Shown here: positions 1-64,000 of the stretch, piece after piece | Layout of the letters: each line of letters starts with the position of its first letter | Position numbering within the stretch: the stretch's first letter is position 1 | Assembly (NCBI RefSeq): GCF_030127105.1 | Contig: NZ_CP126161.1 | Span: 806,001 to 870,000 of the forward strand | Length of the DNA: 64,000 nucleotides | Reading direction: 5' to 3' | DNA from: Haloarcula pelagica | GTDB taxonomy: Archaea > Halobacteriota > Halobacteria > Halobacteriales > Haloarculaceae | Made by a program: the position numbers and the translations under genes | Notes under the pieces: generated by a model | The model's input: only the letters and a program-made list of their open reading frames with translations | Database searches by the model: none | Told to the model about the DNA's origin: nothing

Positions 1-573
1 GAGTTCGTCGAGTCGCTCCGCCGAGCCGCGGGCCTCGAAGCCGTCGAAGCCGGGGCGTGACTGGCCGGCGTAGAAGCTGTCCGTCGAGCATGTCACGCCG
101 AGGTGGTAGTCGTAACCCAGCTCCTCGGCGGCGGCGACCAGCGCCGAGACGACCCGGTGGTCCGCACTCGCGGGGTAGTCCTCGCGGACGTACTCGTCGC
201 TGGTCCCCTCCTGACGGACCGCCCCGGTCGTGATTATCAGGTCGCCGACGCTCGCTTCTTCGCGGATAGCGCCACAGGACCCCACCCGGAGGAGCGTGTC
301 CGCACCGACCCGTGCCAGTTCCTCGACGGCGATCGCCGCGGAGGGGGAGCCGATCCCCGTCGACGTGACCGAGATCGGCGTCCCCTCGTGGGTACCGGTC
401 GCGGTGCGGTACTCCCGGTGGTCGGCGACGACCTCGTGAGCGTCCCAGCCGTCGACGACCTTCGCGACCCGTTCGGGGTTGCCCGGCAGGAGGACGCTGT
501 CGGCCACGTCGCCCGGCCCGACTTCCAGGTGGTACTGCTCTTCGTCGTTGGGGTCCTCGCTGTCGCCGGTCAT
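1..573 (-). CDS. udp: Uridine phosphorylase (nucleoside phosphorylase), C-terminus beyond window
   Basis: Phosphorolyses uridine to uracil and ribose 1-phosphate in pyrimidine salvage. The first 191 residues are visible and the frame is still open at the left edge, so the C-terminal part is missing. Family signs are the LLPGNPER phosphate-site segment (about residues 28-35), STGIGSPSAAI (71-81) and RVGSCGAI (96-103), the order found in the PNP/UDP family 1 fold. The ATG overlaps the TGA of cdd as ATGA, implying translational coupling. A purine-specific relative is possible, but the cdd neighbour, which makes uridine, favours uridine. Confidence 0.85.
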   Translation of the reverse strand, partial: MTGDSEDPNDEEQYHLEVGPGDVADSVLLPGNPERVAKVVDGWDAHEVVADHREYRTATGTHEGTPISVTSTGIGSPSAAIAVEELARVGADTLLRVGSCGAIREEASVGDLIITTGAVRQEGTSDEYVREDYPASADHRVVSALVAAAEELGYDYHLGVTCSTDSFYAGQSRPGFDGFEARGSAERLDEL

Positions 574-962
574 ACGTTCAGATGGGCCTTCGTGATGGTG
601 TTCGGGAGCAGTTCGCCCAGCGTGTACTCGCTGCCCTCGCCGTCGCCCTCATCACAGTAGATGGGGAGGTCCTCGCCACAGAACTCCGCGAGCGACTGGC
701 GACACATCCCACAGGGCGTGACGCCGTCGCGTTTGTCCGAGGCGACCGCGAGCCGAGCGAACTCCCGGTGGCCGTCCTGGACTGCTTTCCCCAGCGCGAG
801 TTCCTCGGCGTGGATGCTGTTGCTGTAGTTGGCGTTCTCGATGTTACAGCCGGTGTAGACCGTCCCGTCGGCCGTCTCGATCGCGGCACCGACCCGGTAT
901 TCCGAGTAGGGGGCGTACGAGTCCTCGACGGCCGCACGGGCTGTCTCCAGCAGGTCGTCCAT
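570..962 (-). CDS. cdd: Cytidine deaminase
   Basis: Hydrolytically deaminates cytidine or deoxycytidine to uridine, feeding the downstream phosphorylase. At 130 residues it has the size of the homotetrameric class. The zinc site is visible as the Cys in TGCN (residue 39), HAE (51-53, with the proton-shuttling Glu) and PCGMC (83-87). I chose the ATG at 962, which gives the usual MDDLLETA start, over an in-frame TTG at 989. It lies 45 bp downstream of the phosphohexomutase gene and overlaps udp by 4 bp, so the three genes are probably co-transcribed. Confidence 0.93.
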   Translation of the reverse strand: MDDLLETARAAVEDSYAPYSEYRVGAAIETADGTVYTGCNIENANYSNSIHAEELALGKAVQDGHREFARLAVASDKRDGVTPCGMCRQSLAEFCGEDLPIYCDEGDGEGSEYTLGELLPNTITKAHLNV

Positions 963-1007
963 ACGCCGGGGCACTCGCGGCGAGGGCAAATACCCACCGG
1001 CGTCCGC

Positions 1008-2366
1008 CTACACGGACTCGGCGGCGACGGCGTCCTCGACCGTCTCGACGACGCCCGCGACGAGCGTGTCCACGTCGTCGCTCTCGGCGTACACCCGGAC
1101 GTACGGTTCGGTCCCGCTGGGGCGCACGAGCGTCCAGGAGCCGTCCTCGAACGAGAGCCTGACGCCGTACTCCGTGGAGACGCCCGCGTCGGGGTAGGCG
1201 GCGGGGAGTGACTCGGCCAGCGTCGCCATCGCGCCGGCTTTCGCGTCGTCGGGACACTCGACGCTGACCTTCCGGTAGGGTCGCTCGGGGACGACCGCAC
1301 GCCGGTCGGCGAGCGATTCGTCCGCGAACAGTCGCGTCAGGACCGCCGCGCTGGCGACGCCGTCGATCCACCCGCCGAACGCGGGGTGGATGTGTTTCCA
1401 GGGCTCGCCGGCGAAGACGACCGCGGTCTCCGCGCCGGCGTCGGCCCTGACCCGGGCGATGCCCTCGTGGAGCGCGCCCAGCCGGACCCGTTCGACCCGG
1501 CCGCCGGCGGCCCCGACCCGTTCGTCGACCCGCCCGGACGCGTTGGGCGTCGTCACGACGACGGGGTCGCCCGCGGTCGAGACCCGGGTGTAGTGTTCGC
1601 CCAGGATCGCCAGAACGGTGTCCTCGTGGACGACCTCGCCGCCACCGTCGACGACGACGATCCGGTCGCTGTCGCCGTCGTGGCCGATCCCGACATCGAC
1701 GGCGGTGTCGGCGACGAAGGCCCGGAACTTCGACAATGTCTCGGCCGTGGGTTTGCTCTCCCGGGCCGGGAAGTAGCCGTCGACGTTGGCCTCGACGGCC
1801 CGGACGCTCACACCTAGTTCCCGGAGGACCTGTGGCGTCGCGACGCCGGACATCCCGTTGCCGCTGTCGACCGCGACGGTCAGCCCGTCGGGAGCCGCGC
1901 CGTGGTCGCCGGCGTACCCGGCGACCGCACGGCGGTAGTCCGCCAGTACGTCGACCCTGTCGGTGTCACCCCACCGGCCCCACTCGGCCGGCGCGAGGCC
2001 GTCTTCGACGCGGTCGCTGATCCGACTCTCGGCCGCGCTGTCGTACTCCTGCCCGTCGACGAACAGCTTGATGCCGTTGTCGTGTGGTGGGTTGTGACTC
2101 GCCGTGACCATCACGCCCCGGCGGCCACGGGAGGCCCAGGCCAGCGCCGGCGTCGGGACTCGGCCGACGCGGATCACCTTGGTTCCGGCGCTCGCCAGGC
2201 CCGACGCGAGTGCGTCCGCCAGCGCCGGCGATGTCACCCGACCGTCGTAGCCGAGCACGAACTCCGCGCCGTCCTGTCCCGCGGCCCGTCCCACCTGGAG
2301 GGCGAGTTCGGGCGTCACCCGCTCGACGACATCGCCACGAATCCCGGCCGTCCCGAACAGTTCCAT
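1008..2366 (-). CDS. Phosphohexomutase family (phosphoglucosamine/phosphomannomutase or phosphopentomutase)
   Basis: Alpha-D-phosphohexomutase of 452 residues that moves a phosphate between C1 and C6 (or C5) of a sugar. The phosphoserine loop is TASHNPPHDNG with Ser90, the magnesium loop is DGDSD (230-234), and the phosphate-binding C-terminal loop is RPSGTEP (415-421), so all four domains look intact. The substrate cannot be read from sequence. GlmM or phosphomannomutase is the family default, but its place upstream of cdd and udp suggests a role on ribose 1-phosphate (phosphopentomutase). A TATA-like AGTTAAG lies 24-30 nt upstream of the ATG. Confidence 0.85.
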   Translation of the reverse strand: MELFGTAGIRGDVVERVTPELALQVGRAAGQDGAEFVLGYDGRVTSPALADALASGLASAGTKVIRVGRVPTPALAWASRGRRGVMVTASHNPPHDNGIKLFVDGQEYDSAAESRISDRVEDGLAPAEWGRWGDTDRVDVLADYRRAVAGYAGDHGAAPDGLTVAVDSGNGMSGVATPQVLRELGVSVRAVEANVDGYFPARESKPTAETLSKFRAFVADTAVDVGIGHDGDSDRIVVVDGGGEVVHEDTVLAILGEHYTRVSTAGDPVVVTTPNASGRVDERVGAAGGRVERVRLGALHEGIARVRADAGAETAVVFAGEPWKHIHPAFGGWIDGVASAAVLTRLFADESLADRRAVVPERPYRKVSVECPDDAKAGAMATLAESLPAAYPDAGVSTEYGVRLSFEDGSWTLVRPSGTEPYVRVYAESDDVDTLVAGVVETVEDAVAAESV

Positions 2367-2389
2367 ACCGGTGCTCGGGACGGCTGTCG

Positions 2390-2396
2390 CTTAACT
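2390..2396 (-). promoter_or_regulatory. TATA-like element of the phosphohexomutase-cdd-udp unit
   Basis: AGTTAAG on the minus strand lies 24-30 nt before the ATG at 2366, the spacing of a leaderless haloarchaeal promoter. It is immediately downstream (in gene direction) of the AAAAAGGTGGG end of the hairpin-rich region, so that region sits directly behind the promoter. Confidence 0.45.
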
Positions 2397-2400
2397 CCTG

Positions 2401-2570
2401 CCCACCCACCTTTTTCTGTCGTTCGGGAGAGCGAGGCTCTCTCGTGATGACGAAAGACGCCGTCGGCGTCTTTCGAACCACGTCGGGTGGCCTCGCTACG
2501 CTCGACCACCACTCTTTGAAAAACGTTGGCGAAAACGGCCGGAATCGGCGCGACGCGCCGATTCCGGTGA
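2401..2570. repeat. Hairpin-cluster repeat A between phosphohexomutase and psmB
   Basis: A non-coding stretch carrying four palindromes: 2424-2444 (9-bp stem with one wobble, loop GAG), 2451-2475 (11-bp perfect stem, loop GTC), 2486-2510 (imperfect, loop TAC) and 2539-2567 (13-bp perfect stem, loop GAC). It begins with CCCACCTTTTT (2406-2415). Positions 2518-2542 hold a 25-nt motif that matches the reverse complement of 55937-55961 at 20 positions. None of these arms belongs to a plausible gene. I infer a repeat element rather than a simple terminator. Confidence 0.7.
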
Positions 2571-2634
2571 TCTGTGGGAGTCCCGTGATCGCAGGCTCGA
2601 ACGCCGAGTGGTGCACGGGGCGCACCCGACGCGC

Positions 2635-2639
2635 AAAAA
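2635..2639 (-). terminator. Possible T-tract terminator of psmB
   Basis: Immediately after the psmB stop, the minus strand reads a run of five T. Haloarchaeal transcripts commonly end at T-rich tracts without a required hairpin, so this is a candidate end for psmB mRNA. Confidence 0.4.
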
Positions 2640-2643
2640 GGGA

Positions 2644-3372
2644 CTACAGCAGCTCGTCGAAGTCGTAGCCCTCGATGTCGACGCCCTCGCTCGTGATGTC
2701 GGCCAGGTAGATGCCGTTGCCCGACCCGGTGTCGCGCTCGGCGGCGGCCTTGATCGCGGCGGCGGCGACCTCGCGAGCTTGCTCGTTGGTCATGTCGTCC
2801 TCGTAGCGGTCCTCCAGGGTCCCGTAGGCGACGGTCAGGCCGGACCCGGTGACGGTGTAGTCGTCTTTCATGACGCCGCCGGCCGGATCGATCGAGTAGA
2901 CGTGGTGGCCGTCCCCGTCGACGCCGCCCAGGATCGGGTTGATCATGAAGAACGGGCCACCGCGGGCGAAGTTGCCCGCGAGCGTCGAGAGGGCCTGCAT
3001 GCTCATGTCCTCGCCGCGGCGGGCCTCGTAGAGGTTGACCTCGGCACGCAGCGAGCGGATGAAAGACTGGGCGCCGCCGACGCTGCCGACCAGCGTCAGC
3101 GCCGCTGTCGGGTGGATCTGCTCGACTTTCTGGACATTCTTGTTCGAGACGAAGCGACCGCCCAGCGAGGCGCGCATGTCGGTCGCGACCACGACGCCCT
3201 CGTTCGTCGCGATACCGATGGTGGTCGTCCCGGTCTTGTTGACCTTCTCGGTGTCCTGGTCGCTGCGGTCCGGCAGCGAGCCGACTTCCGGCTCGTAGGG
3301 GTCGGTCTGGAACTCGCCGGCCGACGGGGAACGCTGCTGGGAGAACGGTGAATCAGGAGTGGGGTCGCGCAT
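2644..3372 (-). CDS. psmB: 20S proteasome beta subunit
   Basis: Catalytic beta subunit of the archaeal 20S proteasome, an N-terminal nucleophile threonine protease of the cytoplasm. The 242-residue precursor carries a 48-residue propeptide ending in KTG. Cleavage exposes Thr49 of TTTIGIA, the active nucleophile. DMRASLGG and the following NKNVQKV match the family's Asp17 and Lys33 region. Propeptide length fits haloarchaeal beta subunits. A TATA element at 3398-3404 fits the ATG at 3372. The alpha subunit is not in this window. Confidence 0.96.
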   Translation of the reverse strand: MRDPTPDSPFSQQRSPSAGEFQTDPYEPEVGSLPDRSDQDTEKVNKTGTTTIGIATNEGVVVATDMRASLGGRFVSNKNVQKVEQIHPTAALTLVGSVGGAQSFIRSLRAEVNLYEARRGEDMSMQALSTLAGNFARGGPFFMINPILGGVDGDGHHVYSIDPAGGVMKDDYTVTGSGLTVAYGTLEDRYEDDMTNEQAREVAAAAIKAAAERDTGSGNGIYLADITSEGVDIEGYDFDELL

Positions 3373-3397
3373 TAGCGCACCTTTCCCGTCCGGCGGG

Positions 3398-3404
3398 CAT
3401 AAAT
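3398..3404 (-). promoter_or_regulatory. TATA box of psmB
   Basis: ATTTATG on the minus strand lies 26-32 nt upstream of the psmB ATG, consistent with a leaderless transcript starting at the start codon. Confidence 0.55.
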
Positions 3405-3424
3405 CCTCTTCTTGGAACTGTCGC

Positions 3425-3595
3425 TCACGCGCTCGCCCGCTCGTAGGCCGAGCCCAGTTCGGTCACCAGCCGATCGACCGGGAGTCGCAGTCCCAGTCGC
3501 TCGGTGACCATCGCCACCGGGAGCAACACGATCCCGAGCAGCAGCGTCAGTTGGTACAGTGCAAGCAGCGCGGCGGAGTACAGTCGAACCTCCAT
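3425..3595 (-). CDS. Small hydrophobic membrane protein, 56 aa
   Basis: A 56-residue protein with one clear membrane span (about residues 8-30, ALLALYQLTLLLGIVLLPVA) followed by a short amphipathic tail ending ERASA. The function is unknown and I recognise no family. I chose the ATG at 3595 because the upstream extension of the frame is Arg/Pro-rich and unlike a haloarchaeal protein, and because a TATA-like GTTTATGTA lies at 3627-3635, implying a leader of only a few bases. It lies 52 bp upstream of psmB in the same direction but has its own promoter, as does psmB. Confidence 0.6.
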   Translation of the reverse strand: MEVRLYSAALLALYQLTLLLGIVLLPVAMVTERLGLRLPVDRLVTELGSAYERASA

Positions 3596-3840
3596 CGTCC
3601 TATAGCTGCAGGCAGCGGGAGAGTGGTACATAAACGTTTCGTCGGGATCGGACGGACAAAACCGCCCCCGTCTGGTGGTTTTCGATATCGGCGGCCGGGC
3701 GACCGGCGCGCGCTCCGTTCCCCCCGTTCGTGGCGTAACACGGGCGTCGATGAACTGCGTCGTTCGCATAAGTTATGGCGATGATGACGGTGACGTGCGC
3801 ACACCGACGAATCAAAACTATCGAGTAGTCGGCCGCCATT

Positions 3841-3847
3841 GGAGGAG
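3841..3847 (+). promoter_or_regulatory. Strong Shine-Dalgarno before the DUF555 gene
   Basis: GGAGGAG ends a few bases before the ATG at 3850. Such a strong site is uncommon for first genes in haloarchaea, which are mostly leaderless, so this mRNA probably has a true 5' leader. The start probably lies between the AT-rich AATCAAAACTAT (about 3810-3821) and the gene. Confidence 0.6.
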
Positions 3848-3849
3848 AT

Positions 3850-4218
3850 ATGAACTACCTCGTGGCGATGGAAGCAGCCTGGCTGGTTCGTGACGTAGAA
3901 GACATCGACGACGCGATCGGCGTTGCCGTGAGCGAAGCGGGGAAGCGCCTCAACGAGGCCGACATGGACTACGTCGAGGTCGAGGTCGGCGCCACCGGCT
4001 GTCCGGCCTGTGGCGAGCCGTTCGACTCGGCGTTTATCGCCGCCGACACGGCGCTGGTGGGGCTGGTCCTGGAGATGGAAGTGTTCAACGCCGAGTCGAC
4101 CGAACACGCCCAGCGGATCGCCAAGAGCGAGATCGGCGGTGCCCTCCGTGACGTGCCGCTGAAGGTCGTCGAGTCCTTCGAGACCGAGACCGACGAGGAG
4201 AGCGAAGCCGAGGCCTGA
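3850..4218 (+). CDS. DUF555 / UPF0212 family protein
   Basis: A 122-residue protein of unknown function, highly conserved in haloarchaea. It has a [16 protein letters not shown] start, a single CPAC pair (Cys51, Cys54) that may bind metal or be redox active, and an acidic tail (residues 110-122) rich in Glu. No membrane segment is visible. It is preceded by a strong ribosome binding site and followed after 45 bp by the CBS/HTH regulator in the same direction. That gene seems to have its own TATA box, so an operon is uncertain. Confidence 0.85.
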
Positions 4219-4219
4219 A

Positions 4220-4239
4220 CCGGCCGCCGGTGGCTTTTT
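4220..4239 (+). terminator. Candidate terminator after the DUF555 gene
   Basis: A GC-rich imperfect inverted repeat (CCGGCCGCCGG) is followed by five T at 4235-4239. The T-run overlaps the likely TATA element of the next gene, so one stretch may serve both roles. Confidence 0.35.
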
Positions 4240-4245
4240 GTATTA
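4237..4245 (+). promoter_or_regulatory. TATA-like element of the CBS/HTH regulator
   Basis: TTTGTATTA lies 19-27 nt before the ATG at 4264, close to the position expected for leaderless initiation. Confidence 0.45.
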
Positions 4246-4263
4246 CCATGGGTTATCGATCGT

Positions 4264-4806
4264 ATGGACCTACCGACATCAGCCGATCTGCGGGAGCGGC
4301 GGACCGAACTCGATCTGACCCAGAGCGAACTGGCCGACAGGGCCGACGTGTCACAGCCGTTGATCGCCCGGATCGAGGGCGGTGACGTGGACCCGCGGCT
4401 CTCGACCCTTCGCCGGATCGTCAACGCCCTGGAGGAAGCCGAGGGCGGGATCGTCCGCGCCCGCGACCTGATGAACTCCCCGGTCCACAGCGTCGAGCCC
4501 GACGACTCGGTCCACAACGCCAAGGAACTGATGGACGGGAAGGGGTTCTCGCAGGTCCCGGTCGTCCGTGACGGCTCCCCGGAGGGGCTGATCGGCAACT
4601 CCGACATCCGCCAGCGCGACGAGGAGAACGTCGGCGAACTCCCCGTGGCCGAGGTGATGCACGAGTCGATCACGACGGTCGAACCGGACGCGACCATCGA
4701 CACCGTCGACGACTACCTCAACCACAACGCCGCCGTGCTCGTCGTCGAGGACGGCCAGACCGTCGGCGTCATCACCGAGGCCGACATCGCCCGGACGGTC
4801 AGCTGA
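4264..4806 (+). CDS. XRE-type HTH transcriptional regulator with two CBS domains
   Basis: A 180-residue probable transcription factor. An N-terminal Cro/CI-type helix-turn-helix (about 8-58; LTQSELADRADVSQPLIARIEGG is the recognition region) is followed by two CBS domains (about 67-120 and 128-180), which usually sense adenine nucleotides or similar ligands. The fusion implies ligand-controlled DNA binding. Its targets are unknown; the convergent purM gene next door would be a natural candidate for an adenylate sensor, but that is only inference. It ends 17 bp before the purM stop. Confidence 0.88.
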   Translation: MDLPTSADLRERRTELDLTQSELADRADVSQPLIARIEGGDVDPRLSTLRRIVNALEEAEGGIVRARDLMNSPVHSVEPDDSVHNAKELMDGKGFSQVPVVRDGSPEGLIGNSDIRQRDEENVGELPVAEVMHESITTVEPDATIDTVDDYLNHNAAVLVVEDGQTVGVITEADIARTVS

Positions 4807-4823
4807 GTAGCCGTCTCAGCCAC

Positions 4824-5831
4824 TCACTCGGTCAGTTCGAGCCCGCGAATCGCGACCGCCTCCTCACCCTCGGTGACTTCGCCGACGATCCGTGCGTCCT
4901 CGCTGTCCTCGACGACGGCTTCGGCGTCCGTTTCCGGAAGCGCCGCCACGAATCCGGTGCCCATGTTGAACGTCCGGTGCATCTCCTCGTCATCGACGTT
5001 CCCCGCCTCCTGGACGAACTCGAAGACCGGCTGGGCCTCGAAGGGGTCGGTGATCTCGTAGCGCTTCTCGCCCATCCTCGTGAGGTTCGTCCAGCCGCCG
5101 CCGGTGACGTGGGCGGCAGCGTGGGTCTCGTGAGCCCGGAGCGTCTCCAGTACGTCCGTGTAGATCCGGGTCGGTGTCAGCAGTTCCTCGGCGATGGTTC
5201 GGTCGGGCGCGGGCGGGAACGGATCGGTGTACTCGTGGTCGCGGGTGACCGCCTCGCGGGCGAGCGTGAGGCCGTTCGAGTGGATACCCGAGGACGGCCA
5301 GCCGACGATGGCGTCGCCGGCCTCGGCCTCCCCGGGGAAGACGCCGTCTTTCGGCGCCAGCCCGGCACAGGTCCCGGCGATGTCCAGGCCCTTGATCACG
5401 TCGGGCATCACCGCCGTCTCGCCGCCGACGAGCGCGACGCCCGCCCGCTGTGCACCCTCGCGCAGGCCCGCACCGATTTCCTCGCTGGTGGCTTCGTCCG
5501 GCGTCTCGACGGCCAGATAGTCGACGAACGCGACGGGTTCGACCCCAGTGGCGACGAGGTCGTTGACGTTCATCGCCATGCAGTCGATGCCGATGGTCGA
5601 GTAGTCGTCGACGGCCTCGGCGACGAGCAGTTTCGTGCCGACGCCGTCGGTCGCCAGCGCGAGGTACTGCTCGCCGATGTCGACCAGGCCCGCGTAGTCG
5701 CCCTCGAACTCGCCGGCGGCGCCGATCAGCGCCATCGTCGCCGCCTCGCTCTCGTCGATGTCGACGCCTGTCTCGGCGTAGGTCAGTCTCTCCTCGTCGG
5801 GATCGTCGTCCGCAGGCTCGTCGGCTGTCAT
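4824..5831 (-). CDS. purM: Phosphoribosylformylglycinamidine cyclo-ligase (AIR synthase)
   Basis: Closes FGAM to aminoimidazole ribonucleotide with ATP, a step of purine synthesis. It has 335 residues from the ATG at 5831; an in-frame TTG at 5858 is the alternative. Family signs are LATDGVGTKLLVA (about 59-71), the middle VGGETAVMP loop and GWPSSGIHSNGLTLAR. The acidic N-terminal extension (about 15 residues) is typical of haloarchaea. It converges with the CBS/HTH gene. No other pur genes are in the window. Confidence 0.95.
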   Translation of the reverse strand: MTADEPADDDPDEERLTYAETGVDIDESEAATMALIGAAGEFEGDYAGLVDIGEQYLALATDGVGTKLLVAEAVDDYSTIGIDCMAMNVNDLVATGVEPVAFVDYLAVETPDEATSEEIGAGLREGAQRAGVALVGGETAVMPDVIKGLDIAGTCAGLAPKDGVFPGEAEAGDAIVGWPSSGIHSNGLTLAREAVTRDHEYTDPFPPAPDRTIAEELLTPTRIYTDVLETLRAHETHAAAHVTGGGWTNLTRMGEKRYEITDPFEAQPVFEFVQEAGNVDDEEMHRTFNMGTGFVAALPETDAEAVVEDSEDARIVGEVTEGEEAVAIRGLELTE

Positions 5832-5873
5832 GTCCGAGAGGGTGCGGGGCGCGGGCAAAAGCCCATCGTTCCG

Positions 5874-6506
5874 TCAGAGCACGAACAGCGCGCCGAAGCC
5901 AAGCAGGATCGAGGGCACAGCTACGGCGACGAACACGCCCGTGTTCCACTCCCGTACTTTCCGACCGTCCAGCGGGCCAAAGGGGAGCATGTTGAACCCG
6001 GCCAGCAGGAGGTTGATCTGGAGGCCGCGGCTGGCGAGTTCCCAGAGGAACCCGCCGACGCCGCTGGCGGCGAAGGCCAGATACGGGACCAGGAAGACGA
6101 CGGCCAGCCCGATGTTCGTCACCGGCCCGGCCAGCGCGATGAGGCCGTTCTCCTTGAGCGTGATCCGCCCACGGTGGACGACGGCGCCGGGCGCAGCGAA
6201 CAGAAAGCCCACGAGCGCGCCGACGATAGCGAACCCGAGCATCCGGTAGTCGGCCTTGAACGCGGCGACCTGTCCGAACCGGACCGCAACGATCTTGTGC
6301 GCGAGTTCGTGCAACAGGAAGGCGACGCCGACCGTCAAGAGACTGACGACGAGCGTCTGACCGATTGTACTGAGCGGAACTCCGGCGGCGGTCCCCAGCA
6401 ATACGCCGGTCAGTTGTGGCTCCAGCAGGAGCGTAAACGCCAGCCCGAGCGCCAGCCAGGCGATCGCGAGATCCCGGATCTCCTGGTCGGAGAAGGTCAG
6501 GTTCAC
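5874..6506 (-). CDS. M50 (site-2 protease family) membrane metalloprotease
   Basis: A 210-residue integral membrane protein with about six spans. HELAH (residues 66-70) and NMLPFGPLDG (172-181, Asp180) supply the two His and the Asp zinc ligands of intramembrane site-2 proteases. It is short and lacks PDZ or CBS domains, so its substrate is unclear. The start is a GTG whose last bases overlap the TGA of the upstream TraB-family gene (GTGA), indicating translational coupling and probably a linked role at the membrane. Confidence 0.88.
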   Translation of the reverse strand: MNLTFSDQEIRDLAIAWLALGLAFTLLLEPQLTGVLLGTAAGVPLSTIGQTLVVSLLTVGVAFLLHELAHKIVAVRFGQVAAFKADYRMLGFAIVGALVGFLFAAPGAVVHRGRITLKENGLIALAGPVTNIGLAVVFLVPYLAFAASGVGGFLWELASRGLQINLLLAGFNMLPFGPLDGRKVREWNTGVFVAVAVPSILLGFGALFVL

Positions 6507-8011
6507 CGTACCACCCCCCAGAGGAGGTCGGCGCTGTTCCGGGCGCCACGGACCATCAGCCGAGCGACCCCGTCGACACCGCCGATCTCCTGTGAGAAGT
6601 AGGGCAACAGGACCGTCGCGAACAGGAAACTGGCGATCATGCTACCGATGTTCGTCAACGCGACGATCATGATAAGCCGGAAGAGTGGCACCGAACGCAA
6701 CCGCTGTATCAGATCGAGGATCGGCGACTCCTCGTCGGCGAGGATCTCGTTCAGCGTCGCGATGTCGCCGACGTTGACCGAGATGTACCGCAGTTCGACG
6801 TAGCCGGCGAACCACCCCGGCGCCAGCAGCGGGTTGACGCTCGTCATCCAGGCGACGCCGCCGCCGACGAGCGAACTCGTCCAGTGGGCGCCGGCGAGCC
6901 GGGCCAGCGCCGCGGCGATGACGCCGTTGATGAGGAACCAGGCGCCAAAGAGCCGCAGGAGAAAGGCGTCGTTGACGCCGGCCATCACCAGCAGGACGAA
7001 AAAGACCAGGAAGCCGAGCGTCATCGCGTAGCCGAGGAGTTTGTACACCGAGAAGCGCCCGCCGGAGGTAGTCCCGGTGAGCGACTCCATCGGCGGGAGT
7101 TCCTCCGGGTTCGCCAGGTATCGCTCGATCCCCTCCCTGTGTCCGGCGCCGACGACGGCGACCACGTCGTAGCCGGCCTCACGCAGACCGACGAGTCGGT
7201 GGGCGATGTAGGCGTCGCGTTCGTCGATCAGCGCCTCCGCACCGCCCGGCGAGAAGCGCCGGAACTCTTCCATCATGGCGCTGACGACATCGGTGTCGGT
7301 CAGTTGCTCGATGTCGAACTCCTCGATGTCCTCTTCGCTGTGGAGTTGCGTGACGAAGGCGGCGATGGGGACACCGATGGCGGCGGTCATCAGGACGCCG
7401 ACGAGGACCGTGTTCAGAACGGACGCGAGCGGGCCCGCCACCGCAGTCGACACCAGAACCGGCCAGCCGACGACGCCGGAGACGACGGCCGCCATCACGC
7501 CGAAGACGGCGCCGATCGTGAGGCCGACCGTCAGCGGCGGCCCCAGTTCGGTCATGAGACTCCCGACCAGTTTCAGTTTCTCGACGGCGGTGAGCCGCGA
7601 CCAGAACCGCTGGACGGTCGTCTGGATGTTCCGGTCGACGAGTGCGACACCGAGACCGTGTTCCTCGGCAGTCTCGATGGCGGCCTTCATGTCGGCACCG
7701 GGTTCGATGTCGAACCGGTCGCCCATGCGGGCCTGGATGTACGAGAGCATCCAGTAGGCGAGAAACTGGAAGACAGTGTTCCCGCGGAGGAGATCACTGG
7801 CGTCGAGGTCGTCGGGCGTCTCGCCCTGCATCTGGCGGTAGCGCCCCTCGTCGAGTTCGACGGCGACGATGTCCGGTCGGTCCTCGGTGATGCGCTCCCG
7901 TACTTCCTCGACGCTGTGCTCCGAGACGTGGGCGGTACCGACGACACGGACACGGCCCGCGCCCGACGGCTCCGGTAGCTCGTCTGCCACCGACTCCGCG
8001 TGTTCGGTCAT
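6503..8011 (-). CDS. TraB-family (pheromone-shutdown related) membrane protein
   Basis: A 502-residue protein of the TraB/PrgY family. The N-terminal soluble domain shows the first motif GTAHVSEHS, ELDEGRY soon after, and VGAGHREGI near residue 300. The C-terminal part has several membrane spans, and there is a hydrophobic pair in the middle. Bacterial relatives shut down pheromone activity; distant relatives include GumN and Tiki proteases, so a hydrolase role is possible. The function in archaea is not established. I use the ATG at 8011 rather than the upstream TTG at 8059. It is coupled to the M50 protease downstream. Confidence 0.87.
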   Translation of the reverse strand: MTEHAESVADELPEPSGAGRVRVVGTAHVSEHSVEEVRERITEDRPDIVAVELDEGRYRQMQGETPDDLDASDLLRGNTVFQFLAYWMLSYIQARMGDRFDIEPGADMKAAIETAEEHGLGVALVDRNIQTTVQRFWSRLTAVEKLKLVGSLMTELGPPLTVGLTIGAVFGVMAAVVSGVVGWPVLVSTAVAGPLASVLNTVLVGVLMTAAIGVPIAAFVTQLHSEEDIEEFDIEQLTDTDVVSAMMEEFRRFSPGGAEALIDERDAYIAHRLVGLREAGYDVVAVVGAGHREGIERYLANPEELPPMESLTGTTSGGRFSVYKLLGYAMTLGFLVFFVLLVMAGVNDAFLLRLFGAWFLINGVIAAALARLAGAHWTSSLVGGGVAWMTSVNPLLAPGWFAGYVELRYISVNVGDIATLNEILADEESPILDLIQRLRSVPLFRLIMIVALTNIGSMIASFLFATVLLPYFSQEIGGVDGVARLMVRGARNSADLLWGVVR

Positions 8012-8201
8012 CAACCGCTCTACACAGTCGGGTCCTTTACCGTTGTCGGGACACAGCAACGCTCGGAACTAGGGGACAGAGCGCGCTCCTGTTACATAGG
8101 CAACATCAGTTCCGGTTCGGAGACATGCCGGTGGTCGCGCGCTGTCGTCTCTCGATAGCTGGTGTTTGGATTTATCCGTCTCTCTCTGAGAACTACCAGA
8201 C

Positions 8202-8237
8202 GTTATCGGATAACTAGTTAGTAAGTAACTAACTAGT
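8202..8237 (+). promoter_or_regulatory. Double palindromic operator/promoter of the PadR gene
   Basis: Two abutting palindromes: 8202-8214 (GTTATC, one base, GATAAC) and 8213-8237 (10-bp arms ACTAGTTAGT/ACTAACTAGT around 5 bases), very AT-rich within a GC-rich genome. The second covers the position where TATA/BRE should lie for leaderless initiation at 8243, so binding of a dimeric repressor there would block the promoter. PadR proteins bind such dyads and often self-regulate; I infer autoregulation. Confidence 0.65.
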
Positions 8238-8242
8238 ATACC

Positions 8243-8560
8243 ATGAATATTGATGTGTACGGAGCGAAAACTGTCCGGCGGAGAATGTACGATCTGACCG
8301 GATTCCAACGAGATCTGCTGTACGTAATCGCGGGTCTCGACGAACCACACGGATTGGCGATCAAAGAGGAGCTAGAGACGTACTACGAGGGCGAGGTCAA
8401 CCACGGTCGACTCTACCCCAATCTCGACACGCTCGTCGAGAAGGGACTCATCGAGAAAGGGGAACTCGACCGTCGGACGAACTTCTATACGCTGACAAAG
8501 CGTGGTCGGCGTGAACTGGACGCACGCAACGACTGGGAAGCGCAGTACGTCTCGGCGTAG
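8243..8560 (+). CDS. PadR family transcriptional regulator
   Basis: A 105-residue winged-helix regulator: LTGFQRDLLYVIAGLDEPHG, then EVNHGRLYPNLDTLVEKGLI (the recognition helix region) and FYTLTKRGRRELDAR for the wing. The short form lacks the long C-terminal dimerisation helix of classical PadR. The ATG at 8243 is 5 bp from a strong palindrome and at the right distance from an AT-rich element. An internal ATG at 8285 matches the usual N-terminus of this family, so the first 14 residues may be untranslated. Targets other than its own promoter are unknown. Confidence 0.85.
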   Translation: MNIDVYGAKTVRRRMYDLTGFQRDLLYVIAGLDEPHGLAIKEELETYYEGEVNHGRLYPNLDTLVEKGLIEKGELDRRTNFYTLTKRGRRELDARNDWEAQYVSA

Positions 8561-8636
8561 CGGACGGGACACGACTGCTGACTGTTCTGCCGACAGCGAG
8601 TGTGCCTGACCGTCGGGAACCGGCAGCGACGGCAAG

Positions 8637-8643
8637 GTTATAT
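8637..8643 (+). promoter_or_regulatory. TATA box upstream of the KaiC-like gene
   Basis: GTTATAT is centred about 27 nt before an ATG at 8668, not before the KaiC-like ATG at 8700. Transcription therefore probably starts at the short upstream reading frame. Confidence 0.5.
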
Positions 8644-8667
8644 CAGGCTGCACGAAAACCCTGAATC

Positions 8668-8703
8668 ATGGTGCGTCTTCGCGGTCGGTGGTCGGACGCA
8701 TGA
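8668..8703 (+). CDS. Candidate 11-codon leaderless mini-ORF before the KaiC-like gene
   Basis: An ATG placed exactly where transcription should start encodes MVRLRGRWSDA and stops in a TGA that overlaps the ATG of the next gene (ATGA). The peptide is basic, unlike real haloarchaeal proteins, so it may matter for ribosome delivery rather than as a product. Two similar arrangements occur at 13377 and 19268. No expression evidence is available. Confidence 0.3.
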   Translation: MVRLRGRWSDA

Positions 8704-9851
8704 GCGACGACGACTCGACAGATCAGGACGACGACTGGTTCGAGGAAGCCATCGAGGGAGCGGACGACGAGGGCGGCGAGTCGACCGACCAGGTTGCCAC
8801 CGGTGAGGCGCCCGGCCCGTCCGACGGGGTGAAGGACGATCCCGAGGATACGCGCGACGAGACAGCCGACACCGGTGGCAGTGACAGCCCCTTCGGCGAT
8901 AGCGACGGTGGAGACAGTCCGTTTACCGACAGCGGCGGCGGGAGCCCGTTCGACGACAGCGGGGAGGAGAGTCCGTTCGACGACGATAGCGGTGGGAGCC
9001 CGTTCGACGACGACAGCGGACGAGAGAGCCCCTTCGACGACGATAGCGGGGACGACGAGGGCGGCCTGTTCGACGACGATTTCGCCTCGGCGTTCGATTC
9101 GGCCGGCGGCGACGGGGACGGGAGCGGGGAGTTCGAGAACGAGGACTTCGACTCGGAGATCCCGCGAATCGACATCGGGATCGAGGGGCTCGACCGGATG
9201 ATCCAGGGCGGAATCCCGGAACGGCATCTCGTCGTCACGATCGGATCGGCCGGGACCGGGAAGACAACGTTCGGCCTCCAGTTCCTGCATCACGGCCTGG
9301 AGATCGGCGAGAACTGCATCTACATCACGCTCGAACAGTCCTACGAGTCGATCATGGACACGGCCAGCGACCGCGACTGGGAGTTCGAGCGGTACGAGGA
9401 GGACGGCCAACTGGCCGTCGTCGACTTGGACCCCGTGGAGATGGCGAACAGCCTCGACAACATCCGGGGGGAGTTGCCGACGCTCATCGAGGACTTCGAC
9501 GCCGACCGACTCGTCCTCGACTCGGTGTCGCTGCTGGAGATGATGTACGACGACCAGGCCAAGCGTCGCACAGAGGTGTTCGACTTCACGCGGGCACTGA
9601 AAAACGCCGGCGTCACGACGATGCTGACCTCCGAGGCCAGCGAGGACAACCCCTACGCCTCCCGCCACGGGATCATCGAGTACCTGACCGACGCCGTGTT
9701 CATCCTCCAGTACGTCCGGTCGGAGACCAGAGAGACGCGGCTGGCCGTCGAGATCCAGAAGATCAGGAACGCCAACCACTCACGGGAGACCAAACCCTAC
9801 GAGATCACGATGGACGGCATCAGCGTCTACCAGCAGGCGAACATCTTCTGA
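8700..9851 (+). CDS. KaiC/RAD55-family RecA-like ATPase with acidic repeat N-terminus
   Basis: A 383-residue protein. Residues 1-150 are a disordered acidic arm with repeated SPFDDDSG-type units (about 61-117), followed by a single KaiC-like RecA domain with Walker A GSAGTGKTT (182-190) and Walker B DRLVLDS. Archaeal KaiC-like ATPases are often signalling modules. The repeat units begin with Ser-Pro-Phe and could be a binding or phosphorylation platform, which is inference. The ATG at 8700 is chosen over the GTG at 8688 because it overlaps the preceding mini-ORF stop. The gene is not beside archaellum genes, so ArlH is unlikely. Confidence 0.85.
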   Translation: MSDDDSTDQDDDWFEEAIEGADDEGGESTDQVATGEAPGPSDGVKDDPEDTRDETADTGGSDSPFGDSDGGDSPFTDSGGGSPFDDSGEESPFDDDSGGSPFDDDSGRESPFDDDSGDDEGGLFDDDFASAFDSAGGDGDGSGEFENEDFDSEIPRIDIGIEGLDRMIQGGIPERHLVVTIGSAGTGKTTFGLQFLHHGLEIGENCIYITLEQSYESIMDTASDRDWEFERYEEDGQLAVVDLDPVEMANSLDNIRGELPTLIEDFDADRLVLDSVSLLEMMYDDQAKRRTEVFDFTRALKNAGVTTMLTSEASEDNPYASRHGIIEYLTDAVFILQYVRSETRETRLAVEIQKIRNANHSRETKPYEITMDGISVYQQANIF

Positions 9852-9858
9852 GCGGCGG

Positions 9859-10560
9859 TCAGACTGCGGCCGCCGCGGACGGTTCGGTCTCGTCGGCTCG
9901 CTTCATCACGTCGTTGTACCCGCCGGCCCACAGCTCTGCGGCGACGATGTAGGCGTAAAACGAGAAGAACGGCCCGATGATCGCGCCGAGGCCGGGCACG
10001 ACGTTGAGGACGCTGACGGCGATGCCGGCCGCGAAGAAGATCCCGACCGAGATGAGCCACGGGACGGCGTAGTCCGTCGACAGTGCCAGTTTCCGGAGCG
10101 CGCCGATGTCGAAGGCGGCGCCGAGGCTGTCCTCACACGCGAAGTTGACGACCGCCGCGACGGCGAAGTAGCCGAAGATCAGCGAGAGGATCCCGGAGAC
10201 AACGAACCCACCCAGGAGACTCGCGAGACCGAGCCCTGCGCCGGCGTCGGTCCCCGTCAGAAAGCCCACGATCGCCGTGCCGACGGTGAACGCGAACACT
10301 GCCAGCGGAATGAGCATGTACACGAACCCGATCACCGTCGCCTTCAGGCCGTCTACCAGCAGCTCACCCCACTCGTCGAACACCGGTGGTTCGGTCGCGC
10401 CTGCCGCCCGTTCACGGACCGCCCGGACGACGTAGCCGCTGACCAGGATCCCCGGAACGATCAGGAAGCTGAACAGCCCGAGCAGGCCGCCGATGATGAT
10501 CGTCTTTATCCAGTCGTCACTCTCCATCGGGTACGTAAGTGAGTCTTCACTGAAACTCAT
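9859..10560 (-). CDS. DUF4013 membrane protein
   Basis: A 233-residue polytopic membrane protein with about five to six spans. The amphipathic loop PPVFDEWGELLVDGLKATVIG and the repeated small-residue helices fit DUF4013, a family common in haloarchaea and without known function. It converges with the KaiC-like gene, 7 bp apart. The ATG at 10560 (MSFSEDSLTYP) is preferred to an upstream TTG or GTG frame extension rich in basic residues. A TATA-like TTATGTG lies about 24-30 nt upstream. Confidence 0.8.
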   Translation of the reverse strand: MSFSEDSLTYPMESDDWIKTIIIGGLLGLFSFLIVPGILVSGYVVRAVRERAAGATEPPVFDEWGELLVDGLKATVIGFVYMLIPLAVFAFTVGTAIVGFLTGTDAGAGLGLASLLGGFVVSGILSLIFGYFAVAAVVNFACEDSLGAAFDIGALRKLALSTDYAVPWLISVGIFFAAGIAVSVLNVVPGLGAIIGPFFSFYAYIVAAELWAGGYNDVMKRADETEPSAAAAV

Positions 10561-10634
10561 GTTACGAATGACTACTGTACACGCACATAACCTTTTGTGT
10601 CGTGTCAACGAGACACATCGGCACGACCGACAAC

Positions 10635-10641
10635 AGTTAAC
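10635..10641 (+). promoter_or_regulatory. TATA-like element of the first uspA-like gene
   Basis: AGTTAAC lies 25-31 nt upstream of the ATG at 10666, in the intergenic region shared with the divergent DUF4013 gene. Confidence 0.45.
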
Positions 10642-10665
10642 TCACGCCCGTTCGAGTCGGCCGGT

Positions 10666-11109
10666 ATGGTTCTGCTAGTCCCTTTCGACGGGTCGGATCT
10701 GTCGGAGTCAGCCCTCGAACGAGCGACCGAATTCGCCGCCTACCGGGACGAGGAGGTGCTCGTGTTGAGCGTGGTCCCCGAGGCCCCCGAGTTCGCGCTG
10801 GAGCGGGGCTGGCTCAACGCCGACGAGACGTTCAGCACCGAGTTGATCGCCGACAAACTCGAAACACAGGCCCGCGAGATCGCCCCCGACGCTCGCTTCC
10901 GCTGTGAGGTCCCCGAGGACGTGAGTTCGATGGCGTCGCTGACGACAGACGTGGTCCGGACGATCCGCGCCGTCGCCAACGAGGTGAACGCCTCGATCAT
11001 CTTCATCGGGAGCGAGAACGCCGGCCGGGTATCTACCCCGGTCACGAGTGTCGGCGCGCCGGTCTCTGAGGACCCCCAGTACGACGTGCACATCGTCCGG
11101 CACGCCTGA
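10666..11109 (+). CDS. Universal stress protein (UspA) family protein
   Basis: A 147-residue single UspA domain beginning MVLLVPFDGSDLSESALERA, with the conserved Asp of the nucleotide pocket. The usual ATP motif G-x2-G-x9-G-S/T is not intact: the C-terminal region reads IGSENAGRVSTPVTS. It may therefore be a non-ATP-binding member. It faces a second uspA-like gene on the opposite strand, 36 bp away (convergent). Exact role unknown. Confidence 0.82.
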   Translation: MVLLVPFDGSDLSESALERATEFAAYRDEEVLVLSVVPEAPEFALERGWLNADETFSTELIADKLETQAREIAPDARFRCEVPEDVSSMASLTTDVVRTIRAVANEVNASIIFIGSENAGRVSTPVTSVGAPVSEDPQYDVHIVRHA

Positions 11110-11145
11110 ATCGGGACGGCCGACTGTCGTCGGACGACAGCCGGC

Positions 11146-11577
11146 TCAGCGAACGACCGTCACCGGGACCGTCGCCCGTCGGACGACGATCTCCGCGACG
11201 CTGCCCAGGAGGATCCGCGAGACGCCCGATCGGCCGTGACTCCCCATCACGATGTGGTCGATGTCGTGGTCGTCGGCGTAGTCGACGATGGTCTTCGTCG
11301 GCCGACCGACCTCCAGAGCGTGCTCGGTGTCGCCGCCGCCGGCGGTCCGGATCGTCTCGTCGAGTCGGTCGAACAGCTCCTCGGCGCTGCTCTCCTGTTG
11401 CTCGTACCACTGCTCGGAGAAGGAGGGGACCGACGCCTGTGCGCTGTAGCCCGCCTCAGCGGGGTTGATGACGTGTAACAACACCAGCGTCGCATCGGGG
11501 AACTCCTCGGCGGCGAACTCACAGGCGTGTGCCGCGCCGTCGGAGCCGTCGACAGGAACGAGGATGCGCTTTCCCAT
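11146..11577 (-). CDS. Universal stress protein (UspA) family protein, ATP-binding type
   Basis: A 143-residue UspA domain with an ILVPVDGSDGA start and a complete ATP-binding motif: GSHGRSGVSRILLGS near residues 110-125 fits G-x2-G-x9-G-S. Such proteins bind ATP and act as soluble dimers in stress responses. I use the ATG at 11577 (MGKRILVP). It lies 43 bp downstream of the BI-1-like gene, and this UspA gene and the membrane protein may be one transcription unit. Confidence 0.9.
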   Translation of the reverse strand: MGKRILVPVDGSDGAAHACEFAAEEFPDATLVLLHVINPAEAGYSAQASVPSFSEQWYEQQESSAEELFDRLDETIRTAGGGDTEHALEVGRPTKTIVDYADDHDIDHIVMGSHGRSGVSRILLGSVAEIVVRRATVPVTVVR

Positions 11578-11620
11578 ACAGTACGTGGTCACGCCGTCGG
11601 GCTTGAATCTTCGGCTCGAC

Positions 11621-12319
11621 TCACTCCAGTTCCCCGAGGACCCGCAGGACGAGCTGGAGGATGTGGATGAACACACCCATCACGGCGACGTAGATGCCCA
11701 CGGCGTTGAGCAGGTCGCTGGCGTACTGGTCGGTCTTGACCGCCCAGATCTCGTAGACCAGGTCGGCGAGAAAGCCCAGGAAGAAGCACACGCCGGCCAC
11801 GACGACGAACGCCGGCGCGACGAAGTACGCGACCGCACCGATGACGAACCCGCCGCCGAAGCAGACGTACGAGTACATCCGCCAGCGCGAGAAGTCGTGG
11901 TCCGTTTTGAACACGACGACCGCGGCGGCGGCGGTGATGAGCCCCGTGATGACCGCCGTGATTCCCAGGGCCGGCGCCCGGAGGGCGGACGGCGCGAACA
12001 GCAGCAGCGCCGCCCCGAAGAGGCCGTACCCGGTCTGGATCAGCGCCACGCCGGCGCCCGCCAGGGGTAGACTCCCGCTCCCGGTTCCTTTCCCCGCCAG
12101 CCAGTAGCCGCCCCCGACAGTCACGAGGAAGACGGCGATACCGACGAAGAAGTTCGAGAACAGCGCCGCCCCCAGTTCCGCGACGGGCGTGTACGAGAGC
12201 GCGAGCATCAACAGGACGTTGACGACGACGAGCGCGGACGCGATACCCACGACCTTGTTGACGTTCGTCGTCGCTGTCGGCTGTGCACTGATCGATCCGT
12301 AACCGCCGGACTCCGCCAT
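11621..12319 (-). CDS. Bax inhibitor-1-like (YccA/TMBIM family) membrane protein
   Basis: A 232-residue protein with about seven membrane spans and a short hydrophilic N-terminus. The C-terminal segment (IWAVKTDQYASDLLNAVGIYVAVMGV then a leucine-rich helix and LRVLGELE) has the order of the BI-1 family C-terminus, whose acidic residues gate Ca2+ leak in bacterial YetJ. Similarity is moderate, so I call it BI-1-like. The ATG at 12319 gives MAESGGYG; an in-frame upstream start would overlap the palindromic promoter. Confidence 0.7.
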   Translation of the reverse strand: MAESGGYGSISAQPTATTNVNKVVGIASALVVVNVLLMLALSYTPVAELGAALFSNFFVGIAVFLVTVGGGYWLAGKGTGSGSLPLAGAGVALIQTGYGLFGAALLLFAPSALRAPALGITAVITGLITAAAAVVVFKTDHDFSRWRMYSYVCFGGGFVIGAVAYFVAPAFVVVAGVCFFLGFLADLVYEIWAVKTDQYASDLLNAVGIYVAVMGVFIHILQLVLRVLGELE

Positions 12320-12347
12320 AGTCGGTTCGCTCACTCCCACCGCACTT

Positions 12348-12360
12348 GTAACTTAGTTAC
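12348..12360 (-). promoter_or_regulatory. Palindrome at the promoter of the BI-1-like gene
   Basis: GTAAC-TTA-GTTAC is a 13-nt dyad located 29-41 nt upstream of the ATG at 12319 and overlaps the AT-rich TATA position. It could be simply the TATA element or an operator. The rest of 12320-12536 is GC-rich with nothing else recognisable. Confidence 0.35.
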
Positions 12361-12536
12361 TCGTGGGCGACTCACTCCTCGTCGCCGAGCAGTCGAGTAG
12401 CGAGTCGGACGCCGTCACGCCCGGACTTCCCGCCGTAATCGCTCTCGTATCTTCGTGCAGGGCTCGGGGGCACGGAGCGCTCGGGTGTCGGCCGAACCGG
12501 CACAGCGGCTATGTCGGCCGCGCCGAAACGGGTCCC

Positions 12537-13316
12537 ATGGCACTCTCGCTGGCGCCGGGACTGGTGGTCGGCGTGGCCCTCGTCGTGCTAGTCGCCGGGG
12601 CAGTCAACGGCGTCGCGGGCTTTGGCTTCGCCGTGGTCGGCACGATGGCGCTGGCGACGGTACTGGACCCCACCGTCGCGGTCGTGTTCATGATCGTCCC
12701 CATCCTCGTCGTGAACGTCTCGCTGGTCCGTGAGCTCTCGCCGACGGAGTTGCGGACGTGTAGCCGTCGGTTCGGCCCGCTCCTCGCCGCGGCCCTGCTC
12801 GGGACCGTACTGGGGATGGTCGTCCTCGATCGGCTTCCCGAGGCACCGCTTCGGGTCGGGCTCGGACTCGTCGCGCTGGCGTTCGTCCTCAGCGTTCACC
12901 GCCGGGTCCCGACCCTCTCGGCCCTGCTCGGTCGGGCGACGATGGAACGGCCGGGCGCGATGGTGCTGATCGGCGGACTCTCGGGGGTGCTCTTCGGCGG
13001 GACCAACGTCGGCGTCCAGTTGGTCGCCTACATCCGGAGTTTCGACCTCACACACGGGCTGTTCGTCGGCGTGGTCGCGCTGGTGTTCCTGGGCCTCAGC
13101 GCGATCAGGGTCGCTGCAGCCGGGGCGCTTGGCCTCTATCCGGACGCGACCGTCGCGCTCGCGTCGCTGGCTGCTGGTGTGCCGGCCGCGGCGGGCGTCG
13201 CCGTCGGACGCCGCCTTCGGAGCCGTATCGGCGACCGACTCCGACAGACGGTCGTCCTCGGCCTCCTGACCGTGATCGGCGTCCGCCTCGTCGCGAGCGG
13301 CCTGGGTGTCCTGTGA
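12537..13316 (+). CDS. TauE/SafE family sulfite/anion exporter
   Basis: A 259-residue membrane protein with about eight spans in two repeated halves. GAVNGVAGFGFAVVG near the N-terminus and GGLSGVLFGGTNVGVQ in the second half are the paired signature loops of TauE/SafE (DUF81) transporters, which export sulfite, sulfoacetate or related anions. The substrate is not predictable here. The ATG at 12537 is used; upstream in-frame extension encodes Arg/Cys-rich residues and is probably not translated. Confidence 0.85.
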   Translation: MALSLAPGLVVGVALVVLVAGAVNGVAGFGFAVVGTMALATVLDPTVAVVFMIVPILVVNVSLVRELSPTELRTCSRRFGPLLAAALLGTVLGMVVLDRLPEAPLRVGLGLVALAFVLSVHRRVPTLSALLGRATMERPGAMVLIGGLSGVLFGGTNVGVQLVAYIRSFDLTHGLFVGVVALVFLGLSAIRVAAAGALGLYPDATVALASLAAGVPAAAGVAVGRRLRSRIGDRLRQTVVLGLLTVIGVRLVASGLGVL

Positions 13317-13344
13317 GCGTCGCCGAGACCCGGACAGCCGGGAG

Positions 13345-13353
13345 AGTTACGTA
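13345..13353 (+). promoter_or_regulatory. TATA-like element upstream of fbp
   Basis: AGTTACGTA lies about 24-32 nt before an ATG at 13377, which opens a short frame that ends in the fbp start codon. Confidence 0.35.
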
Positions 13354-13376
13354 GCTGTCACGTCTACGAGGAGACG

Positions 13377-13457
13377 ATGCACCACTGCACCGCGACAGTC
13401 GACGGCTGGGCCGACGGGGCGACCGACAGCAACCCGTCACCGGAGGGGCGTCGATGA
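13377..13457 (+). CDS. Candidate 26-codon mini-ORF coupled to fbp
   Basis: A short frame from the ATG at 13377, placed at the expected transcription start, encodes MHHCTATVDG and a further 16 residues. Its TGA overlaps the fbp ATG (ATGA). The Shine-Dalgarno GGAGGG of fbp lies inside it. It could be a leader peptide, a micro-protein or a chance frame; no homologue is known to me. Confidence 0.3.
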   Translation: MHHCTATVDGWADGATDSNPSPEGRR

Positions 13458-14317
13458 CGGCCTACGAACCCGGCGGGGACGCCGTCGACCGGATCGTCGA
13501 CAGCATCGCCGAGACGGCGACGGAAGTCCGCGAGGGGCTCGCCAGTGACCGGACGGCGAAGGTCGGGACCAACCCCAGCGGCGAGCGCCAGGAGGCCGCC
13601 GATGTCCGCGCCGACGAACTGTTCGAGGACGCACTGCTTGCCCACGACGAACTCGGGACCTACGCCAGCGAGGAGCGCGAGGATCTCGTCGACGGCGGCG
13701 ACGGCCCCTATCACGTCGCGCTGGACCCGCTCGACGGCTCCTCGAACCTCCGGTCGAACAACGCCATGGGGACCGTCTTCGGGATCTACGACGCACCGCT
13801 CCCCGCGAAGGGCCGCGACCTAGTCGCGGGCGGGTTCGTCCTCTACGGCCCGATCACGACGATGGTCGTCGCCCGCGACGATGTCGTCACCGACTACCTC
13901 ATCGAGGGCGAGACGCCCCAGGTCCTCAGTGACGACATTACGCTCCCCGACGACCCCGACATCTACGGCTTTGGCGGGTTCGTCCCCGACTGGCCCGAGG
14001 ACTTCACCGCGTTCGCCCGGGAGATCGAACAGGAGCTAAAACTCCGCTACGGCGGCGCGATGATCGCCGACATCAACCAGTTGCTCACCTACGGCGGTAT
14101 CTTCGCGTACCCCGGGCTCAAGAGCAACCCCGACGGGAAACTGCGCCTCCAGTTCGAGGGCAATCCCATCGCGTTCGTCTTCGAGGCCGCCGGGGGGGCG
14201 TCTTCGGACGGCACACAGTCGATGCTCGACGTGGAACCGGACGGCTTCCACCAGCGGTGTCCGCTCCACGTCGGCAACACGGAGCTGATCGAGCGGCTCG
14301 AAGCGAGTCTCGACTGA
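13454..14317 (+). CDS. fbp: Fructose-1,6-bisphosphatase, class I type
   Basis: Hydrolyses fructose 1,6-bisphosphate to fructose 6-phosphate in gluconeogenesis. At 287 residues it is somewhat shorter than typical class I enzymes. The metal and phosphate loop DPLDGSSN (91-98) is intact, as are GTVFGIY and KLRLQFEGNPIAFVFEAAGG near the C-terminus. A GGAGGG ribosome site lies about 8 nt upstream of the ATG. With gpmI and ppsA it supplies further gluconeogenic steps encoded in this window. An inositol monophosphatase-like relative is excluded by the DPLDGSSN context. Confidence 0.92.
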   Translation: MTAYEPGGDAVDRIVDSIAETATEVREGLASDRTAKVGTNPSGERQEAADVRADELFEDALLAHDELGTYASEEREDLVDGGDGPYHVALDPLDGSSNLRSNNAMGTVFGIYDAPLPAKGRDLVAGGFVLYGPITTMVVARDDVVTDYLIEGETPQVLSDDITLPDDPDIYGFGGFVPDWPEDFTAFAREIEQELKLRYGGAMIADINQLLTYGGIFAYPGLKSNPDGKLRLQFEGNPIAFVFEAAGGASSDGTQSMLDVEPDGFHQRCPLHVGNTELIERLEASLD

Positions 14318-14328
14318 GCAGTCCCGCC

Positions 14329-16161
14329 TCACTCCCGGCCGTGACGGGTCACACACGTCGAGAGGCCGATCAGCTCGACGGGTTCGGAGTTGTCCGGCGA
14401 GTACACCACCCGCTGGCCTTTCTCCATGTAGGGCACCTTCGATTCGAGGTTCGACGGGATGTTCACCGCGGAGATGGCGTCGTCGTCGCCCAGGTTCAAC
14501 ACCATGGTCGTGTTGATCTGTTTGAACACCGAGTCGGCGATGTCCTGGGGGTCCTGGGTGATGAGATACAGGCCCAGTCGCTCCTTGCGGCCCTGCTTTG
14601 CGGCCTCGGTGAACTTCCCGATGACCTTCCGTGCCTGGACGCTGTCGGCGTCGGTCAGGAAGTTGTGGGCCTCGTCCATCCCCAGGACGAGCGGTGTCTC
14701 CTTGATTCGGTCGTAGGTCGGGTCGTTCGAGAGCTTCTGGTCGATGAGCAGGCTCGACACCGCGAGCACCACCGTCGAGGCCGTCCGGGAGTCCGAAAGG
14801 TGATACGTCGGGATGACCGTCAGTCCGCCGGCCCGGACGAACTGCGAGATCTGGTCGGTGATCGGGCGGGCGTCCTGGTCGAAGACGGCCCCGAACCCGC
14901 GCACACGACGCTTGACCGCGTCGAAGGTGGCCTCGTGTACGTCGCCGGCCTCGTGGAGTTCCTCCTTGAGCGCCGGGTCGTCCAGGAAGCTCAGGAACTC
15001 GCTGTAGGTGCCACTCGACCCGTACTGGCGCTGGAATCGCGGGAGAAAGGTGTTGACCAGGGCGCCGTACTGGTTGTCGTTCAGGCTCGACCCGGCGATG
15101 AGCCAGGGGTTGTCGTACACGAGCGAGAACGGGACGGTGAACTCGACCTGCTCGGCGCGGTGGTGGCTGGCGCTGTAGTCGGCGCCGGCGACCTTCGGGA
15201 CGAACGCGATGGTGTCGTCGTAGCCGCCCGTCGCGACCCCCTCGCGTTCGCAGCGGCGGGCGAACTCGTCGGTCATCGCGGGGTTGTCGTCGTGCATCTG
15301 GGCGTACTCGTCCTGGGGGTCGAACTGGACGACAGCCAGTTCCGGCGAGCGCCCGTCGCCCATCTCGTAGGTCCGCCCGAGGTACTGCCGGAGGACGTTC
15401 TTCGAGGCGTGGGTCTTCCCCGACCCGGTGCCGCCGGCCACGAGCGAGTGCCGGAACACGAGCGGGTCGCCGTCGTCGTAGCTGTCTTTCAGCCGGTAGT
15501 CGATGGTCGGCGGCTCCGCGGCGGTACGGACCTTCTCGCCGCCGACGGAGAGGTGGCCCAGGAAGACGCCGTCCTCGGGGATCTTGAGTCCGGTCTTGAT
15601 CTCGGTCTTGTCGGTGGCCTCGCGGACGACCGTCTCCGGTTTCGGGACGCGGTCGGTCATCCGGCGTTTGAGTTCGCCACCGTCCGAATAGAGTACAGCA
15701 ACGGGCTCCAGTTCGGCGATGAACTTGAAGTCCTGTTCGTCGATGCCCTGCTCGCGCATCGCCCGCCGGGCGTGGATCTCTGTGGCGTCGTCGGCCCGGA
15801 ACTCCTGGGCGTACTCCAGGGCGGTGATCCGGCAAAACAGCCGCTCGCCGTCCGGATAGGGCACGAGGAGGTACTTTCCGAGCCGGACCGCAGAGCGGTT
15901 CGCGGCGGTGACGTAGGCGAGCAAGAGTGACTCGTCGTCCTCCTCGCTGATGCGCAGCCCGTTGGCGGCCGAGAGCACGCCCAGCCCGCTGTCGGGGTCG
16001 GCCGGCGAGACGTTCATCGACTCGAAGTCGGCGTCGGCCCCGTCGTCGGGTTCGGCGCTGTCGGCTGCGGTGTCGAAGGAATCGGCCGCGTCGTCGTCGG
16101 CCGCCTCGGACGGCCCGTCGTCGTCGGCGTCGAAGTCCGTGAAGTCCCCGAGATCTGACAT
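14329..16161 (-). CDS. herA: HerA-type DNA helicase/translocase ATPase
   Basis: A 610-residue FtsK/HerA superfamily ATPase. An acidic disordered N-terminus (1-60) and a HAS-barrel-like domain precede the motor, which has Walker A GGTGSGKT (243-250) and Walker B with DEAH (496-499), then a conserved C-terminal LITQDP segment. HerA works with the nuclease NurA, resecting double-strand breaks with Mre11-Rad50. NurA is encoded 1.8 kb away on the same strand, separated by three plus-strand genes. It converges with fbp, 11 bp apart. Confidence 0.9.
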   Translation of the reverse strand: MSDLGDFTDFDADDDGPSEAADDDAADSFDTAADSAEPDDGADADFESMNVSPADPDSGLGVLSAANGLRISEEDDESLLLAYVTAANRSAVRLGKYLLVPYPDGERLFCRITALEYAQEFRADDATEIHARRAMREQGIDEQDFKFIAELEPVAVLYSDGGELKRRMTDRVPKPETVVREATDKTEIKTGLKIPEDGVFLGHLSVGGEKVRTAAEPPTIDYRLKDSYDDGDPLVFRHSLVAGGTGSGKTHASKNVLRQYLGRTYEMGDGRSPELAVVQFDPQDEYAQMHDDNPAMTDEFARRCEREGVATGGYDDTIAFVPKVAGADYSASHHRAEQVEFTVPFSLVYDNPWLIAGSSLNDNQYGALVNTFLPRFQRQYGSSGTYSEFLSFLDDPALKEELHEAGDVHEATFDAVKRRVRGFGAVFDQDARPITDQISQFVRAGGLTVIPTYHLSDSRTASTVVLAVSSLLIDQKLSNDPTYDRIKETPLVLGMDEAHNFLTDADSVQARKVIGKFTEAAKQGRKERLGLYLITQDPQDIADSVFKQINTTMVLNLGDDDAISAVNIPSNLESKVPYMEKGQRVVYSPDNSEPVELIGLSTCVTRHGRE

Positions 16162-16286
16162 AGCTCCATCGACGGCGGCGGGGGACTAACGCCTTTCCCT
16201 GGCGAGGGAGCGGCGGACCTGTCCACCCAGCGGCTCGTCCGGGCCGGAACTGGAAGCCTTACCACGGAGGACGCCGGAGCACGGGT

Positions 16287-17069
16287 ATGAACCGGGTGCG
16301 GGTAGCGTCGTTCAACGTCCGCTACGACGCCGCCAAAGACGGGACCGACAACTGGGCACACCGACGCCAACTGGTCGCCGGGACGATCCGCTATCACGCG
16401 CCCGCCGTCGTCGGCGTCCAGGAGGCGATGTCCCATCAGCTTCGGGAGCTTCAGGCGATGCTTCCGGCCTACGACTGGGTGGGTGATCCACGCGACAGCG
16501 TCGCCGTCGGCGGCGAACACACCGCCGTTGGCTACCGGACCGACCGCTTCGACTGCACGGCGACCGACACCTTCTGGCTCTCGGAGACCCCCACAGAGCC
16601 GGGCAGCGTCGGCTGGGACGCGGCGTACCCGCGGGTGGCGACGTGGGCCCGCCTGGACGACGGCGACCCGCTCCTCGTCGTCAACACCCACCTCGACCAC
16701 GAGGGCGAGCGGGCCCGCCGGCGGGGGATCGATCTGGTGCTCGAACGCCTGGACGGCATCGTCGACGGCGAACCGGTCGTGTTGCAGGGCGACTTCAACT
16801 GCGTCGTCGGTGAACCGGCGTACGAACGCGCGGCGGGCCACCCCCTCGCCGACGGCCGCCGGCTGGAAGACACGCGCGGCCTGGCCGACCACCGCCACGG
16901 ACCGACGACGACGCGAACCGACTTCCACGACCTGCTTCCGGGAATGGGGATCGACCACGTGTTCGTCACCGACGACCTGAACGTGGCGAGCCACGCCGTC
17001 TGCACCGACCGGGACGACGACCGCTATCCCTCGGACCACCTGCCAGTGGTCGTCGACATCGATCGCTGA
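16287..17069 (+). CDS. Endonuclease/exonuclease/phosphatase (EEP) family protein
   Basis: A 260-residue metal-dependent phosphoesterase of the DNase I-like fold. Catalytic segments are RVASFNVRYD at the N-terminus, GVQEAM (metal Glu), NTHLDHEG (about 130-137), GDFNC (about 168-172) and SDHLPVV at the C-terminus. The family includes nucleases, phosphatases and sphingomyelinase-like enzymes; the substrate is not evident. Lying between herA and nurA makes a DNA substrate attractive but unproven. It has no signal peptide, so is cytoplasmic. A TTACC element about 27 nt upstream suggests leaderless initiation. Confidence 0.88.
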   Translation: MNRVRVASFNVRYDAAKDGTDNWAHRRQLVAGTIRYHAPAVVGVQEAMSHQLRELQAMLPAYDWVGDPRDSVAVGGEHTAVGYRTDRFDCTATDTFWLSETPTEPGSVGWDAAYPRVATWARLDDGDPLLVVNTHLDHEGERARRRGIDLVLERLDGIVDGEPVVLQGDFNCVVGEPAYERAAGHPLADGRRLEDTRGLADHRHGPTTTRTDFHDLLPGMGIDHVFVTDDLNVASHAVCTDRDDDRYPSDHLPVVVDIDR

Positions 17070-17116
17070 CGCCGCGTCGGAGAGACCCTTTTGCCGCTGG
17101 GGCGCCTACAGAGGGT

Positions 17117-17455
17117 ATGCTTCTCATCCGCGGGTCGGCCGGCGGCACCGGGCTGACCGGGACCCTCTACGAACCCGGCGACTCACCGCCGTCGTTCAAG
17201 GGTGCGCCCGACGGCGGCGCACCGTACGTCTGGGTGTGTGACGCCTTCTACGAGGTCGAGAGCGGCGGCCAGACCCAGACGATCGGCGGCCGGGAACTCA
17301 ACGTCGCCTTCGAGTCGCCGATGCCACAGGAGTTCGCCGACCGCGACAGCGCCATCGAGGCGGCCAAAGAGCACGTTCGCACCCAGTTCGCCCGGCTCGG
17401 CGTCCCCGAGGCAGCCGTCGACGTGACCGTCATGCAAGCCGAGGAGGCACAGTAG
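17117..17455 (+). CDS. Conserved haloarchaeal hypothetical protein, 112 aa
   Basis: A 112-residue acidic soluble protein with no domain I can name with certainty. It begins MLLIRGSAGGTGLTGTLYEPGD and contains an APYVWVCDAFYEVESGG core with two aromatic-rich strands, then a helical C-terminal half. No Cys cluster, membrane span or signal peptide is visible. It lies 47 bp after the EEP gene in the same direction, and a CCCTTTT element upstream may give it its own promoter. Confidence 0.75.
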   Translation: MLLIRGSAGGTGLTGTLYEPGDSPPSFKGAPDGGAPYVWVCDAFYEVESGGQTQTIGGRELNVAFESPMPQEFADRDSAIEAAKEHVRTQFARLGVPEAAVDVTVMQAEEAQ

Positions 17456-17616
17456 TCCGACGCCGGGAAGGCAGACAACAGCGCGGTCGACGAGACCCAC
17501 CGCCCGGAGCGGCGGTGTCCGCCGTGCCCCGACGAATCCGATCGGCGCGACGTATAACAGATTCTATCGAAACAGGGATTATTACGACAGATTCGTTCGC
17601 GGGTTTTGGCGAACAG

Positions 17617-17623
17617 CTATACC
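17617..17623 (+). promoter_or_regulatory. TATA box of the HalOD1 gene
   Basis: CTATACC lies about 27-33 nt upstream of the ATG at 17650. The preceding AT-richer block (17545-17600) holds the direct repeat ACAGATTC twice (17556 and 17586 regions), which may be a regulator site. Confidence 0.5.
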
Positions 17624-17649
17624 CGGCAACAGCGTTGTACTGAGCAGCA

Positions 17650-17940
17650 ATGTCAGAGGCACACAGACAGACCCGGTCGGTGACGCACACGGTGATCAGC
17701 GCCGTGGCACGATACGAGGGCGTCGACCCGGCTTCGCTGACGCCACCGCTGTTCGATGTCGTCGACCCCGACGCGCTCGACGCGCTATTTGCCGACAGGT
17801 ACGTCGGTACCCCCGGCCTACGGTGTGCGTTCACGTACCGCGGCCACCGGGTCGAAGTCGAGTCGAGCGGGTCCGTCACCGTTCGTGACTACGCGGCCGA
17901 ACCGGGGGCGGCCGGGAGCGCCGACACCGTCGAGAGCTGA
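17650..17940 (+). CDS. HalOD1 output-domain protein
   Basis: A 96-residue stand-alone HalOD1 domain, a haloarchaeal module usually placed at the end of signalling proteins. Typical are SVTHTVISAVARYEGVDPASL, PLFDVVDPDALDALF and a C-terminal beta hairpin FTYRGHRVEVESSGSVTV. It likely mediates protein-protein signalling; partners are unknown. It has its own promoter with a TATA box and an almost leaderless start. The stop is 1 bp from the convergent nurA stop. Confidence 0.85.
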   Translation: MSEAHRQTRSVTHTVISAVARYEGVDPASLTPPLFDVVDPDALDALFADRYVGTPGLRCAFTYRGHRVEVESSGSVTVRDYAAEPGAAGSADTVES

Positions 17941-17941
17941 G

Positions 17942-19192
17942 TCAGAACGCTTCCTCGACCGCGCCCCAGCGCAGGTCGTCGTAGCCTCGCTCCCGGTCGG
18001 TGTCGAAGGCGCGCTCGATTCGCCGCGTGAGTTCCTCGCCGCCCTGCCGGTCGATACCGGCGAGTTCGTCGGCCTTCGAGACAGCCAGCGGCGGTCCCTG
18101 TTCGGCCGCAACGTCGTGGAGCACCTGACGGGCGAGTCGCTCCCGACAGTCCGAGTCCCTGGTGAACGCGTAGGGTGCCTCGACGCGGAAGACCAGGTCG
18201 TTGCGCGGGTCGTAACAGACGAAGAAGGTGACTTCGTAGGCCTCCGGGTCCAGCTCTCGCTCGATCCCTAACGCGTCCCCGTCGGCGGCCATGACACCGT
18301 CGGTGCCGGCCCGCGAGCGGAACCAGTTCGTACAGGTCAAGGCGTCGGTCCGCCGGTCGCCGTCGTCGTCGCGCCGTTCGAGCACCCGCCGGAAGAAGGC
18401 GGTGTCGTCGACCCACGGGGCGTTCGTCTTGCGGCGGACGGCGCGGGTCAGCGCCTTCGTCGAGGAGTTCTTCACGAAGCCGATCAGCGGGACATCCCGC
18501 TCGACGAACCGTTCGACGAGTTCGACGTAGTTGCCGACGACGGTCTTCGGGCGGTCGTCCTCGGCCAGCAGGTCTGCCAGTTCCGTCTCGCGGTCGGCCC
18601 ACCGCAGGAGGCCGGTCGGATAGATCGGCCCGTCGAGGACGAACAGGTCCTCGACCATGTCGGCGTTCGTCAGCGCGTGTTCGCTCTCGGCGAGATACAG
18701 CGCCAGCGCGTGGACGACCCGCTGCTCGTAGCGGTCGACCTTGGGGGCGTTGAGCACCCGGCGTTTCGCGTAGCCGCGGTCGTCGACGGCCCAGTCCTCG
18801 GACAGCGAGACGGTGGCGTCGTTGGAGTGGACCGCCATGATGATCGTGCGGCCGCGGTGGAGTTCGACATCCGAGGGGACCGCGCTCATGGCCGCCTGGG
18901 CGACATCCAGTACCAGCCCGTTCTTGAACGTCGTCGGGTTGATCGTCCCCGAGTCCAGTCCGTGCTGGGTCGGGAAGGGCGGGTCGGTCAGCGCGATGTC
19001 GGCGATCGGGACCTTCCGGCGGCGCCGGTCGCCCATCGGGACCAGGATCTCGGTCCCGTCCTGATACAGCGGGTCCAGAAACTCCGCCCACACCCGCTCG
19101 GCGGCGGCGTCGTGGTCGCTCGTCTCGACGGTCTGGCGCACCTGCCGGGCGAGGTGGGCGATACCGTCGACGTGTACCGGGTCCAGAGTCAT
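17942..19192 (-). CDS. nurA: DNA repair nuclease NurA
   Basis: A 416-residue NurA-domain nuclease, the 5'-3' exonuclease partner of HerA in end resection. Acidic catalytic positions appear in GLDSGTI (Asp80) and FVLDGPIYP (Asp187) with an RNase H-like order of strands, and the conserved Tyr-Pro follows. Length is typical of haloarchaeal NurA. Unlike the adjacent herA-nurA operons known in other archaea, herA lies 1.8 kb downstream on the same strand with three oppositely oriented genes in between. Confidence 0.88.
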   Translation of the reverse strand: MTLDPVHVDGIAHLARQVRQTVETSDHDAAAERVWAEFLDPLYQDGTEILVPMGDRRRRKVPIADIALTDPPFPTQHGLDSGTINPTTFKNGLVLDVAQAAMSAVPSDVELHRGRTIIMAVHSNDATVSLSEDWAVDDRGYAKRRVLNAPKVDRYEQRVVHALALYLAESEHALTNADMVEDLFVLDGPIYPTGLLRWADRETELADLLAEDDRPKTVVGNYVELVERFVERDVPLIGFVKNSSTKALTRAVRRKTNAPWVDDTAFFRRVLERRDDDGDRRTDALTCTNWFRSRAGTDGVMAADGDALGIERELDPEAYEVTFFVCYDPRNDLVFRVEAPYAFTRDSDCRERLARQVLHDVAAEQGPPLAVSKADELAGIDRQGGEELTRRIERAFDTDRERGYDDLRWGAVEEAF

Positions 19193-19267
19193 GCGGGGTG
19201 GTTCGACGGCGGGGACGTAAGGGTTTGGTAGGCAGGCTTAGGGGCCGGCGGCCCCTCAGCGGGCGAC

Positions 19268-19312
19268 ATGGGATCGAGTGGCTGGTGTCACAGGCATCGC
19301 CGGAGGTCGTGA
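19268..19312 (+). CDS. Candidate 14-codon leaderless mini-ORF before the CaCA exchanger
   Basis: An ATG at 19268 sits about 28 nt after a TATA-like CTTA element (19237-19240), encodes MGSSGWCHRHRRRS and stops at 19310-19312, one base before the GTG of the exchanger. The Shine-Dalgarno GGAGGT of the exchanger lies within it. It has the same geometry as the frames at 8668 and 13377. Confidence 0.3.
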   Translation: MGSSGWCHRHRRRS

Positions 19313-19313
19313 C

Positions 19314-20246
19314 GTGCTGTTCGACATCCTGTTCGTCGGCGTCGCCGTCCTGGCGCTGTGGATCGGCGCCGGCCAGTTCGTCGCCGGGGCGAGTCAGGCG
19401 GCCCGCCGCCTTGGTGTCCCGGGCCTCGTCATCGGGCTGACCGTCGTCGCCTTCGGGACCTCGGCTCCGGAGTTCGCGGTGACGCTCGACGCCGCGCTCT
19501 CGGGGCGGCCGGATGTCTCCGTGGCCAACGTCGTCGGCTCGAACGTCCTCAACCTGGGCTTTATCCTCGGCGGGACCGCCCTGGTCCGGGCGTTGCCCGT
19601 CGGGCGTGACCTCGTCCGCCGGGACGCCACCTTGCTCGTCGGGACCACGCTCCTGTTGCTCGTGGTCGTCCGTGATCTCCGCGTGGGCCGCGGGGACGGG
19701 ATCGTCCTGTTCGGCGTGCTGGTGACGTATCTCGCAGTGTTGGCCCGTGCCGGAACGACGGGACCGGGTGAGGCGACCGAACCTTCGAGCGCGACCTTCG
19801 GCTGGCTCGATCTCGGTCGGTTGGTCGGCGGGCTGGGACTGGTCGTCGGCGGCGCACACCTGCTGGTCGGGTCCGCGGTCGACATCGCGCTGACGGTCGG
19901 CATCTCCGAGTGGGTGATCGGCGTGACCGTCGTCGCGGCCGGGACCTCGATCCCGGAGTTCGCGACCTCCGTCGCCGCCGTCCGTCGGGGCCGTGTCGGC
20001 ATCTCCGCCGGGAACATCGTCGGGAGTTGCGTGTTCAACACGCTCGGTGTCCTCGGGCTCGCGGCCGCGGTCCGGCCGCTCCCGGTCGCCAGCGCGGCCG
20101 TCGAGACGACGCTGTGGCTGCTTGGGGTGACGGTGCTGGTAGCGGTCATGTTCTACACGAACGAACTGCTCTCACGGGTCGAAGGCGCCGTGCTGGTCGC
20201 GCTCAACGCCGTGAACTGGGTGTTCGACCTCCTGCTCTACGGCTGA
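19314..20246 (+). CDS. Sodium/calcium exchanger, CaCA family (YrbG-like)
   Basis: A 310-residue antiporter with about ten spans in two inverted halves. The alpha repeats are clear: GLTVVAFGTSAPEF with NVVGSNVLNLGFILG, and GVTVVAAGTSIPEFATS with NIVGSCVFNTLGVLG. The Glu of each repeat binds Ca2+. It exchanges Na+ or H+ for Ca2+ across the cell membrane. I chose the GTG at 19314 because GGAGGT (19302-19307) is ideally spaced before it; a GTG at 19278 is the alternative. Confidence 0.9.
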   Translation: MLFDILFVGVAVLALWIGAGQFVAGASQAARRLGVPGLVIGLTVVAFGTSAPEFAVTLDAALSGRPDVSVANVVGSNVLNLGFILGGTALVRALPVGRDLVRRDATLLVGTTLLLLVVVRDLRVGRGDGIVLFGVLVTYLAVLARAGTTGPGEATEPSSATFGWLDLGRLVGGLGLVVGGAHLLVGSAVDIALTVGISEWVIGVTVVAAGTSIPEFATSVAAVRRGRVGISAGNIVGSCVFNTLGVLGLAAAVRPLPVASAAVETTLWLLGVTVLVAVMFYTNELLSRVEGAVLVALNAVNWVFDLLLYG

Positions 20247-20639
20247 TCACTCCTTGCCGGACTGCTCGCGCAGGAGCTTGTCGATCGCGTCGGCGATCTC
20301 CTCGTAGGAGTTCATCGACAGCCCGTCGGTCGTGATGAGCACGCCCTGGCGCTCGGTCGCCACCCGCAGGAGGTAGCCGTTCTCGAAGGCCCGAACCGTG
20401 AACCGATAGTCGCCCAGTTCGGACTCCTGGTAGGCGTTCTCGGTCTGTTTGTACCCCTGCCACTCGTGGCCGACGAAGTCGTTGAGGTCGGCGTCCTGTT
20501 CGAGATCGCCCCGCAGATAGAGCTGCTCGTAGTTCGCGCGAGTGAAGTAAGTGACAGAGCGCAGCGAGTCGCCGGTCGCCGTCCGCGCGGTCGTGACGAT
20601 ACTGTCGGCGAGCTCGTCCGAGAGGATATCCGGGCTCAT
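20247..20639 (-). CDS. Conserved haloarchaeal hypothetical protein (probably DUF7522), 130 aa
   Basis: A 130-residue soluble acidic protein: MSPDILSDELADSIVTTART, then YFTRANYEQLYLRGDLEQDA and RFTVRAFENGYLLRVATERQGVLITTDGLSM. The alternating strands in the second half look like a small sensor-like fold. I recall this as the DUF7522 family but cannot verify the number. Function unknown. It converges with the CaCA gene with no gap and diverges from gpmI. Confidence 0.75.
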   Translation of the reverse strand: MSPDILSDELADSIVTTARTATGDSLRSVTYFTRANYEQLYLRGDLEQDADLNDFVGHEWQGYKQTENAYQESELGDYRFTVRAFENGYLLRVATERQGVLITTDGLSMNSYEEIADAIDKLLREQSGKE

Positions 20640-20750
20640 AGGCGGACCGAGACATCCCACCCTATTAATATCGATGTTCCCGGCACCTGCGACGCTCGCC
20701 GGGAGTCCGTGACCGAAGCCCTCTTTTGAGTCTCCCGCGAGGGTCCAGGC

Positions 20751-22310
20751 ATGCAAGTCGGGCTCGTCATCCTCGACGGCTGGGGGCTCAATCCGGACGA
20801 AGACACGCGGGACGCCGTCGCCGCGGCCGAGACACCGAACTTCGACCGCTACTGGGCGGCCGGCGCCCACTCGACGCTCGAGACCCACGGTCGCCGGGTC
20901 GGCCTCCCGGAGGGCCAGATGGGCAACTCCGAGGTCGGTCACCTGAACATCGGGGCCGGCCGGGTCGTCAAGCAGGACTCGGCCCGGGTCTCCGACAGCA
21001 TCGCCCGCTCGCGTGGCGAGAGTCCGCCCGACGACGACGCAGAAGACCCGCCGTTCTTCGAGAACGAGACGATCCGCTCGGCGTTCGAACACGCCGAGGC
21101 CACCGACGGGCGCGTCCACTTCATGGGGCTGGTCTCGGACGGCGGCGTCCACTCCTACCAGGACCACCTCCACGCGTTGATCGAACTGGCCGGCGAGCGT
21201 GGGACCGACGCCGTCACTCACGCCTTCACCGACGGCCGGGACACCTCACCGACCGGCGGCGAACAGTACCTCACCGAACTCGAAGCCCACGCCGACGACC
21301 ACGGCACGGGCCACGTCGCCACCGTCTGTGGCCGCTACTACGCCATGGACCGGGACCAGAACTGGGACCGGACCCGCCGGGCCTACGACGCCATCGTCGA
21401 CCGGGCGGGCGACCACCACACCGAGGACGCCGTCTCCGCGGCGACCGACTCCTACGAGCGGGACACGACCGACGAGTTCATCGAGCCCACGACCGTCAGC
21501 GACCACGCCGGCCTGGCCGACGGCGACGCGGTGATCTTCTTCAACTTCCGTGCCGACCGCGCCCGACAGCTCACTCGGATGCTCGGGGACATCCGCCCCG
21601 AGGACTGGGGGGCCGACACCTCGCCGCCCGAGATCCGGCTGGTGACGATGACCGAGTACGACGCGACCTTCGGCGTACCCGTCGCCTTCCCGCCGAACCA
21701 GCCAGAAGACGTGCTGGGGGAAGTGCTCTCGGAGAACGGCCGCACGCAGGTCCGCCTGGCCGAGTCCGAGAAGTACCCCCACGTCACCTACTTCCTCAAC
21801 GGCGGCCGCGAAGTGGAGTTCGAGGGCGAGATGCGCCAGATCGTCGAGAGCCCGGACGTGCCGACCTACGACCGCCAGCCCGAGATGAGCGCCCCCGAGG
21901 TGACCGACACCGCGATCCAGTTCATCGAGGACGAGGACCCCGACGCGATGGTGCTCAACTACGCGAACCCGGACATGGTGGGCCACACCGGCGACTTCGA
22001 CGCCGCCGTCGCGGCCGTCGAGGCCGTCGACGAGCAACTCGGTCGCCTCGTCGCCGCGATCAACGCCGCCGGCGGGCACGTCCTGCTCTGTGCCGACCAC
22101 GGCAACGCAGACGATATGGGGACCGCCGAGGACCCCCACACCGCGCACACGACCAACCCCGTCCCGTTCATCTACCTCTCGCCCGACGGGACCGCCGACG
22201 GGAAGACTGCCCGCGAGGGCGGCACGCTGGCCGATCTGGCGCCGACGATGCTCGCGCTCATGGGTATCGAACAGCCCGCGGCGATGACCGGCGAGTCGCT
22301 CGTGGAGTGA
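20751..22310 (+). CDS. gpmI: 2,3-bisphosphoglycerate-independent phosphoglycerate mutase
   Basis: Interconverts 3- and 2-phosphoglycerate in glycolysis and gluconeogenesis; Mn-dependent and alkaline-phosphatase-like. At 519 residues it is the bacterial-type long form, not the archaeal ApgM. VILDGWGLNPD opens the protein, the phosphoserine is Ser60 in GNSEVGHLNIGAGR, and LCADHGNADDM with HTTNPVPF supplies metal ligands near the C-terminus. A CTCTTTTGAG element upstream fits a leaderless start. Confidence 0.96.
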   Translation: MQVGLVILDGWGLNPDEDTRDAVAAAETPNFDRYWAAGAHSTLETHGRRVGLPEGQMGNSEVGHLNIGAGRVVKQDSARVSDSIARSRGESPPDDDAEDPPFFENETIRSAFEHAEATDGRVHFMGLVSDGGVHSYQDHLHALIELAGERGTDAVTHAFTDGRDTSPTGGEQYLTELEAHADDHGTGHVATVCGRYYAMDRDQNWDRTRRAYDAIVDRAGDHHTEDAVSAATDSYERDTTDEFIEPTTVSDHAGLADGDAVIFFNFRADRARQLTRMLGDIRPEDWGADTSPPEIRLVTMTEYDATFGVPVAFPPNQPEDVLGEVLSENGRTQVRLAESEKYPHVTYFLNGGREVEFEGEMRQIVESPDVPTYDRQPEMSAPEVTDTAIQFIEDEDPDAMVLNYANPDMVGHTGDFDAAVAAVEAVDEQLGRLVAAINAAGGHVLLCADHGNADDMGTAEDPHTAHTTNPVPFIYLSPDGTADGKTAREGGTLADLAPTMLALMGIEQPAAMTGESLVE

Positions 22311-22316
22311 GACGGG

Positions 22317-22964
22317 CTACAGCGACCGCCGAGAGACGTAGCGCGGCGGTACCCGGTCGGTGGTGTAGGTCGCCGTCCCGCGTTTGACGATCTCGTGGCC
22401 GTCGGCCCGCATCGACTCGGCGTCGACGACCAGCACCACGGGGTCCTCGGCGTGGCGTCTCCCGACAGCCTGTGCCTCTTCGACCGTCTCCGAGAGGTGG
22501 ACCTTCTGGCGTGACATCGGCCGCAGTCCCTCCGCCATGATCGGGTCGACGTGTCGCGGTGCGGTCCCGTGATACAGCGTCTCTGGCACCGGCGTCGGCG
22601 CCGACGCCAGATCGACCGGGACCGAGTGGCCGTAGGCCGCCCTGATCCGCTGGACGCCGCCGGCCTCGTCGCGCTCGAACCGACCCTTCGGATCGGTCGC
22701 GACGACGCCCTCGACGTGCTCGCGGGTCGCCCAGTCGTACTTTCCTTCGACGGCAGCGACCAGGTCGGCGAGCGGCGTCCAGCCGGCGTCGTCGAGGTCG
22801 ATACCGGCGTCGTCAGGGAAGTGGCGTAACGCACCGCTGAGGAACTTCGAGAGGCGGCGGCGACGGCTCGCGTCGAGGACCTCGCTGCCGGACTCGTCAC
22901 AGACCGGACAGGCAGGCCCCTGGTGGTAGCCGTGGGTCTCGCAGACGAAGATCGGGTCCGGCAT
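22317..22964 (-). CDS. kptA: RNA 2'-phosphotransferase KptA/Tpt1 with N-terminal zinc ribbon
   Basis: Transfers the splice-junction 2'-phosphate of RNA to NAD+, forming ADP-ribose 1'',2''-cyclic phosphate, as in tRNA splicing in eukaryotes; the archaeal role is less clear. The 215-residue protein begins with a small metal site (Cys8, His11 or His14, Cys19, Cys22), then LSKFLSGALRHFP, the RIRAAYGHS loop, LYHGT and HLSETVEEA motifs of the ADP-ribosyltransferase-like fold. It converges with gpmI (6 bp gap). Confidence 0.92.
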   Translation of the reverse strand: MPDPIFVCETHGYHQGPACPVCDESGSEVLDASRRRRLSKFLSGALRHFPDDAGIDLDDAGWTPLADLVAAVEGKYDWATREHVEGVVATDPKGRFERDEAGGVQRIRAAYGHSVPVDLASAPTPVPETLYHGTAPRHVDPIMAEGLRPMSRQKVHLSETVEEAQAVGRRHAEDPVVLVVDAESMRADGHEIVKRGTATYTTDRVPPRYVSRRSL

Positions 22965-23002
22965 GGGTGCCGCTTCGAGCAGGGTGCGGAAAACTCGCTC
23001 GG

Positions 23003-24297
23003 TCAGTGCTGGAGTTCGTCGCCGGTCTGGGACAGTTCGTAGCGGATCGCCAGCACGTCGAAGTGGTCGGCCAGGTCGTCCCGGGTCGCGCGGATCTCCT
23101 CGGGGTCGCCGGGCGGGAACTCCTCGGCGAGTTCGATCGCCCGGTCGAGATCGTCACGCGCACTCGACAGCAGGTCGTAGGCGACCTCCTCGTTGCCGGC
23201 GTCCCACTCCCAGTCGCCGGCGGTCCGGCGCTCGCGGGCCGAAGCGAGCCGCGCCTCGATCAGTTCGCCGAGGACCGTCTCGATCTCCGTGCGGGCGGTC
23301 TCCTCACCGCCCGCGAACGGCGTGCCCTCGCCGCCGACCAGCCCCGCGACGACGCGGTAGCTGTCGAGCGCGTCTTCCAGCGCCGAGGCCCGTTCGCCCG
23401 GCTCCTCGATGCCACCCGCCCGTTCGTGGGCCTCTCGTGCGGCGGTCAGCGGGCGCCGGGCGACGGTCGTCGCCAGGTCGTCGGCGGCGGCCAGCCGGCC
23501 TGTGCCCCCTCGTCGTCGATGTCGTGTGTGGTCGCCACGTCGGTCGCGTCCCGGAACCGCTCCCGGGCCGTTCGGATCCGGTCGTAACTCGCCTCGTACT
23601 GCCGGTCGTCGAGCGACCGGCGGGCCTCCGCGAGGAGGTCCTCGCCGCGGGCGACGTGGCGGTCCCGGACGAGCCGGAAGAGCTCGGTTTCGAGCCGGTC
23701 GATCCGGTCTTCGACGCCGTCGACGGGGGCAGCGTCGGCCCCCTGACGGGCCGTCTCCAGCGCGGTTTCGGCGTCGGCTCGGTACCGATCGAAGGCGGTC
23801 CAATCGGCCGAGTCGAGCGCGTCGGCGAGCGCGTCACAGTGCTCGGAGAGCGCGTCGAGCGCGGTCCGGACCTCGCTCCAGACGCCACAGGCCTCCCGGA
23901 GGAACTCGGCGACCTCGTCGATGTCGGCTTCGCGGGCGGTGAACTCCCAGGTCACGCCGGCCCCGGTCTCGAACCGGAGCCGTGCCGTCAGCAGTTCGGC
24001 GACGGCGTCGGCCGTCTCGATGTCGGCGTAGGGCAGCGACGCCGCGTAGTCGCCGTCGGTGCGGTCCGCGTCACCGACGAGCAAGAGCGCGCGCCGGTCG
24101 GTCAGCGCGGCGACGGCACCGCAGTCCTCGCCCGACGTGACCTTCGTCGTGTCGCCGTCCTCGGTCCGTTCGACGCCGACGCGACGGTTTGTCAGCACGT
24201 GACACAGCCGCTCGTCGCTCCCCAGATACGCGTCGAGCTGTCGCTGGTCGAGAAGGTCGTCCACGTCGCTGGCGTTCCCCTGGAGTGACAGCCCCAT
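23003..24297 (-). pseudogene. Haloarchaeal PH-like/coiled-coil protein gene, disrupted by one-base frameshift
   Basis: Two overlapping minus-strand frames form one protein. The first runs from the ATG at 24297 and becomes low-quality after IDDEGAQAG. The second resumes at GRLAAADDLATTVARRPLTA and ends EYLSQTGDELQH-like at 23003. Adding one base in the run of five C at 23505-23509 joins them into about 431 residues. The N-terminus (1-115) looks like a PH-type lipid or protein-binding domain (LTNRRVGVERTEDGDTTKV), the rest like helical coiled coil. Either a real mutation or a homopolymer sequencing error; function unknown. Confidence 0.7.
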
Positions 24298-24457
24298 GCC
24301 TACCTCTCAGTGTCGACGACGATGTATCCGCTCGACCCGACGGTTGTTGTATGGTTCGCATAAGCATGTCGGTCCCGCTCCGGCCGTCAGAACCCGGCGA
24401 CTGCGGAGGGTCGGCCGGCGGTCGACGCCGCGTTCGACCGTCGGATCTCCCGGCCGG

Positions 24458-25264
24458 TCATCCCGTCCGGAAGGAGAGGTCGAGCGTCGGCGCCGAGTGA
24501 GTCAGCGAACCCATCGAGAGCACGTCGACGCCGGTCGCGGCGTAGTCGGGCACGTCCGCGACGGTGAGACCGCCGCTGGCTTCGGTCAGTGCGGCGCCGT
24601 CGACCAGATCGACGGCACGCGCCGTCTCGTCGGGGGACATGTTGTCCAGCAAGACGATGTCGGCCCCGGCCGCGGCCGCCTCGGGCGCCCGCTCGGGGGT
24701 CTCGACCTCGACTTCGATCTTCGTCGTGAACGACGCCCGCTCGCGGAAGTGAGCGACGGCCGACTCCAGCCCCATCTCGGCGACGTGGTTGTCCTTGACC
24801 ATCACCGTATGCGAGAGGTCCAGCCGGTGTGTGTCCCCGCCCGCGGCGGCGACCGCGCGTTTCTCGATGCCGCGCAGGCCGGGCGTCGTCTTGCGGGTGC
24901 AGGCGACCCGTACGTCGTCCTCGACCGTCCGAGCGGCGTCGACGGCCGCGCGAGTCTTCGTCGCCACGCCCGAGGCGTGGCCGGCGAGGTTGACCGCGAC
25001 CCGCTCGCCCCGGAGCGTCTCGCGGGCCGGACCGTCCGTTCGGAGGACCACGTCGCCGGGATCGATCCGGTCGCCCGACTCGACTGGCGTCTCGACCCCC
25101 ACGTCCAGATAGTCGAACACCGCCGTTGCCGCCGCCAGTCCGGCGACGACGCCGGACTCCTTCGCGACCAGTCGGCCCCCGGTGTCGCCCGGGACGTGGT
25201 TCGTGACATCGTGGTGGCCCACGTCCTCGCGGAGCCAGCGCTCGACATCGGCGTCGGTGAGCAT
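24458..25264 (-). CDS. nadC: Quinolinate phosphoribosyltransferase (decarboxylating)
   Basis: Converts quinolinate and PRPP to nicotinate mononucleotide, the last committed step of de novo NAD synthesis. It has 268 residues. Signatures are the N-terminal LREDVGHHDVT, RTEDDVRVACTRKTTPGLR-like quinolinate site (ACTRKTTPGLR), KDNHV and DIVLLDNMSP in the barrel. Its ATG shares one base with the nadB stop (TGATG), so it is the third gene of a nadA-nadB-nadC operon. Confidence 0.96.
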   Translation of the reverse strand: MLTDADVERWLREDVGHHDVTNHVPGDTGGRLVAKESGVVAGLAAATAVFDYLDVGVETPVESGDRIDPGDVVLRTDGPARETLRGERVAVNLAGHASGVATKTRAAVDAARTVEDDVRVACTRKTTPGLRGIEKRAVAAAGGDTHRLDLSHTVMVKDNHVAEMGLESAVAHFRERASFTTKIEVEVETPERAPEAAAAGADIVLLDNMSPDETARAVDLVDGAALTEASGGLTVADVPDYAATGVDVLSMGSLTHSAPTLDLSFRTG

Positions 25265-26835
25265 CAGTCCGCGGTCGGTTCCGGCGGCTCGTCGGCCGCC
25301 GTGACCAGGTTGTGGGTCCCGACGCTCTCGTCGTTCTCGGCCGCGTGGCGGGCGATCAACAGCGCGGTGATGCTCGCGTTCCGGAGTTCGTACAGCGACC
25401 GGGCGGTCCGGGTCCGGACGTAGGCGTCGACCTCGCCCTTGAGGCGGCGCAACACCGCCATCGAGCGCTGGAGGTCGGCCGGATCGCGCTCGACGCCGAC
25501 GTGCTCGTCCATCACCCGGCGTAGCCGGTGGAACTTCTCGCGGGCGAAACTGTCCGGGAGGGCCGGGTCCCGCTCCAGCAGTTCGGGCGCCTCGATCGGC
25601 TGGACCGGATCGCCGGCGGCGTCCTCGCCCGCGCGCAGCCCCCAGACCAGCCCCTCGAGCAGCGACGTGGAGGCCAGCCGGTTCGCGCCGTGGACGCCGG
25701 TGCGGGAACACTCCCCGACGGCGTAGAGCCGGTCGAGCGTCGTCCGACCCCGGTCGTCGACGGCGACGCCGCCACAGAGGAAGTGTTCGGCCGGCGCGAC
25801 CGGAATCCCGTCGGTCCAGTCGATCCCGTGATCCCCACAGCGGTCGGCCAGGCCGGGGAACTCCGCGGCGAAGTCGAGCGTGGAGACATCGAGTCGGACT
25901 TCGCCGGTGGCCTCGCGCTCCGCTTTCACCGCTCGGGCGACAACGTCCCGGGGCGCGAGTTCGGCGTCCTCGTGGTAGTCGGGCATGAACCGCCTGCCGT
26001 CGCCGTTGCGCAACAGGCCGCCCTCCCCGCGGACGGCCTCGCTGACGAGGAATGCGACCTCGCCGTCGACGACGCAGGCGGTCGGGTGGAACTGGACGTA
26101 CTCCATGTCGGCCACGTCGGCGCCGGCCAGCGCCGCCATCGCGATGCCGTCCCCGGTCGCGTGGTCGGGGTTGGTCGTCCGCGGGTAGAGTTCGCCGATG
26201 CCACCGGTCGCCAGGACGACGCTGCCGGCGAACCAGGGCTCGACGGCGCCGTCGGATTCGAGCATCGCGCCGTGGACACGACCCTCGTGACGGATGAGTT
26301 CCAGCGCGGCAGTGCCGTCCAGGATCGTCACGCCGTCGTGGTCGTCGAGGTAGTTCAGGAAGGGGACGTGGATGTGCTTGCCCGTCGCGGCGTCGACGTG
26401 GAGGATGCGATCCTCGCTGTGGGCGGCCTCGCGGGCGTAGTCCAGGTCCGCGCGGCTCGTGGACGCCATCGACGCCTGCTCGTCCGTGTCGGTCGAGCGT
26501 GGTTCGGCGCGGTCGAACGCGACATCGAGCGTCTCGAAGAGCACGTCCTCGACGGCCGCGTTGGCGTTCTCGACGAGCACGTCGACGGCTTCGGGGTCGG
26601 CGGTGTCGGCGCTCGCCGTCAGGATGTCCTCCTTGAACTGCTCGGGGTCGTCCCGGGAGACGGCGATGCCGCCCTGTGCCCACCAGGAGGACGCCCCTTC
26701 GGGACGGGTGGCCTTGGTCGCGACGGTGACCTGGCTGCCCGCGCGTGCTGCCGCGAGCGCCGCCGCCAGCCCGGCGATGCCGGAGCCGACGACCAGTACG
26801 TCTGTCTCGTGGGTGTCGGTCTGTTCGTCGCTCAT
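25264..26835 (-). CDS. nadB: L-aspartate oxidase
   Basis: FAD enzyme oxidising L-aspartate to iminoaspartate, the substrate of NadA. It has 523 residues: the Rossmann GSGIAG loop (17-22), the EGASSWWAQGGIA flavin segment, the HPTACV active-site region and GEC-type VGECSRTGVHGANRLASTSL. The C-terminal helical domain resembles succinate dehydrogenase flavoproteins, but the operon context fixes the assignment. Two bases separate it from nadA and one base is shared with nadC. Confidence 0.95.
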   Translation of the reverse strand: MSDEQTDTHETDVLVVGSGIAGLAAALAAARAGSQVTVATKATRPEGASSWWAQGGIAVSRDDPEQFKEDILTASADTADPEAVDVLVENANAAVEDVLFETLDVAFDRAEPRSTDTDEQASMASTSRADLDYAREAAHSEDRILHVDAATGKHIHVPFLNYLDDHDGVTILDGTAALELIRHEGRVHGAMLESDGAVEPWFAGSVVLATGGIGELYPRTTNPDHATGDGIAMAALAGADVADMEYVQFHPTACVVDGEVAFLVSEAVRGEGGLLRNGDGRRFMPDYHEDAELAPRDVVARAVKAEREATGEVRLDVSTLDFAAEFPGLADRCGDHGIDWTDGIPVAPAEHFLCGGVAVDDRGRTTLDRLYAVGECSRTGVHGANRLASTSLLEGLVWGLRAGEDAAGDPVQPIEAPELLERDPALPDSFAREKFHRLRRVMDEHVGVERDPADLQRSMAVLRRLKGEVDAYVRTRTARSLYELRNASITALLIARHAAENDESVGTHNLVTAADEPPEPTAD

Positions 26836-26837
26836 GG

Positions 26838-27968
26838 CTAGATCTCCAGCATGCGGTCGAGTGCGACCTGTGCCAGTTCCTTCTCTTCCGGAGCGACCTC
26901 GATGACGTTGCGTTCCCGGCCGGCGACCAGTTCCTCCAGGACCCAGGTGAGGTAGTTCGGGTCGATCTGGCGCATCGCGTTGCAGTCCATGCAGGCGTCC
27001 CCACACAGCGGGAGGACGTTCACCTCGGGGTGCCACCGCTGGAGGTGGTGGGTGAGGTGGATCTCGGTACCGATCGCCCAGGTGTCGCCGGGATCGGCGT
27101 CCTCGACGACCCCGCAGATGTCCGCCGTGGAGCCGGCCACGTCGGCGGCCTCGACGACCTCGCGGCGACACTCGGGGTGGACGATGACGTTCGCGTCGGG
27201 GTGTTCCTCGCGGATCGCCTCGACGTGGGACTCGCGGAACCGCTCGTGGACCTGGCAGTACCCCTCCCAGAGGATGACATCGTTCTCGACGGCCGCCGCG
27301 GCGTCCATGCTCTCGGGGTCCCACGGGTCCCACTCGACGATCTCGTCTTCGAGGCCGAGTCGGTGGGCCGTGTTCTCCCCGAGGTGCTTGTCCGGGAGGA
27401 AGAGGACCTTGTCGCCGCGCTCGAAGGCGTACTCGAAGGCCTTGTGCGCGTTCGAGGACGTACAGACCAGCCCCCCCTGCTCGGCACAGAACGCCTTCAG
27501 GTCGGCGTAGCTGTTCATGTAGGTGATCGGGATGATGTCGTCGTCGGTCTCGGCGGTGATCTCCGCCCAGGCGGCGTCGACCTGGAGGGCCTCGGCCATC
27601 CCGGCCATCGGACAGGACGCCTCCATCGAGGGGAGGATCACGCGTTGCTCGTCGTCCGTGATGATGTCGGCGGACTCGGCCATGAACGTCACGCCGCCGA
27701 AGACGACGTAGTCGGCGTCGGCCGCCGCGGCCTCCTTCGAGAGCTGGTAGGAGTCGCCGATGAAGTCGGCGTGCTCGACGATCTCCCGGCGCTGGTAGTT
27801 GTGGCCCAGGATGACCACGTCGTCGCCGAGCTCGTCGAGCGCGGTCTCGATCCGCTCTGTTCGCTCGCCTTCGTCGAGCTCCCGGTACTCCGGCGGAAGC
27901 TGTTCGAGGTTGTCGTACTTGAAGAGACTGAGGTCCGTTTCGAACGCTGCTGTTTCCATCTGTGGCAT
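26838..27968 (-). CDS. nadA: Quinolinate synthase
   Basis: [4Fe-4S] enzyme condensing iminoaspartate with dihydroxyacetone phosphate to quinolinate. It has 376 residues with ILGHNYQR near the N-terminus and candidate cluster cysteines at C119 (MEASCPM), C238 (EGYCQVH) and the C-terminal C322/C326/C329 group, three of which ligate the cluster in the family. First gene of the operon. Start ATG at 27968; an internal Met4 is an alternative. Confidence 0.96.
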   Translation of the reverse strand: MPQMETAAFETDLSLFKYDNLEQLPPEYRELDEGERTERIETALDELGDDVVILGHNYQRREIVEHADFIGDSYQLSKEAAAADADYVVFGGVTFMAESADIITDDEQRVILPSMEASCPMAGMAEALQVDAAWAEITAETDDDIIPITYMNSYADLKAFCAEQGGLVCTSSNAHKAFEYAFERGDKVLFLPDKHLGENTAHRLGLEDEIVEWDPWDPESMDAAAAVENDVILWEGYCQVHERFRESHVEAIREEHPDANVIVHPECRREVVEAADVAGSTADICGVVEDADPGDTWAIGTEIHLTHHLQRWHPEVNVLPLCGDACMDCNAMRQIDPNYLTWVLEELVAGRERNVIEVAPEEKELAQVALDRMLEI

Positions 27969-27986
27969 GGGTACGTGGCCCTGTGG

Positions 27987-28039
27987 GTATCAAGTGATTC
28001 GGACTGGCTTATTGAAAAGATTTTGCCTACAATAGTAGG
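27987..28039 (-). promoter_or_regulatory. nadABC promoter region with small palindrome
   Basis: A weak TATA-like CTTGATAC (27987-27994) lies 19-26 nt before the nadA ATG. Further upstream, CCTAC-AATA-GTAGG (28026-28039) is a short dyad that could bind a regulator of NAD synthesis. No known NadR-type site is recognised by me; the functional link is inference. Confidence 0.3.
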
Positions 28040-28144
28040 TGGTGGAGAGGATCCGATGGGTTGTACCGCGGATTGATGGGTTTTGTACTGTGTTACCGAT
28101 CTCCACGGTCTTCGTCGTCGCTGGAGCGGTTGCAGGGATGCAAA

Positions 28145-28150
28145 CAGTTA
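28145..28150 (+). promoter_or_regulatory. TATA-like element of the four-span membrane protein gene
   Basis: GTTAAC lies 30-35 nt before the ATG at 28180. This supports that ATG over two upstream in-frame candidates at 28039 (GTG) and 28138 (ATG). Confidence 0.35.
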
Positions 28151-28179
28151 ACATCGCGTATGCAGGACGAACGATTGAC

Positions 28180-28599
28180 ATGACACGGGTGCTCAAGGCG
28201 TCGGGGTTTCTCGGACTCGCGGTGATGATGGTCGTCGGGCTCTACCAGTTCGTCCTGCTCTCCGGTGGGTCCGGCGTCCCGGGATGGATGATCGGCGGGC
28301 ACGCCCACCTGGGGGTGTTGTCTATCCTGTCGATCGTCATGGGGTTTGCCGTCCCCGCCGTCGGGGTGACTGGGTCCCTGCGGACCGCCGTGACGGGGCT
28401 GTTCGTCGCCGGCCAGTGGGGGATTCCGGGGATCGTCTGGCTGGGTGAAGGGTTCGGCTTGACGATCCTCATGCCAACGGGGTTCCTCTGGGGCGGGTGT
28501 CTGATCGCCTCGATGCTAATCATGTTCTACAAGACCGTCACCCAGGATGTCGGCGGTGCCAGCGGCGGGTTGTCGGGGACGGCGACGGCCGACGACTGA
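28180..28599 (+). CDS. Conserved membrane protein, four spans, 139 aa
   Basis: A small integral membrane protein beginning MTRVLKASGFLGLAVMM. Four hydrophobic segments (about 5-25, 35-60, 65-85 and 95-115) are joined by short loops. A conserved-looking GWMIGGHAHLGVLSI segment places His residues in or near a span, reminiscent of heme or quinone membrane proteins, but I cannot assign a function. It diverges from nadA and is followed 48 bp later by hmgA. Confidence 0.7.
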   Translation: MTRVLKASGFLGLAVMMVVGLYQFVLLSGGSGVPGWMIGGHAHLGVLSILSIVMGFAVPAVGVTGSLRTAVTGLFVAGQWGIPGIVWLGEGFGLTILMPTGFLWGGCLIASMLIMFYKTVTQDVGGASGGLSGTATADD

Positions 28600-28616
28600 C
28601 GGCCGACAAGAGCAAC

Positions 28617-28622
28617 TGTTAG
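28617..28622 (+). promoter_or_regulatory. TATA-like element of hmgA
   Basis: TGTTAG lies about 26-31 nt before the hmgA ATG, consistent with leaderless initiation independent of the upstream gene. Confidence 0.35.
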
Positions 28623-28647
28623 GGGCGCGGCCCGCCACCGCCCCAGT

Positions 28648-29859
28648 ATGACCGACGCCGAGACTCTCGCCGAGCGCGTCCGCGAGGGGGACCTTCGCCT
28701 GTACGAACTCGAAGACCACGCCGATCCGGACACGGCCGCCGCGGCCCGCCGACGGCTGCTGGCCGAGGAGACCGGCGCCGACCTCTCGACGGTCGGCGAC
28801 TACGGCTTCGCCGCCGGCGAGGCCGACAGCAACATCGAGAACATGATCGGTACCGCCCAGATCCCGATGGGCGTCGTCGGGCCGCTGCCGGTCGACGGCG
28901 GGGCGGCCGAGGGCGACCACTACCTCCCGCTGGCGACGACCGAAGGCGCCCTGCTGGCCTCGGTCAACCGCGGCGTCTCGACGATCCGGACCGCCGGCGG
29001 CGCCACGGCGCGGGTCCTGAAATCCGGGATGACCCGCGCCCCGGTGTTCAAGGTCGAAGACGTGGCCGCCGCCGGGGAGGTGTCGGGGTGGGTCCGAGAG
29101 CACGTCGACGACCTCGCCGCGGCCGCCGAGGCGACGACCAGTCACGGCGAACTCCAGGGGGTCACCCCGTACGTCGTCGGCGACAACGTCTTCCTGCGGT
29201 TCTCCTACGACACGAAAGACGCCATGGGGATGAACATGGCCACCATCGCGACGGAGGCCGCCTGCGAGGTCGTCGAGCGCGAGACGCCCGCGGAACTGGT
29301 CGCGCTGTCGGGCAACCTCTGTTCGGACAAGAAGCCCGCGGCGATCAACGCCATCGAGGGCCGGGGGCGGACCGTCTCGGCGGACGTGCTGCTCCCCCAC
29401 GAGCAGGTCGAGCAGCGTCTGGACACGACCACGGACGCCGTCGTCGAGGCCAACACCCGCAAGAACCTCGTCGGCTCCGCGAAGGCGGGTGCGCTGGGGT
29501 TCAACGCTCACGCCGCCAACGTGATCGCCGCGGCCTTCCTCGCGCTGGGCCAGGACGCCGCCCAGGTCGTCGAGGGTGCCAACACGATCACGACCGTCGA
29601 CGCCCGCGAGGACGGCCTGTACGCCTCGGTGACGCTCTCCTCGCTGGAAGTCGGCACCGTCGGCGGCGGGACCTCCCTGCCGACCCAGTCCGAGGCGCTG
29701 GACGTGCTCGGCTACGGCGGGGGCGGCGACCCCGCAGGGAGCAACGCCGACGCGCTCGCGGAGGTCGTCGCGGCCGGCGTCCTGGCCGGCGAACTCTCCC
29801 TGCTCGCGGCGCTTTCCTCGCGACACCTCTCCTCGGCGCACGCGGAACTGGGCCGCTGA
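28648..29859 (+). CDS. hmgA: HMG-CoA reductase (NADPH), class I
   Basis: Reduces HMG-CoA to mevalonate for archaeal isoprenoid lipids; the statin target. The 403-residue soluble enzyme has all catalytic elements: the Glu in LPLATTEGALLASVNRG, the Lys in SDKKP, the Asp in DAMGMNM, and the C-terminal His in SSRHLSSAH. VGTVGGGTSLPTQSE is the NADP-side glycine loop. No membrane anchor, as in other archaea. A key gene supporting the archaeal assignment. Confidence 0.97.
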   Translation: MTDAETLAERVREGDLRLYELEDHADPDTAAAARRRLLAEETGADLSTVGDYGFAAGEADSNIENMIGTAQIPMGVVGPLPVDGGAAEGDHYLPLATTEGALLASVNRGVSTIRTAGGATARVLKSGMTRAPVFKVEDVAAAGEVSGWVREHVDDLAAAAEATTSHGELQGVTPYVVGDNVFLRFSYDTKDAMGMNMATIATEAACEVVERETPAELVALSGNLCSDKKPAAINAIEGRGRTVSADVLLPHEQVEQRLDTTTDAVVEANTRKNLVGSAKAGALGFNAHAANVIAAAFLALGQDAAQVVEGANTITTVDAREDGLYASVTLSSLEVGTVGGGTSLPTQSEALDVLGYGGGGDPAGSNADALAEVVAAGVLAGELSLLAALSSRHLSSAHAELGR

Positions 29860-29863
29860 CGGT

Positions 29864-30226
29864 TCACTGACGGGACTGGCTCACCAGGAACCCGACACCG
29901 GCGACCAGCACGACGACACCGGCGAGCAACAGGTCCCCGTTCCCCAGCAGCGGGCCGGCGACCAGCAGCGCCCACGCGACCGCGAACACGCCGTGGGCGA
30001 GCGCGAACAGCCGCCGGCCCCGCCGGGCGAACACCACCGTCCCGAGTGTGAACCCGGCAGTCAGCGCGACCGCCGAGAGCGCGACCGGACTCACAGAGAG
30101 CCCGCCGATCGGGACCGGGCCGACCAGCGGCGTCACCAGAAAGAGCAGGCCCGAGAGGCCCACGAGGCACCCGACCGCCATCGGTCCCGGTTCGAGATCC
30201 AGGCCCAGATCGGACGCGGTCGTCAT
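29864..30226 (-). CDS. Small membrane protein, 120 aa
   Basis: A 120-residue protein with about four membrane spans rich in Gly, Val and Leu, a short cytoplasmic ARRGRR loop in the middle, and a VSQSRQ tail. No family recognised. Its ATG overlaps the stop of the upstream DUF5817 gene by 4 bp (ATGA), so the two are co-translated. It converges with hmgA with a 4-bp gap. Confidence 0.75.
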   Translation of the reverse strand: MTTASDLGLDLEPGPMAVGCLVGLSGLLFLVTPLVGPVPIGGLSVSPVALSAVALTAGFTLGTVVFARRGRRLFALAHGVFAVAWALLVAGPLLGNGDLLLAGVVVLVAGVGFLVSQSRQ

Positions 30227-30747
30227 AGGAGCCGGTAGCGGCCCCGGGACTCGGTGACCTCACCGGCCCTGACGAGCTTCTGTAACACCTTCCGCGTGTA
30301 GTCGGGCGGTACCTCCCGCTCCTGCGCGTAGGCGACGACCGCCTCCTCGCTGGGTGAGTCGAGCGCGCGGAGCGCAGCACGTACCCTCTCCTTTCGGGAG
30401 GTGCCGCCGCCGGCGCCCGTTCCAGCGCGATCTCCGGCCGCCGCCGCGCTGTCGGGGTCGACACCGGACCCTTCGAGGTACGTCTCGTCGTCGACGCCGG
30501 CGTCCTCGATCTGTCCTTCCATCTCCGCGACGGAGTCCAGTTCGGCGAAGTCTTCACCGTGACCCTGCCGGTTGGCCAGCATCGACGCCCGGACCTCACG
30601 GGCGTGAGCCTCGTCGTCGGTCTCGACGAACCGCCGGCGCTTGTCGTGTTGTCGACGGGAGCCACACCGGGGACACTGGCTTGTCGCCTGCTCGCCCTCG
30701 ACGATCCAGAGGGCGCTGCACTCGCTACACCCCACGACGGCGTACAT
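30223..30747 (-). CDS. DUF5817 protein: zinc ribbon plus winged-helix
   Basis: A 174-residue protein. The N-terminus MYAVVGCSECSALWIVEG with CPRCGSRR forms a four-Cys zinc ribbon (Cys7, Cys10 and the later CPRC pair). A linker rich in Glu/Gly follows, then a C-terminal winged-helix-like domain (about 115-174, SRKERVRAALRAL ... YTRKVLQKLVRAGEV) ending GRYRLL. This suggests nucleic-acid binding, perhaps transcriptional or replication related. I use the ATG at 30747. Coupled to the small membrane protein downstream. Confidence 0.8.
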   Translation of the reverse strand: MYAVVGCSECSALWIVEGEQATSQCPRCGSRRQHDKRRRFVETDDEAHAREVRASMLANRQGHGEDFAELDSVAEMEGQIEDAGVDDETYLEGSGVDPDSAAAAGDRAGTGAGGGTSRKERVRAALRALDSPSEEAVVAYAQEREVPPDYTRKVLQKLVRAGEVTESRGRYRLL

Positions 30748-30796
30748 ACACCGGGGTTTGGCCCGCTGCCGATTGAACGTTCGGATCACCCGCTGG

Positions 30797-30804
30797 ATTT
30801 AGGC
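30797..30804 (+). promoter_or_regulatory. TATA-like element of the cupin gene
   Basis: GATTTAGG lies 24-31 nt upstream of the ATG at 30828. It is in the intergenic region shared with the divergent DUF5817 gene. Confidence 0.4.
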
Positions 30805-30827
30805 CGGTCGCCGTCGACCGCTCTCGT

Positions 30828-31166
30828 ATGGAGGAAGTTCCCCAGGCAGCCAGCGAGACCGTCGAAGCGGTCGACGGCGTCCACCTGACGCAACTGGCCG
30901 TCGGTGAGCGGATGAGCGCCCAGCAAGTCCACATCGAACCCGGTGCAGTCGTCCCGGAACACAGCCACGAACACGAGCAGATCGGCTTCGTCGTCCGGGG
31001 AGCCTGTACGTTCTGTATCGGCGACGAGGAGTTCGTCATCAGTTCGGGAGACTCCTACGTGATCCCCAGCGACGAACCACACCGCGTCGAGAACCGGACC
31101 GACGAACCGATGACCGGCATCGACGTGTTCAGCCCGCCGCGGGCGAACCCCGATTGGCGCGACTGA
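30828..31166 (+). CDS. Single-domain cupin protein
   Basis: A 112-residue cupin. Motif 1 is VVPEHSHEHEQIGFVVRG (about 41-58) with three His and a Glu for metal binding. Motif 2 is SYVIPSDEPHRVEN (about 76-90) with the fourth His. Such proteins can be isomerases, dioxygenases or simple metal-binding sensors; the role is not predictable. No signal peptide. It is flanked by a lipoprotein gene in the same direction. Confidence 0.87.
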   Translation: MEEVPQAASETVEAVDGVHLTQLAVGERMSAQQVHIEPGAVVPEHSHEHEQIGFVVRGACTFCIGDEEFVISSGDSYVIPSDEPHRVENRTDEPMTGIDVFSPPRANPDWRD

Positions 31167-31211
31167 GCGCGGGCCCCTAGTGGTTTGTAGGAGCACGCCT
31201 AAGCTGGGCCG

Positions 31212-32015
31212 ATGAACCGAATCGGCGTCTCGGTGGCCGTCCTCGCACTCGTGCTCGCCGGCTGTAGCGGGTTCGGGGGTCAGGGAGCACCCGAGCGACT
31301 GACGCCAGCGCCGATCCCCACCGACGACGCCCAGTACCCGCCCGGCGTCTCCGAGCGGGCGATCGAGCCGGGCGTCCTGGCGCGCTCGCACGAGGGGTCG
31401 CTCCGGACGAGCAGCTACACGCTGACGACTCGCCAGCGAATCGAAGGCGACGACGGCGAGGTGTTACGCCGGACGAACCGCTCGCGGCTGGTGGCGAAAA
31501 ACGCCAGTAGCTACCGGGGCTACTTCCTCCAGAACACGACCGAGTACCCCAGCGCCGGCCTCACGACGCGGGTCGACTACTGGACCAACGGGAGCGTCGT
31601 CGCGACCCGGTACGAGGAGCGAACCGGCCGCCGGTCGCTGCACATGTGGCCCGCAGACAGCGTCGATTCGGTGACCGATCTGACCGGCCGCCAGCGGCTG
31701 GAAGCGGTGCTCGAAGCGGTCGACGTGCGAATCGCGCGCCACGAACCCGACGGCGATGTCGTCCTGGTGGGCTCGGACTTTGTCGACCGTGACCGACTCA
31801 TCCGGCCGCTGTTCGTCAGCCACCCGACGAACGTCAGCGTCCAGTTGCGGGTCCGCTCGGACGGGACGGTCGTCGCGAAACGGATCGGCTACGACGCCAC
31901 GCTCAGCGGCCGGGACATCCGGATCGTCCGGACGACACGCCTCAGTAACGAAGGCGAGACGACGGTCGACCGGCCGGCCTGGGTCGCGAACGCGACGATG
32001 GAGACGGAGGAATAG
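31212..32015 (+). CDS. Secreted lipoprotein of unknown function
   Basis: A 267-residue exported protein. A Sec-type signal (MNRIGVSVAVLALVLAGC) ends in a lipobox LAGC with Cys18 as the lipidated residue. The mature part has repeated beta-strand patterns and Asn sequons, and resembles haloarchaeal lipoproteins of the DUF7537 type (a number I recall but cannot verify), a fold related to LppX/LolA-like lipid carriers. Surface-exposed; ligand unknown. Confidence 0.8.
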   Translation: MNRIGVSVAVLALVLAGCSGFGGQGAPERLTPAPIPTDDAQYPPGVSERAIEPGVLARSHEGSLRTSSYTLTTRQRIEGDDGEVLRRTNRSRLVAKNASSYRGYFLQNTTEYPSAGLTTRVDYWTNGSVVATRYEERTGRRSLHMWPADSVDSVTDLTGRQRLEAVLEAVDVRIARHEPDGDVVLVGSDFVDRDRLIRPLFVSHPTNVSVQLRVRSDGTVVAKRIGYDATLSGRDIRIVRTTRLSNEGETTVDRPAWVANATMETEE

Positions 32016-32029
32016 CGGACCGTCGGTAG

Positions 32030-32145
32030 TTACGCGAGCTTCCCGATGTTCCCGTAAACCTCCGATTTACGGGCGCACGAAAAGTTGGCGTCGCCAACGT
32101 TTCGATGTTCTGGCGGTGGAACCGCCAGAGGACGAGAAACTGGCT

Positions 32146-32167
<22 letters not shown>
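32030..32167 (-). repeat. Tandem copies of the icd 3' end with hairpins
   Basis: The last 22 nt of icd (32146-32167, encoding NIEKLA and the stop) recur at 32089-32110 and 32030-32051, spaced 57 and 59 nt. Each unit is followed by an inverted copy of the gene end and a hairpin. Hairpins are 32051-32073 (one mismatch), 32078-32104 (one mismatch), 32109-32129 (9-bp perfect) and 32134-32160 (11-bp arms enclosing the icd stop codon). Loops are three bases except the last (five). Confidence 0.85.
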
Positions 32168-33408
<1,241 letters not shown>

Positions 33409-33489
33409 ACTGCGGGCATCGATAGTGGGGCGTAAAGAATTGCCGTTTTGCTGCAAGAACGGTAACGTGAGACACACGAACAGGGACGG

Positions 33490-34188
33490 TCACAGAACGG
33501 CGTCGAGCATCGCCCTGAACTCCCGCGGCCCGCTGGAGACGAGCGCCCGGGGGAACCGCCGGCGGGCGTTCCCGACGGCGTCGGAAAGCGCCGCCTCTGC
33601 GTCCTCGAAGACGCCTCTCCCGTGGCCGACGATGACTCGCTCGGGATCGAGGTCGGCGAACGTCGCCCGGGGCGGCGACAGGCGTACCAGGACGTTCATC
33701 GCCAACCGCTCGCGCCCGACGGTGAACGACTCGCCCGACGAGAGGACATCGGGGACGTACAGCGTGCCGTCGCGCTCGCGGTAGGCGACCGTCTCGCGCC
33801 AGGCCCGCAGCGGGTTCAGCCACCGGAGTTCGAAGCCCGCGACCGAGTCGACGACCCGGCGGGTAGGCACGTCCAGCTGCTCGACGACCCGGTTCAGCCC
33901 CGTCGGCACCGTCACCGGCACGTCGTGGCGCTCGGCGAAAACCGCTGCGTCCCGGGTGTGGTAGTCCGCGAGGACGGCGACGCCGACAACCTCGCCCAGG
34001 TCGGCGTACGCATCGCTCACGTTCGGGGCGTCCAGGGGATCGACGAGCCAGACGCCGCCGTCGTCGTCGCGGATCGCGTGGCTCGTCCGGCAGCCGCCCT
34101 CCTCGGGATGGGCCTGCCAGCCGACGCCGTCGGGAAACCGGTCGACGACTCGGAGGTCGGCTGCCTCGTCGCGGGCGTACATCGGCAT
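33490..34188 (-). CDS. Haloarchaeal protein related to metallo-beta-lactamase fold, 232 aa
   Basis: A 232-residue soluble protein. The pattern VWLVDPLDAPN, VGVAVLADYHTRDAAVFAERHDVPVTVP and VPDVLSSGESFTVG ... PERVIVGHGRGV resembles an MBL-fold protein. Only single His residues remain where the HxHxDH cluster would be (YHTRDA), so a catalytic zinc centre is doubtful. Function unknown. It follows icd's upstream side by 81 bp in the same direction, with no clear link. Confidence 0.65.
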   Translation of the reverse strand: MPMYARDEAADLRVVDRFPDGVGWQAHPEEGGCRTSHAIRDDDGGVWLVDPLDAPNVSDAYADLGEVVGVAVLADYHTRDAAVFAERHDVPVTVPTGLNRVVEQLDVPTRRVVDSVAGFELRWLNPLRAWRETVAYRERDGTLYVPDVLSSGESFTVGRERLAMNVLVRLSPPRATFADLDPERVIVGHGRGVFEDAEAALSDAVGNARRRFPRALVSSGPREFRAMLDAVL

Positions 34189-34240
34189 AGCTGGCACGGC
34201 GACAGCCAGCGGAAAAACCGTTCAGGTTCCGGCAGTCGCG

Positions 34241-36430
34241 TTACTGGATCCGGGTGCCAAGCGGCGCGTCCTCGTGGGTGGTCAGCAGGTCGGCCTCGTC
34301 GCCGGCCGCCAGCACCATCCCGTCGGACTCGACGCCGAACAGCTCGGCCTTCTCCATGTTGGCGAGCAGGATGACACGGGTCCCCGGGAGCTCCTCGACA
34401 TCGTGGAGCTTCGCCAGGCCGGCGACGACCTGCCGGACCTCGTGACCGATGTCGACCTCCAGTTTGAGGAGCTTGTCCGCGCCCTCGACGGGGTCGGCGC
34501 TGACGATCTCGCCGACCCGCATGTCGATCCCCTCGAAGTCCTCGAAGCCGATGCGCTCCTCGACGAGCGGTTCGAGGTCGGCAGGCTCGGCTTCGTCGTC
34601 CGCGTCCTCGCCGTCTTCGTCGTCCGCACCCTCACCGTCGTCCTCGCTCGCGGCCTCGACGCGGCGCCGGAGCTGCTCCTGGAGCGCTTCGGTGTGGTCG
34701 TCCTCGACCTGCTCGAACAGCTCGACGGGCTCGTCGAACTCGGCGGGCGGTTCCGACAGGGCGGTCTCCAGGGTCACGTCGGCGACGGAACCGCGCTCGC
34801 CCAGCTGGCCCCACAGGCGCTCGGCCTTGCCGGGCATGACCGGCTGCATGACGACGGCGACGGCCTTCGTCAGTTGCACGCAGTCACGGATGACCTGGGC
34901 CGCCTCCTCGGGGTCGTCGCCGACGAGGTTCCAGGGCTCGTTGCGCTGGATGTACTCGTTGCCGTAGTTCGACAGCTCGATCGCTACGTCGGCCAGCGAC
35001 CGGATGTCGTACTCCCGGACGGCGGTCTCGAACTCGTCGATGGCCGCTTCGATGCGGGCCTCGACATCGTCGCTGACCGCAGCGTCGGGCGTGCCGTCGT
35101 AGTTGCGGTGGGCAAAGAGCAGCGACCGGTAGGCGAAGTTCCCGACGTTGCCCACGAGTTCGCCGTTGACCCGCTCGGCGAAACGGTCCCAGGAGAAGTC
35201 CACGTCCATCTCCAGGCCCGCGCCGGTGGCGATGTAGTACCGGAACAGGTCCGGGTGGAAACCGGCGTCGAGGTACTCCTCGGCCCAGACCGCGCGGTTC
35301 CGGGAAGTCGAGAGGGCTTTCCCGTCGATGCCGACGAAGCCGGTCGCGAGGATGGTTCGGGGCTCGTTGTAGCCCGCGCCCCGCAGCATCGCCGGCCAGA
35401 AGACGGCGTGGTGCTGGATGATGTCCCGGCCGATGACGTGGATGATCTCGCCGTTGTCCGCGCTCCAGTCGTCGTCCCACGCGGTGCCGTGCTGGGTCTC
35501 GCCGTCGAGTTTCCAGACCGCTTCCCAGTCGTACTCGTCGGCGCCGACCCGCTCTGAGTACTGTTTCGTACTGGCGACGTACTCGATGGGCGCGTCGACC
35601 CAGACGTACAGCACGAGGTCGTCGCCGTCGGCGTCTGCGGCTTCGCCGCTTCCTTCTTCACGTTGCTCCTCCGGAGCAACGCTGTCCCCGGGGTAGTCGA
35701 TCCCCCAGTCCATGTCCCGCGTGATACAGAGGTCCTGCAGTTCGCCCTCGACCCACTCGCGGGGCTGGTTCTGGGCGTTGTCGGTCCCCTCCAGACGGTC
35801 CAGAAAGCCCTGGAGGTAGTCCTGGAAGTCCGCCAGACGGAGGAACTTGTGCTCGCGCTCGCGGTACTCGGCTGGGTTGCCCGTGATCGTGCTGACGGGG
35901 TCCTCGATCTCGCCGGGTTCGAGGTGGCGCTGGCACCCCTCGTCGCACTCGTCGCCGCGGGCCTGCTCGCCACAGTACGGACAGGTCCCCTCGACGAAGC
36001 GGTCGGGCAGGGGCTGGTCCTCCTCGGTGTCCCAGGCGACCTGGATCTCCTTCTCGTGGACGTGGTCGTTGTCGATCCACGACCGGACGAACTCCTGGGT
36101 GAGTTCGGTGTTCGTCTCGTCGTCGGTGTGGCCGTAGTTGTCGAACTCGACGTTGAACTGCGGGAACGTCTCGGCGTAGGTCTCGTGGTACTCCAGGGCG
36201 AACTCGCGGGGCTCGACGCCCTTCTCGGCGGCGTTGACTGCCACCGGCGTCCCGTGCATGTCCGACCCACAGACGAAGGCTGTCTGCTGGCCGATGCGAC
36301 GCAGGGCACGCGAGAGGGCGTCCCCGTCGACGTACGTCCGGAGGTGGCCCACGTGCAGGTCGCCGTTGGCGTAGGGTAACCCGCAGGTCACCACCGCCGG
36401 CTGGTCCGTCGGGAACTCGTCGTGACTCAT
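34241..36430 (-). CDS. metG: Methionyl-tRNA synthetase
   Basis: Charges tRNA-Met with methionine. The 729-residue enzyme has PYANGDLHVGHLR (HIGH-type), a zinc knuckle with CPYCGEQARGDECDEGCQRH (about 150-170), a KALSTSR loop in place of KMSKS, and a C-terminal EMAP-like tRNA-binding domain (about 620-729, MRVGEI ... VVAGLA). Residues about 250-265 (VAPEEQREEGSGEAAD) are an insertion encoded by a pair of hairpins nearly identical to one in topA. An acidic linker precedes the C-terminal domain. Confidence 0.95.
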   Translation of the reverse strand: MSHDEFPTDQPAVVTCGLPYANGDLHVGHLRTYVDGDALSRALRRIGQQTAFVCGSDMHGTPVAVNAAEKGVEPREFALEYHETYAETFPQFNVEFDNYGHTDDETNTELTQEFVRSWIDNDHVHEKEIQVAWDTEEDQPLPDRFVEGTCPYCGEQARGDECDEGCQRHLEPGEIEDPVSTITGNPAEYREREHKFLRLADFQDYLQGFLDRLEGTDNAQNQPREWVEGELQDLCITRDMDWGIDYPGDSVAPEEQREEGSGEAADADGDDLVLYVWVDAPIEYVASTKQYSERVGADEYDWEAVWKLDGETQHGTAWDDDWSADNGEIIHVIGRDIIQHHAVFWPAMLRGAGYNEPRTILATGFVGIDGKALSTSRNRAVWAEEYLDAGFHPDLFRYYIATGAGLEMDVDFSWDRFAERVNGELVGNVGNFAYRSLLFAHRNYDGTPDAAVSDDVEARIEAAIDEFETAVREYDIRSLADVAIELSNYGNEYIQRNEPWNLVGDDPEEAAQVIRDCVQLTKAVAVVMQPVMPGKAERLWGQLGERGSVADVTLETALSEPPAEFDEPVELFEQVEDDHTEALQEQLRRRVEAASEDDGEGADDEDGEDADDEAEPADLEPLVEERIGFEDFEGIDMRVGEIVSADPVEGADKLLKLEVDIGHEVRQVVAGLAKLHDVEELPGTRVILLANMEKAELFGVESDGMVLAAGDEADLLTTHEDAPLGTRIQ
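35637..35681. repeat. Palindromic element inserted in metG
   Basis: Two hairpins lie 11 bases apart within the metG frame. The first is GCGGC/GCCGC with loop TTC (35637-35649). The second has 9-bp arms CGTTGCTCC/GGAGCAACG and loop TCC (35661-35681). The same arrangement, with an 8-base spacer and the same reading frame, occurs in topA at 56437-56479. It sits in a surface position of the catalytic domain between GIDYPGD and LVLYVWVDAP. Confidence 0.85.
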
Positions 36431-36488
36431 ACCCGGTCTGTGCCGCCGGCGGGTCAAAAGGGAGGCGGTTTCCGCGCGGCCGGCAGCG

Positions 36489-37166
36489 TCAGTCGAGGAT
36501 CTCCAGCCCGCCGAAGGCGACGAACCCGGTCACCACGAGGTCGACCGTCTCGTGTTCGGCCTCGCTCCGCGGGCGGCTGTCCTCGCTCGCCCCGAACAGC
36601 GGCAACACGTCGATCCGGACGTTCCACTCCCGGGGCACGCGGAGCTCGGTCCCGCCGAAGATCGAGGTTGTGCTGACGTGGGCCGGCGGGTCGGCGATCG
36701 CGGCGTCCCGGAGGTCAAGTTCCACGCCGCCGAAGACGGCTGTCAGGTCCGCGTTCCGGAACTCTGCCGACGTGACACGCCGGTCGGCGCCGCCGAAGAA
36801 CGCGAACGCGGAGACGGCGTCGCTGTCCTGACTCCGGGCGCGGGCACGCCGCTGGCTCAGCACCAGCGAAACCCCGAGCAGGATCACCAACACCGGCCAG
36901 AACTGGAGGACATCGCGGGCGGCGAGGACATCCAGCGCGACCAGTTGCCACGCCGTCGCGACCAGGACGACCAACAGCGGGCCGACGAGGTTCCGGAAGC
37001 CACTGGAGACCAGCGCGTAGACGCCGAGCAGGATGAACAGCGACGGCACGAATCGGAACAGGCTCCCGACATCGAACAGCCCCGTCGAGCGGGCGAGCAG
37101 TCCGAGCCCGACGAGGACGATGATGGCACCGAGCAGGGTCTGAGCGGTGATGCGGCGGGGGCTCAT
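36489..37166 (-). CDS. LiaF-like membrane protein
   Basis: A 225-residue protein with four N-terminal membrane spans (about 8-105, LLGAIIVLVGLGLLARSTGLF and three more) and a C-terminal soluble beta-helical domain (about 120-225) with repeated FFGGADRRV, VFGGVEL, IFGGTELRVP, FVAFGGLEI units. This is the architecture of the LiaF/YvqF sensor inhibitor family of Gram-positive bacteria, with a LiaF-TM domain first. In haloarchaea the partner kinase is unknown, so signalling at the membrane is inference. Confidence 0.8.
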   Translation of the reverse strand: MSPRRITAQTLLGAIIVLVGLGLLARSTGLFDVGSLFRFVPSLFILLGVYALVSSGFRNLVGPLLVVLVATAWQLVALDVLAARDVLQFWPVLVILLGVSLVLSQRRARARSQDSDAVSAFAFFGGADRRVTSAEFRNADLTAVFGGVELDLRDAAIADPPAHVSTTSIFGGTELRVPREWNVRIDVLPLFGASEDSRPRSEAEHETVDLVVTGFVAFGGLEILD

Positions 37167-37224
37167 ACGGGGATGTTGTTGGCGATACTACAAGAAACTG
37201 CGCTGGCACCCGCTGGCACGGGGG

Positions 37225-37818
37225 TTACAACAGCGCCAGCGTCCCGCCGGCCAGTCCCAGCGTGACGAGCAGACGGCCCGCGCTGCCGGCGAACGTCGCC
37301 GCACCGAAACGGAGGTAGTCCTCCTCCAGGACGGTGAAGGCGTAGATCGACAGCGTGTCCGGGAAGAAGGGGACACACAGCGCCAGCGCGAGGCCGACGT
37401 AGCCGTACTTCTTCGCGATCTGGATGGTCTTCCGTTCGGACCACTCGATGATGTCGAACCGGGACTGTTTGATCCGCCGGACCAGCGGGCCGTACTCCTT
37501 TGCCTCCTGACCGATGTGGAAGGCGAAGAGACTGCCCAGTGCCTTGCCGAACGCGCTGACGACGATGATGACCGCCATGTTCCCCGTCGTCGACAGCCCC
37601 AGGCGGAGCGTCTCCGCGGGCACGAGGACGACCTCGCTGGGCAGCGGGAGGATGAAGGCGATCAGGAACGAGTACAGCCCGATGATACCGAGCCCCGTCG
37701 GTCCCGTCGCGGTACAGACGGCGTCCTCTAACGGCGTCAGCGCCGTTCCCGACGACGTACAGTCACCGACGAAGATGACCAGCGCCTGGAGGGATGCTAC
37801 CGGGTCCACACCCCCCAT
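37225..37818 (-). CDS. VTT-domain membrane protein (DedA/YqaA-like)
   Basis: A 197-residue membrane protein with about five spans. FILPLPSEVVLVPAETL is the first conserved VTT/SNARE-associated motif, and GYVGLALALCVPFFPDTLSIYAF is the second hairpin. VTT proteins in bacteria and eukaryotes act as lipid scramblases or transporters; archaeal members are uncharacterised. The ATG at 37818 is used. It lies 58 bp upstream of the LiaF-like gene in the same direction and may share its transcript. Confidence 0.82.
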   Translation of the reverse strand: MGGVDPVASLQALVIFVGDCTSSGTALTPLEDAVCTATGPTGLGIIGLYSFLIAFILPLPSEVVLVPAETLRLGLSTTGNMAVIIVVSAFGKALGSLFAFHIGQEAKEYGPLVRRIKQSRFDIIEWSERKTIQIAKKYGYVGLALALCVPFFPDTLSIYAFTVLEEDYLRFGAATFAGSAGRLLVTLGLAGGTLALL

Positions 37819-37892
37819 AGCAATCAGGGGGTTCTAAAGCTTGGTATGTGTTCTCGGGAGGACTACCCAACGGGAAGGGAGCGGACCATCCG

Positions 37893-38049
37893 GCACCGGT
37901 CCGGATCGGCGACGAACGACCGCTGCACCGGCCCCCACCTTTTTACTGTAAGTGATGTCCGGAGGCACCCGGGCCGAAAACGCATCCTGCTCCGTTCGCG
38001 GTCGTGCTCAGTACCAGTCCAGATCGGCGACGAACGACCGCAGCATCGA
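37893..38049. repeat. Duplicated 3' end of mfnA flanking an inserted segment
   Basis: The last 12 codons of mfnA (38011-38049) recur at 37893-37931 with 33 of 39 matching bases, including 20 identical in a row. The copies are 118 nt apart. The intervening segment (37932-38010) contains CCCCCACCTTTTTACTG, matching the CCCACCTTTTT at 2406, and shows no gene. The duplicate codes VQRSFVADPDRC-like residues but lies outside any real gene. Confidence 0.8.
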
Positions 38050-39060
38050 CCGGGTGACGTGTGGCATACAGACGACCCGCATCTCGCCAGCACCGGTCTT
38101 GGAGACGCGCCAGCCCCGCTCGCGGAGTTCGTCGGTCATCGGCACCGAGAGGTCCGCGGCGACCAGCGGGAGTTCCGGGCCGACGACCTCGTGGCCGCGG
38201 GCGTCGAGTTGGTCGGCCAGCCACTCGGCGTTTGCCATCGAACGCTCGTACTGCTCGCGGTAGCCGGCCGGCCACAGCGCCTCCATGGCGGCGACCGCCG
38301 AGGCGACGCCGGCGCCCGAGCGGGTGCCGGTCAGCGTCAACTGGCTCGTCGACTCCAGATACGGCGTCTCGACGGCCAGTTCGTCGAGCAGCGAGCGGTC
38401 CCGTGCGAGCAAGCCACCGGCGGGGACCGCGGCCTGCCCGACCTTGTGGGGATCGATGGTCAGGGTGTCCACGTCGGCGTGGCCGAAGTGCCAGTCGTGG
38501 TCGGTAAACGGGAGGTAGAACCCGCCCCAGGCGGCGTCGACGTGACACAGCGCGCCGGCGTCGGCCGCCAGATCGGCGATGGCGGGGATCGGATCGACGT
38601 AGCCGTACTCCGTCGAGCCGGCGACGCCGACCACACAGACCGTGTCGTCGTCGATCAGTTCGGCCATCGCCTCGACGTTCACGCGGTGGTCCCGGGCTGG
38701 CGCCGTCCGGAGCTCTACGTCGAGCACGTCTGCGGCCTTGGTAAACGAGAAGTGCGCGTGGACCGGCGCGACGACGTTCGGGTCGTCGGTGTCGGCGCGG
38801 TTGCGGGCGATCCGGACCGCCTGGACGTTCGCCTCGGTCCCGCCGGAGGCGACGTAGCCCGCCGGGTTCGGGAGGCCGGCCAGTTCGCCGAGGGAGTCGA
38901 CGGCGTCGGCCTCCAGATCCGCGATCGTCTCGTACGTTCCCGGGTCGCCAGGATTCGTCGCGAGAAACCGTTCGGCGGCCTCGCGGGCCGCCGGGTGCGG
39001 GACCGTACACATCGACGAGAGGACGCGTTCGAAATCCTGTGGTTCGGCCCGCTGAAGCAT
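38008..39060 (-). CDS. mfnA: L-tyrosine/L-aspartate decarboxylase, MfnA-type (PLP)
   Basis: A 350-residue PLP enzyme of the group II decarboxylases. [13 protein letters not shown] holds the cofactor Asp, and [11 protein letters not shown] the Schiff-base Lys206; [12 protein letters not shown] is the PLP phosphate loop. In methanogens MfnA makes tyramine for methanofuran, which haloarchaea lack. Here the likely role is aspartate to beta-alanine for coenzyme A, as for archaeal relatives. I use the ATG at 39060. The 3' end is duplicated downstream. Confidence 0.9.
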
Positions 39061-39169
39061 TCTATCGACTATACGGAAGGCAAACGGTTTATCGGTTTTG
39101 CTCGGGCGACGGCCGAGTTCCGGGTTCGCGGAGAACGGCGACATCGCCACTGTCCCGCTGGCTGGCCGT

Positions 39170-39643
39170 TCACACGAACGGTAGCAGTCGCCGCGCCAGC
39201 GACACCACCCCGGAGAGAGCGGCGAACCCCCCGATGCCGATGAACACGAAGTGGAACAGTTCGGCGCTCTCTTCGAGCAGGAAGGATCGCTCGGGCGCAG
39301 CGGGGTCGACGTAGACGGTCACGGCGTCCCCCTCGGCGTACTCCCGGACGATCTCGGCCGCGCGTGACTCGGACGTGCTCTGGCGGCCGGTGCCCGGGAA
39401 GACGTTGTCGTTCGTGAACGACTGGCCGTCGTACTCGTAGCGGTAGGTGACCACGGGGTAGTAGCTCGTGGCGTCGTCGGGGTCGGCCGGTCGATCGATC
39501 TCGACCTCGGAGGCGACGACGGTCCCCTCGATCGGCACGCTGTTCTCGATGGCCGCCTGCTGGTCGACGTAGAGGTACCCACCCAATCCGGCGAACACGA
39601 CGCCGAGAGCGATCAACACGATTGCCTGTCCGAGCGAACCCAT
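39170..39643 (-). CDS. DUF3592 membrane protein
   Basis: A 157-residue protein with one N-terminal span ([22 protein letters not shown]), an extracytoplasmic beta-rich domain (about 35-120) and a C-terminal span. [20 protein letters not shown] and [28 protein letters not shown] are the signature of DUF3592. Function unknown; similar proteins are often in envelope operons. It lies 109 bp upstream of mfnA in the same direction. Confidence 0.85.
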
Positions 39644-39683
39644 ACATCCAGCGGGAGCGACGACGAGATAAGCCTTCGCCGGG

Positions 39684-40589
39684 TCACCAGTTCGACGGAC
39701 CGATCTTCTTCGTGGCCTTGGCGCGAAAGCCGGTCGGCCCGATCAGCGACTCGAAGACGGTCTGGCGCTCGGAGTCGAGCGCGCCGCCGAAAGAGCCGAC
39801 CCGCATCGTCCGGTAGGTCTCGAACCCCTTGTCGTTGGAGTAGAAGTAGACGGCGCCGTGGAGCAACCCGTGGATCCGGTCGTCGTCACGAACGTCGCTC
39901 GCCCGGCGGTCGAGTTTGACGAAGGCGACGTTGCCCCAGTTGACGACGGCCTCGCGCAGTCCCATCAGGAAGGCGATCTCCCGCCCCTTCGAGAGGCCGA
40001 ACTCGGTCGCGCGCTCGATGTCCGACAGCGAGTCGACGACGACAATGTCGTCGGGTGACTCGGTGATCGCCTCGCTGATCTCTTCGAGGAGGTCGCCGAA
40101 CGTGGCGTCGTCGGCGGTCCCGTCCTCGTCCTCGACGGTCGTCTCGGCGGCCTCGATCTCGCTGTCGCCCCGGCGGGCGTCGAACAGCGCTTTCGGGACC
40201 GGCAGCAGTTCCATGAACCGCTGGGAGAAGTCCACGACGGTCATGTTGTCCGTCAGCGTCTCGAACTGGTAGCCGTCGAGCACCGCGTCCAGTTCGCTGT
40301 AGACGTGCTCGCGGTCCTGCGAGAGGGTGACGTAGGTGACCGACTCGGGAATCGTGTCGCTCCGCCGTGACAGTCCGTTCGGGACCATCTCCGGGGTGTG
40401 TTTCGCCAGCATCAGCGTCGCCAGACTCGTGTAGACGAAGGCGTCGCCGCCGGCGTCGGGCGCGCCGGCGACGAGAACCGTGCTGCCGGTCGGGACCCCG
40501 CGGACGTTGCCGTCCAGTCCCGGGATCCCGAAGGGCATGTACGAGACGCCCGCACTGATGCTCTTTGCCTCCGGTGCGGAAGGTGTCAT
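39684..40589 (-). CDS. KaiC/RAD55-like RecA-fold protein with degenerate Walker A
   Basis: A 301-residue protein. The N-terminal MPFGIPGLDGNVRGVP and VVVDSLSDIERATEF (Walker B-like) are typical of haloarchaeal RAD55-family signalling ATPases, but the P-loop reads AGAPDAGGDAFV and lacks the Gly-Lys-Thr/Ser, so ATP hydrolysis is doubtful. An acidic insertion (about 155-185) is present. The ATG at 40589 gives MTPSAPEAKS, with CCACTTTTTAC as a TATA-like element upstream. Probably a regulatory or partner-binding protein. Confidence 0.8.
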   Translation of the reverse strand: MTPSAPEAKSISAGVSYMPFGIPGLDGNVRGVPTGSTVLVAGAPDAGGDAFVYTSLATLMLAKHTPEMVPNGLSRRSDTIPESVTYVTLSQDREHVYSELDAVLDGYQFETLTDNMTVVDFSQRFMELLPVPKALFDARRGDSEIEAAETTVEDEDGTADDATFGDLLEEISEAITESPDDIVVVDSLSDIERATEFGLSKGREIAFLMGLREAVVNWGNVAFVKLDRRASDVRDDDRIHGLLHGAVYFYSNDKGFETYRTMRVGSFGGALDSERQTVFESLIGPTGFRAKATKKIGPSNW

Positions 40590-40632
40590 ACCACGACGAC
40601 GGTGACGGGCGTAAAAAGTGGTGCGGGGGGTG

Positions 40633-42951
40633 TCAGCGAACCGACTCGAGCAGGAGCCGCTGTTCGACCCGCTTGACCTCGTGTTGGACATCGCGGACGG
40701 CGTCGATGTTCGGCGAGATGGAGGTGACGCCCTCGTCGACGAGGAACTGCACCATCTCGGGTTTCGAGGCGGCTTGGCCGCAGATACTCGTCGCCACGTC
40801 CGCTTCCCGGCAGGTACCGATGACCCGGCTCATCAGGTCCAGAACGGCCGGGTGGAGTTCGTCGAACCGGTCGGCGACGCCGCCGTTGTTGCGGTCGACC
40901 GCAAGCGTGTACTGCGTGAGGTCGTTCGTCCCGAACGAGACGAAGTCGATCCCGGCCTCGCACAGTTCGTCGATACAGAGCGCGCTGGCCGGCGTCTCGA
41001 CCATTACGCCCCAGTTGCGCTTCTCGGGGTCGATCCCGACCTCCCGCATGAGCGACTTCGCGCGCAGCACGTCCTCGGCGTCGGTCACCAGCGGCAACAT
41101 CAGTTCGACGTTGTCGTAGCCCAGGTCGAACAGCCGCTCGAACGCCCGGAGTTCGAGTTTGAACTCGCCGGGCCGGTCCAGGGACCGCCGGATGCCCCGA
41201 TAGCCAAGCATCGGGTTGTGCTCGCTGGGTTCGTCCTCGCCGCCCTGGAGCTGGCGGAACTCGTCGCTCGGCGCGTCCAGCGTCCGGACCCGAACCGGTC
41301 GGGGGTAAAACGCCTCGGCAGCGGTCCGGACGCCCTCGACGATCTCGTCGATGTAGGCCCGCTCGCCGTGGTCCTCGACGTAGCGGGCGGGCGTCTTGTC
41401 CGTCGAGAGGATCATGTGCTCGATCCGCAACAGGCCGACGCCGTCGGCGCCGGTCGCCGCGGCCCGCTCGGCGGCCTCGGGGATGGAGACGTTGACCTTC
41501 ACCTCCGTGCCGGTCATCGGCTTGACCGGGGAGTGCTCGCTGCTGGCCTGGGCGACAGGGTCCGGCTCCGCTTGCTCGTCGTCGTCCGTGGAGACGGTCG
41601 TCCCCTGTTCGACGGTGCCCATGTCGCCGTCGAGCGTGACCGTCTGGCCGTCGCGGAGTCGGTCGGTCGCGTCCTCGGCGCCGACGACCGCCGGTACGCC
41701 CAGTTCGCGGGAGACGATCGCCGCGTGACTCGTCATCCCGCCCTCGTCGGTGACGATGCCGGCCGCGCGTTTCATCGCCGGCACCATGTCCGGCGTGGTC
41801 ATCTCGGTGACGATGATGTCCCCCTCCGAGACCTTGTCGAGGTTGTCGAGTTTGGTGACGACGCTGACCGTGCCGGTCACCGTCCCCGGGCTGGAACCGA
41901 TCCCCGTCAGGCGCACGTCCTCTGGGGCCTCCATCTCGCCGCCGTCGGCGACGCCGGCCGCCGTGGCGTTCGTCGCCTCGCTTCCGCTTTCGGCGTCGGC
42001 ACTGCCGGCCGTCTCCTCGTCGATGGTCGTGATCGGCCGGGACTGCAGGACGTAGACGGTGTCGTCGTCGATCGCCCACTCCACGTCCTGTGGCTCGCCG
42101 TAGTGGGACTCGACCCGCTCGCCGATCGTCAGCAAGCGGTCGATCTCCTCGGGCGAGAGCACGCGCTCGGTCCGCTTTGCCTCGGGGACCGACCGCTCGA
42201 TGGTCTCTCCGTCCTCGCCCCGGACGCACATCACCTTCTTGTCGGCGACGGTGACCTCCTCGATATCGCCGCTCTCACGGTCGACGACGTAGTTGTCCGG
42301 CGAGACGGCGCCGGAGACGACCGCCTCGCCCAGCCCCCAGGCGGCTTCGAGGATCGCCGTCGGCGCGCCCGTCGACGGGTGGCTCGTGAACAACACGCCC
42401 GACTTCTCGGCGTCGACCATCTCCTGGACGACGACAGCGATGTCGACATCCGTATGCGAAAAGCCCTGTTCCTGCCGGTAGTAGATCGCTCGCTGGGTGA
42501 ACAGCGAGGCCCAACACTCCTTGACCCGGTCTAACAGGTCGGCCCGCGAGACGTTCAGGAACGTCTCCTGCTGGCCGGCGAAGGACGCGTCCGGGAGGTC
42601 CTCCGCGGTCGCCGAAGAGCGGACCGCTACGTCCGAATCGCCCATCTCGTCGTAGGCCGACAGCAGGTCCTCGCGGACAGACGGTGGCGTGTCGGTCTCC
42701 AGAATGAGGTCCTGTGCGTGTTCCGCCGCCGCCGCGAGCGCCTGGGAGTCGTCGCTGTCGATGTCGACCGCCTCGAACAGCTCCGTGTCGATCCCCGAGG
42801 CTTCGATAAACGAACGATAGGTGTCGGCCGTGACCACGAACGCCGACGGAACCGGGAGCCCGGCTGCGGTGAGTTCACCGAGAGACGCTGCCTTGCCGCC
42901 GACCACGTCGAGGTCGTCGGCACCGATATCGTCGAGCCACAGTGTTGGCAT
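40633..42951 (-). CDS. ppsA: Phosphoenolpyruvate synthase
   Basis: Converts pyruvate and ATP to PEP, AMP and phosphate at the start of gluconeogenesis. The 772-residue protein has an N-terminal ATP-grasp domain (VVGGKAASLGEL, DVAVRSSATAEDLPDASFAGQQ), a swivel domain with the phosphohistidine H409 in GGMTSHAAIV, and a C-terminal TIM barrel ending FVSFGTNDLTQYTLAVDRN and SICGQAAS with the catalytic Cys. An acidic Ala/Ser/Thr-rich linker (about 310-345) is present. Fits with fbp and gpmI. Confidence 0.96.
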   Translation of the reverse strand: MPTLWLDDIGADDLDVVGGKAASLGELTAAGLPVPSAFVVTADTYRSFIEASGIDTELFEAVDIDSDDSQALAAAAEHAQDLILETDTPPSVREDLLSAYDEMGDSDVAVRSSATAEDLPDASFAGQQETFLNVSRADLLDRVKECWASLFTQRAIYYRQEQGFSHTDVDIAVVVQEMVDAEKSGVLFTSHPSTGAPTAILEAAWGLGEAVVSGAVSPDNYVVDRESGDIEEVTVADKKVMCVRGEDGETIERSVPEAKRTERVLSPEEIDRLLTIGERVESHYGEPQDVEWAIDDDTVYVLQSRPITTIDEETAGSADAESGSEATNATAAGVADGGEMEAPEDVRLTGIGSSPGTVTGTVSVVTKLDNLDKVSEGDIIVTEMTTPDMVPAMKRAAGIVTDEGGMTSHAAIVSRELGVPAVVGAEDATDRLRDGQTVTLDGDMGTVEQGTTVSTDDDEQAEPDPVAQASSEHSPVKPMTGTEVKVNVSIPEAAERAAATGADGVGLLRIEHMILSTDKTPARYVEDHGERAYIDEIVEGVRTAAEAFYPRPVRVRTLDAPSDEFRQLQGGEDEPSEHNPMLGYRGIRRSLDRPGEFKLELRAFERLFDLGYDNVELMLPLVTDAEDVLRAKSLMREVGIDPEKRNWGVMVETPASALCIDELCEAGIDFVSFGTNDLTQYTLAVDRNNGGVADRFDELHPAVLDLMSRVIGTCREADVATSICGQAASKPEMVQFLVDEGVTSISPNIDAVRDVQHEVKRVEQRLLLESVR

Positions 42952-43036
42952 TGACTCACCGGGACGTTCATGAACGACGAGTATGGTCTTTCCGGTCGCG
43001 GCATTCCCGGCTTGTGCTCACTCGCAACCGAGGAAA

Positions 43037-43939
43037 TTATAGCTCGATGATGTCGTCGTCCTCGTCGGCCAGCGGGACGGTGAGATCGCCGGACAGCGTC
43101 GTGACGCCGCGGCCACCGATCCACACTTCCTGCCCGTCGGTATCGACTGTCACGGTGCCCGGGCGGTCGAGGAAGTGGCCCTGTTCGACGACCACCTGCT
43201 CGACGGTGCTGTCGATGGCGCCGTGCCGGCGGATGTAGGCCCCACAGGCCCCGGCGGCGGTCCCGGTCACCGGGTCCTCGCGGATGCCGGCGAGCGGCGC
43301 GAACGCCCGTCCGTGGAGCGTCGCCCGGCCGCTGATCGTGTCGAACGTGAACGGGTAGATTCCCTCGGCGTCGACGGCCCGGCAGAGCTCCTCGATCGCT
43401 GTCACGTCCGGGTCGACGCTGCTTATGTGCTCGAAGTAGTTCACCGGCACCAGCAGCCACGCGAACCCGGTGTCGCCGACCGACAGCGGGAGGTCGGCCC
43501 CCACGTCCCGCAGCGTCGCCACGTCCAGCCCCAGGGCGTCGGCGACCCGCTGTTCGTCCACGTCGACGGTGCGGATGTCGGCCTCGTCCTGTTCCATCCA
43601 GACCATCCCGTTTGCCTTGGTCTCGACCGCGAAGTCGCCGGCCGGGGTCGCCATCGTGTGCTGGCCGTCGTCGAGCCCCCGCTCGGCCAGCGCCGCGTGG
43701 GCCGCGACGGTCGCGTGCCCACAGAGGTCGACCTCCCGCTCGGGCGAGAAAAAGCGCAGTCGCCGGTCGGCGTCCTCGGCCGGCAGGACGAACGCCGTCT
43801 CGCTGGCCCCCAGTTCGCTCGCGATCGCCTGTAGCTGGTCGTCGGTCAGTCCGTCGGCGTCGGGCACCACGCCGGCTGGGTTGCCCGTCATCGGCTCCTC
43901 GGCGAAGGCATCGACGAGCAGCGCCTGTCTCGTCTCCAT
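43037..43939 (-). CDS. PhzF family isomerase/epimerase-like protein
   Basis: A 300-residue protein of the PhzF/diaminopimelate epimerase-like fold, two similar halves. VDAFAEEPMTGNPAGVV opens the protein, SETAFVLP holds the presumed catalytic Glu, EVDLCGHATVAAHAAL is the first helix, and EDPVTGTAAGACGAYI the equivalent in the second half. Family enzymes isomerise small acids; the substrate here is unknown. The ATG at 43939 gives METRQALLVDAF. Confidence 0.92.
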   Translation of the reverse strand: METRQALLVDAFAEEPMTGNPAGVVPDADGLTDDQLQAIASELGASETAFVLPAEDADRRLRFFSPEREVDLCGHATVAAHAALAERGLDDGQHTMATPAGDFAVETKANGMVWMEQDEADIRTVDVDEQRVADALGLDVATLRDVGADLPLSVGDTGFAWLLVPVNYFEHISSVDPDVTAIEELCRAVDAEGIYPFTFDTISGRATLHGRAFAPLAGIREDPVTGTAAGACGAYIRRHGAIDSTVEQVVVEQGHFLDRPGTVTVDTDGQEVWIGGRGVTTLSGDLTVPLADEDDDIIEL

Positions 43940-44024
43940 GCCCGCCCGTTGTGGGGTGGCAGTGATAACAGTTGTCGGTGACCGACACCGAGGAGTCAAG
44001 CCCGCCGACCACGTATCCTCAGTC

Positions 44025-44174
44025 GTGATCCCACCGCTGGTCCGGCGCTGTCCGAACTGCGGACACGTCGGCTGGAGCCGACGCTTCGCGGTCGTCGAGC
44101 AGTCGCCACAGGTCGTCGCCTGTCCGGCGTGTGACCACCGCTTCGAGACGGTCGACAACCCCCTCCTGAACTGA
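44025..44174 (+). CDS. CPxCG-type zinc-ribbon micro-protein, 49 aa
   Basis: A 49-residue protein from a GTG: two zinc knuckles, CPNCGH (residues 9-14) and CPACDH (35-40), separated by about 25 residues, matching the micro-protein zinc-finger class described in haloarchaea. It is followed by FETVDNPLLN. It could bind nucleic acid or regulate another protein. It is divergent from PhzF and 45 bp before the phosphoribosyltransferase. Confidence 0.7.
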   Translation: MIPPLVRRCPNCGHVGWSRRFAVVEQSPQVVACPACDHRFETVDNPLLN

Positions 44175-44188
44175 GCGGCCTTCTGAAA

Positions 44189-44196
44189 CCGTTAAG
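44189..44196 (+). promoter_or_regulatory. TATA-like element of the phosphoribosyltransferase gene
   Basis: ACCGTTAA lies about 24-31 nt upstream of the ATG at 44220, suggesting that this gene has its own promoter and is not dependent on the zinc-ribbon gene. Confidence 0.4.
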
Positions 44197-44219
44197 TCCC
44201 GCCGCACCAGCGATGACGT

Positions 44220-44930
44220 ATGGGCGAGTTACCGGAGGAGTTCCCGTGTACAATCACCAACTGGGAGTACATCTACGGACTCTGCCGTGACGTGGCCGAC
44301 GACGTGAAAGCCGCGGACTTCGAACCGGACGTGATCGTGGCGCTGGCACGCGGCGGCTGGTTCGCCGGGCGGTGTCTGTGTGACTTCCTCGGGCTGGACG
44401 ACCTGGCGAGCCTGAAGGTCGAACACTACGTCGGCACCGCACAGAAGAGCGGCGAGCCGGAGGTCCGCTACCCGCTGGCCGACGGCGCCGTCGACGGCAA
44501 GGACGTACTGGTCGTCGACGACATCGCCGACACCGGCGGCTCCATCTCGACGGCCGCCGAGTGCGTCGAGGACAGCGACCCGGAAAGCGTGCGGACGGCG
44601 ACGCTCCAGTTGCTCCAGACGAGCGAGCACGAACCCGACTTCGTGGGCGAACGGCTCGACACCTGGCGCTGGGTGGTCTACCCCTGGAACTTCGTCGAGG
44701 ACATGATCGAACTGCTGGAGGGCGTCATGGAGAAGTCCGACCGGCAGGTCCACACCGCCGAGAACCTCCGGACGCTGCTGGAGGAGTACCACGGCGTCAC
44801 GCGCATCTCGATGGAGGTCGCACAGCCGGGCCGGCTCGACGAAGTGCTCGCCGAGATGGAGCGTCGATCGGTCGCGGAGGGAACGACGACCACCGACGGG
44901 ACCGACGCCTGGCGACTCGCGGGCGATTAG
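44220..44930 (+). CDS. Purine-type phosphoribosyltransferase (Gpt/Xpt-like)
   Basis: A 236-residue type I phosphoribosyltransferase. The PRPP loop is VLVVDDIADTGGS (96-108), VALARGGWFAGR is the upstream flexible region, and EHYVGTAQKSGE precedes the loop. It links a free base to PRPP; hypoxanthine, guanine or xanthine are family substrates, but the C-terminal extension (about 160-236, EDMIELLEGVMEKSD) is unlike Hpt, so specificity is open. It overlaps the convergent glycine-zipper gene by 4 bp. Confidence 0.85.
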   Translation: MGELPEEFPCTITNWEYIYGLCRDVADDVKAADFEPDVIVALARGGWFAGRCLCDFLGLDDLASLKVEHYVGTAQKSGEPEVRYPLADGAVDGKDVLVVDDIADTGGSISTAAECVEDSDPESVRTATLQLLQTSEHEPDFVGERLDTWRWVVYPWNFVEDMIELLEGVMEKSDRQVHTAENLRTLLEEYHGVTRISMEVAQPGRLDEVLAEMERRSVAEGTTTTDGTDAWRLAGD

Positions 44931-45196
44931 CTGTCGTCGCCGTCTTCCTCGTCGACGGGAACGGAGACGGGGCCGTCGTCATCGTCGTCGCGGTCGTGGC
45001 GCTGTTTCTGGGCCTGTTCGCCCATGGCGTAGCCGACCGCGTAGCCGGTCGACCCGCCGACGAGGCCGCCGATGCTCGCGCCGACGGGGCCGCCGGGAGA
45101 GCCAAGCACCGCGCCGACGAACCCGCCGACGGTCGCCGACCGTTCTGCCGCTCGTTCGGGGTCCTCGTCCAGGGAGTCACAGTCGTTGCCAGTCAT
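44927..45196 (-). CDS. Small glycine-zipper-like protein, 89 aa
   Basis: An 89-residue protein: an acidic N-terminus, a Gly-rich hydrophobic core (VGGFVGAVLGSPGGPVGASIGGLVGGSTGYAVG-type, about 25-60) of glycine zipper character, and an acidic tail with DDDDDGPVSV. Possibly a membrane-associated or disordered protein. No named family. The ATG at 45196 is chosen, giving MTGNDCDSLDED. Confidence 0.65.
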   Translation of the reverse strand: MTGNDCDSLDEDPERAAERSATVGGFVGAVLGSPGGPVGASIGGLVGGSTGYAVGYAMGEQAQKQRHDRDDDDDGPVSVPVDEEDGDDS

Positions 45197-45245
45197 AGGA
45201 CAGTCGCCCTTCGAGTCGCTCGGTTGAAACGTTTTCGTGACCGGC

Positions 45246-45509
45246 CTACCGGTCGCTCCCTTCCTCGTGAATCTCGATCCACTCCCGTAACGGCCCTCTG
45301 ATCCCGTCGACATCCACGTTCAGGCTGCCGTTGAACCGCCAGGTCGCCTGCGGGGAGTCGTCGCCGAACCGGATGGGGACGGTCACCGTGAGGTCGTCGG
45401 CTTCCAGGTGGATCGACTCCTCGCGGTCGACCGTCTCGTCGAGGAGCCGCTCGACCGCGGCAAGCAGTTCCTCGGGGTCCGGCTCCGGAACGCCCGCTTG
45501 TTGGCTCAT
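45246..45509 (-). CDS. Conserved small acidic hypothetical protein, 87 aa
   Basis: An 87-residue acidic protein: a helical N-terminus (EELLAAVERLLDETVDREES) followed by a strand-rich part with ATWRFNGSLNVDVDGIRGPLREWIEI. It resembles the general size and pattern of amphi-Trp-type proteins, but this is not a firm match. No signal or membrane span. ATG at 45509 (MSQQAGVPEP). Function unknown. Confidence 0.65.
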   Translation of the reverse strand: MSQQAGVPEPDPEELLAAVERLLDETVDREESIHLEADDLTVTVPIRFGDDSPQATWRFNGSLNVDVDGIRGPLREWIEIHEEGSDR

Positions 45510-45588
45510 GGTGGGAGCAACGGTGCCCGGCGTCTTGTGTGTTGCCCGCGACCCGCGGAGTCTTGAACGTGGCCCCGCTACGGAGCCC

Positions 45589-46239
45589 ATGGAGGAACGA
45601 ACGGGGACGTTCCGCGTCTTCCGCGTCGTCGAGTCGGTGCCCCACATCAACTTCTTCGACACGGACGGGACGCGGCTGTACACGGTGTTCCAGTCGGGCT
45701 ACGGCGACGCGCAGTCGGCCGTCGACGACCTGCGGACCGGAGACCTCGTCGAGGCGACGCTCGCCGGCGACCCGGACGACGCGGACGACCCCTGGTCGAT
45801 CCAGTCGGTCGAGCGCGTCGGCGGCGTCGCGATGGACTTCGCCGTCGGCGCGGACCCGCCGGCGGTCGCGACGGAACTGTGGGAGCCCGGGATGGAACAG
45901 CCGGCCAGAGCCGTTCTCAAGGAGGACGACACGCCGGTCGCCGAGGTGTACGTCCAGCCACGCGACCCGCTTCCCGGGGGCTCGTTCGTCCCGAGCGTCC
46001 TCACCGGTCTGGTCCCGATGGAGCCGTGGCTCACGGAGCTCCCGAGCGTCGGCGCGCCGGCGACACACGCGCTGTTTATCGACCCCGACCCGCCAGACAG
46101 CGACCAGTACAGCCGCCCGTACGGCGTCGTCGTCCTGTTCGCCGACGGAGCCGACGAGGTACTGGCGGAGTTCCGGGAACTGTACGACTGCCCCCCGGAG
46201 ACCGACACGCGGCCCGACTACGACCCCTACGGGATCTGA
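45589..46239 (+). CDS. Conserved haloarchaeal hypothetical protein, 216 aa
   Basis: A 216-residue soluble acidic protein starting MEERTGTFRVFRVVESVPHINF. Two similar-looking beta-strand halves and VEATLAGDPDDADDPWSIQSVERV in the first half suggest an OB- or barrel-type fold; I recall the haloarchaeal DUF6663 family but cannot verify it. No catalytic motif or Cys pair is evident. It converges with the S2P protease gene, 1 bp apart. Confidence 0.7.
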   Translation: MEERTGTFRVFRVVESVPHINFFDTDGTRLYTVFQSGYGDAQSAVDDLRTGDLVEATLAGDPDDADDPWSIQSVERVGGVAMDFAVGADPPAVATELWEPGMEQPARAVLKEDDTPVAEVYVQPRDPLPGGSFVPSVLTGLVPMEPWLTELPSVGAPATHALFIDPDPPDSDQYSRPYGVVVLFADGADEVLAEFRELYDCPPETDTRPDYDPYGI

Positions 46240-46240
46240 C

Positions 46241-47404
46241 TCAGACCGAGACGACCAGCGGCATCGGGACGAAACAGAGCACGCCCAGAAGCATCGTCGC
46301 GACACCGACGGCGCTCCGGCCGGGACCCAGCGGCGTCTCGTCGAAGGGGGTCACCGCGCCGGCACGGCTGAAGACCAGCGCGAGGATGGCCCAGAACCCC
46401 CAGAGGAACGCGCCCCGACCGCCTTCGAACAGGACCAGGTAGCCCGCGAGCGCGAACAGCGCGATCGGAACGGCGAACTGGACGGTGCCGAACCGCTCGC
46501 CCAGCAGCGACCGGACGACGTGGGCGCCGTCCAGTTGCCCGACCGGCAACAGGTTCAGGAACGTGACGAAGGCGCCGACCCAGCCGGCGATGACTACCGG
46601 GTTGACGAGGGTAGTCGGGCCGGGGTACTCCAGGGGCTCGCCGACGGCGAGTGCGATGCCCTGGATCAGGGGCGGGAACCCGATCTCGACCTGCGTGACG
46701 ATGCCGCCGGCGACCTCCACCGGCGGGAGCGTGACGCCGACCGCGGTCACCGCCACGGTGGCGACGAGGCCGGCGAGCGGCCCCGCGACGCCGATGTCGA
46801 ACAGCGCGCGCCGGTCGGGGATGTTGTCGTTCATCCGGATGACCGCTCCCAGCGTCCCGATGACGTTGAACGGCAGCGGGATGAAATAGGGGAGGCTGGC
46901 CTCGACCCGGTGGTACCGGCTCAACATGTAGTGGCCCGACTCGTGGATCGCGAGGATCCCCAACACGCCGGCCGCGAAGGGCCAGGCCTGGAGGATCGAG
47001 GCGGGGTCGCCGAGCACGTCCAGTCCGTACCAGCGGCTGCCGGCGAACAGCGTCGAGGCGAGCGTGGCGACCGCCAGGAGGACGTTCGTCCACGGGACCC
47101 CGTCGACGCCGACCGACCGCCGCTGGGCCACCAGTACGTGTTCGCCCATCTCCTCGCGGAGCGCGACGCGGTACCCCCGTTCGCGAAACAGCGGCCCGAT
47201 CCGCTGGAGGATCGTCTCGCTGTCGGCGACCGGGTCCCCGTAGTACTTGACGCCCTCGTCGGCCGCGGCGTCGACCTCGTAGACACGGAAGGTCTCCATC
47301 AGCCGTCTCGGGGCCGGGAGGTCTTCGGGCAGGCGCTCGCGGTCCGGCACGGTGCCCGCCAACCGGTCGCTGGAGAACTCACCCGGGAGTGGCTCCTCGC
47401 TCAT
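46241..47404 (-). CDS. Site-2 protease family membrane metalloprotease
   Basis: A 387-residue S2P-type intramembrane protease. The cytoplasmic N-terminus (1-105) has no known domain. Then spans carry HESGH (154-158) and NLLPVGQLDGAHV with the Asp ligand about residue 290, so the zinc site is complete. It is larger than the M50 protein at 5874. Substrate unknown, perhaps membrane-anchored regulators. Start ATG at 47404; a TTG just before it is the alternative. Confidence 0.92.
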   Translation of the reverse strand: MSEEPLPGEFSSDRLAGTVPDRERLPEDLPAPRRLMETFRVYEVDAAADEGVKYYGDPVADSETILQRIGPLFRERGYRVALREEMGEHVLVAQRRSVGVDGVPWTNVLLAVATLASTLFAGSRWYGLDVLGDPASILQAWPFAAGVLGILAIHESGHYMLSRYHRVEASLPYFIPLPFNVIGTLGAVIRMNDNIPDRRALFDIGVAGPLAGLVATVAVTAVGVTLPPVEVAGGIVTQVEIGFPPLIQGIALAVGEPLEYPGPTTLVNPVVIAGWVGAFVTFLNLLPVGQLDGAHVVRSLLGERFGTVQFAVPIALFALAGYLVLFEGGRGAFLWGFWAILALVFSRAGAVTPFDETPLGPGRSAVGVATMLLGVLCFVPMPLVVSV

Positions 47405-47489
47405 CAACCGGGCTAGGGACTCGACCCGTTTAGGCTGTTTGGCGGCCCCCAGCCCGGAGCGTTATGGTGGTCCGCATCCACGGCCAGAT

Positions 47490-47978
47490 ATGGAGATCAC
47501 CGAGAGCGACCTTCCCGGTGTCGGGAAGAAACACGAGATCGAGATCGGGGGCGGACAGCGGCTCGTCATCGTCACACACAACACCGGAAAGCGACAGCTG
47601 TTCCTGAAAGAAGGGCCAGACGCCGATAGCGAGGAACTGTTCGAACTCTCGGACAAACTCGCCCGGACCGTCGGGACGGTCCTGGAGGGGGCGTACTTCC
47701 AGCCCGTCGCTTCCGAGAAGGTCGAGACGATGCTCACCGAGGGGACACTGCTGGAGTGGTACGGCATCGAAGCCGACTCGCCGCTGGTCGGCGAGACACT
47801 CCGGAGCGCCGACGTTGGCCAGCGGACCGGCGTCACCGTCGTCGCCGTCCAGCGCGAGGACGAGGTGCTCTCGGATACGCTCGCCGAGACCGAGATCCGG
47901 GCCGGCGACACGCTCGTCGTCGTCGGCGATCGGGACAGTTGCGATCAGTTCGAGGCCCTGCTGGCGGGGGACGCGTAG
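47490..47978 (+). CDS. TrkA-C (RCK_C) regulatory protein of the downstream antiporter
   Basis: A 162-residue protein with an N-terminal region (EITESDLPGVGKKHEIEIGG) and a C-terminal TrkA-C domain (about 85-162; GQRTGVTVVAVQREDEVLS ... IRAGDTLVVVGDRDSCDQF), a ligand-binding regulator fold. It matches KhtT, the cytoplasmic regulator of the KhtU K+/H+ antiporter of Bacillus, which here follows 33 bp downstream. It lacks the RCK_N dinucleotide domain. Confidence 0.9.
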   Translation: MEITESDLPGVGKKHEIEIGGGQRLVIVTHNTGKRQLFLKEGPDADSEELFELSDKLARTVGTVLEGAYFQPVASEKVETMLTEGTLLEWYGIEADSPLVGETLRSADVGQRTGVTVVAVQREDEVLSDTLAETEIRAGDTLVVVGDRDSCDQFEALLAGDA

Positions 47979-48011
47979 GTGGTCGTCCGCGCCTGTCGGA
48001 GGTGACGAGTC

Positions 48012-49223
48012 GTGGCAGATCTGCTGGAAGTCGGCGTGATGTTCGCGGCCATCGCTGTCGCCGGCGTCCTCTCGACGCGGCTGGACAAGTCGGTCATCCC
48101 GTTCTACATCGTCGTCGGGATGATGCTCTCGCCGTCGGTCGCCGGCCAGTTCTCGCTGGGCGGCTACCCGCTGCCGTCGGTCGAGTCGACCGAGTTCGTC
48201 GAGATCGGTGCCGAGCTGGGGATCGTCTTCCTCCTCTTTTTCCTCGGCCTGGAGTTCAACCCGAGCCGACTCGTCGAGAGCCGGGACCGGATCGTTCGGG
48301 CCGGTACCATCGACTTCGTGGTCAACTTCGCCGCGGGGCTCCTGCTCGGCTTCGTGCTGTTTGGCGATCCGCTGGCGGCCCTGCTGGTCGCCGGCATCGT
48401 CTACATCTCCTCGTCGGCGATCATCACGAAGTCGCTCATCGACCTCGGCTGGATTGCCAACGAGGAGGCCGACCCGCTACTGGGGACGCTCGTCTTCGAG
48501 GACCTCGTGATCGCCGTCTACCTGACCGTCGCCGCGGCGCTCGTCGCCGGCGGAGACAACATCACGGAGACCGCCACCTCGGTCGGCATCGCCGTCGGGT
48601 TCATCCTCGTGCTCGTGCTCGTGGTCTATCTCGGGACCGCCTGGTTCGAGCGGTCGCTGGCGACCACGTCCCGGGAGTTCACCGTCCTCCGAGCGATCGG
48701 GATCACCGTCCTCGTGGCCGGCGCCGCACTGGCCCTCGGCGTCAGCGAGGCCGTCGCCGCCTTCTTCGTCGGGATGGCCTTCGCCTCCACCAGCCACGTC
48801 CAGGAACTGGAGGAACTCCTCGAACCCATCCGGGACACGTTCGCGGCCGTCTTCTTCTTCTGGATCGGCGTCGAGACCGACCCGGTGCTGGTGGCCGGCG
48901 TCGCTGGCCTGGTCGCGGTCGCGGCGGTCGTCTCGGTCCCGACGAAAGCCATCTCGGGCTACCTCGGCGGGCGCGTCTACGGCCTCAGCCCGCGGCGCTC
49001 GACCCGGGTCGGACTCGGGATGGTCACCCGCGGGGAGTTCTCGCTGATCATCGCCGCCGTGGCGCTGACCGGCGCCGGCACCTCGCTAACTGCCGCGACC
49101 GCGGAGTCGGTGTACGCCTTCGCCGTCGGCTACGTCCTCGTGATGAGTATCCTCGGCACGCTGTTGATGCAGTACGCGGCGCCCATCGAGACGGCGGTCG
49201 AGGCGCGTCTCGGGACGGAGTGA
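48012..49223 (+). CDS. Cation:proton antiporter, CPA2 family (KhtU-like)
   Basis: A 403-residue membrane protein with about twelve spans. The N-terminal GMMLSPSVAGQF, ELGIVFLLFFLGLEFNPSRL and SSSAIITKSLIDLG with FEDLVIAVYL (the ion-binding Asp motif) are CPA2 signatures. With the upstream TrkA-C protein it is a regulated K+/H+ antiporter, important for cytoplasmic K+ in a haloarchaeon. The GTG start follows a purine-rich stretch. It ends adjacent to the convergent scpA. Confidence 0.92.
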   Translation: MADLLEVGVMFAAIAVAGVLSTRLDKSVIPFYIVVGMMLSPSVAGQFSLGGYPLPSVESTEFVEIGAELGIVFLLFFLGLEFNPSRLVESRDRIVRAGTIDFVVNFAAGLLLGFVLFGDPLAALLVAGIVYISSSAIITKSLIDLGWIANEEADPLLGTLVFEDLVIAVYLTVAAALVAGGDNITETATSVGIAVGFILVLVLVVYLGTAWFERSLATTSREFTVLRAIGITVLVAGAALALGVSEAVAAFFVGMAFASTSHVQELEELLEPIRDTFAAVFFFWIGVETDPVLVAGVAGLVAVAAVVSVPTKAISGYLGGRVYGLSPRRSTRVGLGMVTRGEFSLIIAAVALTGAGTSLTAATAESVYAFAVGYVLVMSILGTLLMQYAAPIETAVEARLGTE

Positions 49224-50159
49224 TCAGTCCGCGACGGCCTCTTCGGAGCCGAGCGCGGCGTTTGGGTCCTGGATCCAGAGGTCGCCAAAGAGGTCGTCCT
49301 GCTGGAGGCGGACCTGTCCGCGGTGGGCCAGAAAGAGCAAGCCCAGAAACGTCTCGACGCGGGTCCCGCCGGCGTCGCTGACCTCCCGGTACAGGACTTC
49401 CTCACGGCCCTGCTCGTAGTGCTCCCGGACGGCGGCGTGAACGTCCTCGATGATCGCGTCCATGTCCTCGGCGTGAGCCGTGTCGGTGACATCGGCGGCG
49501 GTCGGCTCCTCGTCCATCCGGAAGTCGTCGGCCGTGCGGTAGTCCAGTTCCTGTGTCCCGCGGTCGTAGCCGCTGGGGGAGTCGCTGGTGTCGTACTCGC
49601 GGGACTCTTTCCACCACGAGTCCCGTTCGGCCTCCCGCAGATCGCGGACGAGTTCGTCCAGCGTCTGGGGCATCCCGCGAGCGCGCCGGCGTTCGAGTCG
49701 CCGGTCCATCTCCGACTCCAGGGCACTGAAGGGGTCGGGGTCCTCGATGGGGGCGTCCTCGGTCATCGCCTGCTCCCAGGGCTCTGCCGGCTCCGCGTCC
49801 TCGTCCTCGCCGAGCATCGCGTCGCTTTTCATCCGGATCAGCACGGACGCGTAGAACAGCACCCGCCCGGAGGTGCGCAGGTCCGCGTCGTCGATGTGGT
49901 CGAGGAACTTGTCGGTGACCTCCACCACGTCGATGTCCCAGGGGTCGATCTCCCCGTCGTCGGCCAACTGGACGATCACCTCGACGGGTTCGACCGTCTC
50001 GTCGTTCGCGTCACTGGCCGCGTCGTCGTCGGTCGGTTGGTCGGTGTCGGGCGGGTCCGCGCCGGCCTCGTCGGCGAACGGGTCGTCGGCCCGGGCGCTG
50101 TCGGGAGGGGTTCGATCTTCGTGGCCGGCGATGTCCAGGGGGATATCGTCGTCTGTCAT
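49224..50159 (-). CDS. scpA: Segregation and condensation protein A
   Basis: The kleisin subunit that closes the SMC ring. The 311-residue protein has an acidic N-terminus (1-55), then VEVIVQLADDGEIDPWDIDVVEVTDKFL (the SMC-contacting helical region), an acidic middle, and a winged-helix C-terminus (about 240-305, ETFLGLLFLAHRGQVRLQQDDLFGDLW). Its start is 2 bp from the end of smc, so the genes form an operon with the smaller coiled-coil gene upstream of smc. Confidence 0.94.
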   Translation of the reverse strand: MTDDDIPLDIAGHEDRTPPDSARADDPFADEAGADPPDTDQPTDDDAASDANDETVEPVEVIVQLADDGEIDPWDIDVVEVTDKFLDHIDDADLRTSGRVLFYASVLIRMKSDAMLGEDEDAEPAEPWEQAMTEDAPIEDPDPFSALESEMDRRLERRRARGMPQTLDELVRDLREAERDSWWKESREYDTSDSPSGYDRGTQELDYRTADDFRMDEEPTAADVTDTAHAEDMDAIIEDVHAAVREHYEQGREEVLYREVSDAGGTRVETFLGLLFLAHRGQVRLQQDDLFGDLWIQDPNAALGSEEAVAD

Positions 50160-50161
50160 GA

Positions 50162-53100
50162 TCAGTCGTCGGCTGGTGCCTCCTCCGTGCCGTCGCCCGA
50201 GAGGTCGATCCCGGTGACCGCCGAGACGTTGTCGCCCTGCATCATCACGCCGATGGCTCGTTCCGAGCGCTCCAGCAGCGCCGAGCGGTGCGAGACGACG
50301 ACGAACTGTGCGTCGCCGGCGAGTTCGTCGACGAGTTCGCCGACCAGTTCGGCGTTGGCCGCGTCGAGGAAGGCGTCGACCTCGTCCAGCGCGTAGAACG
50401 GCGCCGGGTTGTGCCGCTGGATGGCGAAGATGAACGCGAGCGCCGTCAGGGACTTCTCCCCGCCGGACATGGCGTTGAGCCGCTGGATCGGCTTGTCGCC
50501 GGGCTGGGCCTTCATGGTCAGACCGCCCTCGAAGGGGTCGTCCTCGTTCTCTAAGTGGAGGTGGCCGGTGCCGTTCGAGAGCCGCTCGAAGATCTCCTCG
50601 AACTGCTCGTTGATGGCGTCGAACGCCTCCATGAACGTCTCTTTCTTCCGTGCTTCGTACGTGTCGATGCGATCGCGGATACCGTCGGCCTCCTCGACTA
50701 ACGTCTCGCGTTTGTCCTCCAGATCGGCCAGGTCGTCGGCCACGTCGTCGTACTCGTCGATGGCGCGCATGTTGACCGGTTCCAGCGCCTCCATCTCGCC
50801 GACGAGGCGCTCGATCTCGGCCTCGACGGTGTCGTGGTCGGGGACATCCTCGGGGTCGTAGTCCCCGACCTGGGATTCGAGCTCGTCGATCTCCCAGTCG
50901 AGCCGCTCGCGGTCCTCGCGTGCGTCGTCGAGGTCGCGCTCGACATCGCTGACCGCGGCCTGTTGCTCGTCGCGGGCCTCCTTTGCCGCCGAGAGGTCCT
51001 CGCGCAGGTCCTCGCGGTCGGCCTTGAGGTCGGCCAGCTCTTCTTCGAGGTCCGCGATCTTCTCCTCTTTCTCGGCTTTCAGTTCTCGCTTCTCTGTGAC
51101 CTGTGCCTCGAACTCCTCGATCCGTTCTTCCTGCTCGGCCTTGCGGTTCTGTGCGGCCTCGATGTCGTCGTGGAGGTCCTCGACGGCGTCCTCGGCGTAC
51201 TGTTTCTCCAGTTGGAGTTCGTTGCGGGTGCCCTCCAGATCGTCGAGCCGATCTTCCAGGTCGTCGATCTCGGCCCTGATCGCCTCCCGCTCGTCGGTCA
51301 GTGCCGGCAGTTCGGAGTCCTCGACCTCCGCTTCGAGGTCGTCGATCTCGCCCTCGACGGCGGCGATCGCCTCGTCTTTGGTCTCGATCTCGGCCTCCAG
51401 TTCGTCCATCTCGTCGGCGACGTTCGCCCGTTCGGCCGCGATCTCGGCCAGTTCCTCGTCGAGTTCGGCGATGCGGTCCTCCGTGTCGTCGAGTGCTTCC
51501 TGCTTGCGCTCGATCTGGGCCTCGATGTCACGGACCTGTTCGGTCGCGTCCGATTCGCGGTCCCGGGCGTCGTCCAGACGCTCCTCGACATCCCGGAGGT
51601 CGCTCCGGACGCTCTCGCGTTCTTCCTCCAGGTCGGTGATTCGCTGTGCGACCCGCTCCAGTTTGCCGGCGCCCCCGGAGAAGGAGTAGCGCGTCCCCGA
51701 CGAGGAACCGCCGGTCATCGCGCCGCTCTTCTCGACGAGGTCACCTTCCAGCGTGACCATCCGGAAGTCCCCGATGAGGTCCCGGGCGGTGTCCATGTCG
51801 TCGACGATGACGGTGTCGCCCAGGACGTACGCGAAGATGCCAGCGTACTCCGAGTCGAAGTCGACGAGGTTGTACGCGAAGTCGACGACGCCGTCGTGGC
51901 TGGGCAGCGACGGCAGCGAGCGCCGTTGCATCTTCGTGATCGGCAGGAACGTCGCCCGGCCGGCGTTGCGCGATTTCAGGTAGTCGATACACTGCTGGCC
52001 GACGCCGTCATCGTCGACGACGACGTGTGCCAGGCGGCCGCCGGCGGCCGTCTCACAGGCCGTGGCGTACTCGGGGTTGACGCCACCGAGTTGCCCGACG
52101 GTGCCGTGGACGCCCCCGAAGTCGTTGTTCAGAATCGTCGTCACCGCACGGCCGTACGAGGAGTCGCCATCCTGGCCGGCCTTGGCTTCGAGTTCGGCGT
52201 ACTCCTGTTGTTTGGCGCTGATCTCGTCTTCCAGTTCGTCCAGGTCCGACTGGAGTTCCCGCTTCTCCGCGCGGAGGTCGTCGACCACGTCGCCGATGGT
52301 CGCCTTGTTCTTTCGGGCCTTCTCCAGTTCGGTCTCCAGGTCCTCGATGTCGGCCTCCAGTTCGGGGATGCGCGCCTCGCACTCCTCGATCTGGGTCCGT
52401 TTCTCGTCTTCCTCGTTGGAGCGCCGGCGGGCCTCGTCGAGCAGGCGGTCCTGCTCGCGCTGGAGGTCGTTGTGCTCGCTCTTGAGCGTCTCCAGACGAT
52501 CCCGTTTCGATTCGAGTTCGTCTTTGACCTCCTCGAACTCCTCGCCGACGGCGTCGATCTGCTCCTGTACGTCGGCCAGTTCGCTCTCTTTCTGCGCGAT
52601 GTCGGCCTTGACGTTTGACTGTTCGACTTTCGTCTCGCGGATCTCACTCTCCAGATCGTCGATGGTCTCCTGCTTGCGGTCGATCTGGACGAACGCCTGG
52701 CGGCGCTCGTTTTCCGCCTCCTCGACGGCGTCGTCGGCGGCCTCGATCTTGTCCTCGAACCGGGAGATGTCGCCTTTGATCTCCTCGATGTCGCGTTTGA
52801 TGGCGAGCTGTTCGTCCTCGCCCTTGCGTTCGATCTCCTGGTTCAACTCGTGGAGTTCGTCCTCCAGCCGGACGACCTTCCCCTGGCGCTCGTCGAGTTC
52901 GGTCTGTAGCTCCGCGAGTTCCGCTTCCAGGTCGTCGATGTCGTCCTCGACTGCGTCCAGTTCCGCGCGTTTGTCTTCGAGTTCGGCGGCCTTCCGGTAG
53001 CCCTCGTACTCCTCTTTCTCCCCGCGCAGCGACTGGTACTCGAGGGCCGTCTCGCGTTCGTCTTCGAGCTGGTCCAGCCGGTCTTGCTTCTCCTCGATCC

Positions 53101-53743
53101 GGAGCTCGGCCTCGTCGATCCGTTCCTGGACGACCTCCAACTCCTCGAACGCGTCTTCTTTCTTCGCGTCGAACTGGGAGACGCCCGCGATCTCGTCGAT
53201 TATCTCCCGGCGGGAGCCGGCGGTCATGTTGATGATCTCGGTCACGTCGCCCTGCATGACGACGTTGTACCCCTCCGGCGTGACGCCAGCCTGTGCGAGC
53301 AGGTCCTGGATATCGGAGAGGTTCACCGAGCGACCGTTGATGTAGTAGTAGGAGTAGTAGTTGTCCTCGGTCTGTTTGACTCGGCGCTTGATCGCGATTT
53401 CGTCGACATCCCCTACGTCCTCTGTTCCGGCGGCGTTGACGACCTGCGAGCGGTCGAGCGTCCGGTCGTCGTTGGCGAGGATCACCTCGCAACTGGCCTG
53501 GCGCTCACCCGAAACCTCGGCGTCTTCGTCGGCGTGACCGGGGTTGTAGATGAGATCAGTCAGTTTCTCGGCCCGGATGCCCGACGTGCGGGCCAGGCCC
53601 AGTGTGAAGAGGACGGCGTCGATGATGTTCGACTTGCCCGAGCCGTTCGGACCGCTGATCGTCGTGAAGTCGTCGTAAAACGGGATCCGGGTCTTTCGCC
53701 CGAAGCTCTTGAAGTTATCCAGAACGAGCTCTTTGATGTGCAT
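50162..53743 (-). CDS. smc: Chromosome segregation ATPase SMC
   Basis: A 1193-residue condensin-type SMC that loops and segregates chromosomal DNA. It has Walker A GPNGSGKS (31-38) near the N-terminus, long coiled coils in both arms, a globular hinge in the middle (about 520-680, GGVHGTVGQLGGVNPEYA), and the ABC signature MSGGEKSLTALAF and Walker B APFYALDEVDAFLD at the C-terminus. Length is standard. It follows an 18-bp gap after the coiled-coil gene and precedes scpA. Confidence 0.97.
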   Translation of the reverse strand: MHIKELVLDNFKSFGRKTRIPFYDDFTTISGPNGSGKSNIIDAVLFTLGLARTSGIRAEKLTDLIYNPGHADEDAEVSGERQASCEVILANDDRTLDRSQVVNAAGTEDVGDVDEIAIKRRVKQTEDNYYSYYYINGRSVNLSDIQDLLAQAGVTPEGYNVVMQGDVTEIINMTAGSRREIIDEIAGVSQFDAKKEDAFEELEVVQERIDEAELRIEEKQDRLDQLEDERETALEYQSLRGEKEEYEGYRKAAELEDKRAELDAVEDDIDDLEAELAELQTELDERQGKVVRLEDELHELNQEIERKGEDEQLAIKRDIEEIKGDISRFEDKIEAADDAVEEAENERRQAFVQIDRKQETIDDLESEIRETKVEQSNVKADIAQKESELADVQEQIDAVGEEFEEVKDELESKRDRLETLKSEHNDLQREQDRLLDEARRRSNEEDEKRTQIEECEARIPELEADIEDLETELEKARKNKATIGDVVDDLRAEKRELQSDLDELEDEISAKQQEYAELEAKAGQDGDSSYGRAVTTILNNDFGGVHGTVGQLGGVNPEYATACETAAGGRLAHVVVDDDGVGQQCIDYLKSRNAGRATFLPITKMQRRSLPSLPSHDGVVDFAYNLVDFDSEYAGIFAYVLGDTVIVDDMDTARDLIGDFRMVTLEGDLVEKSGAMTGGSSSGTRYSFSGGAGKLERVAQRITDLEEERESVRSDLRDVEERLDDARDRESDATEQVRDIEAQIERKQEALDDTEDRIAELDEELAEIAAERANVADEMDELEAEIETKDEAIAAVEGEIDDLEAEVEDSELPALTDEREAIRAEIDDLEDRLDDLEGTRNELQLEKQYAEDAVEDLHDDIEAAQNRKAEQEERIEEFEAQVTEKRELKAEKEEKIADLEEELADLKADREDLREDLSAAKEARDEQQAAVSDVERDLDDAREDRERLDWEIDELESQVGDYDPEDVPDHDTVEAEIERLVGEMEALEPVNMRAIDEYDDVADDLADLEDKRETLVEEADGIRDRIDTYEARKKETFMEAFDAINEQFEEIFERLSNGTGHLHLENEDDPFEGGLTMKAQPGDKPIQRLNAMSGGEKSLTALAFIFAIQRHNPAPFYALDEVDAFLDAANAELVGELVDELAGDAQFVVVSHRSALLERSERAIGVMMQGDNVSAVTGIDLSGDGTEEAPADD

Positions 53744-53761
53744 GCGGTGTGGGCCGGGTCC

Positions 53762-54070
53762 CTACGCGACGATGATGTCCGACTCGGACTCCTCGGTGGA
53801 CTCGGCGTCGGCGGGCACCTCGGCTCCCTCCTCTGCCGGTTCCTCGGGGGCCTCGGTGTTAGTTGTGTCGGCCTCCCCGTCGAACTCCGCGTCGACATCG
53901 GTCGCCACGTCGTCCTGCTGGCTGGCGATCGGGCCGACTTCGCCGTCGACGGCGTTCTCCATCTCGCGAAGGCGGACCTTGCACTCGACGAGTTCGTCCG
54001 TGAGTCCTTCGACGGATGCTTCCAGTTCCTGGACGCGCGCTTCCAGTTCCGCGACGCGGTTGTCGCTCAT
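53762..54070 (-). CDS. Small coiled-coil protein upstream of smc (DUF7518-like)
   Basis: A 102-residue protein: a leucine-heptad coiled coil (residues 1-45, DNRVAELEARVQELEASVEG) followed by an acidic disordered tail (about 55-102). It precedes smc and scpA on the same strand, 18 bp from smc, so it likely belongs to the condensin operon. I recall a haloarchaeal family DUF7518 with this form but cannot verify the number. A structural or regulatory partner of SMC is a hypothesis. Confidence 0.75.
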   Translation of the reverse strand: MSDNRVAELEARVQELEASVEGLTDELVECKVRLREMENAVDGEVGPIASQQDDVATDVDAEFDGEADTTNTEAPEEPAEEGAEVPADAESTEESESDIIVA

Positions 54071-54225
54071 ATCGATACACGTTCCGGCCTGGACACTTAT
54101 ACCTACGTCAGACAATATCATGGATTCTGATAGCTTTCGGACCAGCCCTCGGACGGAGACGACGACTCGGTACCCGTCCGCGCGTGGTCGTTAGCCTTTA
54201 GCCATCTCCCATCGAACGCCGTGTA

Positions 54226-55740
54226 ATGACTGCACAAGCCGCCGAGTCCCGCGAACTCGCGGCCGTCATCGGGCTGGAGGTCCACGTCCAGCTGGAGACG
54301 GAGACGAAAATCTTCTGTGGCTGCTCGACCGCGCCGACCGACGAGCCAAACACACACACCTGCCCGGTCTGTCTCGGCCTGCCGGGCGCCCTGCCGGTCG
54401 TCAACGAGGGCGCCGTCGAGGCCGCCGTCAAGATCGGGAAGGCCATCGACGCCGACGTGCCCGAGGAGACCACCTTCCACCGGAAGAACTACTACTACCC
54501 CGACCTGCCCAAGAACTTCCAGATCACGCAGTACGACGCCCCGATCTGCCAGGACGGGGAGCTCTCCTTCACCGTCGAGGGCGAGCGCCGCGCCGTCGAC
54601 ATCCGCCGGGCGCACCTCGAAGAGGACCCCGGGTCGATCAAACACGTCCGGGAGGGGACCGGCCCGCTGGAGTCCCGGACCTGTTCGATCGAGCGCGCCG
54701 ACTACACGCTGATCGACTACAACCGCGCCGGCACGCCGCTGATGGAGATCGTCACCGAACCGGACTTCCGGGCGCCCGGCGAAGTCCGGGCGTTCCTGGA
54801 GAAACTGGAGGAAGTCCTGGAGTATCTGGGCGTGTTCGACCCCGGCCGGGACGGTAGCCTCCGCATCGACGCGAACCTTTCGATGGTCGACGCGAGCGAG
54901 GTCGGCGACGAGGGCGACATTGACGAGTCAGTCCTCGAAGACGCCAACCGCACCGAGGTCAAGAACATCTCCAGTCACAAGGGCGCCGAGCAGGCGCTTT
55001 CCTTCGAGGCCTCCCGTCAGCGGAAGCTCATCCAGTCCGGTCGCGCCGTCGAACAGGAGACCCGCCACTTCAACGAGACTCACGGCAACACGGTCTCGAT
55101 GCGCTCGAAGGAAGAAGAGAAGGACTACCGGTACTTCCGGGAGGCCGACCTCCCGCCGCTACAGGTCGACCACTGGAAAGACGAACTCTCGATCCCGGAA
55201 CTCCCGGACGCCCGCCGCGAGCGGTTCGTCGCTGAGTACGGCCTCAGCGACGAGGCAGCCTCGAAGCTCACCTCGACGAAACAGGTCGCGGACTTCTTCG
55301 AGAACGTCGCCGAGCGGTTCGACGCCGACCTGGCGGCGACCTGGGTCGCCGACAACCTCCTCGGGGAACTGAACTACCGCGACATGTCGATCACCGACAT
55401 CGACGACCGCTTCGACGAGGTGATGCGGCTCGTCGAACTCGTCGCGACCGACGAGATCACCGCCAAGAACGCCCGCGAGACCGTCCTGCGTGAGATGCTC
55501 GACGAGGACGACGACCCCGACGCTATCGTCGAGCGGGAGGACCTGGGCAAGACCTCCGGCGACGAGATCCAGCAGGCCGTCGAGGCGGCGATCGAGGAGA
55601 ACCCCGACGCCGTCGAGGACTTCCACGCCGGCGAGGGCGGCGCGATCAACTTCCTCGTCGGCCAGGTGATGCAAAAGACCGGCGGGAGCGCCGACCCCGG
55701 CGACGTGAACGAGCGACTGCGGGCCGAACTGGAAGACTGA
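54226..55740 (+). CDS. gatB: Aspartyl/glutamyl-tRNA amidotransferase subunit B
   Basis: Subunit B of GatCAB, which amidates misacylated Asp-tRNA-Asn and Glu-tRNA-Gln. It has 504 residues: AVIGLEVHVQL at the N-terminus, CPVCLGLPGALPVVN with zinc-ligand Cys, HRKNYYYPDLPKNFQITQ, RTCSIERADYTLIDYNRAGTPL, and a C-terminal Yqey-like tail ending NFLVGQVMQKTGG. GatA and GatC are not in this window. A CTTTA element about 27 nt upstream supports the start. Confidence 0.96.
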   Translation: MTAQAAESRELAAVIGLEVHVQLETETKIFCGCSTAPTDEPNTHTCPVCLGLPGALPVVNEGAVEAAVKIGKAIDADVPEETTFHRKNYYYPDLPKNFQITQYDAPICQDGELSFTVEGERRAVDIRRAHLEEDPGSIKHVREGTGPLESRTCSIERADYTLIDYNRAGTPLMEIVTEPDFRAPGEVRAFLEKLEEVLEYLGVFDPGRDGSLRIDANLSMVDASEVGDEGDIDESVLEDANRTEVKNISSHKGAEQALSFEASRQRKLIQSGRAVEQETRHFNETHGNTVSMRSKEEEKDYRYFREADLPPLQVDHWKDELSIPELPDARRERFVAEYGLSDEAASKLTSTKQVADFFENVAERFDADLAATWVADNLLGELNYRDMSITDIDDRFDEVMRLVELVATDEITAKNARETVLREMLDEDDDPDAIVEREDLGKTSGDEIQQAVEAAIEENPDAVEDFHAGEGGAINFLVGQVMQKTGGSADPGDVNERLRAELED

Positions 55741-55811
55741 GGCGAGAACGGGTTGCTGTGGCGGTAGCTGTCGCGGTTGCGGTGGCCGGGAGCGCACTGC
55801 GTCGCGCGTGC

Positions 55812-55999
55812 CGGGAGACCACTGGTCTCCCGAACCTCGCGGTGTAACCGCGAGAACCCGGGGTAGGGCAGGGGTTGCCTGAGAGCATCCGGCGGCGAAG
55901 CCGCCGGTTCCCCGGACGCGAGGCATCGCCGAGCGTCCGGCCGTTTTTCCCCATGTTTTTGCGATGGGGGTCGCCACCGGCGACCCCGACGTAAAAGGT
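55812..55999. repeat. Hairpin-cluster repeat B between gatB and topA
   Basis: Five palindromes within about 180 nt: 55812-55832 (9-bp, loop ACT), 55836-55854 (8-bp, loop GTA), 55889-55907 (8-bp, loop GAA), 55912-55940 (8-bp outer stem, paired GA mismatches, inner GGC/GCC, loop ATC) and 55967-55987 (9-bp, loop ACC). The segment 55937-55961 matches the reverse complement of 2518-2542 at 20 of 25 positions. It ends AAAAGGTGG (55992-55999 region). No gene is present. Confidence 0.75.
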
Positions 56000-56004
56000 G
56001 GTCG

Positions 56005-58539
56005 CTAGTCGTCGAGCTGGGCCTGCCACTCCCGGACCTGGCTCTCGCTGACACCCTGGACCTCGGTGGCGACGGTGTCGGAGTCGGCGTCCCGGAGCGA
56101 GTCCAGATCGGCGACGCCGGCTGCTTCGAGTTTCTCGGCTGTCGCCGAGCCGATGCCGTTCAGGTCCTCCAGATCCTCGACGGCGTTGCGGGCCTTGTAC
56201 TCCTCGTAGTTACAGATGGGACAGCCAAGCTCCCAGGGGTCGTCGCTGTCGGGGTCGATCACGAGTTCGGGCAGGTCGTGCTCCTCGCAGTAGCTGTCGG
56301 TGACCTCGATGTCGCCGTTGCGGGGCAGCGGCAGCGAGTAGTCACAGTCGGGGTAGCGCGTACAGCCCACCAGCCGCGAGCCAGAGCGGAGGTGTTTGAT
56401 GGCGAGTTCGCCGCCTTCCTCGTCGTCGCTCCCTTCGGCGGCTTCGCCGCCTTCGGATCGTTGCTCCGGTGGAGCAACGCCACACTCGGGACACGGGCCG
56501 ATCACCTCGTCCTCGCTCTCGTCGGCGGCTTCGGCCTCACAGCGGGGGCAGCCGTGGACGAACGTGTCACGACCGGCCAGCATCTTCACGTGGTGCATGT
56601 CGTGGTCCTCACAGCGCTCCTCTAACACGAGCGGTTCGCCGGTCGAGGGCAGCGGGAGCGTGTGCCGACACTCCGGGAAGCCGTCACAGCCGACGAAGTA
56701 CGAGCCCTGGCGGGAGCGCCGGACGAGCAGGTCCTCGCCACACTCCGGACACGGGCCCAGGGTCTTGTCGGCTTTCAGGGACTCCTGGAGGTGGTCGCCG
56801 ATGTCCTCCCGGGAGTCGCGCAGTTCCTCGAAGACCCGGTCGAGCATCTCGCGGGACTCGTCGGTCACGTCGTCCAGCGTCGCCTCGCCGTTGGCGATGC
56901 GGGTCATATCAGCCTCCAGTTGGGCCGTCATCTCCTCGCTGACGACGTGGTCGGCGAACTCCTCGGCGGCCTCGACGACGGCCATCGCGAGCGTGGTCGG
57001 TCGGGGCGGATCGCCCTCGATGTACCCCCGGTCGTACAGTTTTTCGAGGGTGTTGTGGCGGGTCGATTTGGTCCCGACCCCCAGGTCCTCCATGGTCTGG
57101 ATGAGCCGCGACTGGCCGTAGCGACGCGGTGGCTGGGTCTGTTTGGCCTCGATCCGGACCTCGGGCATCGCCAACTCCTCGCCCTCCTCGACATCGGGGA
57201 CGTGGTTCTCGCTGGCGCTGGAGTACGGGTAGACGGCGTGGTAGCCCGGGTCGACCAGGCGCTTGCCGTTGGCCTTCAGCGAGCGACCGGCGGCTTCGGC
57301 GACGACGCGCAGGTGCTCCCAGGTCGCGGCCTCGGCCACGGTCGCGAAGAACCGCCGAACGATCAGTTCGTAGATCTCCCACTCGTCTTCCGAGAGGTCT
57401 GCCTTCGAGGGCAGCTCCCCCGTGGGGTGGATCGGCGGGTGGTCGGTCGTCTCCTCGTCGCCCCCCGTCGGGGCGATGTCGTCCTGTTCGAGCAGTGACT
57501 CGGCGTCCTCACCGAACGCGGAGCCGACGAACTCGTCCAGCAGCGCGTCGGGGTCGAGATCCTCCGGGTAGACCGTGTTGTCGGTTCGGGGGTAGGTGGC
57601 GTAGCCGGCGGTGTAGAGCTCCTCCGCGATGGACATGGCTCGCTGTGCCGAGTAGCCCAGCGAGCCGGCCGCCGAGATGAACGCGGTCGTGTTGAACGGC
57701 GTCGGTGGGCTGTCTGTTCTGGTCCGCCGGCGGACGCTCGTGACCGTCGCGGCGTCGGTACTCCGGAGGTCCTCGTATGCCGCCTCGGCGTCGGCTTCGT
57801 CCCAGACGCGTTCGGCCTCGGTGCCGTCGTCGTCGTAGAAGTACTGTGCTTCGAAGGTGACGCTGTCCTTCTGGAGGTCGGCGAACAGCTCCCAGTAGTC
57901 CTCGGGGTCGAACGCCTGGATCTCGCGCTCGCGGTCGACGATGAGTTTCAGCGTCGGCGACTGGACCCGGCCAACGGAGATGAAGTCGTCGCCCAGTTGC
58001 CGGGCCGACAGCGAGAGAAAGCGGGTGAGCGCGGCCCCCCACACGAGGTCGATGATCTGACGCGCCTCGCCGGCCGCGGCCAGATCGAAGTCGATCTCGT
58101 CGGGGTCGGCGAAGGCTTCGCGCACCTCCCGGTCGGTGATCGAGGAGAAACGGACCCGGCTCACGGGGATGTCGGTCTCCTCGCGGATGAGTTCGTACGC
58201 CTCCTTGCCGATGAGTTCCCCCTCGCGGTCGTAGTCGGTCGCGATGACGGCCTCGTCGGCGCGGCGGGCGAGCTGTTTGAGCGTCGTGACGATGTTCTCC
58301 TGGGTCGGCTCCTTGGTCACGTCGGCGGAGATGAGTTCGACCGGTTCCACGTCGCGCCAGTCGTTGTACTCGGGCGGGAAGTCGACGCCGACGACGTGGC
58401 CCGAGAGGCCGACGACGCGCTTGTCGCCCCAGCGGTAGACGTTGACGCCGTTTCGCCGCTCGCTGTCGGCGCTCCCCTCCGAGAGGATTTCGGCGATACG
58501 GCGTGCGGCGTTGTCCTTCTCGGTGATTATCAGCTCCAT
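56005..58539 (-). CDS. topA: DNA topoisomerase I (type IA)
   Basis: Relaxes negative supercoils. The 844-residue enzyme has a TOPRIM domain (IITEKDNAARRIAE, TDYDREGELIG), the catalytic Tyr316 in AGYATYPRTDN, EDLGVGTKSTRHNTLEKL, and a C-terminal set of zinc ribbons (CPECGEDLLV, CPRCEAEA, CPECG, CTRYPDC) plus a helix-hairpin-helix tail (ARNAVEDLEDLNGIGSATAE). Residues about 687-701 are an insertion (VAPPEQRSEGGEAAEGSD) in a zinc-ribbon loop, shared with metG. Confidence 0.96.
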   Translation of the reverse strand: MELIITEKDNAARRIAEILSEGSADSERRNGVNVYRWGDKRVVGLSGHVVGVDFPPEYNDWRDVEPVELISADVTKEPTQENIVTTLKQLARRADEAVIATDYDREGELIGKEAYELIREETDIPVSRVRFSSITDREVREAFADPDEIDFDLAAAGEARQIIDLVWGAALTRFLSLSARQLGDDFISVGRVQSPTLKLIVDREREIQAFDPEDYWELFADLQKDSVTFEAQYFYDDDGTEAERVWDEADAEAAYEDLRSTDAATVTSVRRRTRTDSPPTPFNTTAFISAAGSLGYSAQRAMSIAEELYTAGYATYPRTDNTVYPEDLDPDALLDEFVGSAFGEDAESLLEQDDIAPTGGDEETTDHPPIHPTGELPSKADLSEDEWEIYELIVRRFFATVAEAATWEHLRVVAEAAGRSLKANGKRLVDPGYHAVYPYSSASENHVPDVEEGEELAMPEVRIEAKQTQPPRRYGQSRLIQTMEDLGVGTKSTRHNTLEKLYDRGYIEGDPPRPTTLAMAVVEAAEEFADHVVSEEMTAQLEADMTRIANGEATLDDVTDESREMLDRVFEELRDSREDIGDHLQESLKADKTLGPCPECGEDLLVRRSRQGSYFVGCDGFPECRHTLPLPSTGEPLVLEERCEDHDMHHVKMLAGRDTFVHGCPRCEAEAADESEDEVIGPCPECGVAPPEQRSEGGEAAEGSDDEEGGELAIKHLRSGSRLVGCTRYPDCDYSLPLPRNGDIEVTDSYCEEHDLPELVIDPDSDDPWELGCPICNYEEYKARNAVEDLEDLNGIGSATAEKLEAAGVADLDSLRDADSDTVATEVQGVSESQVREWQAQLDD
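56437..56479. repeat. Palindromic element inserted in topA
   Basis: GGCGGC/GCCGCC with loop TTC (56437-56451), 7 bases, then 9-bp arms CGTTGCTCC/GGAGCAACG with loop GGT (56459-56479). Relative to the copy at 35637 the spacer is 3 bases shorter, which keeps the same reading frame and gives the same peptide order. It is located directly after CPECG of a zinc ribbon, in the loop between cysteine pairs. Confidence 0.85.
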
Positions 58540-58756
58540 CGGACACCACCTTCGATTGTCATTGGTCCCGATAGGCCCGGACGAGTTCTAAAGTGTTTCG
58601 CCGAAACCGGCAGACAGCGCGGGTGTGCGCGGCGTACACGGCCGCTCGCGCTCGCGTGCGACGAGGATTATCAACGGTCGCCCTTCGGCGGTCCCGGGGA
58701 CGACACCGGATCGCGAATACTGGGCTGTGAGGACGTAACACGACAGACATCGGCAG

Positions 58757-58763
58757 TACTATC
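58757..58763 (+). promoter_or_regulatory. TATA-like element of the histidine kinase gene
   Basis: TACTATC lies 24-30 nt upstream of the ATG at 58787. The rest of 58540-58756 holds the topA promoter (a CTTTAGAA element on the minus strand near 58586-58594) and nothing else I recognise. Confidence 0.4.
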
Positions 58764-58786
58764 CATCGCCACCCACGGTGTTACGT

Positions 58787-60301
58787 ATGACCGACGGTTC
58801 TCCCGTGCAGGCTGACTATGCCGATCCGGGGACGATTCTCGACCGGATGGGCGACGGCTTTCTGGCGCTGGACGACTCGTGGTGTCTCACCTACGCGAAC
58901 GCGAAGGGCCAGGCGATCCTCCGGAAAAGCGTGGCCGACGATATCGACGACATCGAAGGGATGAACCTCTGGGATTCTGTCCCGGACTCACGGGAGAGCG
59001 TGTTCTTCGAGAAGTTCACCGAGTCGATGGTGACACAGGAGCCGGTGACGTTCGAGACGTACTACGCGCTCGTCGATGCGTGGTTCGAAGTCCGGGTGTT
59101 TCCCTCCGACTCCGGGCTGTCGGTGTACTTTCGTGATATCTCAGCGTACAAGGAACTCGCACAGGAACGACAGGACAGCCTGTACGCGCTCCAGCAACTC
59201 TACTCAATCTCCTCCGACGGGTCCACGGATTTCGACACGAAGACGAACGACCTGCTCGCGCTGGGGTGTGAGTTCCTCGACCTCCCGAACGGGTTCGTCA
59301 CGAGGATCGAACAGGGCGAACAGTACATCGTCCACTCGGCGGCGACACACCCGGAGGTTCAGGAGGGCAGTTCCTGTCCCCTCGACGAGGCCTACTGCAA
59401 GCGGACGATCGAACTCGACGAACTGATGACCGTCGTCAACGCCTCGGACGAGGGGTGGAACGACGATCCGGCCTACGATCGGTTCGAGTTCGAGACGTAC
59501 ATCGGCGGCCGACTGACCGTCGACGGGGAGCTGTACGGCACGCTCTGTTTCGCCGATACGAGGGCCCACGACGAGGGGTTCACCGACACCCAGCGGACGT
59601 TCGTCGAACTGCTCACCCGCTGGCTGGGCTACGAACTGGAGCGAAACCAGGCGGCAGAGCAGGTCCTGCGGGAGCGGGATCGCCTCGACGAGTTCGCACA
59701 GGTCGTCTCACACGACCTCCGGAACCCGCTCAACACGGCGACTGCCCGTATCGAGTTACTGAAATCGGAGACGGACAGCGAGCATCTCCCGCCCATCGAG
59801 CGCTCGCTCGACCAGATGGAGCGACTCATCGACGATATGCTCACACTGGCCCGCGACGGACAGAAGGTCAAGGAGACATCGGAAGTTCGACTGCCAGAGC
59901 CCGCCCGGACGGCGTGGAAAACCGTCGATCCGACGAACGTGGAGATCACGGTTACGGCCGACGACGCCACGGTGCTGGCGGACCCAGGTCGGCTCCGGCA
60001 GGTGTTCGAGAACCTCTTTCGGAACGCGGCCGAACACGGTGAGAGCGCGACGCGAGTCGAGGTCGGGCTACTCGACGACGAACCCGGCTTCTACGTCGCG
60101 GACGACGGTGTCGGTATCCCGACGGGCGAGCGGGACCAGGTCTTCGAGCCGGGCTACACGACACAGAACGAAGGGACCGGGTTCGGCCTGAACATCGTCA
60201 AAGACATCGCCTCGGCCCACGACTGGCAGGTCTCAGCGGCCGAATCGGCGGCGGGTGGTGCGCGGTTCGAGATCGGCGGTGTCGATTTCGTCGGCAGTTA
60301 G
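58787..60301 (+). CDS. PAS-GAF sensor histidine kinase
   Basis: A 504-residue soluble kinase: PAS domain (about 12-125), GAF domain (about 135-285, with VTRIEQGEQYIVHS and YCKRTIELDELMTVVN), HisKA with the phospho-acceptor His309 in QVVSHDLRNPLNTA, and a GHKL ATPase domain with the N-box NLFRNAAEHG, G1 VADDGVGIP and G2 GTGFGLNIVKDIASAH. No membrane span, so it senses a cytoplasmic signal. No response regulator gene is adjacent; orphan kinase. Confidence 0.93.
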   Translation: MTDGSPVQADYADPGTILDRMGDGFLALDDSWCLTYANAKGQAILRKSVADDIDDIEGMNLWDSVPDSRESVFFEKFTESMVTQEPVTFETYYALVDAWFEVRVFPSDSGLSVYFRDISAYKELAQERQDSLYALQQLYSISSDGSTDFDTKTNDLLALGCEFLDLPNGFVTRIEQGEQYIVHSAATHPEVQEGSSCPLDEAYCKRTIELDELMTVVNASDEGWNDDPAYDRFEFETYIGGRLTVDGELYGTLCFADTRAHDEGFTDTQRTFVELLTRWLGYELERNQAAEQVLRERDRLDEFAQVVSHDLRNPLNTATARIELLKSETDSEHLPPIERSLDQMERLIDDMLTLARDGQKVKETSEVRLPEPARTAWKTVDPTNVEITVTADDATVLADPGRLRQVFENLFRNAAEHGESATRVEVGLLDDEPGFYVADDGVGIPTGERDQVFEPGYTTQNEGTGFGLNIVKDIASAHDWQVSAAESAAGGARFEIGGVDFVGS

Positions 60302-60318
60302 ACACCGAGCAGCGGTCA

Positions 60319-61692
60319 CTACCGCCCCAGCCGCCGTCGGCCGACGCTGACGCCTTCGGCGACTGTCCAGCCGAGCAGGACGAGCGCGGCCAGCAACGCG
60401 TAGAAGAGGTCCCAGCCGCTCATCCAGACCGGGCGCAGCCAGGGGGTGTAGTGGCCCCAGAGCGCGCCGACGCCCTCGGCCGCGCCCGCCAGCGGCGTCC
60501 CCGCGAACGTCGCCTCGATGAACGTATCGACCGACGCGGTGGCGTTCTCGCCGGCCCTCAGACCCGCACTGCCCGTGAGTTCGTAGCTCCCGGTCGCGTT
60601 CTGTTCGCGGATCGTCGGTCCCGTCGAGCCGTCACCGTGAGCGACCCGTTCGGCGTCGTATGGCCCCCAGGTGGCGTAGTACTCCCAGACGACCTCGCCG
60701 GTCGGCGTCACCTCGATGACGCGGTGGTTCAGCGTGTCCGTGATGAGTGTGTTGCCGTTGGGGAGCCGGTCGGCGTCACGGGGCCAGTTCAGCTGGCCGG
60801 TCCCGACCTCCCAGGTCCGGGTCCAGGTCCCGTCCGTGTAGGCGTACTCGACGACGCGGTCGTTGTGGCTGTCGGCGACCAGGATCGTCGGCGTGCCGTC
60901 CTCGCCGCGCAGGAAGTCGGGGTTGTGTTGCTCGTTGAGGATCTCGTAGTTGTCGTCCTCGCCCAGACGGAGGTCGATCTCCTTGGTCGTCCGGTTGACG
61001 AGGATGACCTGATCGAAGTTCCGCGGCGAGGCCAGGAACTGGTCGTCACCGACGGGGTCGATGTCGTTGCTGTGTGTCCAGTCCCGGTCTTGCCCGCCGT
61101 CGGTGCTGTCCGGGTAGTGGTTGCGGTAGCGCCACCGCCAGGTCACGCGCTCGGTCGTCAGGTTGTAGACGAGTAGCTCGTCGGTCGAGACGCCGCGACT
61201 CTCGTTCCACCCGCGCATGTGCGAGATCGCCAGCGCGGTGTCGTTCAGCATGTCGATGTCGTGGGTGTCCTCGTACGGGAGCAACTGCTCCCATTCTCGC
61301 TCTTTGGTCGCCGGGTCGAGTTCGTACACGAGGGTCTTGCCCTCACGCGGCGAGACGACGAGCAGGTTCCCGTTCGGGAGCGGGTCGACATCGAAGAACC
61401 ACGCGTCGGTCCCCTGTCTGCTCGTGTAGGTCCACTCGTGGCGGGCGCGTTCGTCGACGGCGACCAGCCGAGCGGGCTTCTTCGGGTTCGTGTTCCCGCG
61501 GAAAGTGTAGCCCTGCGTGCTGACGACGGTGGTGCCGTTGGCCGGCGCAGTGACGGTTCCGCGCTGGAGGGTCGTCGCCTGCTCGCCGTCGGCAGTCACG
61601 GCGCTGACGGCCATCGGCGCGAGCAGCGAGGCGACGAGGAGCGCGGCGAGGAGGCGTGCGACGGTCGCGCGGGAGCGATCGGCGGGGAGCAC
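60319..61692 (-). CDS. Exported arylsulfotransferase-like beta-propeller protein with C-terminal anchor
   Basis: A 457-residue envelope protein. A signal segment (about 14-30, LLAALLVASLLAPMAVSA) leads to a six-blade-like repeat (DVDPLPNGNLLVVSPREG, ADRLPNGNTLITDTLNHRVIEV, SHMRGWNESRG) typical of the ASST family, and a C-terminal span. The catalytic His of bacterial enzymes is not confirmed; a non-enzymatic propeller is possible. The GTG start at 61692 is chosen because a TATA element lies at 61716-61723. Confidence 0.82.
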   Translation of the reverse strand: MLPADRSRATVARLLAALLVASLLAPMAVSAVTADGEQATTLQRGTVTAPANGTTVVSTQGYTFRGNTNPKKPARLVAVDERARHEWTYTSRQGTDAWFFDVDPLPNGNLLVVSPREGKTLVYELDPATKEREWEQLLPYEDTHDIDMLNDTALAISHMRGWNESRGVSTDELLVYNLTTERVTWRWRYRNHYPDSTDGGQDRDWTHSNDIDPVGDDQFLASPRNFDQVILVNRTTKEIDLRLGEDDNYEILNEQHNPDFLRGEDGTPTILVADSHNDRVVEYAYTDGTWTRTWEVGTGQLNWPRDADRLPNGNTLITDTLNHRVIEVTPTGEVVWEYYATWGPYDAERVAHGDGSTGPTIREQNATGSYELTGSAGLRAGENATASVDTFIEATFAGTPLAGAAEGVGALWGHYTPWLRPVWMSGWDLFYALLAALVLLGWTVAEGVSVGRRRLGR

Positions 61693-61715
61693 ACCACCCG
61701 GTCGGGGAGCCCGCG

Positions 61716-61723
61716 GATTAACC
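61716..61723 (-). promoter_or_regulatory. TATA box of the arylsulfotransferase-like gene
   Basis: GGTTAATC on the minus strand lies 24-31 nt before the GTG at 61692, the leaderless spacing. It favours this start over a longer Arg-rich frame. Confidence 0.5.
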
Positions 61724-61801
61724 CTTTTGAGACGGGCCGCACACCGCCCCCAGTACCCGTGATTCCGATGGGCTCTTGTCGCCTGGGGTCCGAACGCCGG
61801 T

Positions 61802-62353
61802 ATGGACAGACGGCTCGTCACCGGCCTCCGTGCGACCGCCGCGGCGCTGGTGTTCGTGACGGCGGCGTTTCACCTCTGGTGGGGCCTGCCCCGGAGCATC
61901 ATCTACCTCCAGGCGGCCGAGGGGTTCCTCCTGCGGGGGCTCCCGCCGGACCCGCGGCCGTTCTTCTTCGTCGCGTTCGCGGCGATACTGCTCGCCGGCC
62001 CGTATCTGGTCACTCGACGGTACGTCAGCCTCCGGAACGGCTACCTGGCCGGGATGGTCCTGCTCGCGGGATCGATCGGTGCGTGGGTGTTCTGGCACGC
62101 GACCGGCCACGGGGCGTTCCTCGTCAACGGCTTCGACGCACCGGGCGGCGGCGCCGGCCACCACGGTGGGAGCCTCCTCCTCCTGATCGCCGACCACTTC
62201 GTCACCGAACCGGTCGAATCGGCGATCAAGACCGTCGAATTCCTGGGCGTCGCCGCCTTCGTCACGCTGCTGTGGAGAGACCCGGCGATCATCCCCGACC
62301 GGGGCGAGACCGGTCCGACCGAGGCCGAAGCCGGCGAGACAGCCGAGAACTAA
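61802..62353 (+). CDS. Conserved membrane protein, about 183 aa
   Basis: A 183-residue protein with about four to five spans and an acidic tail. The segment HATGHGAFLVNGFDAPGGGAGHHGGS is rich in His and Gly on an exposed loop and may bind metal or act as a flexible linker. No named family. It diverges from the propeller gene and its 3' end overlaps the convergent lipoprotein gene by 65 bp. Confidence 0.7.
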   Translation: MDRRLVTGLRATAAALVFVTAAFHLWWGLPRSIIYLQAAEGFLLRGLPPDPRPFFFVAFAAILLAGPYLVTRRYVSLRNGYLAGMVLLAGSIGAWVFWHATGHGAFLVNGFDAPGGGAGHHGGSLLLLIADHFVTEPVESAIKTVEFLGVAAFVTLLWRDPAIIPDRGETGPTEAEAGETAEN

Positions 62354-63200
62354 CCGTCGGCTCGACGGACACCGTCGCCGTCCGTGTCCCGCCCGACCAG
62401 GACAGCGTGAGCGTCAGTTCTTCCCCGACCGACCGTTGCATCGGTGTCGCGCTCGCTCCCCAGGTGATCGCGGTCGTGAACTGTGCCGTCTCGCCGGCCG
62501 GAATCTCGTGCTCGACGACGGTTGGAAGGACGGCGAACTGCGGTGCAGTCGCTCGGAACGTCCCGTCCCGACTGCCGACGTTCGCGACGGTGAGATCGGC
62601 GACGAGTCGCTCGGTCGGACTGAGCCGATCCGGCAGCGAGAACGCCCGGACGGCGAAGGTCGGGTCGCCGGTCAGCCGCCGGCGCGCCCGCCGGTCGAGT
62701 TCGCGCATCGGCCGTCCGGCGTAGGTCAGTGTCGCCCGCTCGACGGTGTCACGCACGGGGACGACGAATCCGGTGACTGTCTCCCCGTCGCCGACCCGGT
62801 CGCTCGTCCGCGCGATGGTGTCGAAACTGACGTAGGACCCCTTCGGCTCCTCCGGCGCGCGCCGGTCGCCGTCGATCCGAAGCCCGAACCGTTCGGGAAG
62901 AACGTCGCTATCGTCGCGGTAACCGGCGAACACGAACTGGTGGCCGTCGGGCGCGCCGGTGACCACGAGGCTGTCGACGGCGGCGACGTGGACGACGCTA
63001 TCGGTCACCCAGACGGTGCCCAGTCGGGGCTCGGCGTCGTCGGAACTGGTGACGGGAGTCGGCGTCGTCCCTGCCTCGTCGGTACTGGCCGGCGCGTCGG
63101 TCTCGGGCGCCTGGAACGTGCCGTCGAGGCAGCCACTGAATCCGGTACAGAGGCCGGCGAGACTGCCGAGAAGGGCTCTCCTGGAGGGGGTAGAGGGCAT
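62289..63200 (-). CDS. Secreted Tat-type lipoprotein of unknown function
   Basis: A 303-residue exported protein with an RRALLGSLAGLCTGFSGC signal: twin arginine plus a lipobox, Cys near residue 24. The mature part is an acidic, Thr-rich linker, then a beta-sandwich-like domain. The last 20 residues (SSRLSRRLRPRSDRSRPGRG) are Arg-rich, unlike any haloarchaeal protein, and lie exactly in the overlap with the convergent gene. The real stop may have been lost nearby. Start ATG at 63200. Confidence 0.7.
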   Translation of the reverse strand: MPSTPSRRALLGSLAGLCTGFSGCLDGTFQAPETDAPASTDEAGTTPTPVTSSDDAEPRLGTVWVTDSVVHVAAVDSLVVTGAPDGHQFVFAGYRDDSDVLPERFGLRIDGDRRAPEEPKGSYVSFDTIARTSDRVGDGETVTGFVVPVRDTVERATLTYAGRPMRELDRRARRRLTGDPTFAVRAFSLPDRLSPTERLVADLTVANVGSRDGTFRATAPQFAVLPTVVEHEIPAGETAQFTTAITWGASATPMQRSVGEELTLTLSWSGGTRTATVSVEPTVSSRLSRRLRPRSDRSRPGRG

Positions 63201-63322
63201 ACCGGAACTGCCAGAAGCGACGGTAAAGGCCTTCTGCCGGATCGGTGCGGAAAACGAGCGGGCCGAAGCGGGGGAGCGACGGGGTCAGGGGGCGCTACTG
63301 TCGGAGTCGACTATTGGGCTGC

Positions 63323-64000
63323 TTACAGGCCGAGGATACCGCTTGCGCCACCGCTGGCGGACGCGTTACCCTTTGCACTCGTGTTCGTCTCGGCGTCCGA
63401 GTCGACGGGCGCGTTCGCGTCGCTCTCGCTGTCTGCGTCAGTGTCACTCTCCTCGTCTGTGCCACTGTCGACGTGGACAGCCGCGTTGGCGTCGACGTTG
63501 GCGGTCGCGTTCACGTCGGCGTTGGTGCTTGCGTTTGCGTTGGCCCGGGCGCTGGCGGCCGCGCTGCCGTTGCCCTCACCGCGGGTAGCGCCGTCGGACT
63601 GGTCGGCGTTGCCCTGGCCGCGTTCGCTCGCGCTGTTGTTCTGTGCGTTCTCGTTTGCGGGTTCAGCGGGTTCGCCGGGGCCGCCGGCGAACAGTTCGAC
63701 GACCATGTCGATGACGACGCTGGCGTCGAAGCCGTTACCCTCGCCGGCGTTCGGGGAGCGGTCAGCGTTCGACCGGTTCTGGCCTCGATCCTCGGGGCTC
63801 TCGGGCTCCTCGTCAGCCGTGGGCTGTTCGTCGGTAGCGGTCTCGTTGTCCTCGGCCGCGCGGGCCTCGGAGTCGGCCTCCACGTCGACGGTCACCGTCA
63901 TCGTCCGCTCGGCGGCGTCCGTCCCGGCGAGGGTGACGACGCCCTCGGCGTCGACGGCATCGCTCTCGATCTCGACCTCGCCGGCCGTAGTCGTCTCGGG
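63323..64000 (-). CDS. Acidic Asn/Ala-rich surface protein, N-terminus beyond window
   Basis: The C-terminal 225 codons of a longer frame that is still open at 64000. The visible part starts in a beta-rich segment (TVTVDVEADSEARAAE) and becomes low-complexity with many Asn-Ala, Asp and Gly repeats (ANANASTNADVNATANVDA) and N-glycosylation sequons (NNS, NAS, NAT), ending GASGILGL. I infer an exported or surface protein, perhaps with a glycosylated linker; no domain recognised. Confidence 0.7.
   Translation of the reverse strand, partial: PETTTAGEVEIESDAVDAEGVVTLAGTDAAERTMTVTVDVEADSEARAAEDNETATDEQPTADEEPESPEDRGQNRSNADRSPNAGEGNGFDASVVIDMVVELFAGGPGEPAEPANENAQNNSASERGQGNADQSDGATRGEGNGSAAASARANANASTNADVNATANVDANAAVHVDSGTDEESDTDADSESDANAPVDSDAETNTSAKGNASASGGASGILGL

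Follow-up and report, generated by a model that had tools for sequence, protein, structure and literature searches.

Stacked palindromic gene-end units at the 3' end of the isocitrate dehydrogenase gene in Haloarcula pelagica and other Halobacteria

The window analysed here, a stretch of 64,000 nucleotides from the genome of Haloarcula pelagica, carries on its minus strand the gene icd, whose homologues occur at 90-96% identity in 30 other Haloarcula genomes. The end of this gene and the array that follows it consist of the following features:

32146..33405, minus strand: icd, ORF for isocitrate dehydrogenase, 419 aa, with the end NIEKLA-TGA
32146..32166, minus strand: gene-end copy 1, AACATCGAGAAACTGGCCTGA, translated
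32110..32166, minus strand: unit 1, 57 nt, with a class II hairpin B (covariance model E = 1.2e-22)
32133..32161, minus strand: hairpin A1, perfect 12-bp arms, loop CTGAA with the stop codon
32109..32129, minus strand: hairpin B1, TCTGGCGGT-tcc-ACCGCCAGA, 9-bp arms
32051..32109, minus strand: unit 2, 59 nt, with a class I hairpin B, in-frame stop lost (covariance model E = 2.6e-12)
32078..32104, minus strand: hairpin A2, CGAAACGTTGGC-gac-GCCAACTTTTCG, 11 of 12 pairs, untranslated
32051..32073, minus strand: hairpin B2, CCCGTAAA-TCGGAGG-TTTACGGG, arms of about 8-9 bp
32030..32050, minus strand: terminal gene-end copy, AACATCGGGAAGCTCGCGTAA, NIGKLA-stop, presumed ancestral icd end
31212..32015, plus strand: convergent gene, a lipoprotein-like ORF; its end marks the limit of the array

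Along the minus strand each unit runs from the gene end through its inverted copy (hairpin A) and a short linker to hairpin B, after which the next gene-end copy begins. The copies start at 32166, 32109 and 32050, and this bears out the preliminary description, which had reported a repeat at 57 and 59 nt coding NIEKLA-stop, NIETLAT and NIGKLA-stop; the second copy, AACATCGAAACGTTGGCGACG, lies 57 nt beyond the first and is the one that reads NIETLAT. The same construction had been ascribed to every unit, which is true of the two full units and untrue of the third copy, which is a gene end alone, followed by no unit. The icd stop had been placed in the loop of a hairpin with 11-bp arms: the TGA does lie inside a 5-nt loop, while the arms (32161-32150 and 32144-32133, 100% complementary) are 12 bp long. 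As the convergent gene ends at 32015, the array occupies the 130-nt gap between two gene ends. A 160-nt stretch containing it folds at -73.1 kcal/mol, against -49.9 +/- 3.8 kcal/mol for shuffled sequences (z = -6.05, 0 of 200).

A survey for such units took in the 3' ends of icd from 130 genomes, one per species: 30 of Haloarcula, 40 others from the family of Haloarcula and 60 from the families to which Halorubrum and Natronococcus belong. A threshold-based parser, some of whose calls are weak, found 61 units in 51 of the 130 icd tails (one in 43 genomes, two in seven and four in one) and none in the other 79; it missed some decayed or oddly spaced units, for instance at locus L029 and, as second units, at L027, L028 and L139, which were spotted by eye. 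Matches to a covariance model of the units also occur at icd in genomes of the families coded f2, f6, f7, f8 and f9. The units are about 54-61 nt long and follow each other at a short and regular spacing of about 46-61 nt. Hairpin B falls into four classes: class I, CCCGGAAATC-nnn-GATTTCCGGG; class II, CTCTGGCGGC-nnn-GCCGCCAG, with many covarying variants; class III, CTTCGCGGC-nnn-GCCGCGAAG; and class IV, GTCAGAACGC-nnn-GCGTTCTGAC. The first three are found in more than one family, the fourth in the Natronococcus family only. The units are a recurring cassette at the icd end across several halobacterial families. Comparison of the icd 3' regions of relatives, as had been proposed, shows that the number of whole units varies between close relatives, and the predicted gain of palindromic units with duplication of the gene end is upheld to that extent. 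An unvarying number of units, with the same repeats in distant genera, had been named as the pattern that would make insertion unlikely; the number does vary, and although other genera and families do have units, their occurrence there is variable, the hairpin classes change, and strong cases of the full pattern lie at icd.

On an icd tree of the 30 Haloarcula genomes, built without the last 14 codons and weakly supported in the branches of its main clade, the number of units requires at least 10 changes and their presence at least 6; the starred branches alone force at least 3 to 5 changes per label. In a clade with a shared flank, the last gene-end copy and its flank match the corresponding sequence of relatives without units (their gene end plus flank) at 76-87% identity, whereas the first copy with the sequence downstream of it reaches only 49-60%. 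The T-tract lies a median of 31.5 nt past the gene end in genomes without units; in those with units its median distance from the last copy is 30.5 nt. The last copy, its flank and the T-tract being ancestral, the units sit upstream of the old gene end and supply the present one; for the window itself, the ancestral status of the terminal copy is presumed from this comparison in the related Haloarcula clade. A near-identical pair of loci shows such a difference: L008 has one unit and L013 none, and the junction falls inside GAGAA. In its 5' part the gene end of L013 agrees with the first copy of L008 (AACATAGAGAA), in its 3' part with the last (ACTC.CATAAGCGAGTC). This junction can be read equally well as an excision or as an insertion. 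As a separate observation, one genome that also has a full icd contains an icd remnant (L370, G366:C13:175429-175497) in which the first ~60 codons are joined to the last ~13, with a NIEELS-stop end and a decayed unit.

The kinship of the units bears on the question of how arrays grow. For every unit in the eight multi-unit arrays, some other genome offers a counterpart of 73-93% identity, whereas identity to the neighbours is 42-67%; class orders are II-I, I-II and III-I-II-III. The exception to this low identity within arrays is L226, whose units 1 and 4 are 96% identical with two units of other classes between them. These sequences argue against neighbouring units being simple local duplicates. 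In one pair from different families (L156 and L238) the units are 93% identical, while the adjacent coding DNA is 78% identical (74% at third positions); such cross-family identity could also reflect constraint instead of transfer. Palindromes between direct repeats are classic deletion hot spots. This fact is in favour of an origin by local slippage alone, in which a snap-back copy of the gene end was duplicated or deleted through mispairing of the flanking direct repeats and its copies then diverged; so are the resemblance of L013 to such an excision and the likeness of the two L226 units, as well as the ability of template switching to perfect quasi-palindromes (PMC7202029, PMC6649704). We nevertheless consider this explanation improbable. 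It accounts well for losses and poorly for gains, and most arrays do not fit it because adjacent units differ in hairpin-B class and are nearer to units of other genomes; the earlier suggestion of slippage of a palindromic unit meets the same difficulty in most arrays.

The units appear confined to icd, as the following searches indicate. Among 96 genomes, exact class II hairpins with the AA tail occur at icd only. The array is no product of chance: within 1.26 Mb (28%) of the genome of H. pelagica no other site has the succession of hairpin A, hairpin B and repeat with equally long arms, and the few other matches to this architecture there have arms of 8-10 bp and, viewed as a group, a coding-type look. 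A stop codon within a hairpin of at least 11 pairs recurs three times among 1,840 long ORFs, many of which are spurious. The same genome contains at L298, on the minus strand, an ORF with the end EMFERARGDA-stop, the stop of which lies in the loop of a 12-pair hairpin and the gene end of which is unrepeated. When a home-made covariance model, whose E-values are rough, was run over the whole genome to which the window belongs, the two units (and the opposite strand there) were followed by a next match at 8e-5, and the matches from there on are general hairpin pairs. In 99 genomes the strongest matches lie at icd, at an icd paralogue or at the icd remnant of G366, except for L359, a strong match on a short contig where icd is unidentifiable; strong matches initially taken as lying outside icd were rejected, as they proved to be icd paralogues or the remnant. 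The weaker matches are ordinary hairpin doublets, which are present elsewhere in haloarchaeal intergenic DNA.

Several candidates for a wider relationship were dismissed. A dispersed MITE or REP element was rejected, as a 166-nt query found no strong second copy in its own genome, and the array had no match in Rfam 15 at the gathering score. A link was considered between class I and the dispersed GTGGTTCGA double-hairpin family, both of which have the stem CGGAAATC; the frame and outer stem of that family differ, and the likeness is therefore left as a common-stem resemblance. A member of this haloarchaeal family (GTGGTTCGA..arms..TCGTCATC..second hairpin) lies in the window at 2423-2481 on the minus strand, and its copies in plasmids (L285-L288) are located between genes, where the outer stem GCCTCGGGGTC/GACCCCGAGGC would form a three-way junction. 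Two other structured repeats came to light: a hairpin doublet CGAGGGAGCnAAGCTCCCTCGTTCCTTCACGGCGAAGCCGTGAAGA that follows TTTTACAGGGAATG and recurs in near-identical form at two sites far apart in one genome (L375 and L376; G379:C1:79128 and 2593515), and a non-coding stretch of ~261 nt with several hairpins between gatB and topA (window 55751-56010), which recurs inverted 10 kb off, at about G000:C1:871811-872071, with 97.7% identity.

The nearest haloarchaeal counterpart of the units is the PATE of Haloquadratum, a terminal-only IS605-type element of similar size (~50-60 bp) that is non-coding, has two palindromes and is present or absent as a whole (PMC3119063). The icd units likewise have two near-terminal palindromes, no terminal inverted repeats and too little length to code, in agreement with the definition of PATEs (PMC3119063), and it is conceivable that they are a transposase-free mobile element of this kind (comparable to a core-deleted PATE of 52 bp with two palindromes), mobilised in trans with the icd end as its target. 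We judge this very unlikely. PATEs cause no target duplication, whereas the units have 17-21 nt of the gene end repeated on either side; PATEs have multiple dispersed copies, whereas strong model matches to the units occur only at icd-type sites and the units themselves at a single locus; and one of the two palindromes, hairpin A, is built of host coding sequence including its stop.

Phage 21 and e14 use the end of icd in Escherichia coli as their att site. Elements of this type are known to replace gene ends: their DNA supplies the last icd codons and displaces the old end, as the units do. The units might accordingly be scars of integrative elements (viruses or plasmids with a tyrosine integrase) having an att site at the icd end, a proposal to which we give hardly any credence, since neither a unit nor icd-end sequence was found in the viral contigs, phages and plasmids searched, and the short, regular spacing of about 46-61 nt leaves no integrase element between the repeats, with no larger insertion among the icd tails. 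Compared with these prophages, a unit measures 57 nt and not kilobases, has no integrase, and is palindromic and tandem. With the REP/BIME and REPIN elements of bacteria the units share the arrangement of short hairpins in tandem at gene 3' ends; many dispersed extragenic copies of one palindrome define REP/BIME, but the icd units are undispersed, the sequence of their hairpin A is icd's own, and they have several classes of hairpin B. The units thus lack a defining feature of each of PATE, REP/BIME and att site.

What keeps the arms complementary can be approached through covariation, which is strong. In an ungapped set of 15 units, used in place of a MAFFT alignment of mixed units in which some arms misalign, 14 of 21 pairs have changed on both sides, and there are 50 double-changed cells against 14.7 in shuffled data and 1-4 with the register slid. 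In hairpin sets that were picked partly for pairing, the paired fraction is 95% for hairpin A and for hairpin B alike; swapping partners lowers it to 70% and 56% respectively. Hairpin A is kept in untranslated downstream units despite loss of the in-frame stop (unit 2 of the window; unit 3 of L226). In L230, L257 and L227 the gene end and the right arm now match poorly, as if the gene end had been exchanged. RNA helices under selection show an excess of G-U pairs over A-C mismatches. Over 114 helices we counted 14 G-U and 26 A-C cells (p = 0.08), the direction being opposite to that of RNA selection, and pair changes are mostly from one Watson-Crick pair to another. Strong covariation without a G-U excess points to correction of the arms at the DNA level over selection on RNA; Watson-Crick swaps are expected if template switching lets one arm be copied from the other, or if the structure that matters is a DNA hairpin. 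Template switching is known to turn quasi-palindromes perfect (PMC7202029) and has been proposed for coding palindromes in Nematomorpha (PMC6649704). In both of these systems, as here, the arms evolve together and the palindrome may include coding sequence, but the icd palindrome covers a stop codon and forms part of a repeated cassette that also includes another hairpin.

The main rival to an exchange of cassettes is a role of the RNA at the icd mRNA end, in which the double hairpins would be selected on the mRNA as terminator helpers or guards against 3' decay in the 3'-UTR and their copy number would tune expression. The covariation, the placement of the units between the stop and the T-tract, and the hairpins of the array that remain paired once untranslated all suit this explanation, as does the 59% termination given by hairpin S12 in a Haloferax volcanii reporter (PMC7237163). 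We still regard it as unlikely: G-U pairs do not exceed A-C mismatches (14 versus 26), 79 of the 130 genomes have no called unit, and the main intergenic terminator in H. volcanii is a T stretch, with no general accessibility signal (PMC7237163). Nor do the units look like intrinsic terminators, which have a G+C-rich hairpin directly before a run of T: T5 or longer occurs inside units in 6 of 51 genomes, and the T-tract is located behind the last copy and not directly after the hairpins of the units. The function as a terminator or stabiliser that the preliminary description had thought possible gained no support, the T-tract standing ~31 nt behind the last copy with or without units and the helices having no G-U excess.

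The explanation that we prefer, at a probability of roughly 0.5, is that the icd 3' end is an icd-specific array of exchangeable gene-end cassettes, exchanged by recombination in a short core and kept palindromic at the DNA level. A cassette would comprise the last ~6 codons of icd with the stop, their inverted copy (hairpin A) and hairpin B, and would be bounded by the core AACATCGAGAA. Whole cassettes would come and go as the gene-end core of the resident gene recombines with a second such core, carried by incoming DNA or by a neighbouring unit. Each addition would push the old end with its terminator downstream and give the enzyme new last codons and a stop; as the enzyme merely receives these, the addition would be harmless to the protein. 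We suppose that units arrive through inter-species recombination and not by a dedicated transposase or integrase; recombination of haloarchaea across species boundaries is known (PMC4500145). The core, at ~10 nt, is short for homologous recombination, and extra help is therefore assumed, possibly from hairpin-stalled forks or from longer shared icd sequence upstream. The perfect arms would be kept largely at the DNA level, by template-switch correction or as a DNA hairpin, with the coding arm as the master, and any effect on the mRNA 3' end would be secondary. Gain of foreign units, deletion between direct repeats and correction of arms would jointly cover the features observed: whole-unit boundaries, copy-number variation, the ancestral position of the last copy, non-local kinship of units and covariation. 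The survey, covering one genome per species, yielded neither a donor form, a circle or an enzyme nor a pair of strains. A bolder version, which we offer tentatively, is that there is a class-wide pool of mini-cassettes of ~57 nt, devoid of coding capacity and restricted to the 3' end of a single housekeeping gene, which would insert serially through exchange within the gene-end core, on each occasion replacing the final codons and stop of the host gene.

We found no description of stacked icd gene-end cassettes in the open-access literature, and priority is therefore not established. In several halobacterial families the finding places the final codons and the stop of a conserved metabolic gene inside an exchangeable palindromic cassette. 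As a marker, the array varies in copy number at a fixed position and can be typed across strains by simple PCR, and it lets the growth and shrinkage of tandem hairpin arrays be followed. Because one arm is coding, the icd hairpins can moreover serve as a natural system for separating RNA-level selection of hairpins from DNA-level correction of palindromes.
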